Assembly: GCA_001953115.1 (NCBI GenBank)
Contig: LSSL01007797.1
Location: 42,655 to 106,654, forward strand
Source of the DNA: Smittium mucronatum
Taxonomy: Eukaryota > Kickxellomycota > Harpellomycetes > Harpellales > Legeriomycetaceae
Reading direction: 5' to 3'
DNA: 64,000 nucleotides
A model generated the notes under the pieces. The model saw only the letters and a program-made list of their open reading frames with translations, was not told the DNA's origin and searched no databases. Below, one piece after another: positions 1 to 64,000 of the stretch; positions within the stretch are counted from its first letter, which is position 1; each line of letters begins with the position of its first letter. The position numbers and the translations under genes were made by a program.

Positions 1-3000
1 TAGAATAAATACTAGTTATTAATGCAGTTATTGTACCTAACCAATATGCTATAGATCCTATATAAAGATGAGTACCTAAAGAACCAGCTATTATAAAATC
101 TTTAGAATAAAAACCAGTTAAAAAAGGAAAAGCCATTAAACTAAATGAACCAGATAAAATAGCAATATATAAAAATGGATCTAAATTTATAAATCCACCC
201 ATTTTATATATATTTTGTTCATCATAAATAGAATGTAATATTGCTCCTGCAGATAAAAATAATAATGCTTTGTTTGAATAGGTGAGTTCTTTCGAACCTG
301 CCCCTCATAAGAACCGTACGTGCGACTTTCATCGCATACGGCTCAATATAAAAATGAAATAAAACTCGTGCATACTATGTATGCTGGATAAAATAATTTA
401 ATTTAGATAACATTTTCCCTTTTTTAAAGTATAAATCATATATTTTATTTTTTCCTAATTTTTTATGTTTTTTAATAGCCCATATCCAACTTTTTTTAAA
501 AATAAGATTTTTTAAATATCTTTTATTTTCTGTTGTATGACCTAATAAATTTTTCCATATAGGTAAATATATATTTAATTCTTTAGTTATATCCATTACA
601 GATTTATAATTTTTAAATATATTTTTACATTTAATATTTATAATTTTTTTTAAAAAAGATATATAATTAGGATTGCCCCTTTGTAGGGGATCGGTATAAG
701 TAGGGTTAGACCCAATTATTTCATTTTTATTCTTTCTAATTCAGCATTCTCACGAATTGGTTAAATTTAACCTATCCTCCAGATTAATAGAGGCATTACA
801 TTGAAATAAAGAATCATTAATTATATCACTATCTAGTTTAGAATGAATAACTTTTATATAAAATTTATTTCTAAATAATATATTTTTATTTATATATTTT
901 TTTATTGTATGATGTTTAGTTTTTAAATCTAATTCCAATTTTCTAATACTATTATATTGTTTTATAAGATTATTTTTATGATCATAAATAAAAGTAGGAT
1001 GACCTAAAGATATAGAAATTTTATTTTTACATTCATTAGTTCTTTTTTTATTTTTTTTTAAATCAGATAAAAAATTTTTAGTTTCAATTGAATGTTTATA
1101 ACCAGAATTACTATTTGCATTGGACAATGAGTCCAAACTATATTCTTTCATTTTTATATTTTTTTCTAATAAATCTAAATAGTATTGTTCCTCTTTTAAT
1201 AATAATTCAGGTTCTACCAATTTTAAAATTTTAAAGTTAATATTTTCCCAACCATATTTATTAATGAGATTTTTAAATTTAGGATTAATAGGATTATGAA
1301 TATGATAATTTAATCTTTTATTAATATTTTTAGAAGAACCTACATATCTTATTCTAGGATCATTTTTTAAATAAAATAAATATATACCAGATAAATATTT
1401 AGGTATACTTAATATTTTAATTTTATTATTTAATATTTTAAATACTTCACCATATAATATTTCTGTTTTAGGATTAAATTCATTATATAAAAGATCTAAT
1501 TTAGTAATATTAAAATTAATATTATTAAAATTAGAATAAAATCTTTTATGTTTTTTAGTCTTTATAATAATATAATTTTTTGAATTTAATACCCCAGCCC
1601 AAAAGCTGGATACCGGATTTGGCCGGTGATTATTATTTCAATTTTGCTTTTTAGAAATCCTGCACCCGCACTGTAAAGTAAAAAAAAACTTTCCAAAGAT
1701 AAACCTTTGGTAATTTCAACAGTAGATATATTTATATATCTTTATTTTTTATATTTTAAATAATATTTTTCATTATATAATATATTATTCTCAATCATAT
1801 CTTTTAATTTTTTTTGTGTTATTTTTAATTCTATTGTAGCAATTACAAATCCTTTAAATGTTTCAATAATATTATTATTGGTATCTACCATAATTATTGG
1901 TTTATATTTTTTATCTGAATTAGTTAAAGATGGATGATTTTTTAAAGATAACGATATTTTATTTTTAGTTTCTTGAGATAATTTATGATTCATTAAACTT
2001 AAACTTATTTTTAATTTATGTTCTTCTGATAATTTTTTTCCTTTCATTTTATTACTTATTAATTTTTTTGTAATACTACTATGTTTATTATTTAATTTAT
2101 TACTACCATAATTTAATAAATTTAAGGTATTATTTTTATAATACTCATTATTAAATATTTTATTTAATAAAATATCTTCTCTGCTAGATAAATTATTTTC
2201 TTCTATTAATTCAATTATTTTAAAGCCAAAATTTGACCATCCATATTTTTTAACACAATTATAAAATTTAGGATGTTTATTATTTTTTAAAGCATTTTTA
2301 TAATGAGTATTAAATCATATTTTTAAATTATTAGTTCAACCTAGATAACATTTAGAAGGATCCTCTAATAACCAAAATAAATAAATACCAGAATTTAATA
2401 GTTCAAGTTTATTTAAAATATTTTGGTATTCTATTTCTACATTAATAAAATTTAAATCATCTTTACCTGAATATAATATTTCTTTAATACTCTTATCTTT
2501 AATGAAAGTATTTAAATTACTATATATTGAAAAATTATTTTTTCCTTTTTTAAAATATAAATCATATATCTTATTTTTTCCTAATTCTTTATGTTTTTTA
2601 ATAGCCCATATCCAACTTCTATTATGAATATAATTTTTTATAAATCGTATATTATTATAAGAATAATTTAATTGAAATATATATTTAAATATTAAAGGCT
2701 CTAATTCAGTTAAAATAAGGGAAATCGATTTATAAGATTTAAATATATTTTTACATTCTTTTTTAAAATTATTAAGAACTTCGGAAGATGAGGCATACAA
2801 AGTATGCTTAACACTATAATTTCATTGATATATTCATAATAATGTATTATAAATATTTTTTTCGGGCTTACCAACCTTTAACATTTTTACAATTTTACAA
2901 CGATTAAAATCGTTGGATAAGGTTAAGACTCTCTCTATTCTGCATCTATTCTTAATAATAAAATTATGTCCTTTATTTATCTTCTCCTGAATAAATATTA

Positions 3001-6000
3001 TATTTTTAGTAATTAAATAAGAATAGAAATTTTCAATCACGTTATTGCAGTTTTTATAAGAGTTCACTTTCGTTAATCTTTCTCATCTTAAATAAAACTT
3101 AAATTTTAAAAATATATACGTCAATATAATTTTATTAAGTTTATTTTTTAAATCAGGACTTAATTTAAAATAAAAATATCTATGTTGTCATACGAAGAAA
3201 CCGTGATTTACGATATGAAATATTGCTAAATCATATTGAGAAATACCACAAGCGATAAAAGTATAACCTAATTGACTCATTGTTGAATAAGCAATAATTT
3301 TTTTTATATCATTTTGAGTTAATGCCATTAATGCAGCAAATAATGCTGTTAATGAACCTACACATAATATTAATATTAAAGCTGTTGAACTGTATTCCAA
3401 TATAGGTGAAATTCTAATTAATAAATAAACACCAGCTGTTCAATTTGTTCATTATAGATAAATTTTATCTATAATATGCCATTATTCTCATAATGGTTCG
3501 GACTATATTATTACCTTTTTTTTATATCTTTTTTTTCTAATTTTTAAGGTATTTTGCGTTTAGTCTCTGAGGATCCATATTTATTAATTGTTTCCTGCTA
3601 ATTAATCTTATTGAAAAATATTAAATAATTTGCTTGTTTATTAAAAATGGATTAAGAATTTAAATATAATAAAAATCCAAGATCATACCAATCTTAAATC
3701 TAAAATCCATATAATTTTTCAAAAATAAGATTTTTTTATTAATCTCCTAAAAAGTATTTTGGTATTAATAAACTTATTTAATTTAGATTTTTCTAGCATA
3801 TAGCAAAAAATTTTTTTTTATTCTTTTTCAAGAATATAAGGCAACATATAATAATTCAATATAATTATATTTAAGAATAAAAAAGTAATAATAAAGTTTT
3901 AGAATTATTAATATCACCTAATTTTTTTTATTCATTCTATGTCCATTTAACATCTATTATTTTATTATAAATTATAGTAATAAATACTGTTTTTTTTACC
4001 TCTATTTATATATTTATATCTAAAATTTTCTTAATGTATTCATTCTATTATATATTTTATCTAATTCATTAAGACCTTCTACTGTTAAATGTTTTTTATC
4101 ATGAATAAGTTTTATACCTATAGCAAAATCGTTAAAATTTAATAATTTAGAACCATGTAAAGGATTAGTAATAAAAAATGGAATAATAATGTTATTTAAA
4201 TCACTAATATTAGATACTGAAATATTATAAACCTCTCTATCTTTAGATGGATTTACTATATTACCACAACCTAAAGTTTTTATAATTCTTTTTAATAGTG
4301 ATAAATCTCTAATATGTTGAGAAATTCTAAATTGTGGATAATAAGATATATCTAATCTCATTTTAGGTGCTTTTATTCTACCTAATCCAAAACTTCCATC
4401 TGCATTTATAAAACCTGCTATCCAATTAGTAGGTAAAAGTTTATTTATATCAGTACTAAATTTATTATCATATTTATATGGTATAATATTAGGATAAAGG
4501 TTTAATACTGATTTACTTAACCCTTTAGGAAATAATAATTTTATGCTTAATATGGTTAAATAACCTTCTTTGATTAAATGTTCTTTTTTTATTAAAATAT
4601 TATAAACTTTACACCATAATATAAAACTTATATATTTAGTAGATTGTAATGAATAATTAATAAAATGATCTATAACCATTGATAATGAAGATAATGAACT
4701 TATTTCATACATTAATATATTTTTATGTTTAGATATACTTCCTTTATCATTAAAAAATTTTTTTAGTTTATTAGCTAATATTAAATTATCAGGATTATTA
4801 TATAATGATACTGAAAAAACTAATGTAGGATAATATTTATATTTATAATTTTTAGTTTTTCTTAATCTTATAGCAAATGATCCATCTCCATCAATTAATC
4901 CTGTTACATACCAAGGATGTAATAAATTATTATCCAACACGTCTTCATCGTGGTTGGATTTACTATATATAATAAAATTACCATTATTCTTTATATTTTT
5001 TAATCTTTTAAATATATAATTATATTTTATTATTATTAACTTTACCATAGTGGCAGCGTGTAATAAAGCTGAAACTGGAGTAGGCAATAAATTTATGAAC
5101 TTTTATTCATAATTGGACTATATCTTCAAATTTTTAAATATTAATCTAACAATATTTAAATATAATTGTCTTGCGTGTAATCTCTGGGAATCCTTAAAAT
5201 ATATTTAAAATATTTACGGTTTTCTGCTGATTGTCCTTTTATCTATCAGATTTTTACTAATATTTATACGATCTGATATCAGATCGTACTCATACTTTTA
5301 GCTTTAGGAGTTTCCAGCATATAGCAAGATTTAAGGAGGGACCTTTTAATTTTATTTTTATATATACCCTATCAATATTATAATATTAATTATTTTTTTT
5401 TTTACTATTTTATCCTAATTTATATCTCATTTGGGAGTGCATATAAGGTAATACTAATTTACTTAATTTTAATAAATTTTCTTCTTTAGCACTAAATCTT
5501 ATTCTAAAATATTTCTTATTCCTTTTATTTTTATTAGCTATTAATCCTAATTTAAAATATAATAATTCAATAAGATAATCTATTTCAATTTCTGTAAAAG
5601 ATTCTGTACAAAGATAAATTGTTTTATTTTTATATATACCCTATCAATATTATAATCTTTATTATTTTTTACTATTAAATCCTAATTTATACTTCATTTG
5701 AGGATGCATATAAGGTAATATTAAATTTCTTAATCTAAATAAATTTTCTTCTTTATTACTAAATCTTATTCTAAAATTTTTCTTATTCCTTATATTTTTA
5801 TTAGCTATTAATCCTAATTTTGAATATAATAATTTTATAAGAAAATCTATTTCCATTTCCGTAAAAGATTCAGTACAAAGAATTATTGTTTTACTTTGAT
5901 TATGCCAATAACCATCACCCATAATCCAGAATGCTAAAGTTACACCTGTAAAATTATCTATAATACTTTTAGGCACTATTTTTATTCTTTTACCTAAATT

Positions 6001-9000
6001 ATTATATTCATACCATAAAAACTCATATTCAGTAAAGATTGGTAATTGTTTAGAACCAAACCAATATTGAGTAGGAGATTCTTTAGGATAAGGAGTCAAA
6101 TTTGTTTCATTACATAGATTTTTTAATACATCAAATTTTAACCATATAATAAAATCTAATACTTCACTTTTAAAAGTAAATTCTAATCTACTATTTCCTA
6201 GACTATTCTTTTTAATTCTTTTAAGATGACCATCTGAGAGTAATAAACCATTTATTGCACATTTTTGATAAGTAGAAAAAATTGTCATTGATAATATAAC
6301 ATCAGATGATATATTATTATCCGTCTTGAAGACAAAATAAATTATAGTTATAAATAAAAAATTTTTTATAATATTATTCGATTTTAGCCCTACTATCCGT
6401 CCCTCCATTGCTCGTGGTAACCAAGTATTTAAACCTAATTGAGCACTTTTAGCCATAGCCCCAATAAATAAAGGGATTACAACTAAAGTAATTAAATTAG
6501 AATTAATATGAGAAGCAGTACTAAATATTGATGCAAAAGATATTGAACCAAAAATAAAAAATATAAGATAGATACCTATACTTATACACCAATCACCTAT
6601 TCTGTTTGTTAATAAAGCTAATATAGCAGATTTATTAGCTTCTAAACGAGTAAACCAAAAATTTATTAATAAATAAGAACAAATACCAATCAAACTTTAA
6701 AAATAAATACTGACTCATGAAGAGTCAAGCTTTTATAAATTTTCCTGTAAATTATCGCGCAACACGTCTTACATAATTCTTTAGAGTTTATATACCATGC
6801 TTTGCATTAGTTAATTCATAGTTTAAACTAAAATTTTGACTATGCATTGAGCACCATTTCAGGCACCCGTTATTGAACTAGTCGATCGCGATTAAATATA
6901 TAACCCACGATCTAAAAATAAGCTAATTTTTTTGATCGTTTACAATAACGTCGCAAATAATGGGTAATCGTTAGCTATAGCTAACCATTTGCTCTTTATT
7001 CTTTATTTTAATTATTTAAAGAGTTACCATTATTTACTATGATACTAATAATTACCTAATTTATTATACATTGAAGGAATCATATAAGGTTTTATTAATT
7101 TAGAAAATTCTAGAAGATTTATGTACGTACAAGGTACAGCCTTTATTCTTACCAGCTTTTTGAGGTGTATAAATAATATTTAATTTTTTATAAAAAATAT
7201 TACATAAAAATTCAATTTCTTGTAAAATTATTTGTTGCTATTCTAACTGTATCATTTATTTTTGATCTATCATCCATGAACTAAATAGCTAATGTTAATG
7301 GGGTAAGATAATCTTCAATATCATTAGGAATAATTTTAATTAATTTTTTATTTGAATCCTGTTTATAGAACTTATCTTGTATCCAATTTAAACTACCGAA
7401 CGGATAGCTGTTCCTTCTAGAATGGAAAATTTTTCCATCTTTTTTGATTCTTTTATGTAATTTTGGTAAATTAGGATTACAATAACCTCTTTCAGCTAAA
7501 TAAGAATGAAACCATCTTAAATATTCGCTACTAGTAGCGGATTGTTCGAATATTTTTCTTGTTCCTTGACCTTTATTTCTTTTTCTAAATGTGAATCACC
7601 TAAAACAGAACCAAAGATAATATAAATAATATCTTGATTATGAGGACCTATTCTATTAGAAGAAAAAAATTTTTTATAAATTTTTTCTCTTTTTTTCTTC
7701 ATTTTTTATATTATTAGGGTTCAAAGACGTTGTCTTTTTACTCATATCTATAAATTTACATAATTATTAGACCATTTAAGGCATTGTAACATACCTTCCC
7801 AACCTACAAATAAAAATAATAAATTATCGGCTGATATTAATAAAAGCATAAAAAATGTAAATAATGATAAATAAGAAAAAAATCTTTGTTTGTGCCTTAC
7901 ACTTAAATTTATCATACAATTTATTATAAAAATATTCTACCTTTATTCATACTAGATTTTTTATTAGTTATTATTTAGCTTCATAAGTTAAATTTATGTT
8001 ATTAGCCATAAACCTATGAATTTTACATCAATCGATATAATCATAAAAATTAAGTCCGCCCATCCAAATAGGGCTTTTTAAGCCGTACGCTTCGGCGGAC
8101 GCTATCCACCGGAAGCTATTATTTTACTAAATAGCTATAAAATACAGCATTGCGTGGTTTGTCGCAGGTACTTTATTAAAACTACCTGTACCTAATTTGA
8201 GTATAATATTTTTCATTAATTTAATACCCCTTTCATGTTGAGATATTCTTAATCTTAATTGTACTCTATATCCAATTTAATTATAAGTTGATTTAGTAAT
8301 ACCTACATCAAAACATTCTTCACCATTTACAAATGGCTCATTATATTATAATGGGGTAAGATATATATTATCATAATTTATTAGAGGTGCTTTTAGATGA
8401 AAAACCCTTTTTATATTTTATATTTTTACATATCAGATTATTCTCAGTTATGGTTTAATATTAACTATTTTATTTAAACCTTCTAGAGTAAGATGTTCCT
8501 TTTTATTAATTAAATCAATAACTTGTCTAAATAAATTATAATCTGCAGCGCATTATTTAAATAATGGGGATACTTTTTCAAGATGTTCAAATAATTTTAT
8601 TGTTTAGATGAATCCCTCAGACGACTTACTCTATTTATGTCTTACTTAATATACATATATTTAACCAATGTATTTCTCCTAAATATGTTTTTAATCGATA
8701 TCTCTAATATGAAAGGGATATAAAATATCACTATAACTCTTCAACCGATTGATTTTTTCTCATTTTTATCTATAATAATCACAAATGATCCTTCAGCATT
8801 TATAAAACTAGTCCAAAATCTATAATCTATTGAATCTAAAGTAGAATAATTTTTTTTTTTATAATTGGTTAGAAGGGATTTTAAGTTGATAAATGCCGTT
8901 AGGCATCCCATTAGAGTATACCTTACGATCGAGTACTCGATCGAACCGTCGTCTACTCTTTGCTCTTTTACACCCAAATAAACCCATTATATTTGTTGAT

Positions 9001-9503
9001 TTAGATCCGCGATAGTCCATTTCGTTTTCACTCATATTTTGACTTATTACCTTACCTGAGTAATTACTTCAGCCACCCACAATCTATCGATTGTGGCTTG
9101 GTATCAAAACCTTTAGGATTTCCCCGGAATTTGACAGTTTATCCCCACTAAATTATTTTTCCATAACATTTTTACCTTGAGGATCTCCTTCCATATATCC
9201 TATTGAATATAAATGTACACATGTTGATATTAATGTTACTAATAAACCCATTGATACTGTTAAACTATCCATATATAAACCCCAATTAATAACTAATAAT
9301 TCTCTATCTATCCAATTTATATAAGTAAAGGCTATAGGTGATCCACCCATACCTATTTCATAAAAAATTATTATACCTAATATTGCTGTTATCCCTATTG
9401 CTAAAGTACTTAAAATTTCACTTCCTCTTTGTCCTATATATCTACCAAATAAACCAGATATTATAGCACTTATTAAAGGTATAAATATAAAAGCTGTATA
9501 CAT
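1..9503 (-). CDS. nad5: NADH dehydrogenase subunit 5, six exons visible, 3' end beyond the window
   Basis: Antiporter-like membrane subunit of respiratory complex I. Exons on the minus strand: 9503-9180, 7894-7793, 6690-6400, 5084-5044, 3440-3194 and 271 to the window edge. The joins keep phase and restore conserved stretches: [67 protein letters not shown] and [15 protein letters not shown]. The ATG at 9503 gives the usual N-terminus [10 protein letters not shown]. Most group I junctions show the expected T before and G after the intron; the exon 3 end (GGA) is an exception. About 335 residues precede exon 6, which adds about 90 before the sequence ends, so roughly two thirds of the protein is present. 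Five introns interrupt it: four group I, one group II. It is the last gene of the minus-strand series and follows cox1. Confidence 0.95.
311..344 (-). ncRNA. group II intron domain V
   Basis: A 34-nt hairpin with the GAGC...GTTC ends, a GAAA-type loop and an internal bulge, as in the catalytic domain V of group II introns. It sits about 40 nt before the nad5 exon 6 junction, the expected distance. This sets the intron class. Confidence 0.88.
375..674 (-). pseudogene. second copy of group II maturase (GIIM-like) segment, remnant
   Basis: The frame reads ...[17 protein letters not shown], then [16 protein letters not shown] and [10 protein letters not shown], ending at TAG. It closely matches the middle of the larger ORF at 1742-3193 ([16 protein letters not shown]) and the C-terminal W-x-W-A-x-(K/R)-(K/R)-H...K-Y-F pattern of group II maturase domains. 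It has no RT part, so it is read as a decayed duplicate. Its 3' end runs into a CATAC/GTATG palindrome. The upstream limit is approximate. Confidence 0.55.
750..1592 (-). CDS. GIY-YIG homing endonuclease in nad5 intron 5 (second ORF)
   Basis: An open frame of at least 281 codons. It has a GIY-YIG core ([20 protein letters not shown], then [13 protein letters not shown] and a Glu-containing [11 protein letters not shown] segment), followed by a basic C-terminal NUMOD-like tail with [12 protein letters not shown] and [18 protein letters not shown] enzymes make site-specific breaks that drive intron or ORF homing. The frame stays open upstream to about 1735, almost touching the end of the preceding ORF, so the start is uncertain. 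A GC-rich double hairpin (1594-1627) lies in this upstream in-frame stretch. The catalytic motifs look intact. Confidence 0.7.
   Translation of the reverse strand, partial: VLNSKNYIIIKTKKHKRFYSNFNNINFNITKLDLLYNEFNPKTEILYGEVFKILNNKIKILSIPKYLSGIYLFYLKNDPRIRYVGSSKNINKRLNYHIHNPINPKFKNLINKYGWENINFKILKLVEPELLLKEEQYYLDLLEKNIKMKEYSLDSLSNANSNSGYKHSIETKNFLSDLKKNKKRTNECKNKISISLGHPTFIYDHKNNLIKQYNSIRKLELDLKTKHHTIKKYINKNILFRNKFYIKVIHSKLDSDIINDSLFQCNASINLEDRLNLTNS
1594..1627. repeat. double-hairpin element in nad5 intron 5
   Basis: Two adjacent GC-rich stem-loops: CCAGC...GCTGG (1594-1609) and ACCGG...CCGGT (1612-1627), separated by two bases. The architecture matches the 37-bp elements elsewhere in the window, but the sequence differs. 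It stands out sharply from its AT-rich surroundings. Confidence 0.65.
1742..3193 (-). CDS. exon-fused chimera: maturase (GIIM-like) segment plus GIY-YIG endonuclease
   Basis: With TGA as Trp, 484 codons run on in frame from nad5 exon 5 (TTC/GTATGACAAC) to TAA at 1742. Residues about 1-170 are unassigned. Residues about 185-245 hold a maturase-like segment ([20 protein letters not shown]). From about residue 290 comes GIY-YIG ([35 protein letters not shown], then a conserved Glu region), followed by NUMOD-type repeats ([18 protein letters not shown]). TGA codons occur at several tryptophan-like sites. Read-through from the exon suggests processing from a Nad5 fusion precursor. Joining a maturase domain to GIY-YIG in a group II intron is unusual; the RT domain appears lost. 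The GIY-YIG call is firm, the GIIM call moderate. Confidence 0.72.
3441..5043 (-). mobile_element. nad5 intron 4, group I
   Basis: Bounded by exon 4 (...ATG GT) and exon 5 (A ACA GCT). Intron sequence near 5100-5300 and 3480-3620 has typical group I core strings (AATCAGCAG, CAGAGA.TA, ATATAGTCC on the minus strand). It carries the LAGLIDADG ORF at 4020-5043. The remainder (3441-4019) is non-coding core. Confidence 0.8.
4020..5043 (-). CDS. LAGLIDADG homing endonuclease, nad5 intron 4
   Basis: Read-through from nad5 exon 4 (LLHAATMV, then [11 protein letters not shown]), about 340 codons. It has two LAGLIDADG motifs, [15 protein letters not shown] near residue 50 and [15 protein letters not shown] near residue 210, so it should act as a single-chain, pseudo-dimeric nuclease. 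The acidic residue ending each motif is present. The C-terminus ([20 protein letters not shown]) is typical of the family. The frame is intact with no in-frame TGA. The intein-like position behind a short 41-nt exon means translation needs either proteolytic release or an internal start. It probably drives mobility of its intron. Confidence 0.88.
5400..5640 (-). pseudogene. duplicated C-terminal end of the nad5-i3 endonuclease
   Basis: This stretch repeats the last about 80 codons of the neighbouring LAGLIDADG ORF ([20 protein letters not shown], then NKKRFRIR...), clearly diverged in sequence. A shared string TATATACCCTATCAATATT flanks both copies (about 5365 and 5635), so this is a tandem duplication of about 265 bp. 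It lies downstream of the ORF's stop and has no start, so it is a remnant or a displaced old 3' end. Confidence 0.75.
5662..6399 (-). CDS. LAGLIDADG homing endonuclease, nad5 intron 3
   Basis: In frame with nad5 exon 3 (AMEG, then [14 protein letters not shown]), about 245 codons. Motif 1 is [11 protein letters not shown] and motif 2 [13 protein letters not shown], the arrangement of the LAGLIDADG_2 type; [19 protein letters not shown] and a [10 protein letters not shown] terminus follow. Both motif aspartates are present, so it is probably active. Its last about 80 codons are duplicated just downstream. Confidence 0.87.
   Translation of the reverse strand, partial: RIVGLKSNNIIKNFLFITIIYFVFKTDNNISSDVILSMTIFSTYQKCAINGLLLSDGHLKRIKKNSLGNSRLEFTFKSEVLDFIIWLKFDVLKNLCNETNLTPYPKESPTQYWFGSKQLPIFTEYEFLWYEYNNLGKRIKIVPKSIIDNFTGVTLAFWIMGDGYWHNQSKTIILCTESFTEMEIDFLIKLLYSKLGLIANKNIRNKKNFRIRFSNKEENLFRLRNLILPYMHPQMKYKLGFNSKK
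6691..7792 (-). mobile_element. nad5 intron 2, group I
   Basis: Between GAA GGT of exon 2 and ATT GGT ATT TGT of exon 3, with T/G borders. It contains a broken LAGLIDADG ORF. Group I core material occupies about 6691-7030. Confidence 0.75.
7040..7702 (-). pseudogene. decayed LAGLIDADG endonuclease, nad5 intron 2
   Basis: The 5' part reads [20 protein letters not shown] (motif 1), then [21 protein letters not shown] and stop. The rest is recognisable in other frames: [38 protein letters not shown], a FMDD second motif with a stop beside it, and RIATNNF. It belongs with the cob intron 4 and 5 endonucleases (RIGPHN...LLGD family). Frameshifts and stops make it non-functional. Confidence 0.75.
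8081..8117 (-). repeat. 37-bp double-hairpin element, type A (copy 1)
   Basis: Plus-strand start AGCCGTACGCTTCGGCGGAC, end CCACCGGAAGCT; the element lies in reverse orientation. Its GC content far exceeds its surroundings. Stems: CCGT.CGC-TTCG-GCG.ACGG and CCGG/CCGG-like arms. It sits in nad5 intron 1. Confidence 0.85.
8400..8977 (-). pseudogene. decayed LAGLIDADG endonuclease, nad5 intron 1
   Basis: Motif 1 survives as [20 protein letters not shown] (about 8741-8830), preceded by [18 protein letters not shown]. The family's C-terminal signature [18 protein letters not shown] lies near 8455-8520 in another frame. Stops and frameshifts separate them. Confidence 0.72.
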
Positions 9504-9733
9504 TTTGTTTTTTTTTCTTATCCTTAATTTCTTATTATCTCCCTTTCTTTTTTAACTATATTATCCTACATTAGAGACATACGCAGTATGTGGATTATAT
9601 CAAAATAGAATGTATTCCTGTACCTATACCTAAACTAATAATTATACTATAAATACCGTATTGTGTATACTTTATGAATAATAATTAATTACGAGAATAA
9701 TAATAAATCATGGTGTGACTAAAAGATTATCTT
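9504..9733 (-). other. nad5/cox1-tail spacer with fragment of the tail module
   Basis: No nad4L or other gene was found. Around 9600-9660 the minus strand reads YGIYSIIISLGIGTGIHSIL, resembling the GLGTGFDSILTHS end of the Cox1 tail module, so it may be a third, very decayed copy. A CATACGCAGTATG palindrome lies at about 9575. Confidence 0.4.
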
Positions 9734-10411
9734 TTAGTCATTAGTACTAGCTTCTAATTTAGCATCCTTAATTAGCTTATTAATTTTAATAGCCCGAAAT
9801 TTAGTGTTTATATCTTTGGGATTAGGGAAACCTAAATTAGTTAATGTAAGATCTAAAAAGTTACCTACTAGTGGAGTGAATATTAGATTAATTATCGAGT
9901 GAGTCAATACTAAATTAAAGCCAGTACCTAAACCTATCACACCACCTACAATACAAACACTTCTAAATAAGCCAAAAGTTTACCTGAAATATAAATATAG
10001 TCATAAATAGGATTATTACGATAAGTAAATTAACTAGTGAATATAGCAATATAAAATAGATAATCTGCTTTAATAAAAGAAATAACTATTTTAAAGAATA
10101 ACTGTAATAAGGCCTAAATTTTTACAGTATAGTAAATATATTCATAACCTAAATAAAAATGAAAAAAAGAATTCAAGGTATACATATCCCACCTATTATC
10201 TTAAATATATAAATATGAATATAATTTTTATATTTAAGGTGGTAAATAGGCCAGATTACATTTTAAAAATTGGGATCTAAATTTGAGTGGTTAAACTCAA
10301 ATCTGATATCTTAATTAGATTTGTGGAGGGGGTATTAGAATCATTAATACTTGTAACTTTACGAATTTCATATAAATAATGTAAAGGTGTAGGTGTAGAG
10401 TCCATTCTAAA
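9734..10411 (-). pseudogene. displaced, decayed second copy of the cox1 3' end and tail module
   Basis: It starts directly after the cox1 stop with AATTTAGAATGGACTC, the same string found inside cox1's own C-terminal coding region, and repeats [68 protein letters not shown] and TPLVGNFLDLTLTNLGFPNP, with many stops and frameshifts. Only the last 68 codons (9734-9940) remain open. It records a tandem duplication or replacement of the cox1 3' end. Confidence 0.8.
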
Positions 10412-10412
10412 T

Positions 10413-26879
<16,467 letters not shown>

Positions 26880-27238
26880 ATTAGGTCATAATAATTATAA
26901 GGTTGAAGAATTAGATAAAAATATAGTGAAGGTAAAACATATAAAATGAAATATGGATAATATGAAAATAATAATAAATGGATTGATAAAAAAATTAATA
27001 ATGGTTACATAAGATATTATGAAGGTATAGAATTTATAATAGAAGATAATGTTAATAAAATAATAAAGGTTTATTATTTTTATCAATAAAAGAAATAAAA
27101 ATTGAACAAAATTTAGATATAAATATTGGAACTATAGATTTTGAAACATATTCTGATAAATTAGATAAACAAATAGTATATGCAGGTGGTTGGAAAATAA
27201 AAGATAAATATAAAAATGAAAAGGTAAAATATGAATAA
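26880..27238 (+). pseudogene. family-B DNA polymerase fragment (linear-plasmid type)
   Basis: Plus strand, opposite to cob and cox1. The clearest part is SIKEIKIEQNLDINIGTIDF followed by ETYSDKLDKQIVYAGGWKIK at 27095-27230: the DFE of exonuclease motif I of plasmid-encoded, protein-primed family-B polymerases. Upstream, KWIDKKINNGYIRYYEGIEF in a neighbouring frame looks like the same protein. The fragment is frameshifted and ends after about 120 codons. Confidence 0.65.
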
Positions 27239-27290
27239 AGTAAATAAGTAGTCTATATAAAAATATTTGAGAACAAAACCTAAAAAATAA

Positions 27291-30200
27291 TTATTTATTT
27301 GAATCCGATAATTTTTTTAATTCGGATAATAATTTCGAATTTTCTAAAATAAATCTATCCTTTGTAATTTGAGATAAATTACTATTAGATAATTTAGTGT
27401 TTATATCATCAAAATCACTCTCTATAGATCTTAAAAAATCTGGTTTAGGATAACCCAGAGAATTTAATATCGAGTCAGTAACTCCTACTATTTTTGGTAT
27501 AAATAATTCATTTCTACCCGATTTAACTAAAATAAAATCTAAACCAGTTGAAAGTCCTATTCCTGTAGCTAACACGGCTCCACCACCACAAATTCCCTTT
27601 ACACATAAAAGTATTTTCCCCGTACCACTGATAATATAATTTATAGGTGAATTCCTATAAGTTAATATATCTGTAAAAAATACTATATATATTATGTAAA
27701 AAAATCTAATTAAATTAATTATACTTAATAATAATAATTGTAATACTGCCATGATTAATACTAAATTATTAATTAATTCAAACCCACTATCATACTTAAT
27801 AAACATTAGAGGGATACATATACCACCTATAACTCTAAATACCCTAATCAGAGGATTGGTATATAATTGCTCCAGTATAGGTGGTAAAGTAGGACAATTC
27901 CATCCCCTTTTTAATCCGATCATTAATTGTGTACTAATACTCATTTCGCTTACACCTCCTAGATTATTTTTACTAGAAGGATGAATAGAAAAATTTCCCA
28001 CTTTTGGTGGAAGGGTATTAGAATTAGTTACAATATCAGCTAAAGTATTTTCTAAAATACTAACAAAAGGAATAATTATTAAAAAATAAGAGAAATAATA
28101 AATAGAGGCAATTTGTCCAATAAAAATAAAAGGTTCTTCAGCATGATTAGCACCGATCCAACCTAAAATAAAAAAATTAGCAACAAATAACCAAAAGAAA
28201 AATTTTAAAAAAGGTCTAAATAGTATACTTCTAATATTACTAATATCTAAAAATGGAACTAATAATAAAATAAAAATACCCATTAACATACCTATTACAC
28301 CCAATAATTTATTAGGTATAGATCTTAAAATAGTATAAAAAGGTAATAAATAAAATTCAGGTACTCAATATATTATGTAAAAATATTTAAATTTTTACCA
28401 GTAAATTTCTTTACTGTTTAGACTATGTCATTAATCCGTTTTATACAAAACGCTAATTAAAGGGCTTTCGTGGATAGATTATTGTTAACATTACTCACTA
28501 TCTAGTCGTTGAACGTTTATATAACGATTAAAATGTTGTTATATACTTCGCTGCAAGTTAGCATGGAATATTATTAATATTCTTTAGCTTTTCTTGACAA
28601 TTAACCCTTTTTTGTTAATTACAATTAAGTAATAAGCGACAATAATAAAAAAAGAGTTAGGTAGTAATTGGATTATAAAAAAAAGTAATTTTTTAACCAT
28701 TGGTCTGTTTCGTTATTTTTATATTTAATAGCTTCTATTAATGCTAAATCTTCACTTTTATATGTTTAAAAAAAAAAAATATTTTCTTTTAGGTTTTATT
28801 TTAAATAAAGATGGTAAATAAACTGACCAAGCTTTATTTTTATGTAAATGAATATATGTATTAGTATCATTATTCATATTAATTTTATCTATCCAATAAT
28901 TAATAGGATGTTTAAATTTTACGTTTAGCTTAGAATAATAATAATATAATTATTTTATTTTTATAATATTAATATACGATAAGGATTTATGTAAATATTT
29001 TAAAGACTTTTTAATAGAATTAAATTGAGAATATTTAAAGAATAAAAAAGAATCAAAGTTACGGAGTAACTTGGTTAATTTAATAATATTTTCTTTTCCT
29101 TCAATAGTTAATACATATAATTTAGATTTAACAATAAAAGAAGATATACCATATAAAGATAAATTATTATTAATTTTTTGAAATAATAAAAAATTATCAT
29201 CAGTAATTTTTTGACTAATAATAAAAATCGATCGGTATAAACCATAAATCATTTTTATGATTATTTCAAATTTTTAAAGAAAAATAACCATCACCTAAAT
29301 AAAAACCTAATAAAAAAAGTAAAGAAATATCATTATGATTATCTTTAAAATTTTTATTATATAATTGAAAGTTACGTAGTAACTGAGGTTCTTTTATACC
29401 AAAAATTTTTAATAAATTATCAGATAAATTTATTTTTCTTTTAGAATTATCAACTAAACTATAAGCTAAAAAATATAAATTTTTGATTGACTGATCCTCA
29501 TTATAATTTTTTTTTTTCATTATATTATATATTTCTCTTCACTTCGTTCAGTCTTTATATTTATCTCCATAAGTTAAAGATAAATAAGGAATAACCCGAG
29601 TTAATATAAAATTCCAATTTCAAGATTGAATTCTTATATGCCATATTTTTGATTTATTTTTAGATAAAACCCAAATAAAATTATTATCCAACGTTATGGA
29701 TAACGTTGTTAATAATTTTATACTATCTAAACTAGCATTTTGAGATATATATATTATTGGTCGAAATTTTAATTTAGTTTGAAAATAACCCCCAATATGT
29801 CCTTCAGCTTGAAAAATCCATTAATAAAAAGATGAAAAAATTCAGAATATTCATTTTTAGTATTATTTATTTTTTGTGTTGTTTCTTTTTTAATTTTTTC
29901 AATTAAAATTAATAATTCTGTTTTGGTTATTTTTTCTTTTTTATCGCTCATGAGCAGATATCCATTTTATTTATCCAATACTTCCTAACCTCTTCTTTTT
30001 ATTTATAATTAAAACCATCGCTAAAGGAGTAACTAAAGGATTACCAGGTATATAATTATCTGGTTCTACTAAAGAATTAGGAATAAAAAAAACAAAAAAA
30101 GAAAATATTAGTAAAAAAACAAAAAATCCTACATAATCTTTATAAGAAAAATAAGGATGAAAAGGTATTTTATCTATATTACTACTTATACCTAATGGAT

Positions 30201-33200
30201 TATTAGCTATTCGCTCCCTGCGGATTGCATCCTTGGAAGCTAAAAATTAATTTCGACTGTACATTTAATATTAAATAAAATATGAATAAACATATTTAAA
30301 TTATAAGTTAATATCCATAAGTGACCCAGTCTGTAGTGATTATATCATATAATTTACTTATTAAAAATATATATAACCAAGGGTCTTAAATTATAAAATA
30401 GGTATTATATATATAATTTTTTAACCCTTTTCACTTATATTGCCAGTTAGATAAACTCTAACAAAATGGTTATCACCATTTAAATATTAAAAATATAATT
30501 AATTAAAATTATTAATAATACTTCGACTATTTTTTATAAACCTAATTTATAATACATAGATTTATGAAAATAAGGTAAGACTATATTACGTAATAAAATA
30601 ATAGAATCTGCTTTAATATATAATTGATATTGATTAGATTTTTTAAATTGATGAATTGAACATTTTAAATTCCATTTATTTTCTAATGTAGATTTTAACA
30701 GATCTATTTCATCTTTTGTAAATGAATTAGTAGCTATTCAAACACCTGGTTCTTTCCAACCACCATCATCCATAATCCATATAGCTAATGCCATAGGTGT
30801 TAAATATTCATGTATATTTAAAGGGACTATTTTTTTTTTATTATTATAAAATAATTTATATAACCATAATAAATTTTTATAACTATATGTATAAAATCTA
30901 TAAGATTTATATTTTTTATTCTTTAATAAAATTTTAGATGAAAAAGGTAAATTATTATTAGTTAAACCTCTTTTATTTAAATATTCATATAACCAAAATA
31001 GATATTCTTTATGTATAATACTTTGTTTAAATATAAATCTTACCCCACCATTTGATAATCTTTCTCCATGACAATCCCCCAATAATGAACCCACCAACAA
31101 AGACACTATGTCTTTGTTGTGAGGTCCTATTCTATTTTTAGCTTTAATATTAGGTAATATAAAAGCTAAAGTAGGAATTTTTGAAAAAAAATCAAATAAA
31201 TTCAAATCTTTAAAATAATATATAAAATTATATTTATATAAAAATTTAGGGCCTATATTTAATGACCCATTTTGATGTAAACCTATTAAATGTAATATTA
31301 CTACAGCAGCTAAAATAAAAGGTAATAAATAATGTAAAGAAAAAAATCTATTAATAGTAGCATTACTTACACTATAATTACCCCATATTAAATTTACTAA
31401 ATCTGAACCAATCCAAGGAATTGCTGAAAATAAATTAGTAATAACAGTAGCCAAATTTTTAAAAGTCCGTTGACTTTCTTGTACTTTTTTTGATCAAATT
31501 TTATGATTTAGTTTTTACTTAAAAAAGCCTTGAAAAATTAATTTAAATTAATTTAAAAATTCCGACTGTACATTAAGCAACATTTCAGTCACCTATTATT
31601 GAACCAGTCTGTTGTGATTTTATATTAAACCGATAGTCTTGAAATATATCTTGACTTATTTTCAATAATATAGCCTTATAATCATATTATTATTTTTAAT
31701 ATAAATTACATAATAATAAAAAAAAATAGGGAGGCCCACACATTGATCATTGATCCCTATTTTTAACCGACGTATAAGACTATGGTACAATTTATAATAT
31801 AAATTTGTATTTCATACTTGGATCTAACCAAGGACTAACTAATTTAAATATTGTAGATATAGATTTTTTATGAATATATAAACAATATTGATTTATACTA
31901 CCTGTTTTATGTATTGAAATGGTTAGGTCATATTTCTTTTTTAAAATATTTACTAAATATTCTAGTTCAATAAAACTAAAATTATTAGTAGCTTCCGGTG
32001 GATACCGTCCGCCGAAGCGTACGGCTAATTTTAAACCTTTTCCACTTCTAGAACCATCATCCATAATCCAAATAGCTAATGCTAAAGGAGTTAAATATTG
32101 TTCAATAATTCCGAATGGAATTCTTTTTTTATTATTCTTATAATAAATTTCTTGAAAATAATTTAAACTAGAATAAGTCCAAGTTTTAAATCTTATTACA
32201 TATCTAATTGTATTTTTTTTACCTGTTCTTGATTTTATTTCAGGTATTTTAGGATTACAATAACCTTTTAAAGATATTTCATTATGTAACCATAATAAAT
32301 AACTACTATTAGTATGTTCTTGCTGAAAACAAAGTCTACTACCCCTTCCATGACGTTCTAAATAACCATCTCCTAATAAACTACCTGTTAATATAGATAA
32401 TATATCAATATTATGAGGTCCGATCCTACGGATGGAAGGTATTATAAATTGTAATGAACGTGCCACGCGCTCATCTATGATTACATCAGAATCAATAGCC
32501 ATTTTGGGCAAATATTCACCCCATAATGACATTTGCATATAATATTAAACTCTTTGACTATTCATATTATCTTTAATTTTTCTGATAATATTTAACCCAT
32601 TTTGTGTAAGATGTTCTTTATTAATAAGCATATTTAATATAATTTTCCAATCATTATAATCTTTTAATTTTTTACTTTCTAAAGGATATAGATCAAAATG
32701 AGGTATTATATAATTTTTAATACTATTAAGATCACTAACGACATATACACAAATAGTTAAACCATAAGAATTATAAACCTTACCAGTTTTAAAATAATTA
32801 CTAATTTTTAATAATAATTCATAATCTATTTTATTTTGAGTTATTCTTAAAGATAAAGATATAAAATAACCTAATTTTAAATCTTTTCTTTTTGATATAT
32901 TTACTGCAAAATGTCCTTCTCCATCAATAAATCCTGTAACCCACCATGGATTAATAATTTTAGATGAAATAATATTCGTATTATTATTATTTATAGATTA
33001 TAAAATATTAAAAGATAAAATAAAATTTAAAACTATTAAGTCCAGATACTATGTATCTTATAATTAAAGACATTTATGATGTTATAAAGCATATTATATA
33101 GGACTATATTTTTTCATTTTTATAAAATTTCTTCACGTATAGTCTCTGAAGATCGCAAAGTATTATATACTTTGCTTTCCTGCTGATTGTCCATTGTAAT

Positions 33201-36200
33201 ATTTTTAAGATTGTCACTTAAGTACTTAAAATTTTAGGATATTCCAGCATATGGTGAAGTTTATATTTAGGCCTTAAAGACCAAAAGGAAGAACATACAA
33301 ATATTCTAATTATAAATTAGATAAATTAATATAAATTTTTATTCTTATTTTATTTTTAATTTATAATTATCTGTACCAGATATCTAATATTTGGCCTTGA
33401 ACCCCCATCTTCGATGGCATATTTCGACTATACATTAAGCAAAAATTAAATAATTTTCACCCACCAATGAACTAGTCTGTAGTGACCCAAGTATATTAGA
33501 TACTTTTGCCAACAATCTTAATATAAAAATTATATCTTTAACTGTTTTCATTAGTGTCACCAAATTAAATATTTTAATTTGATTAGGATTTTATTAAATA
33601 TTAATTAATCGGTCTTAAAATTTTTATATTTTAAATATCCTATATTTCTAAAAAACTTTTTAGGAGAATTAAGGTATTTATTTATAGTTTTAGTACAAGT
33701 TTTAAATAATTTATCATTTGATTTATAGAATCCCATTCTTTTAAAACGATCCCATTATTATTAATTATTATTATTGGTGTACCTAATTTTTTCGATAATG
33801 AAAATTTTAATTCATTGTCCCCACATCATAGATGTGCTGATTTTTTTAAAAGATTAATAGTGTTTTCGGATAATTTATTATTTTTATTTAAATTACCTAT
33901 TCTTAATTTTCCGTCCTATGGACCCATTTTCTTTCAATTTTTCTATAGTTTCTTTTGTATGTTTATAACCTAAATTAGATACACCATTAATTAATATATT
34001 ATATTCAGGATTTAACAAATTAATATACTTAGTTTCTATTGCTAATAAATTTAAATGAGCTTTTTTTAAATCTTCTATATATATAAATCCTGGATAATAT
34101 TATAATATCATAAATCAAAAATTATTTAAACCCTGCCTACGGCTAGCTTTTTTTAATAAGGAACTACCACTTTTATGAATACAATGATTTCAAAATCTAG
34201 TATTAATCCGATTAGTAATAGTAGAACCAATATATATTTTATCATTAATTAGAGTTCTGAACGAACTCTACATCACTTTTTTGTTTATTTTCATCACCGA
34301 TCTTTGATCGGGGTTGATATTAAATGTAAATTATCGTACACTTTATGTACCGGTTTTAAGTTACGCGATATTTTAATACTTTTATTCCTTTTAGGGCTAA
34401 TTATTTCTTTACCCATAAAACCAATAGCTATCATTAAAAAGAAAATAATAACACCTATAGTCCATAAAAATATTCTAGGTTTTCTATATGATCCATAATA
34501 TAAAGCTTTAGCAATGTGCACGTAGACACAAATAAAAAAAAATCCAGCACCATTAGCATGCATATATCTTATAATATATCCATTATTAACATCTCTCATG
34601 ATCATTTTATAACAATTAAATTTTTAGTTCATAATAAAAAGAGTACCTATCGGTACCAACCTTCTTTATTTTTTACCGTAGCTATGCTACCTGTATATAT
34701 ATACCTAGCTATTAATCTATTTGATTTAAAACCCCCCAAGAATTCTTGGGGGGCAGCATAATATTATTTAAAAGGTGAACCTTCAATTAACTCATCATTT
34801 AAATATATATATACTTTAAATCCATATCTACCCCCTTTTAAAATACTATATTCTTTAGCCGATCTACGATCTGATTTACCAGAATTTATATCAAAAGGTT
34901 AAGGTAAATTAAAAACATTCCGCATCTACGATGCCATAATAAAATTAGGTTTATTTTCATTTGTTGTACATCCAACATACGAAGTATGTTAGAATTTTTA
35001 TAAACAATTTTTTACCTGCGGGTAAATAAAAATATCCCCCACACTTACGTGTGGGTTAATAAACCTATAATCCATAATTTAAAATCAATACCTTTTCTAG
35101 TATAAAACTTAAAAAAAAAGGTAAAATATAATAATATAAACCACCAACTACGTTGGTGGTTTATGATACTGTTGCTTTGCAACCCGTTTATTTTTAAATT
35201 TATTAAATTTTAATATTAATTCAGAAGAAATTAGGGAATAATAATTTATTATGGATCTTGAGATTAATTCACCAGCCACTTGTGGGGCCCACACTTGAAT
35301 TATGTTGACATATCTGAAAAAAAGGAGTTAAATTTTTAAATCCAAATGTTCCTTCAGCTTATACAAATCCTAAAATTCAATATGGAGTTAAACCAATTTC
35401 TTCACTATATATAACATAATTTTTAACTTCTAAACTATTTAAATCTAAACCTTTATTAATTGAATTTTTTAATATGATAATTTTATAAGTTTATATTTAA
35501 AGAATCATTCATTGAATCTTTTAAAAAAAACAGCTTGTTCAGATCCGTCGGGATCTCAACCTTTTAAGGTTAATAAAGGCTAGTTCGTAGAATTGGGTAT
35601 TATTCCATACTTCGTATGGGGATTCAAAATAATTTATTTCATAAATTATAGCCCTTTTTCCTTATAATCTTATTTGACCTACCCCTAATTTATTTTTTAA
35701 AGTTGCTTTATTATCTAAATGAAAACTTATTTTAAATCTAAAACTAAAGTTATTTTTATCTTTAATAATAAAATTACCTTCACCATCAGTAAATGCTACA
35801 AACCATTCTAAAAATTCTGAAGATACATTAGATAAAGAAGTTATTTTATGTGTTTTTTTATTACAAGAATATATTATATTGGAAGGTAAATTATACTTCC
35901 ATAATAGGTATTATGAATATATATAAAATATTATTAAATTTAATCCGTCAACGCACGGCTATAAATATGGACTATATCTTCCAAATACATTTTTGTATAT
36001 GGTTCTACATATAGTCTCTGAGGATCCTACTTAGTTAATATAGAATATTTTCTTTTGGTTTCCTGCTGATTGAAACGATTATATCGTCTAGTCCCAGTAT
36101 ATAGTAGAATTTAAAGAACACATCATGAATTATTGGATATGTTCTATACTAATAAAAGCTAAATCAATATTAGGTGTATAATGCATAGCTAATGTAACAC

Positions 36201-36339
36201 CTGTAATAATTTGTATTATAAAACATAATCCTAATAAAGAACCAAAATTCCATAAATAAGAAATATTACTAGGAGCAGGAGAATCAATAATATAACTATT
36301 AACTAAAGATAAAACAGGATTTGACTTTAAAAATTTCAT
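27291..36339 (-). CDS. cob: apocytochrome b with about 235-residue C-terminal extension, seven exons
   Basis: Quinone- and haem-binding subunit of complex III. Exons: 36339-36139, 34602-34411, 33297-33280, 32535-32518, 31451-31265, 30206-30017, 28365-27291; they join in phase to 626 residues (usual about 385-390). Junctions rebuild [48 protein letters not shown] and [15 protein letters not shown]. Two neighbouring exons are 18 nt each. The Qo-site motif usually PEWY reads PEFY. After the normal end ([20 protein letters not shown]) comes the same module as in Cox1: [41 protein letters not shown], ending [11 protein letters not shown]. Confidence 0.94.
28366..30016 (-). mobile_element. cob intron 6, group I
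   Basis: Between GCG AT of exon 6 and A GTA CCT of exon 7, with T/G borders. Contains a LAGLIDADG ORF broken several times, with several palindromes inside it; 28366-28940 is core and spacer. Confidence 0.75.
28950..29951 (-). pseudogene. LAGLIDADG endonuclease broken by frameshifts and palindromes, cob intron 6
   Basis: Pieces in three frames: [20 protein letters not shown] up to FHLFINGFF; then [18 protein letters not shown], with TGA=Trp, continuing through the frame at 29266-29520 to [15 protein letters not shown]; then [15 protein letters not shown] to the end at 28950. Motif-like segments INGFFQAEGH and [10 protein letters not shown] are present. Hairpins GTTACTACGTAAC (29373), GTTACTCCGTAAC (29058), CAACGTTAT.ATAACGTTG (29690) and GCTCATGAGC (29949) lie inside the gene. 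Confidence 0.72.
30205..30241 (-). repeat. 37-bp element, type B (copy 1), at a cob splice junction
   Basis: Reverse orientation of AGCTTCCAAGGATGCAATCC...GCGAATAGCT. On the gene strand its final AGCT spans the 3' splice site of cob intron 5: AG ends the intron and CT begins exon 6 (rebuilding TCT, Ser). Stems GGAT-GCA-ATCC and CGC...GCG. Confidence 0.88.
30207..31264 (-). mobile_element. cob intron 5, group I
   Basis: Between AAT GGG T of exon 5 and CT AAT AAT CCA of exon 6, with T/G borders. Its last 35 nt are a type B element. Carries an intact exon-fused LAGLIDADG ORF; 30242-30533 is core. Confidence 0.82.
30534..31264 (-). CDS. LAGLIDADG homing endonuclease, cob intron 5
   Basis: Read-through of exon 5 (HQNGS, then [20 protein letters not shown]), about 243 codons to TAA at 30534, with TGA=Trp at PGVWIATNSF. 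Motif 1 [20 protein letters not shown] after RIGPHNKDI; motif 2 [18 protein letters not shown]-terminal [12 protein letters not shown]. It is a sister of the cob intron 4 ORF and provides the unoccupied version (WIATNSFT) of the site that carries a 37-bp insertion there. Confidence 0.88.
31792..32517 (-). CDS. LAGLIDADG homing endonuclease with an in-frame 37-bp element, cob intron 4
   Basis: In frame with exon 4 (QMSLWG, then [20 protein letters not shown]), about 241 codons. [13 protein letters not shown] precedes motif 1 [16 protein letters not shown]; motif 2 [20 protein letters not shown]. Directly after KLA eleven residues [11 protein letters not shown] are encoded by a type A element, and the family sequence resumes [14 protein letters not shown]. 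The sister ORF of intron 5 lacks them. Ends [14 protein letters not shown]. The insertion lies just behind motif 2, so activity is uncertain although the frame is open. Confidence 0.9.
   Translation of the reverse strand, partial: EYLPKMAIDSDVIIDERVARSLQFIIPSIRRIGPHNIDILSILTGSLLGDGYLERHGRGSRLCFQQEHTNSSYLLWLHNEISLKGYCNPKIPEIKSRTGKKNTIRYVIRFKTWTYSSLNYFQEIYYKNNKKRIPFGIIEQYLTPLALAIWIMDDGSRSGKGLKLAVRFGGRYPPEATNNFSFIELEYLVNILKKKYDLTISIHKTGSINQYCLYIHKKSISTIFKLVSPWLDPSMKYKFIL
31990..32026 (+). repeat. 37-bp double-hairpin element, type A (copy 3)
   Basis: AGCTTCCGGTGGATACCGTC to GCGTACGGCT, inside the cob intron 4 endonuclease, read in frame on the minus strand. The sister gene shows the empty site, so this is an insertion of 33 net bases at an AGCT-like target. 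Confidence 0.92.
32536..33279 (-). mobile_element. cob intron 3, group I
   Basis: Between the two 18-nt exons (YVLPFG and QMSLWG), with T/G borders. Core strings (CAATCAGCAGGAAAG, CTTCAGAGACTATA) at 33120-33260; LAGLIDADG ORF in the 3' half. Confidence 0.85.
32545..32997 (-). CDS. LAGLIDADG endonuclease, single motif, cob intron 3
   Basis: An open frame of 150 codons from just after an in-frame TAA at 33000 to TAA at 32545, without an ATG near its start. One motif, [20 protein letters not shown]; then [20 protein letters not shown] and [20 protein letters not shown]. Length and single motif suggest the C-terminal half of a formerly two-motif enzyme, or a homodimeric type that uses a non-ATG start. 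Not connected to exon 3. Confidence 0.7.
   Translation of the reverse strand, partial: SINNNNTNIISSKIINPWWVTGFIDGEGHFAVNISKRKDLKLGYFISLSLRITQNKIDYELLLKISNYFKTGKVYNSYGLTICVYVVSDLNSIKNYIIPHFDLYPLESKKLKDYNDWKIILNMLINKEHLTQNGLNIIRKIKDNMNSQRV
33298..34410 (-). mobile_element. cob intron 2, group I
   Basis: Between TTT ATG GGT of exon 2 and TAT GTT CTT of exon 3. Contains a GIY-YIG pseudogene; core strings lie at 33400-33600. Confidence 0.78.
33660..34410 (-). pseudogene. decayed GIY-YIG endonuclease, cob intron 2
   Basis: Exon 2 reads on into [20 protein letters not shown] and stops near 34294 after a CCGATCTTTGATCGG palindrome. Below it, in mixed frames: [53 protein letters not shown] and [20 protein letters not shown], the core and NUMOD-like tail of a GIY-YIG enzyme. 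Many stops. Confidence 0.72.
34760..35900 (-). pseudogene. decayed LAGLIDADG endonuclease, cob intron 1
   Basis: Motif 1 region [20 protein letters not shown] and [20 protein letters not shown] near 35700-35820; later [20 protein letters not shown] and AEGTFGFKN (motif 2) with stops; terminal [20 protein letters not shown] near 34765-34840. Short hairpins (CATACGAAGTATG type, AGATCC...GGATCT) interrupt it. Confidence 0.75.
35541..35571. repeat. double hairpin in cob intron 1
   Basis: AGATCC-GTCG-GGATCT followed after one C by AACCTT-TT-AAGGTT. Same two-stem layout as the 37-bp elements, with different sequence. Confidence 0.6.
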
Positions 36340-37180
36340 AAAAAAAAAATAAACCTTAGTGTAAATAAACTATAATCCATTATCCAGAATATATTAATAA
36401 TTAATCCTCTTATTTTTTTATTCTTATGTAATTTATTTTCCTTACTATGCTTATGCTTAATTTTTTTTTTTCTTACTATGTTTATACTTTTTTTTTTTTT
36501 TTTTAGATCAATGGATTTTTAATTCTATAATTATTACAGGTGTTACTATTGTTCTATGAATGACATATTAACTATAACACTAGCTGTACTTAATCGTTCT
36601 TTTTTTAATCATTTTTTAAGTTATTAATTAGATTTTAAAAGGATATTTTTATAATTGAATATTTAAATACATTACGTATATGTAGAAAGGATATATTTTC
36701 ATATATTTTATTTAATCTCTTTAAAATAGATGTTTTGTTAAAAGGGGGGAAAATATTTTTAAACTTTTTTAACTATAATATTAAATTTTTACTAATTTTT
36801 ATTGACCAAGCTATTTATAATCGTTGGATTTATATTTTTATTGTAAGTTTATATTTAAATTTTTATGATGTTTCATAAGAATTCATTTATTTTATATTAC
36901 ATATTTAATGATCCATTCCATTTTTTTTTTAATATATTTCCGTTATATTCATTACATTACTTATTCAAAAATATTTTAATTATTCTTAGTGTAAATATTT
37001 AAGGATCATTATAATCTTTAGCTATAATGTCAGGGTTGTAATAATTTAATAAAGGTTATCAATATAAGTTATAAATAATAAAAAATAAATTAACCAACCC
37101 GATCTTATTCTTTATATTTTTTTATTATTATTAATTTATTAAAAGCAGCCCATAGGGTACTGTTATTAATATTAATTTTT
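36340..37180. other. cob-trnR spacer
   Basis: AT-rich, with T-runs near 36490. A plus-strand frame of about 80 codons at 36640-36880 (reads GGKIFLNFFNYNIKFLLIF) has no recognisable family and may be chance or an old remnant. Confidence 0.5.
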
Positions 37181-37252
37181 ACTCGTTAATGGAATTGAAC
37201 CATTATCTATAATTTAGAAGATCATTGCTTTATCCTATTAAGCTAAACAAGT
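37181..37252 (-). tRNA. trnR(ucu): tRNA-Arg (UCU)
   Basis: Acceptor ACTTGTT/AACGAGT, anticodon loop CTTCTAA, T-arm AATGG-TTCAATT-CCATT. Stands alone between cob and trnV. Confidence 0.85.
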
Positions 37253-39353
37253 TATACGTAGTATCTGATATATATAATTAAAAATATAAGCTTATTTATA
37301 ATAATTTATTTATAAATTATTGGCTTTAATATTTTAATAAAAATTAAAAAAAGCTATATTACACCTATTAAATTAAATATAATATATGAATATTAAAAAT
37401 AAGTTAATTTAAAAATTTTATCAATATATAATTTTTAAAATAATAAAAGGACAAAAATATTAATAAGATAATCTATAAGTAGTGTTAATTTTATATTAAA
37501 TAAAATTAATAATAAAGTGATTATATATTTAATTAATAATATGAATATTTAAAATTAAAAACAGTGTTTTTAATTTTATCTTAACTGTATTATAAGTACC
37601 TAAACATACATAAAATATTATTTTTAATTACTTAAAAAAGTCCATTAGCTTTGCTAAAATAATTTGTTAATCCTTTTATAAATATATTTTTCCAAATATA
37701 TTTAATTTATTGATGGTACATATTTTTTTTTTGTTTATATTTATGAATTGGTTAATATTTTTTAGAGATAAACAGGCTTAATGTTACGTAATTATATTTT
37801 TATTTTTAATTATATATTGTTAATAAGGTCTACATTAAGAAACAAAGACAAAGATTTAAAATTTTACTAGATTCGACCCTTACCCTGAACATTTAAATTA
37901 GTATAATATTATATTTATGTAAGTTAACACCCTTCCCACAATATAAAAATATATTATACTAAATCCATTGATTTAATATTATTAAAAATATAAATAAAGG
38001 GCATTTATATCTACCTTATAAAATTAAAAATTAATATATTTAGCAGTTAGCTATTAGTAGGAGATTATATCCAATGGAAGATCTTATTTTTAAATATTTC
38101 CTTATATAAAACCTTCCTTATATTATTTTACTGTATATCATTTAAAATATTATTACCAGTACGTAATACGGACTATTATATTATGACCTATTTATTTATA
38201 TTATTTTATAAATTTTAAAATTTTTTATTAAATTACCTAAGATCCACAATTATATTAATTAATATATCCATATCTAGGGTACTTATTAAAATCATTATAT
38301 ATTTATATTAACTTAAAAATTTTATAAGGTTGTAAAAAATCATTTATATTTTTGGATATTTAATTATTACAGGACTACAAGTGGCTAAATAACCGTTGTC
38401 ATTGACAACCGAATTTATTAAATAATAAATTGATCTTCAATTTATTTATCATAAATATTATTTTATTATATAATGGTAATATAATATTATTTTCATCTAT
38501 AATTTTTTTAATTATAAAATCTTTACTTATTTACAGTATTCATTAAGATTTTTACTAAAATTTTAAGTAAAAATACAAAAGATAAACACAAAATAAGCTT
38601 TAATATAGGTAAAAGTTTTCCATAGTAAGGATAAAATTTATTAAATTTATTATATATATAACCGTAATCTAGTTATAGATATATTAGAAGATGGAAAAAT
38701 TAATCAATAGCATATATATATTATCTGGAAAATTATAAGTTCAATAGCCTCTAATAGATTATTTATTTATAAAGGTACTGAACGTAGTAAAGAAAGTAGA
38801 ATGTAAATATCTATAATTATGAGATATTTGTGTAATGATGATAATGTATAATATTTAAATAATAATGGATAGATGAGGATAAATATAAAAATAATATAAA
38901 AAATATATAATAGATAAATATAATAAACAAATAATGTATAAATATTTAAGGGTGTTCTCTATCTATATGAATGGATCCGCTAATATAAAAGGATTAAATT
39001 ATGATAAACCCTCATCTAAGATGGGAAATGATAATATACCATTATATATAATGAATGATAAAAGTTATTTTAAAAATGAATAAAAGAATACTAAACGTAG
39101 TGAAGAGATAACATTTAAATGGGCTAGATATTATTAATTGTAATATAATTATATAAAAAAATTATGATTAAATAATAATAATGGATTTAAATACTAAAAA
39201 TTTAGATAAATATTATATAATAAAAACTAGGATATAATAATAATTTATTATTATCTATAAATGATAATAAAGTGTATAAAATCTAAAACATCTGAAGAAA
39301 TACCTAACTATATAAAAATTGTATTAATATATATTATTTTTGATATATTTTAT
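37253..39353. other. trnR-trnV spacer
   Basis: About 2.1 kb of AT-rich DNA. The plus strand has coding-like but stop-ridden stretches at 38640-39150 (YNRNLVIDILEDGKINQ; FKGVLYLYEWIR), perhaps plasmid polymerase debris. A 44-nt segment near 38041-38085 resembles 45888-45930. ACTGAACGTAGTAAAG (38768) recurs as ACTAAACGTAGTGAAG (39089). Confidence 0.5.
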
Positions 39354-39424
39354 AGGAATTGGTAGATTCGAACTACCTCACTTTATTTGTAAGATAAATG
39401 CTCTTCCTATTAAGCTAAATTCCT
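39354..39424 (-). tRNA. trnV(uac): tRNA-Val (UAC)
   Basis: Acceptor AGGAATT/AATTCCT, anticodon arm TTTAT-CTTACAA-ATAAA, T-arm GGTAG-TTCGAAT-CTACC. Confidence 0.9.
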
Positions 39425-39427
39425 TTA

Positions 39428-39499
39428 GGCGAATAATGGGAATTGAACCCATATAAACAATGCCACAAATTGCTATTCTACCTTTAAATTATATTCGCC
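39428..39499 (-). tRNA. trnH(gug): tRNA-His (GUG)
   Basis: Acceptor GGCGAAT/ATTCGCC, anticodon arm GCAAT-TTGTGGC-ATTGT. Three bases from trnV. Confidence 0.9.
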
Positions 39500-39513
39500 T
39501 TAGTTTTTTTTTT

Positions 39514-39587
39514 ACACTCTATGGGATTCGAACCCATAATTATTAGTTTCGAAGACTAAGGCTCTAATCCAATTAAGCTAAAAGTGT
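39514..39587 (-). tRNA. trnR(ucg): tRNA-Arg (UCG)
   Basis: Acceptor ACACTTT/AGAGTGT, anticodon arm TTAGT-CTTCGAA-ACTAA, T-arm ATGGG-TTCGAAT-CCCAT. Confidence 0.85.
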
Positions 39588-39648
39588 TTAATAAAATTAG
39601 GTTAAAAAGGCATAAAAATTAAATAAAAATTAAATGGGTATTATAATA

Positions 39649-40404
39649 TTAATGTAATATTAATGAATCCTTAATATACATACATGTTAATATACTCCAT
39701 ACATATGCTTGTAATATAGCTACCATTAATTCTAATCCCATTAATAAAATAAATAAAGTAAAAGGTATAATAGTAAATAATATTACTAAACCACTAGCTT
39801 TAAATATGAATCCTGAAAAAATATTTAATAAAATATGACCTGATGTAATATTAGCTGCCAATCGTATACCTAAACTAAAAGCTCTAGAAAAATATGATAA
39901 TAATTCAATCACTAGTAGCAATGGTACTAAACCTAATGGAGTACCTGATGGTAATAAAACTGAAAAAAATACTAAACCATGTTTTTGAAATCCTATTATT
40001 GTTACACCTAATATTATTGTAATTGATAAAGCTAATGGAAATGCAAATTGTGCTGTAGGTGAAAATCCATATGGAATTAAACCAATTAAGTTAGATACTA
40101 ATATTAGATTAAATAATGTAAAAATAAAAGGCATATATATAGTATATTTTTCTCCAATTTGTTCTTTTACCATTCTTAATATTGATTTATATAAAGATTC
40201 TGTTATCACCATAGTAGAAGAGCTTGATGTCATTAATTTTACTGATTCTTTAGTCATGGATGACTTATATAAATAAAAAACAACTAAAGTAGCTAACCCT
40301 AGGTATAGCGACGAATTAGTTAATGAAAAAGATCCAAAAATTGTAGATAGAGAAAATATTTCTTGTATTTTAAATTGTTCTAAAGGGTTAAATATATAAT
40401 TCAT
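39649..40404 (-). CDS. atp6: ATP synthase subunit a
   Basis: Membrane half-channel subunit of the F1Fo ATP synthase. 251 residues, the normal fungal length, no introns. The conserved proton-path segment SLGIRLAANITSGHILLNIF with its essential Arg is present, as are SNLIGLIPYGF and the terminal MVAILQAYVWSILTCMYIKD. The N-terminus MNYIFNPLEQFKI fits the short cleaved leader common in fungi. Transcribed with nad3 and the tRNAs on the minus strand, 60 nt before trnR(ucg). Confidence 0.97.
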   Translation of the reverse strand: MNYIFNPLEQFKIQEIFSLSTIFGSFSLTNSSLYLGLATLVVFYLYKSSMTKESVKLMTSSSSTMVITESLYKSILRMVKEQIGEKYTIYMPFIFTLFNLILVSNLIGLIPYGFSPTAQFAFPLALSITIILGVTIIGFQKHGLVFFSVLLPSGTPLGLVPLLLVIELLSYFSRAFSLGIRLAANITSGHILLNIFSGFIFKASGLVILFTIIPFTLFILLMGLELMVAILQAYVWSILTCMYIKDSLILH

Positions 40405-40669
40405 TTTTAATAATTTTTTAATTTTTTACTTTTTTTATCCTTTTCAGTTTGCTCTGCTTAATATCACGATATCTACTCGACTCTCTATTAAGCTTTAATT
40501 TTTTTTATTTTTTAGATACATTAGTATTTGGATATTACGGTTATGCTCCCTTTCTTATAAAATTTATTACATAATTAAACTTAATTATAATTATTATAAC
40601 CAAATATTTGATTATTTTTATAACTGGCCCTCCCCACATCTATCGATGTACTGTGAAAAAGGGGAAAAT

Positions 40670-40909
40670 ATTTATCAGAATATAATTATAAGCCGGATTC
40701 TGTTAAAAGGATTTATATTTATCTTAAATTCAATATATATTGCGTTAGTATTTTTAAATTAACAATTTATCTATTTCCAGAGAATTTATTTTTACGTTAT
40801 TTGTAACTGAATAATATATTCTTCTACTAAGCCTTACAGCTATGGTTTATTAAACCATAAAAAGAATAACCGGACTTTCCTATTATTAAAAATATTATAC
40901 CTGATAATT
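40670..40909 (-). ncRNA. rnpB: mitochondrial RNase P RNA
   Basis: RNA subunit of the enzyme that trims tRNA 5' ends. The conserved P4 strands are clear: AGGAAAGTCCGG at 40881-40870 near the 5' end, and ACAGAATCCGGCTTAT at about 40704-40689 near the 3' end. P1 can pair TTATCAG (40907-40901) with CTGATAA (40678-40672). The body is AT-rich and reduced, as usual in fungal mitochondria. It sits between trnL(uag) and atp6. The outer ends are inferred from P1. Confidence 0.88.
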
Positions 40910-40981
40910 ATAAAAATAAGATCTAGTTTAAAGGGTAATAAAAAATTAATAATAGCATTAATTTAACTAATAATTATTACT

Positions 40982-41060
40982 ACGGAAGATGGGATTTGAA
41001 CCCATACGGCTAGACCGTGGCATCCTAAATACCATGTGTATACCATTCCACCACTTCCGT
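40982..41060 (-). tRNA. trnL(uag): tRNA-Leu (UAG)
   Basis: Acceptor ACGGAAG/CTTCCGT, anticodon loop TTTAGGA, class II variable arm, T-arm ATGGG-TTCAAAT-CCCAT. Confidence 0.9.
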
Positions 41061-41106
41061 AAAAAAGGGAATTAAAAAGAAAGGTGGAAAAATAAAAAGA
41101 TAAAAT

Positions 41107-41454
41107 TTAAGAAAAAAAATTTAAAATATCTTTACTTAATTCATAAATAAATCCTAAAGTTAAAATAACTAAAAATAAAAAAGCAATCCAAAAACCAAAA
41201 AAGGAAATATCATATAAAATAGTAGCAAAAGGGAATAAAAAAATAATTTCTACATCAAAAATTAAAAATAAAATTGCAACTAAATAAAAAAGAATATTAA
41301 ATTTTTCTCTGGCTGAACCTATAGTATCCATTCCACATTCATATGGTGATAATTTAGAAAAATCAGGCTTATTTAAAGGTAATAATAAATTAATAATTAA
41401 AATAAAAGAAAGTAAACAAGGAGTAAAAATAATAAAAACAGATAAAGTATTCAT
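41107..41454 (-). CDS. nad3: NADH dehydrogenase subunit 3
   Basis: Complex I membrane subunit near the quinone site. 115 residues, no introns. The conserved loop FSKLSPYECGMDTIGSAREK with its Cys is followed by FNILFYLVAILFLIFDVEII. Located between trnL(uag) and trnP on the minus strand. nad2, its usual fungal partner, is not adjacent. Confidence 0.97.
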   Translation of the reverse strand: MNTLSVFIIFTPCLLSFILIINLLLPLNKPDFSKLSPYECGMDTIGSAREKFNILFYLVAILFLIFDVEIIFLFPFATILYDISFFGFWIAFLFLVILTLGFIYELSKDILNFFS

Positions 41455-41508
41455 TTTATAAATATTTTTTGATTTTATTTTCTTTATTTTTCTTTAAAAA
41501 TTTTTTTT

Positions 41509-41580
41509 CGGATAGATAAGATTTGAACTTATAATCCTCCAGTCCCAAACCAGATGCGTTACCTATTACGCTACTATCCG
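41509..41580 (-). tRNA. trnP(ugg): tRNA-Pro (UGG)
   Basis: Acceptor CGGATAG/CTATCCG, anticodon loop TTTGGGA, T-arm ATAAG-TTCAAAT-CTTAT. Confidence 0.9.
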
Positions 41581-41586
41581 TAATAC

Positions 41587-41671
41587 GGGCAGAATGGGAT
41601 TTGAACCCATGAAGATAAAAAACCTTTTTTCGTTTCAAGCGAAATACCTTAAACCTCTCAGTCATCTACCC
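41587..41671 (-). tRNA. trnS(uga): tRNA-Ser (UGA)
   Basis: Class II tRNA of 85 nt: acceptor GGGTAGA/TCTGCCC, anticodon arm TTTCG-CTTGAAA-CGAAA, variable-arm stem AAAAGG...TTTTT, T-arm ATGGG-TTCAAAT-CCCAT. Confidence 0.9.
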
Positions 41672-41689
41672 AAAATTAAGTGAAGGGGA

Positions 41690-44186
41690 TTAAAATAAAA
41701 GAATAATTGTTACAATAGAAGAAATAAAAATAAATAAACCTAAAACTAAAGGAAATAATGATTTCCAGCATAAAGAAATTAATTGATTAAATTTTACTCT
41801 AGGAAGAGTTGATCTAACCCAAATAAAAATAAATAATAAAATACTAATTTTTATACCAAAAATTAAAGGTTGTATTAATGTAAGAATATTTTCAGATATT
41901 ATAAAAAAAGAAGAGAAAGGTAATAAAAATCCACCTAAAAATAGAATAGTAATTAATGCAGACATAGATATCATAGCACCATATTCACCTAAAAATATTA
42001 AAGCGAAAGAGAAAGAACTATATTCAGTAAAAGCACCACTTACTAATTCAGATTCTGATTCTACTAAATCAAAAGGTGGTCTATTAGTTTCGGCCAGAGC
42101 TGTAATAAATATGATAATAAATAATGGAAATAAAGGAAAAAGGAAAAAAGAACATTGTTGAAATAAAATAATATTATTAACATTAAATGAATGTGTTGCT
42201 GAGATTATACTCAATACTGTTAAACCTAATAATAATTCATATGATACTAATTGAGCCGTTGTTCTTAAACATCCCATTAAAGAATATTTTGAATTACCTG
42301 ACCAACCAGCTAAAATAATACCTACTACACCTATAGAAGAAATAGCCAGTATGTACACTAGACCTAATTCCATATCTGATATTTGATAACCTCTACTAAA
42401 AGGAATAGGAGCCCAACCTAATAAATTCATTGTAAATATTATTATAGGAGCTACCAATAAAAGTAGTTTATTACTTTGAGAAGGTAATATCGTTTCTTTT
42501 AATAATAATTTTATACCATCAGCAACTTACTAATAATAATTTATATAGAGGAGAAATCATAATATTAAGTATTAATAAGGGAAAATATAATATTCTATCT
42601 TATTTTTATATATTTTGAAGAAAAATAATAATATCCTTTAAAAGAAATACCTGTATCTAATTTTTTAGATATTGTATATCTATTTATTGGAAGTTCTTTT
42701 ACAGCTGCTCTATAACTTATTAATGGAGCTCCATTAATAAGTATGAAAGTCTTTTCATCATATACATAAATTACTTTACCTTTAAGAGCTGCAGCTGCAT
42801 CTAATATATTTTGTGGTAGACTTCTACCATAAAAAGGATTATTTATACTTGATCTAGATTTAGACATTTTTGCTTTAGTTTCATCTGAAGCTTTTTTACC
42901 TGTTAAACTTTTACTAATTTTTAATTTAGTTATAGGAGACATTACTACAGTTAATCTTAAAGCTGTAGAATAAGAAGAAATAAGCATATTTAATAAAGGA
43001 AAAAATTTTATTAAATACCAATCTTCTCTAGATTTAAGTTCATCTTTAGAACAAATCTCAACTATAGTTATGGAAAAATTTTTCCAATCTAAAACAGATA
43101 AAAATAATCCTAAGAACGTATTATTTTTTGGAGTATTATAAAAATGATATTTAAACCGATTACCTAAATCTTTTGTAGAACCTATATAAAAAATCTTCTA
43201 TAAGGTAAATATGTAATTTTATAAATACCCGTTTTACCTTTCCATTTTTTTATAAAGGATAAATACTCTTTATCAAAATTTCTACAATGATCTACCATTT
43301 TATGTTTAACAGAAAGTTCCATGGAACCCCATTTAGTATTTTTAAGTACAAATCTAAATAATTTTATAGGATATTTAAAATAATACTGAAATAGCTGTAA
43401 TATTATAATGTATCTGCCTATTATAATGATATTCAGCTCTAATATCATAATATAATACGTTATAAATATATAATCATGAAATTATCATATACAATAAATA
43501 TATAATAAAAATCCCTATACTTAATATATAAATTTTTTGTTTAATTGATTTAATTATTACTCTTTAAATATAAATTAAACCCCCCCATCTAAGATGGGGG
43601 GGGATGCCTGCCTTTAGACACATTAGTATGGACTATATTATCATATTTATATTTTTAATTTTTTATATGTAAAGCGTATAGTCTCTGAATATCCTAATAA
43701 TTTTACCATACGAAATATGGGTATATCTTTAACTTAATTACTGATCTTCAGTACTACCTGCGATATATCATACTAGATATTTTTAAGAATAGCTTCCGGT
43801 GGATACCGTCCGCCGAAGCGTACGGCTGAATCTTTTGAAGATTATTAATATACTTAATTAGTTTACTGCTGATTATACATTTTGAAGTATTACTTCTCAA
43901 ACTTATAATTATTACCGATTCTTCCGAAGTGGTATTTAAGTTATTAGCATTTCCCAGCATATAGCTTTGTTTTCAAATAGATATCTTGAGATTATATAAT
44001 CGTCTTGATAAATATATGCCGCTAACTATTTAACGGTTGTATAAAACCAAATAGACCAATTTTATTAGGACCTACTCTTCATTGCATAGAACCCATAACT
44101 TTTCTTTCAGCTAAAGTTAAAAATGCAATAGCTAATAAAATAGGAAATATTAAAAATAATGCCTCTACGATGCTAATTGTAATCAT
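41690..44186 (-). CDS. nad1: NADH dehydrogenase subunit 1, two exons
   Basis: Quinone-chamber membrane subunit of complex I. Exons 44186-44033 and 42525-41690 join in phase (CAA CCG T/TT GCT GAT, T/G borders) into 329 residues. Conserved: TLAERKVMGSMQWRVGPN, PFADGIKLLLKETILPSQ, AGWSGNSKYSLMGCLR, AETNRPPFDLVESESELV, FTEYSSF. A TGA codon (44081-44079) encodes the W in MQWRVG, a position often Arg in other species. The intron carries a GIY-YIG ORF. Ends 18 nt before trnS(uga). Confidence 0.96.
42595..43448 (-). pseudogene. GIY-YIG homing endonuclease with one frameshift, nad1 intron
   Basis: From ATG at 43448: HKMVDHCRNFDKEYLSFIKK, KGKTGIYKITYLPYRR (GIY part), then a frame change in a T-run near 43190 just before YIGSTKDLGNRFKYHFYN (YIG part). 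After that all is open: SITIVEICSKDELKSREDWY (catalytic Glu region), NPFYGRSLPQ, IYVYDEKTFILINGAPLISY, to 42595. A single-base homopolymer error, RNA-level correction or a recent mutation would each explain it. Confidence 0.8.
43791..43827 (+). repeat. 37-bp double-hairpin element, type A (copy 4)
   Basis: AGCTTCCGGTGGATACCGTC to GCGTACGGCT, matching copy 3 at 31990 over its whole length as far as read, in the non-coding part of the nad1 intron. Confidence 0.92.
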
Positions 44187-44286
44187 AATTTAATTTTTTT
44201 TTTTTTCTATTTCTTTTTTATCTATAAGTTCAACCCCCCCATCTTAGATGGGGGGTCCTCTTATTTTTATTTATACTTTATAATTT

Positions 44287-44922
44287 TTATTTTTCCTGTT
44301 CTACTGATTTTAAACATAATATTATAGGACCTATCATAGCTAATAATAAAATAAAAGAAATTAAAATTAACCATAAAGAATAATATGTATATAAATTATA
44401 TCCCACAGCCTTCAGCTGTGAAATATTAAATAAATTATTTTCCCATAAAAATTCATTTGTTCTATATATTTCAGTTATATTCGCTAATTTTATACCATTT
44501 ATATAATCAAATAACGAAGTAGAAAAGGATAAATTAGATATCATAGATAACGGAAATTCTATAATTTGATTATTTATTAATATATTTTTATTTTCACCAT
44601 TACCTAGTAATAATATTATTCCTAATCCTATTATTCCTGATATTAATGGTATTTCTTTTTTTAAACCTAATTTTTCTTTTAATGATGGATTAATAAATTG
44701 ATCTGTTTCTAACATCATTATAGCAAAAATAAATAAAATAGAAATAGCACCTACATAAATAATAAAATAAGATAAACCTATAAAAGTAATATCAAAATAT
44801 ATAAATAAAGAACCCATAGCTATAAAAACGGATATTAAAGATAATATAGAATAAATAGGGTTAATAGAAATAAAAATTAATAAACCTGTTAAACCAATAA
44901 AAATTTTTAATATTGTTATCAT
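44287..44922 (-). CDS. nad6: NADH dehydrogenase subunit 6
   Basis: Membrane subunit of complex I. 211 residues, no introns, mostly membrane helices. The broken-helix segment GLSYFIIYVGAISILFIFAI is conserved, and the C-terminus YTYYSLWLILISFILLLAMI is typical. First gene of the minus-strand series in this window; nad1 follows about 100 nt downstream, after a CCCCCCATC...GATGGGGGG hairpin at 44235-44256. Confidence 0.96.
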   Translation of the reverse strand: MITILKIFIGLTGLLIFISINPIYSILSLISVFIAMGSLFIYFDITFIGLSYFIIYVGAISILFIFAIMMLETDQFINPSLKEKLGLKKEIPLISGIIGLGIILLLGNGENKNILINNQIIEFPLSMISNLSFSTSLFDYINGIKLANITEIYRTNEFLWENNLFNISQLKAVGYNLYTYYSLWLILISFILLLAMIGPIILCLKSVEQEK

Positions 44923-44977
44923 TTTTTTTGTTTTTTTTTAATTATGTATATTTTCTTTTTGAGTTTTTTTACTCCTT

Positions 44978-45047
44978 GGAGATAAAGAGAATTGAACTCT
45001 TTCTTTAGGTTTGCAATACCCATATACTACCTTTATATTATATCCCC
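44978..45047 (-). tRNA. trnA(ugc): tRNA-Ala (UGC)
   Basis: Acceptor GGGGATA/TATCTCC, anticodon arm TGGGT-ATTGCAA-ACCTA (UGC), T-arm AAGAG-TTCAATT-CTCTT. Confidence 0.82.
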
Positions 45048-45068
45048 TTTTTTTTTTTTATTTTTTAT

Positions 45069-45139
45069 GCCAATAATGTGATTTGAACACATTACTTCCC
45101 TTTGGAAGAGGGACGGTTTACCATTTAACCTATACTGGC
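45069..45139 (-). tRNA. trnG(ucc): tRNA-Gly (UCC)
   Basis: Acceptor GCCAGTA/TATTGGC, anticodon arm TCCCT-CTTCCAA-AGGGA, T-arm TAATGTG/CACATTA. Confidence 0.9.
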
Positions 45140-45158
45140 TTTTACTTTTTATTTAATA

Positions 45159-45239
45159 ACCTACTTGGAGAAATAGGTAGACTCAAACGACTTAAAATTG
45201 TTTGCTTTTTAGCGTGAGGGTTCAAATCCCTCAGTAGGT
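45159..45239 (+). tRNA. trnL(uaa): tRNA-Leu (UAA)
   Basis: Acceptor ACCTACT/AGTAGGT, anticodon loop CTTAAAA, class II variable arm, T-arm GAGGG-TTCAAAT-CCCTC. Opens the plus-strand tRNA cluster. Confidence 0.9.
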
Positions 45240-45251
45240 ATAATTTTATTA

Positions 45252-45332
45252 GAGAAGTATGCATTTTGGTATTGCACTCGTCCTGTAAAGACGATGGATT
45301 TATCCATTTTGGGTTCGAATCCCAAACTTCTC
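45252..45332 (+). tRNA. trnY(gua): tRNA-Tyr (GUA)
   Basis: Acceptor GAGAAGT/ACTTCTC, anticodon loop CTGTAAA, variable stem GATGGATTTATCCAT, T-arm TTGGG-TTCGAAT-CCCAA. Confidence 0.9.
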
Positions 45333-45341
45333 AAAAATTTA

Positions 45342-45412
45342 GGGGAGATAGCTCAATGGTAGAGCTTACTGCTCATAACAGGAAAGATATTAGTTCAAAT
45401 CTAATTCTCCTC
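45342..45412 (+). tRNA. trnM(cau): tRNA-Met (CAU), copy 1
   Basis: Acceptor GGGGAGA/TCTCCTC, anticodon arm TACTG-CTCATAA-CAGGA. One of three CAU tRNAs in this cluster. Confidence 0.88.
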
Positions 45413-45416
45413 AAAA

Positions 45417-45487
45417 TGCGAATTAATGTAAAGGGTAGCAGATAAGGTTCATAACCTTGTAGTGATTGTTCAAATCGATCATTCGCA
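45417..45487 (+). tRNA. trnM(cau): tRNA-Met (CAU), copy 2
   Basis: Acceptor TGCGAAT/ATTCGCA, anticodon arm AAGGT-TCATAAC-CTT region with CAU; T-arm GTGAT-TGTTCAAATC-GATCA. Possibly the initiator. Confidence 0.82.
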
Positions 45488-45490
45488 AAA

Positions 45491-45560
45491 GATCTCATCA
45501 TCTAAGGGTAGGATATAATATCTTCATTATTAATATGTTCGTTCGAATCGTACTGGGATC
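45491..45560 (+). tRNA. trnE(uuc): tRNA-Glu (UUC)
   Basis: Acceptor GATCTCA/TGGGATC, anticodon loop CTTCATT, T-arm GTTCG-TTCGAAT-CGTAC (mispaired). Confidence 0.82.
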
Positions 45561-45594
45561 ATTAGATAAGAAGTACACTTAAGTGTACTTATTT

Positions 45595-45664
45595 AGAATC
45601 GTAACTTAACGGCAAAGTTTTTGTTTGATAAGCAAAATATAATGGTTCAATTCCATTCGATTCT
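45595..45664 (+). tRNA. trnI(gau): tRNA-Ile (GAU)
   Basis: Acceptor AGAATCG/CGATTCT, anticodon loop TTGATAA, T-arm AATGG-TTCAATT-CCATT. Preceded by the perfect palindrome AAGTACACTTAAGTGTACTT (45571-45590). Confidence 0.9.
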
Positions 45665-45670
45665 AATTAC

Positions 45671-45739
45671 GGCTTTGACCGTCTACGAAACGGCAACTTG
45701 ATGTTCGACAAACAACAGCTTTCATTAAGCTACAAAGCC
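45671..45739 (-). tRNA. trnD(guc): tRNA-Asp (GUC)
   Basis: The only minus-strand tRNA inside the plus-strand block. Acceptor GGCTTTG/CAAAGCC, anticodon arm GTTGT-TTGTCGA-ACATC, T-arm CCGT-TTCGTAG-ACGG. Confidence 0.82.
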
Positions 45740-45753
45740 AAAAAAGAAAATTA

Positions 45754-45825
45754 GACCAAGTAGCATAATAGGTAATGTAAAAGATTGCAAATCTTTTTGA
45801 TAAGTGTTCGATTCACTTCTTGGTC
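45754..45825 (+). tRNA. trnC(gca): tRNA-Cys (GCA)
   Basis: Acceptor GACCAAG/CTTGGTC, anticodon arm AAAGA-TTGCAAA-TCTTT, T-arm AAGTG-TTCGATT-CACTT. Confidence 0.88.
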
Positions 45826-45943
45826 TTTTTATTTCTGTTTGCTAAAGTAGGCTATTTTTATTACAAAATAAAAAGCTCTTTGCTAAAGCAGTTATCTATT
45901 AGTAGGCAACTGTATCTATTGGAAGCTATTTAAAATTATATTA

Positions 45944-46014
45944 GGGAATATAACTTAATGGTAGAGTATCAGACTTTTAATCTGAATTGTTTGGGTTCAA
46001 ATCCCAATATTCTC
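45944..46014 (+). tRNA. trnK(uuu): tRNA-Lys (UUU)
   Basis: Acceptor GGGAATA/TATTCTC, anticodon arm CAGA-CTTTTAA-TCTG, T-arm TTGGG-TTCAAAT-CCCAA. Confidence 0.9.
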
Positions 46015-46022
46015 ATTTTTAA

Positions 46023-46094
46023 GCCTTGATAGCTTAACAGGTAAAAGTACGGAACTGAAAATTCTGGGTAGGATGTTCGAGTCATCCTTGAGGC
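46023..46094 (+). tRNA. trnF(gaa): tRNA-Phe (GAA)
   Basis: Acceptor GCCTTGA/TTGAGGC, anticodon loop CTGAAAA, T-arm GGATG-TTCGAGT-CATCC. Confidence 0.88.
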
Positions 46095-46165
46095 ATAAAA
46101 ATTTTTTAAATGTAAAAAACCGTCATCCACGATGACAAGAAGTTAATATTTTTTTTTCTATCCGA

Positions 46166-46235
46166 TAGCGGGAAAGGGTATGAATCCTTAATATTCGTGT
46201 ATGAAACGAATGTTTTACTTTAAACTATCCTGCCA
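46166..46235 (-). tRNA. trnM(cau): tRNA-Met (CAU), copy 3
   Basis: Minus strand. Anticodon arm TTCGT-TTCATAC-ACGAA; T-arm AAGG-ATTCATA-CCCTT is loose. The acceptor TGGCAGGA/TCCCGCTA has one mismatch, so the ends are approximate. It could be the initiator or a tRNA whose CAU is modified to read AUA. Confidence 0.65.
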
Positions 46236-46303
46236 AAAGTAAGTTATATTTTTTCATTATTTTATCCTAAAGTTACGCTAATATTTTTGTAACCTTTTTT
46301 TTT

Positions 46304-46373
46304 TGGATGGAGGGATTCGAACCCCCGTATAACGAATTCAAATTTCGAGGCCTTACCTACTTGGCTACATCCA
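46304..46373 (-). tRNA. trnQ(uug): tRNA-Gln (UUG)
   Basis: Acceptor TGGATG/CATCCA, anticodon arm CGAAA-TTTGAAT-TCG region with UUG, T-arm GGGGG-TTCGAAT-CCCTC. Confidence 0.88.
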
Positions 46374-46403
46374 ATGATATCATTATTTAAAATGTAATAA
46401 TGG

Positions 46404-46475
46404 GCCGGGTATGGAATTTGAATCCATATAAAGTAATTTACAAGATTACTGCTTTACCAATTAAGCTAACCCGAC
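46404..46475 (-). tRNA. trnT(ugu): tRNA-Thr (UGU)
   Basis: Acceptor GTCGGGT/ACCCGGC, anticodon arm GTAAT-CTTGTAA-ATTAC, T-arm ATGGA-TTCAAAT-TCCAT. Confidence 0.9.
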
Positions 46476-46684
46476 AATAATTTATATCGTATAATTAAAC
46501 TTTTAAATAGATATAAATAAAGATGAGGCATAAAAATTAAATAACCATGAAAATAGGATTAAATAATAATATAAATTTATAAGCTAAGATCTAGCTATGT
46601 TATTTTTTATAAATTTTTATAAATATTGACCACCAATTGTGTTACAATTGGTGTTTATTATTTATTTTACATTAATTAAAATAT

Positions 46685-46756
46685 AGGGTTATAATTTAAT
46701 TGGTTAGAATATTCATCTCCAAAATGAATCATAAAGGTTCAAATCCTTTTAACCCT
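46685..46756 (+). tRNA. trnW(cca): tRNA-Trp with CCA anticodon
   Basis: Acceptor AGGGTTA/TAACCCT, anticodon arm TTCAT-CTCCAAA-ATGAA. The anticodon reads CCA as genomic sequence, although TGA serves as a Trp codon in this genome and would normally call for UCA. Confidence 0.85.
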
Positions 46757-46868
46757 GAATTATTATTAATATTAAAAATTTAGCCTGCTGGATATTATAG
46801 ATAATATAAAAATGGAATTTATCAGTAAGGAGAGATAAAATCAGGATACTGATATTGCCCTACCAGAT

Positions 46869-47642
46869 ATGTATAAAAAACTAAAAAAAAAAAAAATAAA
46901 AATGGGTAAAAAACATACATCAAGTTTAAAATTAATTAAAATAGGAAATTGGAATAATATAAATTACGGGAAAAGAATAATAAATCAAGAATATAAAGAA
47001 AAACAAGTAAAAAAAATAATTGGAACTATATTTAAAGAATGGGCCAGTATAACTGAACCGGTATTCATATACAGATTAACAGAAGTAAAAATAATAATGT
47101 ATTATTGGACACCAAATGACAGCTTAGTATCTTTTAAAGAATTAGAAATAAGTATTTCTCAATTAATAACATATATTTCTAAATTATTTGGTCTTAAAGT
47201 ACGTTTCGATATCGTTTATCTTAATAGACCTTTTTTATCTAGTAATATATTAGCTGAATTTATTGGTATTAATATAAGAAAATATACATTAGTAAAAATA
47301 GGAGCCAAATTAATGAAATTAATTTGAATGAAAAAAGAAATAAAGGGATCTGAAATATCTTATAATTATAAAAATATTAAATCTGGAGTTCTACATAAAA
47401 CTTTTAAAAGTTATATTTCAGGTATTAAATGTGTATTAAGTGGTAGAATAATGAAAAGAAAAAGTGCTAATAGAAGTAAAAAACAAATTTTTAATAAAGG
47501 TTCTTTTCATTTTAATTCTTTCCCTTCTTTAATAGATTATCGTAATGCTTATATTTTAACATGAGGTATTGGTGGTAAATATATAAAAAATGGTTCTATT
47601 GGTATAAAAATTTTTATTAATAATTCAATTTCACTTCTTTAA
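46869..47642 (+). CDS. rps3: mitochondrial ribosomal protein S3 (Var1-like)
   Basis: Small-subunit ribosomal protein. 257 residues if TGA is Trp (two TGA codons at 47325 and 47562), ending TAA at 47640. It starts MYKKLKKKKIKMGKKHTSSL: very basic, Lys/Asn-rich as in fungal Rps3. Conserved C-terminal features: KTFKSYISGIKCVLSGRIMK, RSKKQIFNKGSF, SLIDYRNAYILTWGIGGKYI and GSIGIKIFI. Read as one gene only under code 4. It lies between trnW and nad4 on the plus strand. Confidence 0.88.
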
Positions 47643-47838
47643 ATTTTTATTTAATTCCCAGCTAATATCAATTATACCTTTATAAAAATTAATAATTAAT
47701 TATATAATAATCTTTCCTATATTAAACTTAATACTGCATATATTTATGGCATATATTTAATATGACTACAATATATATTGCCAAGCAAAGATTTATATTT
47801 CGGATATACAAATTATAACTTTTACATTACTAAATATA

Positions 47839-47899
47839 TAGAATTATATTAGGTAAATTAACGACTTATGTTAATAAGGTTCAAATCCTTAAAATTCTA
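47839..47899 (+). tRNA. tRNA-like sequence, probably degenerate
   Basis: 61 nt with a perfect TAGAATT/AATTCTA acceptor stem and a clean T-arm AAGG-TTCAAAT-CCTT, but no proper D-arm, and an anticodon-like hairpin TTAAC-GACTTAT-GTTAA that lacks T33. Either a decayed tRNA or an armless relic; identity not assigned. Confidence 0.35.
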
Positions 47900-47975
47900 A
47901 AAAATTATAAAAAAAAAAAAAAAAAAATCATATAATAGGAAGTATTAAAAATAAAATGAATGAAAAAAAAAAATT

Positions 47976-49505
47976 ATGTTATTATTATTATTATTAGTTC
48001 CAATTATAGGATCTTTAATTGTTTTAACGATTAATAATACTTTATTAATCAAAAAAGTAGGTTTATTTACAAGTATTATAGAATTTATAATTGTAATAAT
48101 GATCTGGATAGTATATGATTATAATAATCCAGATTATGTATACACACAATTATTCGGAAATATAAGATTTGGTATAGATACTATATCATTATTATTTATT
48201 ATATTAACTGCTTTTATAATGCCAATAGCAATATTAGCTGGTTGGGGAATAAAAGAAAAAATAAAAGAATTTATAGTATTATTATTATTATTAGAATCAA
48301 TATTTATTTTTATTTTTACGTCATTAGATATTGTTATTTTTTATATTTTTTTTGAAAGTTCTTTAATACCAATGTTTTTTTTAATAGGTTTATATGGTAG
48401 TGATCCACAAGGTATGTATAAAGGAATTAAAAATAAAAAAAGAACTAGAATATATGCAACATATCAATTTTTTTTAATGACATTTGCAGGATCATTATTA
48501 ATGTTATTTAGTATATTAAAATTATATTCTTATTTAGGAACTACAGATTATTTATTAATATCAACATCTTATATTGATTATTATACACAATCTTTATTAT
48601 GGTTAGGGTTTTTTATTTCTTTTGCTATAAAAACACCACTTATACCATTTCATCAATGGTTACCTTTAGCTCATACTGAAGCTCCTTTAACTGGTTCAAT
48701 AATATTAGCTGCTTTGATGTTAAAATTAGCTACTTATGGGTTTATAAAATATTCTTTAATTTTATTTCCTTCAGCTTCTTCTTATTTTACTCCTTTAATA
48801 ATGACATTAAGTATAATAAGTCTAATTTATTCTTCTTTTTCTACTTTAAGACAAATAGATATTAAAAAAATTATAGCTTATAGTTCTATAGGTCATATGG
48901 CTATTATTATTTTAGCTCTTTTTAGTAATTCTTATCATGGTCTTTCAGGTGCTTTATTTTTTTCTCTTGCTCATGGTTTAACTTCTCCAGTTTTATTTAT
49001 TTGTGTAGGTATTTTATATGAAATATTTCATACTAGAACTTTACTTTATTTTAAAGGTCTTTCTATTTATCTTCCTTATTTCTCTTTTTTATTTTTTATT
49101 CTAATTTTAGCTAACATGTCTACTCCTTTAACTTCTAATTTTATTGGTGAATTCTTATCTTTTATCGGTATCTTTAAATTTAATTTATCTTTTACAGCTA
49201 TTCTAGCTACTTTTAGTATTATTATAGTACCTATTTATTCTATTTGGTTCTTTTCTCGTGGATTCTTTGGTTCTTATAGTCTTTATCTTCTATCTAATAA
49301 GGATTTTACTTTTAGAGATTTTCATTTAATTATCCCTCTTTTTCTAGCTGTTATTTTTACTGGTATTTTTCCAAATATATTTTTAGATATATTTGAATAT
49401 TCAGTATCAACAATACCAACATTATCTTTTGCAATAGTACCCTTTATAAAAAAATCAAATAATTTAGAAAAAAAAAAATTAATATTAAAAATAGATTGAT
49501 ATTAA
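47976..49505 (+). CDS. nad4: NADH dehydrogenase subunit 4
   Basis: Antiporter-like subunit of complex I, plus strand, no introns. 509 residues, ending I-D-W(TGA)-Y then TAA at 49503-49505; under the standard code it would stop two codons earlier. Conserved: FFESSLIPMFFLIGLYGS, TPLIPFHQWLPLAHTEAP (essential Lys and His region), GSIILAALMLKLATYGF, AYSSIGHMAIIILALFSN, LAHGLTSPVLFICVGILYE. ATG at 47976 follows an A-rich leader. A second long frame opens at 49463 and overlaps the gene's end. Confidence 0.96.
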
Positions 49506-49507
49506 TT

Positions 49508-50518
49508 TGAAAATTTTTATTAGTAATTAGTCTTATAAGTATTACAATATATATATATAGTAAGAATTTATTAATAAATTGTATAACTAATAGTTTAGTT
49601 AATTTATTTTTTTTATTTATAATATTATTTTACCTAGATGATTATAAATTATCAAAAGATATAATAATTAAAAATTTTCAAATTACTATTTTCATTATCT
49701 TTAGTATTTATATAATATATATTATATCATTTGAAAGGCTTTATAATTTAAATGATATTGTAACTTATATAGATTCGGAAGATCTAAAAGATGTAATAGC
49801 AAATAAAGATATTACTTTTAAAGGTAAAATAGTATTAAATGAAAAAGCTGGAGCTGAATTAGCAAAAGGAGTCTCAAATATGGCTGTTAATGTAGGATTA
49901 GGTACATGCGTTAGTGCTTTAGCCCTAGCAGCAAGTAAAGTACTAGTAAAAGCTTCAATACCACCAATTCAAAAAGTAAGTTTAATTGTTAGTAGTGGAG
50001 CGTTAGGTGTCATCGTAGATGAAGGAATTAATGCAATCAATACTCAAATATATGAAAAAAAGAGTATAAGTAAAGATTTAAATAATGAGATTAACCAATT
50101 ACCGGAAAATATTAATTTATTTGTAGATACTATAAAAAATATTTCTCCTTTAGAAACTTTATTAAATTGAAGTTACTACGTAACTTCAATATGTATTTGG
50201 TTATTATTTATTTTAATAATACAAATATCATTAAAAGTTTATGTTAATAATGAACCTAAATTAAATTTTATAGATTTAATAATACCTAATTATAGCAATA
50301 TAATTAAATTATATATATATAAATTAATTAAACTTAATAAAACTATGAATCTATTTTATTCTTTTTTAGCTTCCAAGGATGCAATCCGCAGGGAGCGAAT
50401 AGCTTTATTTTTATTATTAGTAGGTTTATTTGCTTCTCTTTATTTTTCATTAGAATTATGTAATAATCTTGATAGCCGTACCGGTAGGTACAGAAATTAT
50501 CATGGTAAAAATAATTAA
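49508..50518 (+). CDS. unidentified hydrophobic ORF directly behind nad4
   Basis: About 337 codons under code 4 (TGA at 49508 and 50168). The frame is +2 relative to nad4 and opens at 49463, inside it; there is no ATG before 49880 (MAVNVGLGTCVSALALAASK), so it starts at a non-ATG codon or arises by frameshifting from nad4. Features: three N-terminal membrane segments, a Gly/Ala-rich stretch (IPPIQKVSLIVSSGALGVIV), and two C-terminal membrane segments. Three foreign pieces sit in frame: a 23-bp palindrome (50167), a type B element (50368, adding [11 protein letters not shown]) and a GTACC-GGTA-GGTAC hairpin (50478). Function unknown; position and character recall the tail modules of Cox1 and Cob. 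Confidence 0.65.
50167..50189. repeat. 23-bp perfect palindrome inside an ORF
   Basis: TTGAAGTTAC-TAC-GTAACTTCAA. It supplies codons WSYYVTS, including the in-frame TGA, to the ORF behind nad4. Member of the GTTAC/GTAAC hairpin family. Confidence 0.85.
50368..50404 (+). repeat. 37-bp element, type B (copy 2)
   Basis: AGCTTCCAAGGATGCAATCC to GGGAGCGAATAGCT inside the ORF behind nad4. Removing 33 bp would leave TTT TTA GCT TTA TTT, a smooth membrane segment. Confidence 0.92.
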
Positions 50519-50589
50519 AATAACCCTGAAATAATATAATACCCCCTAATTAAAAGTACATATTAACTAATATTATTCGAGAGTGAAGA

Positions 50590-51418
50590 TTGAATAATAA
50601 ACTAAGGGTAATAAAATTGGATATTTTAGTCTCAATATTTGACTGTTCTGATTTTAGTTTTGCTATAGAGGTAGTGTCAAATATGTTCAAAATTTTTATA
50701 TTAAAGGAAATTACATTCTTACTTTATTCTAATACCCTTATTTTTTTTATTTTTAAAAGTTATTGTATTGAGCTTTTACAAGTATATTAACACGTATTTA
50801 TTGAAATAAATTCTGCATTTAAAGAGTTAGTTCAATATTTTAAAGATATAAAGTTTTAAATAATTTAGATTTGCCTATAATATGGATAACATCATCAGGC
50901 TTATAAATAAGACAAAATTATGTTCGAATGGATAAAAAAAGAGTATCCACTTCTATATATAAAAATCGGAACCAAATAACTATATCATATCCTACTACTG
51001 ATCTTAATAAAAGAAAACAAAGTTTAGCTTTTATGCCAAATTTTATTCATTCTATGGATGCTACTACTTTATCTTTATTTGTAAATCAAAACTAATTTCT
51101 TCTCAATAAAATTGTACTTTTAATTTATTTACAATTCATGATTGTTTTGCTACTACGGCTGATTTAATTAATATTTTGAATATTGAGGTAAGAGAAATTT
51201 TTATGAAAATTTATGCAAATCCTAAGTTTATTCTTACTTTACATAATATGTTTCTTGAGTATATTGAAAAAATCAACCAATTTACAATTGGTGGTGAAGA
51301 AAAAAATTTTATCTTCGGACCTAAGACTAAAATAAAAATTCCAATTACACCTAATATAGACCTTAAAAATAAAGATTTAATGTCTAATCAGCTTAAATCT
51401 ATCTATTTTATTAATTAA
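50590..51418 (+). pseudogene. T7-like RNA polymerase remnant (linear-plasmid origin)
   Basis: The last third of a single-subunit RNA polymerase. RKQSLAFMPNFIHSMDATTL (51015-51080) matches the PNFIHSxDA motif; FTIHDCFATTADLINIL, with VREIFMKIYANPKF following (51125-51225), matches the HDxF catalytic motif C. These are in different frames, so at least one frameshift lies near 51090-51120. The ORF continues to TAA at 51416. Further 5' the sequence (50590-50900; LDILVSIFDCSDFSFAIEVV) is too decayed to place firmly. Likely an integrated mitochondrial plasmid gene. Confidence 0.75.
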
Positions 51419-51486
51419 TTTCTACTTTTCAAATTCCAACAATTTAATAAACATAAACATGTGAAATTAAATAATTAAACTTTGTA

Positions 51487-51621
51487 TGATTGCATTACTT
51501 CTTCTTGTTATTATAACTCCTTTTTATTATTTATATTCCTTAATTCACCTTAATGTAGTGAATAGTAATGTTATTCTTATTAAAGACTTTACTCGCAATG
51601 ATTTAAAATCTTACCACTAAG
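51487..51621 (+). CDS. small hydrophobic ORF
   Basis: ATG to TAA, 44 residues, MIALLLLVIITPFYYLYSLI, then HLNVVNSNVILIKDFTRNDL. One membrane segment with a hydrophilic tail. No family recognised. It could be part of the plasmid debris or a chance frame. Confidence 0.3.
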
Positions 51622-54162
51622 GGTAATATATCTGAATATGATATAATAGATGATTACCTTTATGCTTATATCTTTAACTTTTAAATTGTAAGAACTACAA
51701 TGCTTAATATTTGGTTAATTCTTTTCGAGTTATTTCTTTTATAATTGAGATCTTTACAAGTAATTTATTTTTGAATTAGGATTTCCTCGTATATAATTCC
51801 CTTCAATTTATTTAACTTATAAAATTCCTGATTTGTAAAACGAGTAGATTCAATTTGAGAGATACAAGATATAATTAACGTACTATAAGTGTAACCGTTA
51901 ATTATATGGGTATAATATCCCGGTTCTTACGAACCTATATGATATATACAATGTACTAGGTTAGGGAATAAAACTGAAATTAAATTTTACGGAAAAAAAA
52001 TCATTTAGAAATTAAAAGTACACAAATTAATGAGATTTTAAAAAGACCATCTCTCCTAGATAATATTTCAGGTAAATTATCTGCAAATTTAATAATTAAT
52101 GAGGATGGTAATATGACGACTATGGAATTAGAAAAAGAAAAGTAGAACATAGATGGCTTGTAATATACGTAGAAAAGAGTAAAAAGAAAAAAAAAAAGGA
52201 CATAAAAATAATAAAAAGAGACACTTTGTGTTTGGAATATTTAGAATAGAAATATAGATAAATATAAATCTAAAAATATAAGATAAATAATAATGTAAAT
52301 AGGAATATAATTATCAGTTAGTTTATTACAAGGTTATCTTTATTCAATATATATATAATACAAAAAATATTTTTTGTATTATAAGTTTGATGCCCGTGAA
52401 TAAATAAGTAAAATATAAAATAATATAAATAAAATACATAACATACATTATTCCTATATATACTGATTTCTAATTAGAATAATGATATATATAAATATAA
52501 AAGTATAATATATAATAATACAGTCAGTCAATCATAAATAGGAGTAATAATTTTTTAAAAAGTTATCATAAATCTTATCTATTTTATGATTTAGGGTATT
52601 ATTTTTTAATTTTAATATATGGATTTTATTATTATGAGCATCTAATAATTATATATTCAAAAGTTATCTTAAAATATAAAAGAGATAAAGGTATTATCCT
52701 TTATTTTATAGTTCAGTTATTTTTATACGTTAACGTTGTTAACCTTACTTATGTTTTTACAGAATAAAAATATACATTAAATACTACCTAATATAAACCA
52801 GAATACTATAATTAAGGCATTATGTATGTTCGATTACAACTAAAAAAAAGCGAATTAGTAAAAAATTAATTTAAACCATAAAATAAAAAATATAAATTAA
52901 AAAAAAAAACATAATATTCATTGATAACATGAAAATATTTTGATATACTGTAAAATTAAATAAGTAGTAAAAATATTACTCCATTTTTTATTATACCTGG
53001 AACTTTTTTATAAATATCATACTTTAAAGCCTACTAATTATCCTCCTAAACTTATAGTATAAAAATTTATAGTACATAGTACAATTATAATATTTATATA
53101 AAAAAATATATTATGGTACCGTTACTACGTAACCTGGATTATAGTAATATATTATATAATCAAGTAATATTAATACCTAAAAAGTAGGAGGAAGAGCCTT
53201 CCTAAGATGTTGTATTATTGGTATAATATATAATATGGTATATAATAATAAATAATATAATGATATTAATAATTACTTTAGAATTATAATAAATATAAAA
53301 TAATATGATAATAAATAATAAATAATAGACCAGATACGAAGTATCTGGGTTGAATTATTATATTATACATTATAAACTATATAAATCCCTTTTATACTTA
53401 CAACAGATATTAAATAATAAAAGATACGTAATATCTGAATAAATATTAAGTAGAATGCAAAGCATGGAATAATAAATAAAACATAGTAATATAATAGTAC
53501 TACGTACGGAATTAAATAATACCTTATATACTTTAATAATATATAAATTTAAAGGATACAAAATTATAATATAGATAATTGTCTTGATAATCCATAAACA
53601 TTTCCTTAATTGTTTATATAACGTTTATAGTTTTAGAATTAATTACCCTAGTAAAATTTATTTTATATAAAAGATCATTACTATACATAACGGATCTATA
53701 TAATCCTTACCATAATGTTATTATTTTTAATAAAATATATATACTTATTTAAGTTTATAAGGGATAATTCGTACATAAAGCTACTGATATTTATTAAACA
53801 AATTACATATAATAATGAATAAACTTAATAATGTAATATATAGAATATGATTATTAATTTAAATATATAAATTATACATATACACATATATAAATATCTG
53901 TATACTAATTATATTTAACCACATCTATCGATGTGTTAAGAATATTAGAATTAATATATTAAGTAACATTTTGACTATTAATATTATAGTTTATAATTAG
54001 AGAGTATATTAAATAAAACATACATATTTAGTACATTATTAGATTAATAAAAATTAAATAAATATATTAATATAAAAGAAGCTCCGAGTAACCTATTATA
54101 TAATAAAATTCATGTTATGTAAAAAATAATATATTCCTAAATAACTTTTCACGCCTTTTAAG

Positions 54163-54199
54163 AGCTTCCAAGGATGCAATCCGCAGGGAGCGAATAGCT
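54163..54199 (+). repeat. 37-bp element, type B (copy 3)
   Basis: Same sequence as copy 2, in intergenic DNA (flanks TTTTAAG and AATAAA). Confidence 0.92.
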
Positions 54200-57177
54200 A
54201 ATAAAAATATATTATGTATAATATGAGAATATGTAGTTATGAAGAGGTACTTAAAAATATTAATAATAGATTAGAGAGTATATATAGTTAATAATAATAT
54301 ATATGGAATAATAAGAAAAAATGTATATTTAACCTATTTTACGTAGTACATTATATAATTTATATTTATCAATCACCTAAATAAAAGGATATCCATTAGA
54401 TAGATAATTAATATATCCATTATATTAATAATAAAGTATAAGGGTTACGAAGTAACGGTATTATATATAACATATCATTATAATAAGAATATGTATTATT
54501 TTCAATATTACGTGTGGTTAATAATTACCGTACCTTAGGTACTACGTATAATAAATTATACTGATTATTTTTGTATTATATCTATTTATCATACTAAGTA
54601 CGGGTATATACCAATTATTGGTATAATAAGTATATTAACCATATATTTGGTATCAGGTCCCACTAATTTATAGTATTATATTACTTAATAATAAATGTTA
54701 ATATCAAAATAAAGAATAGATATGTTATACTTTATATCAATGTATATATATTCTACTTAATATATAAATTCATTTTATATATGTTATACTTTATAATATA
54801 TATATGTATATATGTAATATTCTTTTATAGTTATACCGTTATTTAATTACGAATTTATTTATGTAATAGAAATAATATAGAAAATATCAAAAAAGTATAA
54901 TAGAATAATAGAATACAATATAGAACAGTATATGTTAATAATAAATATAATATTATATGTTAATAGTTTAGAATTAATATAAATTTATCTAGAATATTAA
55001 TACTATTAATATATTATCTCACCTATATTGTAATAATTATTAAGAATAATAATATTTATATATACTACGGTATTATATATGCTTTAATAATATATATTAA
55101 CTATTTATTATATTAACTAAAAATAGATTATTACTAAGAATATATCACATACGTAGTATGTTTAATAAGAATAAAAATATACTAAGAAAAATAATAAAAA
55201 ATAATATATAACAAATATTCATTATAAAGGCGTTGTTAAACAACGGGGAGTAAATATATTAGAATATTATAAATAAATATCTAAGATATAATGAGTAAAA
55301 TGATAATATAGTAAGGAATAAATATATACATATCTTAAATATTATCTTTCTATTATATCTTATAAAATTATTATTACCTCATTGTCCACATACGAAGTAT
55401 GTTCTCTTTTGTACTGATTATTTCTCTTTTTATCATACCAAATACTACATATTTCCCTTATTTAGTAAATATTAATAATCTCATTAGGTTAAGCATCAAT
55501 AATGCCGTTGGTTATATATTATTATTCTAATTAATGTAAATAGAATTAATTAATATATAATGTAATATTAGTAGAAATTTAATAACATACGTAGTATATG
55601 GACATATATATGAGCATCCCTTAATAATATTATTACTATAACGACGTAAGGGTAAATACTACTACAAGTAGCGTTATTTACTTTACATATTAGTAAAATT
55701 ACTAATACAGATAATTCTAAATAGATTATTACAGTATAAAAATATGAACATACTATTATCCTTTCTTTAATAAAAATAAATATAATAAGGTACTTTGTTT
55801 TATTTAATATATTTACTTATTCTAAATTATAATATTAATAGTCATAATGTAACTTTATAATTATTATGAATTATACTATGAAAAGAGTTAAAATATTATA
55901 ATAATACCCATGCTCATATATGTGTCTATTATTTCTATTATTTAATTTATACTTAATTTTCATAATTTTACATTATAAAATGTAGTTTATTATTATATGT
56001 AAGTAATTTCCACATATATGCCGATAATTTATAAAAATCTAATTTTTTTATGTTAATAAAGTCATCAGGACTTTATTAAATATTAACAAGACAATAAATA
56101 GGTGCCTAAATAATTTATCATAATAAATATCATAATATTTATAATTTTTAAAACATGAAAATATTTTACTTAAACATTATACCAGTACTAAATACAGGTA
56201 TCTCAGAGATGATATTCTTTATATTTTAAAGATTAGTTGGACACTTAAAATATCTAGTTAAATTACTTTTTAGATTACACCTTTAATATTTAAAATCATT
56301 AAAGTGTATATTTAGTACCTGATTAACCTAAAACATTACATAATTGTAATATTTTCCATTTAATATACTCTCTTTTTTTGTATTTTAAAATTTCAAAAAT
56401 CCTATTTTGAAAATTATGCAAATTATGAAAATCTTTTTGTATACTGGTAAATAAAAAGGTGAACACCGCTGAAACCTGAATTTTAATATAATTTTATCTT
56501 AGTAAAAATTTTACTCCTCTTTTCTTATTATGTCTTATCTACCTGGTCCTCATCCATATACTAATTAAGTAGAAATAGAAGTAGTAAGAATAAAACCAGT
56601 TACGAAGTAACTGGATTAACTTATGATTCGTAATTAAATTGTATTATACAATTAAAATTTATTATAACATTCAATAAATTAGAATCCAGTCAATTATATT
56701 AATAATAATAAATAGATATTTAGTAATTATTCTATTATATTTACTTATTATTCAATGAGATTCATTATGATTACATAATATCTTTCTTAATTCTTACCTA
56801 GTTAGCTTAGATTGTTATCCAATTAATTATATAATCAGTAATAAAAAGGCCAGTAACTTCGTAACTGGTTATGATTATATAATATTACTCTAAGATTAAT
56901 TATTATTGAATTCCATTTTTTTATTTTAATCTTAGTTATTATTTTATTATAATATTTAGTCCTCCTAAAATCCATATGGTAATAATACCTTGTTAACACA
57001 TAAAATACTATGACCCCCCATCTAAGATGGGGGGCTTCCCGGTTTACTCGTATTAATCTACTTATTTAATTCTAATATTGTTATATATTCTAAATAATGA
57101 GATATTATACTTTAAATATATTAAATCTAGTAATAAAATATACCATGCTTAGCATTTAGATAAATTAATTTAGAATT

Positions 57178-57232
57178 GTTATAATATCTATTAATGTTAT
57201 AATATCTATTAATGTTATAATATCTATTATGT
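57178..57232. repeat. 18-bp tandem repeat, about three copies
   Basis: Unit GTTATAATATCTATTAAT, twice complete and once partial, followed by a CCAGTAACTTCGTTACTGG palindrome. Confidence 0.85.
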
Positions 57233-60200
57233 TATCCAGTAACTTCGTTACTGGTAATATTCTAAATAATTTTTTATCAATTATTTAATAATAATCAAGT
57301 ATAATAATAAAATAATAAATGTAATAATAAAGGATATAGTTAATAATAATTTATTAATATAGAAAATACAAATATATTTGAATAATTATAATATTATGGC
57401 AATATATAATTATATAAGACTATGATATAAAGAATATACATTAATAAAGTATTATAGGTAAAATAGTTAATAATCAACAATATGTATTTTAATAACAAAA
57501 TATAATTTAAAATATTAAAGTATGAAAGAGTAATATAGAATAAAAGATATAAAAATATATCTAACTATATTAATATATTGTAATAATTATAAAAAGATTA
57601 ATAGATAATCCATATCATTATACCTAATAAAAGTAGAATAGAGAGAGTATATATTTTATTATAATATTATGGCACTAATGAATATTTTAATTAAATAATT
57701 ATTCAAGTATATTCTTATATTTTTTAAATAAATCACTGGGTATTGTAGTACCTAAGGTACGGTATAGATAAAACATTATTATTATAGATTTATAAGATAT
57801 ATAATAATTGTATTATATTATTAAAGTATATAACAATTATGATAGAATTAATATTTTATAAAAGATATTAATAGGCTCCATAGGTAACTATTAGATAAAT
57901 ATAGTTAAAATAATTATCAATAATTATTTTACTAACAATTTAATTATTATAGTATATTTATATAATTAGATAAAAAATCTATCTAGATAATAATTGTAAG
58001 ATCTATAGAATAATAATGTTTAGAATATTATTTTAATATTATTAAGAGGTATATTATTGTCTATTTATTTTATATTAATAATATTCTTAATCCAATATTT
58101 ATCTTAATATATAAATCCATAGTCATTATACTTAATTTTATAAAGTATTATACCTAATTACTACTTATGACTGTATTACTATCATATATTTTATTATTAT
58201 TTTATATAATGATAGATTTCTAGTATAAAGATAAACATTATCGATAATTATATATCATGTTAATATTTATTATAATAATACTATATAGGTAAGATAAATA
58301 TATTCTAATATACTGCCCTCTAATAGTATAGATTATTACTAGTTATATTTTATTATATAAAATATTTCTAAAAAATATTTATTCCAGGTACTATGTATCC
58401 TAGAATTAATGAAATATAGCCATATATTCCTTATTATAATTCTATCTAATTTATTGTTATTTATAATAAACTTATAACCTATATAATAGCATATTGCTAT
58501 TGTCTGTTTATAATAAAATATACTAGAAAATAGTAATATACTTATAAAATATAATATTTAATATAATGTTATAATTTATTAATAGGTTATATTAAATAGC
58601 CAGATAATAATATAGACTATAATACTAATTATACATTATTTCTAGAATATAAAAATATAATATTTAGAATAATAAAAAATTAAAAATTTTTATAAAACAT
58701 ATGTGATATAAAGGGTACATAGATTAAGGTGTACATCTTTTTTATTATTATAGCAAATGCATTGCATTTGGGTTTTATATTACAGATAGGAACTATCTTA
58801 TACTTAATACATCCTTACATCTATTGATATTTTATTAGTTTTTTTATAAATATAAATTATTGATATCCATATACTATCGTATGTTCATAATTATTATTTC
58901 TTAATATTATTATTATATTTTAATTAATATTATTAATTATATACCACATGTTATACATGGGTATACTTCCTTGAATTATTCTTTATATTTCCCTTTATTT
59001 AGTGATAATTTATTTATATTTATTATATAATCCGTCATGTTCATAACGACTAATCCAGATAAGTACTATATTTTTTATCTCTTTTTATATTATTATATTA
59101 TAAATAAATATATTTATTTCTATTTTTATTATATAATTCACTTTTATATTTTCACTACATTTATGATAATCCTGTTCATAAAACTCACTTTATAAAAGTA
59201 TATTCCTTAAACTACATATATATTCACACTACGTGTGGGGAGTCTATTTAGTATATATAATTTTTACTATTATATATATATTATATTCATATTATTATAA
59301 GAAGTATTTACTTAAAAGATATATTGGTATTTCATTATTTTATATATATTAAATATTATTATATTCCTGATATTACCTCTCTTCTATTTAATTTGGTATA
59401 AATTATTATTTTTCTATTATTATTTATCTATATTTATTATTAATCATATTATTATTATATTTTTATCCTTTATTCCACACTACGTGTGCCCCCATATATA
59501 CTATGCGTTTATTATAAATATAATACAAAATACTATTAATTTAGGTATATATATATTAAAAATTATATTATTATACTACATATCCTTTTCACTACGTTCA
59601 GTATATTACATATCTTTTATATTATTATACTACATGATCTATATTATATTTTTATATATTTTTTACTTTATTTTTTATTATGATCGCCGCTCAATGACCC
59701 TCTATTATTTATCTCTTTTTATATTACCCCAAATGCATTGCATTTGGCTTTCCACCGTTATCTAAGATAACTGTATTCCCTTAATATTATCTCTTCACAT
59801 ACTTCGTATGTCTATTACTTTAATCTTATTTTATTTATATTATACATTAATATATTTGTACTATGTACGAAGCCTATGAATAGTATATAATTATATTACG
59901 TACCTAAATTATTATGTACATTAATATATAGATAATATTAATATTATCATTTCAGTTACTACGTAACTGGGTCTTTTTTATTTACTTTCTTATTTATATT
60001 ATATTTTCAACATCTATCTATGTGGTTTATTTACATTTTCTTTTAGCTTCCCGTCAATGCAGTCTACTCCATGCTCCCTCCTTTTCTTTTTCCATTTTAC
60101 CTAGTTCAATTTTTCCATTATATATTTAGTATTTAATTTATTCTATGAACCCATTCTTATTGAACTAGTTCTATGAACCCATTCTTATTTTATTAATTCT

Positions 60201-61638
60201 CCTTATATCCGTCCCCCCCATCTAAGATGGGGGGGGGACAATAGTATTATAACAGGCACTATATATAAATATTGGAATAATATTGCAACTGGTAAATGAG
60301 TACGTAGTACGGAATTAAATAAAATGAGTACGTAGTACTCTCATTAATATAAATTATCCTTTTACAGAATATTTATCTAGGATAAATATAACTTATAGTC
60401 TGATACGTACTATTTGTTAACCGTTATCTTAGATAACGGTTGTATTAAGTTGATTATAAAATAATACATTATTCCCCCCCCTACGGGGGGTCCCTTCTTA
60501 TATCTTTTCTACTTTATATTTTACTACTTTCCCATCTGCTGTGTCCTTTTTCTTATTTAATCTTTTTCATTTTTTTATTTTTATTAATACCTTTCTTATT
60601 AACCTATTCTATATAAAAATCCAAATAAACTTTCTAAATATAAGTGTAAAAAATACTAATGTTAGCCTTAATATATATTATTGTCCGTTACGAAAGTAAC
60701 TTTAATCTAGGTATCGTATTATTATTAATATTTATCCACATATGCATTTGAGACTTATGGTAATCCATTTTTATTATAGTTTTTATATTCTTAAGACTAA
60801 AAGACTTATAATACTAATTCATAATTTGTATTATTAATATTATTATATAGATACTCTATTTTACTATTTTTTATTATTATTAAATACGTATATTATTCCT
60901 ATTATTATTAGTATTCACATTCCTTACTTTTTATTTATATTTTACTTATAATATTATTATAAAATTTTACCTTATTATTACCTCTTTATTCTAATTTAAT
61001 CTATCCTCCTAAATAGAAAAATTTTATTGGAATCCAATATATTAAGTTTAAATGCTTATCTAATATACATATTAACTTATTTTAGAAAAGAAGAACCTAA
61101 TCTACTTCTATTAAAAAATGTAACCTTCCGTTATTAATATATTTCTCATTTTTTGTATATTCTTTAATAATATATATTTAATAAACTAATATATAATGCT
61201 TTATTATCTTATTTAACCCCCCCAGTATTACGGGGGGCTCGTATATAATCTTTATATATGTTCTGTATTATTTATTAGTACCTAGTATAGCTAATAAAGT
61301 TAATATATTTATATAAATTAGTATAACTTAAATAGGTTATCGGTACATAGTACTATATCATATTCCACATCCTAGGAATGTTAATATAACATCCTAGGGA
61401 TATTATTGTATAAGACTGATTTAATATATTAAAAATTAATATAATAGATAAAAATAATAAATATATAGGGATAAATATATAAAAAATATATAAGAAGTAA
61501 TGATAAAAATTAGAATTATTATATGGTAATAATAATAATAAATAATAACATAAATCTAATTAATAATGAAATAATAATAAGATTATAAATAAGTTAAAGA
61601 TTTGAATATATATATATTATACTGATTATAATTATCAA

Positions 61639-61724
61639 TCTTTGATCTGAGTTCGTATAACTGTATTAATATAATTATACCGATCTTTGATCTGAGTACG
61701 TATAACTGTATTAATATAATTATA
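61639..61724. repeat. tandem duplication, about 45-bp unit
   Basis: TCTTTGATCTGAGTTCGTAT... and TCTTTGATCTGAGTACGTAT... each run on through the same AT-rich string ending ATATAATTATA; the copies differ at one base in the shared part. Confidence 0.85.
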
Positions 61725-62055
61725 AGATACTGCGTATCTGGATAAATATAAATAAAATAAATATAGTGATTAATATTATGAATCCATTCATATATGGATT
61801 CAGATTAATATAATTAAGATATTTTAAATAAAGATTATACGTATCTGGATAATGACCAATAGCTTTGCTACTGGGACCGCTCATTGAGCGGCGATTAGAT
61901 ATATACCAATACTTCATATTGATATGGGGTGTATAGTACGGAGTACTACGTACGGGATTAAATATAAAGTATTATATTGGATTAATAATCCGTCATGTTC
62001 ATAACTAAGGTACCAATATAACTAATAAGATACATTATTAATATAATCAGTACAT

Positions 62056-62307
62056 ATGGTAGTTACCTTGATAACCGAAATAAGATACTACGTATTTGGG
62101 AATAATAAAGGAAAATATAATACCAATAATAAGAATAAAGTATATACTTTATTATCTTTATTATTATGGGATGATTTAGATGGTGATAATTTAGTAGGTA
62201 TAACATTAGGAAAATCATTAAAAGTAATAAAAGGTAGTGAAAAAGAATTATTACAATTAATGATAAAATATATTAAAATTGCTGATGAAAAATATAAATT
62301 AGGATAA
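62056..62307 (+). CDS. unidentified small ORF, probably a gene fragment
   Basis: 83 codons, MVVTLITEIRYYVFGNNKGK, then NKVYTLLSLLLWDDLDGDNL and GITLGKSLKVIKGSEKELLQ, LMIKYIKIADEKYKLG, stop. The next frame continues EKLVIIYPEWINENEYNKIK to about 62395. Charged, balanced composition unlike the surrounding low-complexity DNA. No family recognised; a plasmid protein remnant is possible. The first 20 codons include a hairpin (AGATACTACGTATTT), so the true start may be later. Confidence 0.4.
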   Translation: MVVTLITEIRYYVFGNNKGKYNTNNKNKVYTLLSLLLWDDLDGDNLVGITLGKSLKVIKGSEKELLQLMIKYIKIADEKYKLG

Positions 62308-62407
62308 AATGAAAAATTAGTAATAATATATCCTGAATGGATTAATGAGAATGAATATAATAAAATTAAAAATGAAGGTAAGAATATAGAAAAATAAAAA
62401 AGGAATT

Positions 62408-62444
62408 AGCTTCCGGTGGATACCGTCCGCCGAAGCGTACGGAT
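62408..62444 (+). repeat. 37-bp double-hairpin element, type A (copy 5, altered 3' end)
   Basis: AGCTTCCGGTGGATACCGTC then GCGTACGGAT; the last AGCT-like end is changed. Lies just after the unidentified ORF's second frame. Confidence 0.9.
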
Positions 62445-63202
62445 GAAAAAAAAAATGTCATTTACGTGAATTTCTTAAATTTATTATTCTAATCTAATTA
62501 TAATTTCTTTCTGATATAAATTATATTGTTTTTAAGACGCTTAATTAACCACACCCATAGCTAGTATGGAGGAGGGTTACTTTATTAATAAATCTTTGTA
62601 AAACTACCACCCCCCCCTTAAGGGGGTGAATTATATTAATTAAATCAGTAGAATGATTTAATCTACGAACCGCTATAAGAATATTTCTTAAATAATATTT
62701 TCCAGTGTTACTCCCCCCTTGTCATCCTGGATGACAATCTAAAAGTAATACGTATTAGTACTGACCTATGGTCTAGTGATGAATAAATGTTAATGTTAAT
62801 GAAATCATAATAATATATATTCGATGTAATAAACTTATTATGTCATATATAATTTTAGTTTTTTATAAAAAATAGCGTAATATATGAATCACCGATCCTT
62901 AGGATCCAAATGATTAAAAATAGAATATACCAGTTCTACGAACTCATTTTATTAAATTATTAAAAAGAATTTAATAATGATATTATTGATTGAAATTTTT
63001 AAATAGCTTATTATACTTAACCCCCTTTTATACTACTTATTCTATTATATCTATTGTATTGTCTTTGTTTCTTAATAATATATGAAAAAGGTAATTAGAC
63101 CTTTTTCTATTATATCTAAAAGTACTTATTTTATAACTATACTTTAATTTTGGCTATATATATTGTAGTCTTATTTTTTATTTATTATATTAGAAATATA
63201 TC

Positions 63203-63286
63203 TTCCTATATTGTCTAATTTCATCTATTATACTATAATATATTTTCCTATATTGTCTAATTTTATCCATTATATTATAATATATT
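63203..63286. repeat. 42-bp tandem duplication
   Basis: TTCCTATATTGTCTAATTT, continued by an AT-rich string, is repeated once with a few changes. This creates the repetitive reading frame on the minus strand. Confidence 0.8.
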
Positions 63287-63371
63287 TTTATTACTAATAT
63301 ATTTATACGTATACTACTAAATTGTATAATTAGTATAATGTAGTAAAGTATTTTTTTATCTATTAGATTTC

Positions 63372-63495
63372 TACGTATTCTACTAAATATACAAATAAGT
63401 ATCAACAACTATGTTGTGTAATATTTTTTTTATTATGTTTTACGTATCCCCTTAAATATATAAATAAGTATCAACAACTATGTTGTGTAATATTT
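63372..63495. repeat. 69-bp spaced direct repeat
   Basis: AAATAAGTATCAACAACTAT followed by GTTGTGTAATATTTT occurs at 63393 and 63462, each preceded by a similar TACGTAT...AAATATA string. Confidence 0.85.
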
Positions 63496-64000
63496 TAATT
63501 TAGTATTTAAATTTTAAATTTTATCTAATCTTATTATTTATATTATAATGTTTAGATATTACATTTATAATATAATAAATAGCTAATATAGCATGGAAGG
63601 AAGCTAATTAAATAGTTTAAGCTAAAAATAAGATTGCTAATAGTAGAGATAAAAATATGTAATTCTAAATTAATAATTTTAATAAATTAAGAATTCAGGT
63701 AGTTATCTGATTTGTGAAAATATAAGAATTATTATAAACACTATTGTAACTATAAAACTTTATTTTATAATTAATTTGAAATTAAACATCGAATATGTTA
63801 GTAATAATATTTTAATATTTATAACTTAAACTTTTTAAATAAACATCTTAATCAGTGAATAAATTTTATTTACTTTAACAGATTCATAATTAGGAAAAAT
63901 TAATTTTTTTTACTTTACCTAATGACGTTTAAATCATAGAAAACCTTCCTTTTATATTTTAAACCTTTATAATATAATTTATACTATAAAAAAGTATTAT

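Follow-up and report, generated by a model that had tools for sequence, protein, structure and literature searches.

The cob and cox1 genes end in related additional modules

The window analysed here is a stretch of 64,000 nucleotides from Smittium mucronatum, corresponding to bases 42655–106654 of a contig of 106,654 bp with a GC content of 22.4%, which forms part of a 73.8 Mb assembly. tRNAs and intron-rich respiratory genes are present in the window, and the contig is likely to be the mitochondrial genome of the fungus. In two of these genes, cob and cox1, the last exon continues in frame beyond the native end of the protein. The parts of both exons are given below in window coordinates, which are used throughout unless contig positions are named.

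28023–28394, minus strand: native C-terminal part of Cob, last exon (PF00032; alignment with 8q1b_C)
27945–28022, minus strand: Cob linker, polar and rich in Ser, Asn and Pro (translation of the open frame)
27294–27944, minus strand: Cob tail module of 217 residues, stop codon at 27291–27293 (homology to the Cox1 tail and the family; AF2 mean pLDDT 84.7)
11148–11489, minus strand: native Cox1 C-terminal part, last exon (alignment with 8ucj_a)
11097–11147, minus strand: Cox1 linker (translation)
10416–11096, minus strand: Cox1 tail module of 227 residues, stop codon at 10413–10415 (homology; AF2 mean pLDDT 83.5)

The frame of the last cob exon runs on the minus strand from 28394 to 27294 and closes with a stop codon at 27293–27291, with no stop between the native C-terminus and the tail. 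In a Pfam scan its Cob C-terminal domain reaches the final position of PF00032, and the exon can be aligned with the solved Cob chain 8q1b_C up to residue 382 of 387. Approximately 243 extra residues follow the native Cob end in frame. The last cox1 exon (frame 11489–10416, stop codon 10415–10413, minus strand) is likewise free of stops from the native end into the tail; it aligns with the solved Cox1 structure 8ucj_a up to residue 534 of 535, and is extended by approximately 244 residues.

An earlier note on this DNA had described the Cob tail as a repeat of the Cox1 tail at about half identity, and this is borne out: a local alignment of the two scores 518, compared with 39.6 ± 5.8 and a maximum of 64 in 500 shuffles, and the identity is 53% over 180 residues and 49–50% over the whole module. 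The five motifs quoted for the Cob tail are all present. The span given for it, 27291–28000, starts at the correct position, while the similarity begins just outside its other end, at about 28007 (exon residue 130). Towards their C-termini, the two tails align poorly. As the note had suggested doing, both tails were subjected to structure prediction, and the AF2 models contain helices in the same main order (residues 3–16, 22–28, 31–48/49, 56–90, 100/102–141 and 148–162), with differing C-terminal helices; the two runs used alignments with common rows, and the models were compared by helix order. According to hydropathy analysis, each tail has about three stretches of membrane length.

The tail pair appears to be under constraint. 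Calculated on 228 codons, pN equals 0.350 and pS, which is near saturation, equals 0.642, and the resulting ratio of 0.545 lies below the minimum of 0.61 obtained in 400 neutral simulations. These simulations, run along one branch with a single base composition and a similar overall divergence, gave mean ratios of 1.08 and 0.98 for two settings of 200 runs each. When codon usage is scored against the core genes, the cob tail reaches 0.342 and the cox1 tail 0.139 in the reading frame, with values of −0.195 to −0.422 in the wrong frames. The tail frames look coding because the score is positive in frame and negative in the other frames. Their fit is nevertheless below that of every core segment (0.369–0.589 for eight segments left out in turn) and every intron ORF tested (0.375–0.591 for six), with the cox1 tail fitting least; three other membrane-type frames score 0.349–0.455. 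From the signs of selection, we infer that the tails are translated.

A decayed third copy lies behind cox1

A third copy of the tail, absent from the earlier note's account, is located at approximately 9750–10413. It is preceded by a duplicate of the cox1 3′ end.

11123–11213, minus strand: upstream copy of a 91-bp repeat, comprising the last native Cox1 codons and the start of the linker
10327–10413, minus strand: downstream repeat copy of 87 bp, whose first base is the final base of the cox1 stop codon
9750–10326, minus strand: remains of a third tail module, broken up by stops, frameshifts and deletions

The 91-bp and 87-bp copies are distinguished by two substitutions and one 4-base gap, and the two cox1 copies abut with nothing between them. 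The modules that follow are much less alike. The intact cox1 tail and the relic agree in 71.5% of 551 nucleotide columns, and their identity at codon positions 1, 2 and 3 is 134/194, 153/192 and 120/195, respectively. As the relic agrees with the cob tail in only 58.3% of 521 columns, it is nearest to the cox1 tail; the modules of the cox1 and cob tails agree in 62.6% of 546 columns. The combination of a near-identical host part and a far more divergent module suggests either that recombination within the common 90 bp inserted a new cassette, or that a tandem duplication was followed by conversion. The locus also provides a natural control, in that stops abound in the unfused cox1 copy and the fused copy is open.

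Searches of the organism's own assembly, in which the best candidates were scored, placed the module only at cob, at cox1 and in the cox1 relic, and gave no support for its occurrence on cox2, cox3 or nad2, for which the earlier note had proposed a test. Neither a free-standing version of the module nor a plasmid or moving agent turned up in this genome. On the contig, the native Cob end was detected only once, and the best match elsewhere had an E-value of 2.1.

The tails belong to a family of mostly short predicted proteins

Alignments place both tails in a family without a name, characterized by the motif R-I/V-F-R-V/I-I-G-G, followed by RNSP and K-G-x-C. A single-sequence search returned one relative and a three-sequence profile 24; a wider profile gave 174 hits, 120 of them among the matches listed. 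Both profile searches scored about 8,000 candidates. Most relatives are predicted proteins with a length of about 250 residues, beginning with the module. In pairwise BLASTP against the contig frames, 129 of the 130 fetched members match both exon-plus-tail frames with E-values of 1e-3 or better, with the match to the tail part counted apart from the exon match for five exon-fused members; the remaining protein, P0018, matches neither tail frame. Fewer than 25 residues precede the module in 100 of the 126 relatives with a placeable core motif. These 100 are taken as free-standing here, with the proviso that some of their starts may be internal to exon-fused frames.

Two uncharacterized Termitomyces proteins, A0A386TYT4 and A0A2R4A3V2 (P0022 and P0117), were identified as family members by profile search. 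Proteins of this type have the RIFRVIGG, RNSP and K-G-x-C motifs and a similar core length, as in the tails, but they start at the module, whereas the window copies are fused behind complete Cob and Cox1. The two proteins are likely examples of the free-standing parent that the earlier note had suggested looking for in mitochondrial plasmids. A plasmid parent is not supported: no plasmid context was seen, and only a DNA polymerase B fragment lies elsewhere on the contig.

Apart from models of the cytochrome b hosts, no library model matched more than two of the members scanned (25 with Pfam, 45 with NCBIfam and 5 with PHROG), and the best stray matches were at 1.5e-4 and 1.8e-4. The family delineated here is thus one that the scanned libraries do not cover. 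No relative was found among IMG/VR viral contigs with four queries, or among GTDB genome contigs, which were searched with one query and with two peptide patterns and where candidates are selected through short peptide patterns. A comparison of the family profile with solved structures yielded 15 weak matches, the best with an E-value of 0.017. Neither the module nor tails on both cob and cox1 are described in the titles and abstract openings of the literature searched, which was mainly open-access.

Relatives carry the module behind different host exons

In five of the 130 fetched relatives the module lies in frame behind a 5′ exon of cox1 (P0038, P0041 and P0054) or cob (P0021 and P0079), with N-terminal matches to the exons of this contig at 1e-23 or better. 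The host context of the relatives was read from protein sequence alone, and on this basis the module of these five probably resides inside introns. Four further proteins, P0011, P0020, P0014 and P0114, have shorter starts that appear host-like by eye. The 590-residue frame of P0020 consists of such a Cox1-like start, the module and a LAGLIDADG endonuclease domain at its end; a frame of this kind is a possible vehicle for the module.

Two comparisons bear on the mobility of the module. P0041, fused behind cox1, and P0021, fused behind cob, share 121/133 residues in the module and 32/48 in the linker, and only 20/81 in the host exons, which are unrelated. P0041 and P0054, in turn, have identical cox1 exons (100/100) and similar linkers (39/50), but their modules agree in only 90/196 positions. 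Taken together, these comparisons indicate that the module changes hosts along with part of the linker, and they support its portability among hosts. Portability had been proposed in the earlier note together with insertion at gene 3′ ends. A preference for such ends is not supported: in the five proven relatives the module follows 5′ exons, and most of the others begin with the module.

In a tree of 114 of 132 rows (the remainder being too short or without the core motif), P0041 pairs with P0021 (99/92), and the two tails of the window likewise form a sister pair (99/93), in a region for which the program warns of long branches. A label test on this tree set nine rows labelled as fused, five of them proven and four assigned by eye, against the two window rows only, and therefore gives no count of fusion origins.

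The linker of several relatives contains the motif R-x-[FY]-S-[TSNI]. It is found ahead of the module in 10 of the 26 members in which this stretch has 25 residues or more (P0011, P0013, P0014, P0021, P0024, P0028, P0038, P0041, P0054 and P0079), including all five proven exon fusions. None of the 100 short-start members, which offer little room, has it ahead of the module, and it occurs within the module in four members. R-x-[FY]-S presumably resembles a mitochondrial processing peptidase site, and the linker motif could serve as the point at which the module is released from exon-fused proteins. A motif scan of the contig frames gave no match to R-x-[FY]-S in the cob or cox1 tail frames of the window.

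Possible origin of the tails

Mitochondrial translation needs 5′ signals. The reading that we favour, and consider reasonably probable, is that a passenger frame was copied in frame onto the 3′ ends of complete cob and cox1 genes and is expressed by riding on both of these essential genes. A frame for a small predicted inner-membrane protein, without 5′ translation signals of its own, would recombine within or between mitochondrial genomes, and upon landing in frame behind a respiratory gene it would be expressed at the level of that gene. In this lineage, one copy would have spread between cox1 and cob, in either direction; this would have happened long ago because the tails are sisters in the tree yet only about 50% identical. 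A second cassette or a tandem duplication at cox1 would presumably then have left the intact tail upstream and a decaying 3′ end and tail downstream. If translated, each tail would be inserted into the inner membrane together with its host, Cob or Cox1, and would subsequently either stay attached or be cut off. The step from a portable to a hitch-hiking frame is one that we infer, and it is made plausible by a chimera of atp9, nad4 and a membrane-type frame in the same contig (see below) and by published cases of exon-fused endonucleases.

Precedents for in-frame extensions are known in the form of Glomus hybrid genes, exon-fused intron ORFs and a Phlebia cob extension. The nearest published arrangement known to us is that of hybrid mitochondrial genes with mobile ORFs, which include Allomyces atp6 and Glomus atp6, atp9, cox2 and nad3 (PMC3630166). 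These resemble the tails in having 3′ additions in frame and, as at cox1, another 3′ end left downstream; the tails differ in that they lack an endonuclease, the host protein is complete before the tail, and the module itself is what has been added. For Erysiphe necator, in-frame fusion to the upstream exon is reported to raise the level at which intronic endonucleases are expressed and to make their fixation more likely (PMC8260586). There, too, a foreign frame extends a host exon, but the frames considered here lie behind the last exon, encode a predicted membrane protein and follow complete Cob and Cox1. Extensions of 43 and 122 residues on Phlebia radiata cob and nad6 are called putative non-translated (PMC4019555). 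As in the window, cob runs past its conserved end; the extensions are shorter than the module, and the likeness is one of arrangement.

The constraint on the tails, seen in pN/pS and in the simulations, leaves room for domestication: whatever their mobile origin, the tails might now work in complexes III and IV, through assembly, translation feedback or contacts between the complexes. Complexes III and IV associate in supercomplexes, and the Cob and Cox1 hosts belong to precisely these complexes. The restriction of the module, as a gene tail, to cob and cox1 in the own-genome searches and the long C-terminal helices predicted for the tails are also in line with such a role. However, the C-terminal parts align poorly, and most of the family are predicted proteins that start at the module; we regard domestication as unlikely. 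More specifically, sister domains on complexes III and IV, left by an in-frame passenger gene, might pair and tie both complexes together, a notion that we consider distinctly improbable. It is doubtful, too, that the old 3′ end was displaced by a new one that came with an endonuclease-driven mobile ORF, as in hybrid genes of the Allomyces and Glomus type. A second cox1 3′ end and tail directly behind an intact stop are indeed reminiscent of the displaced Glomus atp6 and cox2 ends (PMC3630166), yet a Pfam scan of both exons with their tails detected no LAGLIDADG or GIY-YIG domain, the duplicated host part is near-identical (91 versus 87 bp) and not foreign, the cox1 copies abut directly, and cob has no second 3′ end among the contig matches.

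The frames could also be open by chance or history, with no product being made. The Phlebia extensions provide a model for this (PMC4019555), and the codon fit of the tails is weaker than that of the core genes; set against the constraint, the open frames of about 240 codons at 22% GC and the decay of the unfused copy, untranslated read-through appears very improbable. We give almost no credence to an assembly artefact or chance similarity: repeats such as the 97 bp common to both contig ends could mislead assembly, but the Cob and Cox1 modules are too dissimilar in their bases, the cox1 repeats differ, and the similarity is far above that of shuffled sequences. Cob and Cox1 rank with the most highly conserved proteins of mitochondria. 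A common domain on the two, showing signs of selection and having relatives that exchange hosts and modules, would point to a class of mitochondrial passenger distinct from both introns and endonucleases, and the tails are a testable case for the tolerance or recruitment of added domains by organelle genes.

Other features of the contig

Contig 1–97, 29310–29406 and 106558–106654: 97-bp direct repeat in three copies, two of which are the contig ends
Contig 4919–5782, minus strand, outside the window: chimeric frame (gene names by eye and by self-comparison)
Contig 36973–37518, plus strand: DNA polymerase B fragment of organellar/viral type (PF03175, E-value 8.9e-30, one internal stop)

The repeat at both contig ends represents either a circular overlap or a repeat left unresolved. 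The chimeric frame is composed, in order, of the atp9 5′ region with the first ~15 codons, a copy of the nad4 3′ end and a membrane-type frame, the last of which is 36% identical to a frame at contig 22909–23766. No kinship of the tails with this chimera and its sister frame was found with a two-row profile, for which hhalign returned a probability of 1.2. In plant cytoplasmic male sterility, chimeric mitochondrial ORFs join a membrane-type frame to pieces of respiratory genes. Such ORFs resemble the atp9/nad4 chimera, whereas the tails are joined to complete essential genes.

PF03175 exceeds the cut-off only in the polymerase fragment, at a distance of ~15 kb to the cox1 copies and ~32 kb to the cob tail. 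A degenerate polymerase-like stretch beside and opposite the end of the cob tail (26961–27237, plus strand), called by eye from a motif, was not confirmed on checking.

At position 1544, on the minus strand, a GIY-YIG frame (PF01541) carries KRFYSN ahead of its catalytic domain; in a raw count, R-x-[FY]-S has eight matches, this one included, in contig frames of at least 100 residues. An open frame without an early ATG at 49463–50515 (plus strand) overlaps the nad4 end, out of phase with it, at a stretch of 11 A and may be a present or former nad4 tail. Near its end, it contains a 20-base exact copy of a cob exon start (50363–50382 versus 30227–30246).
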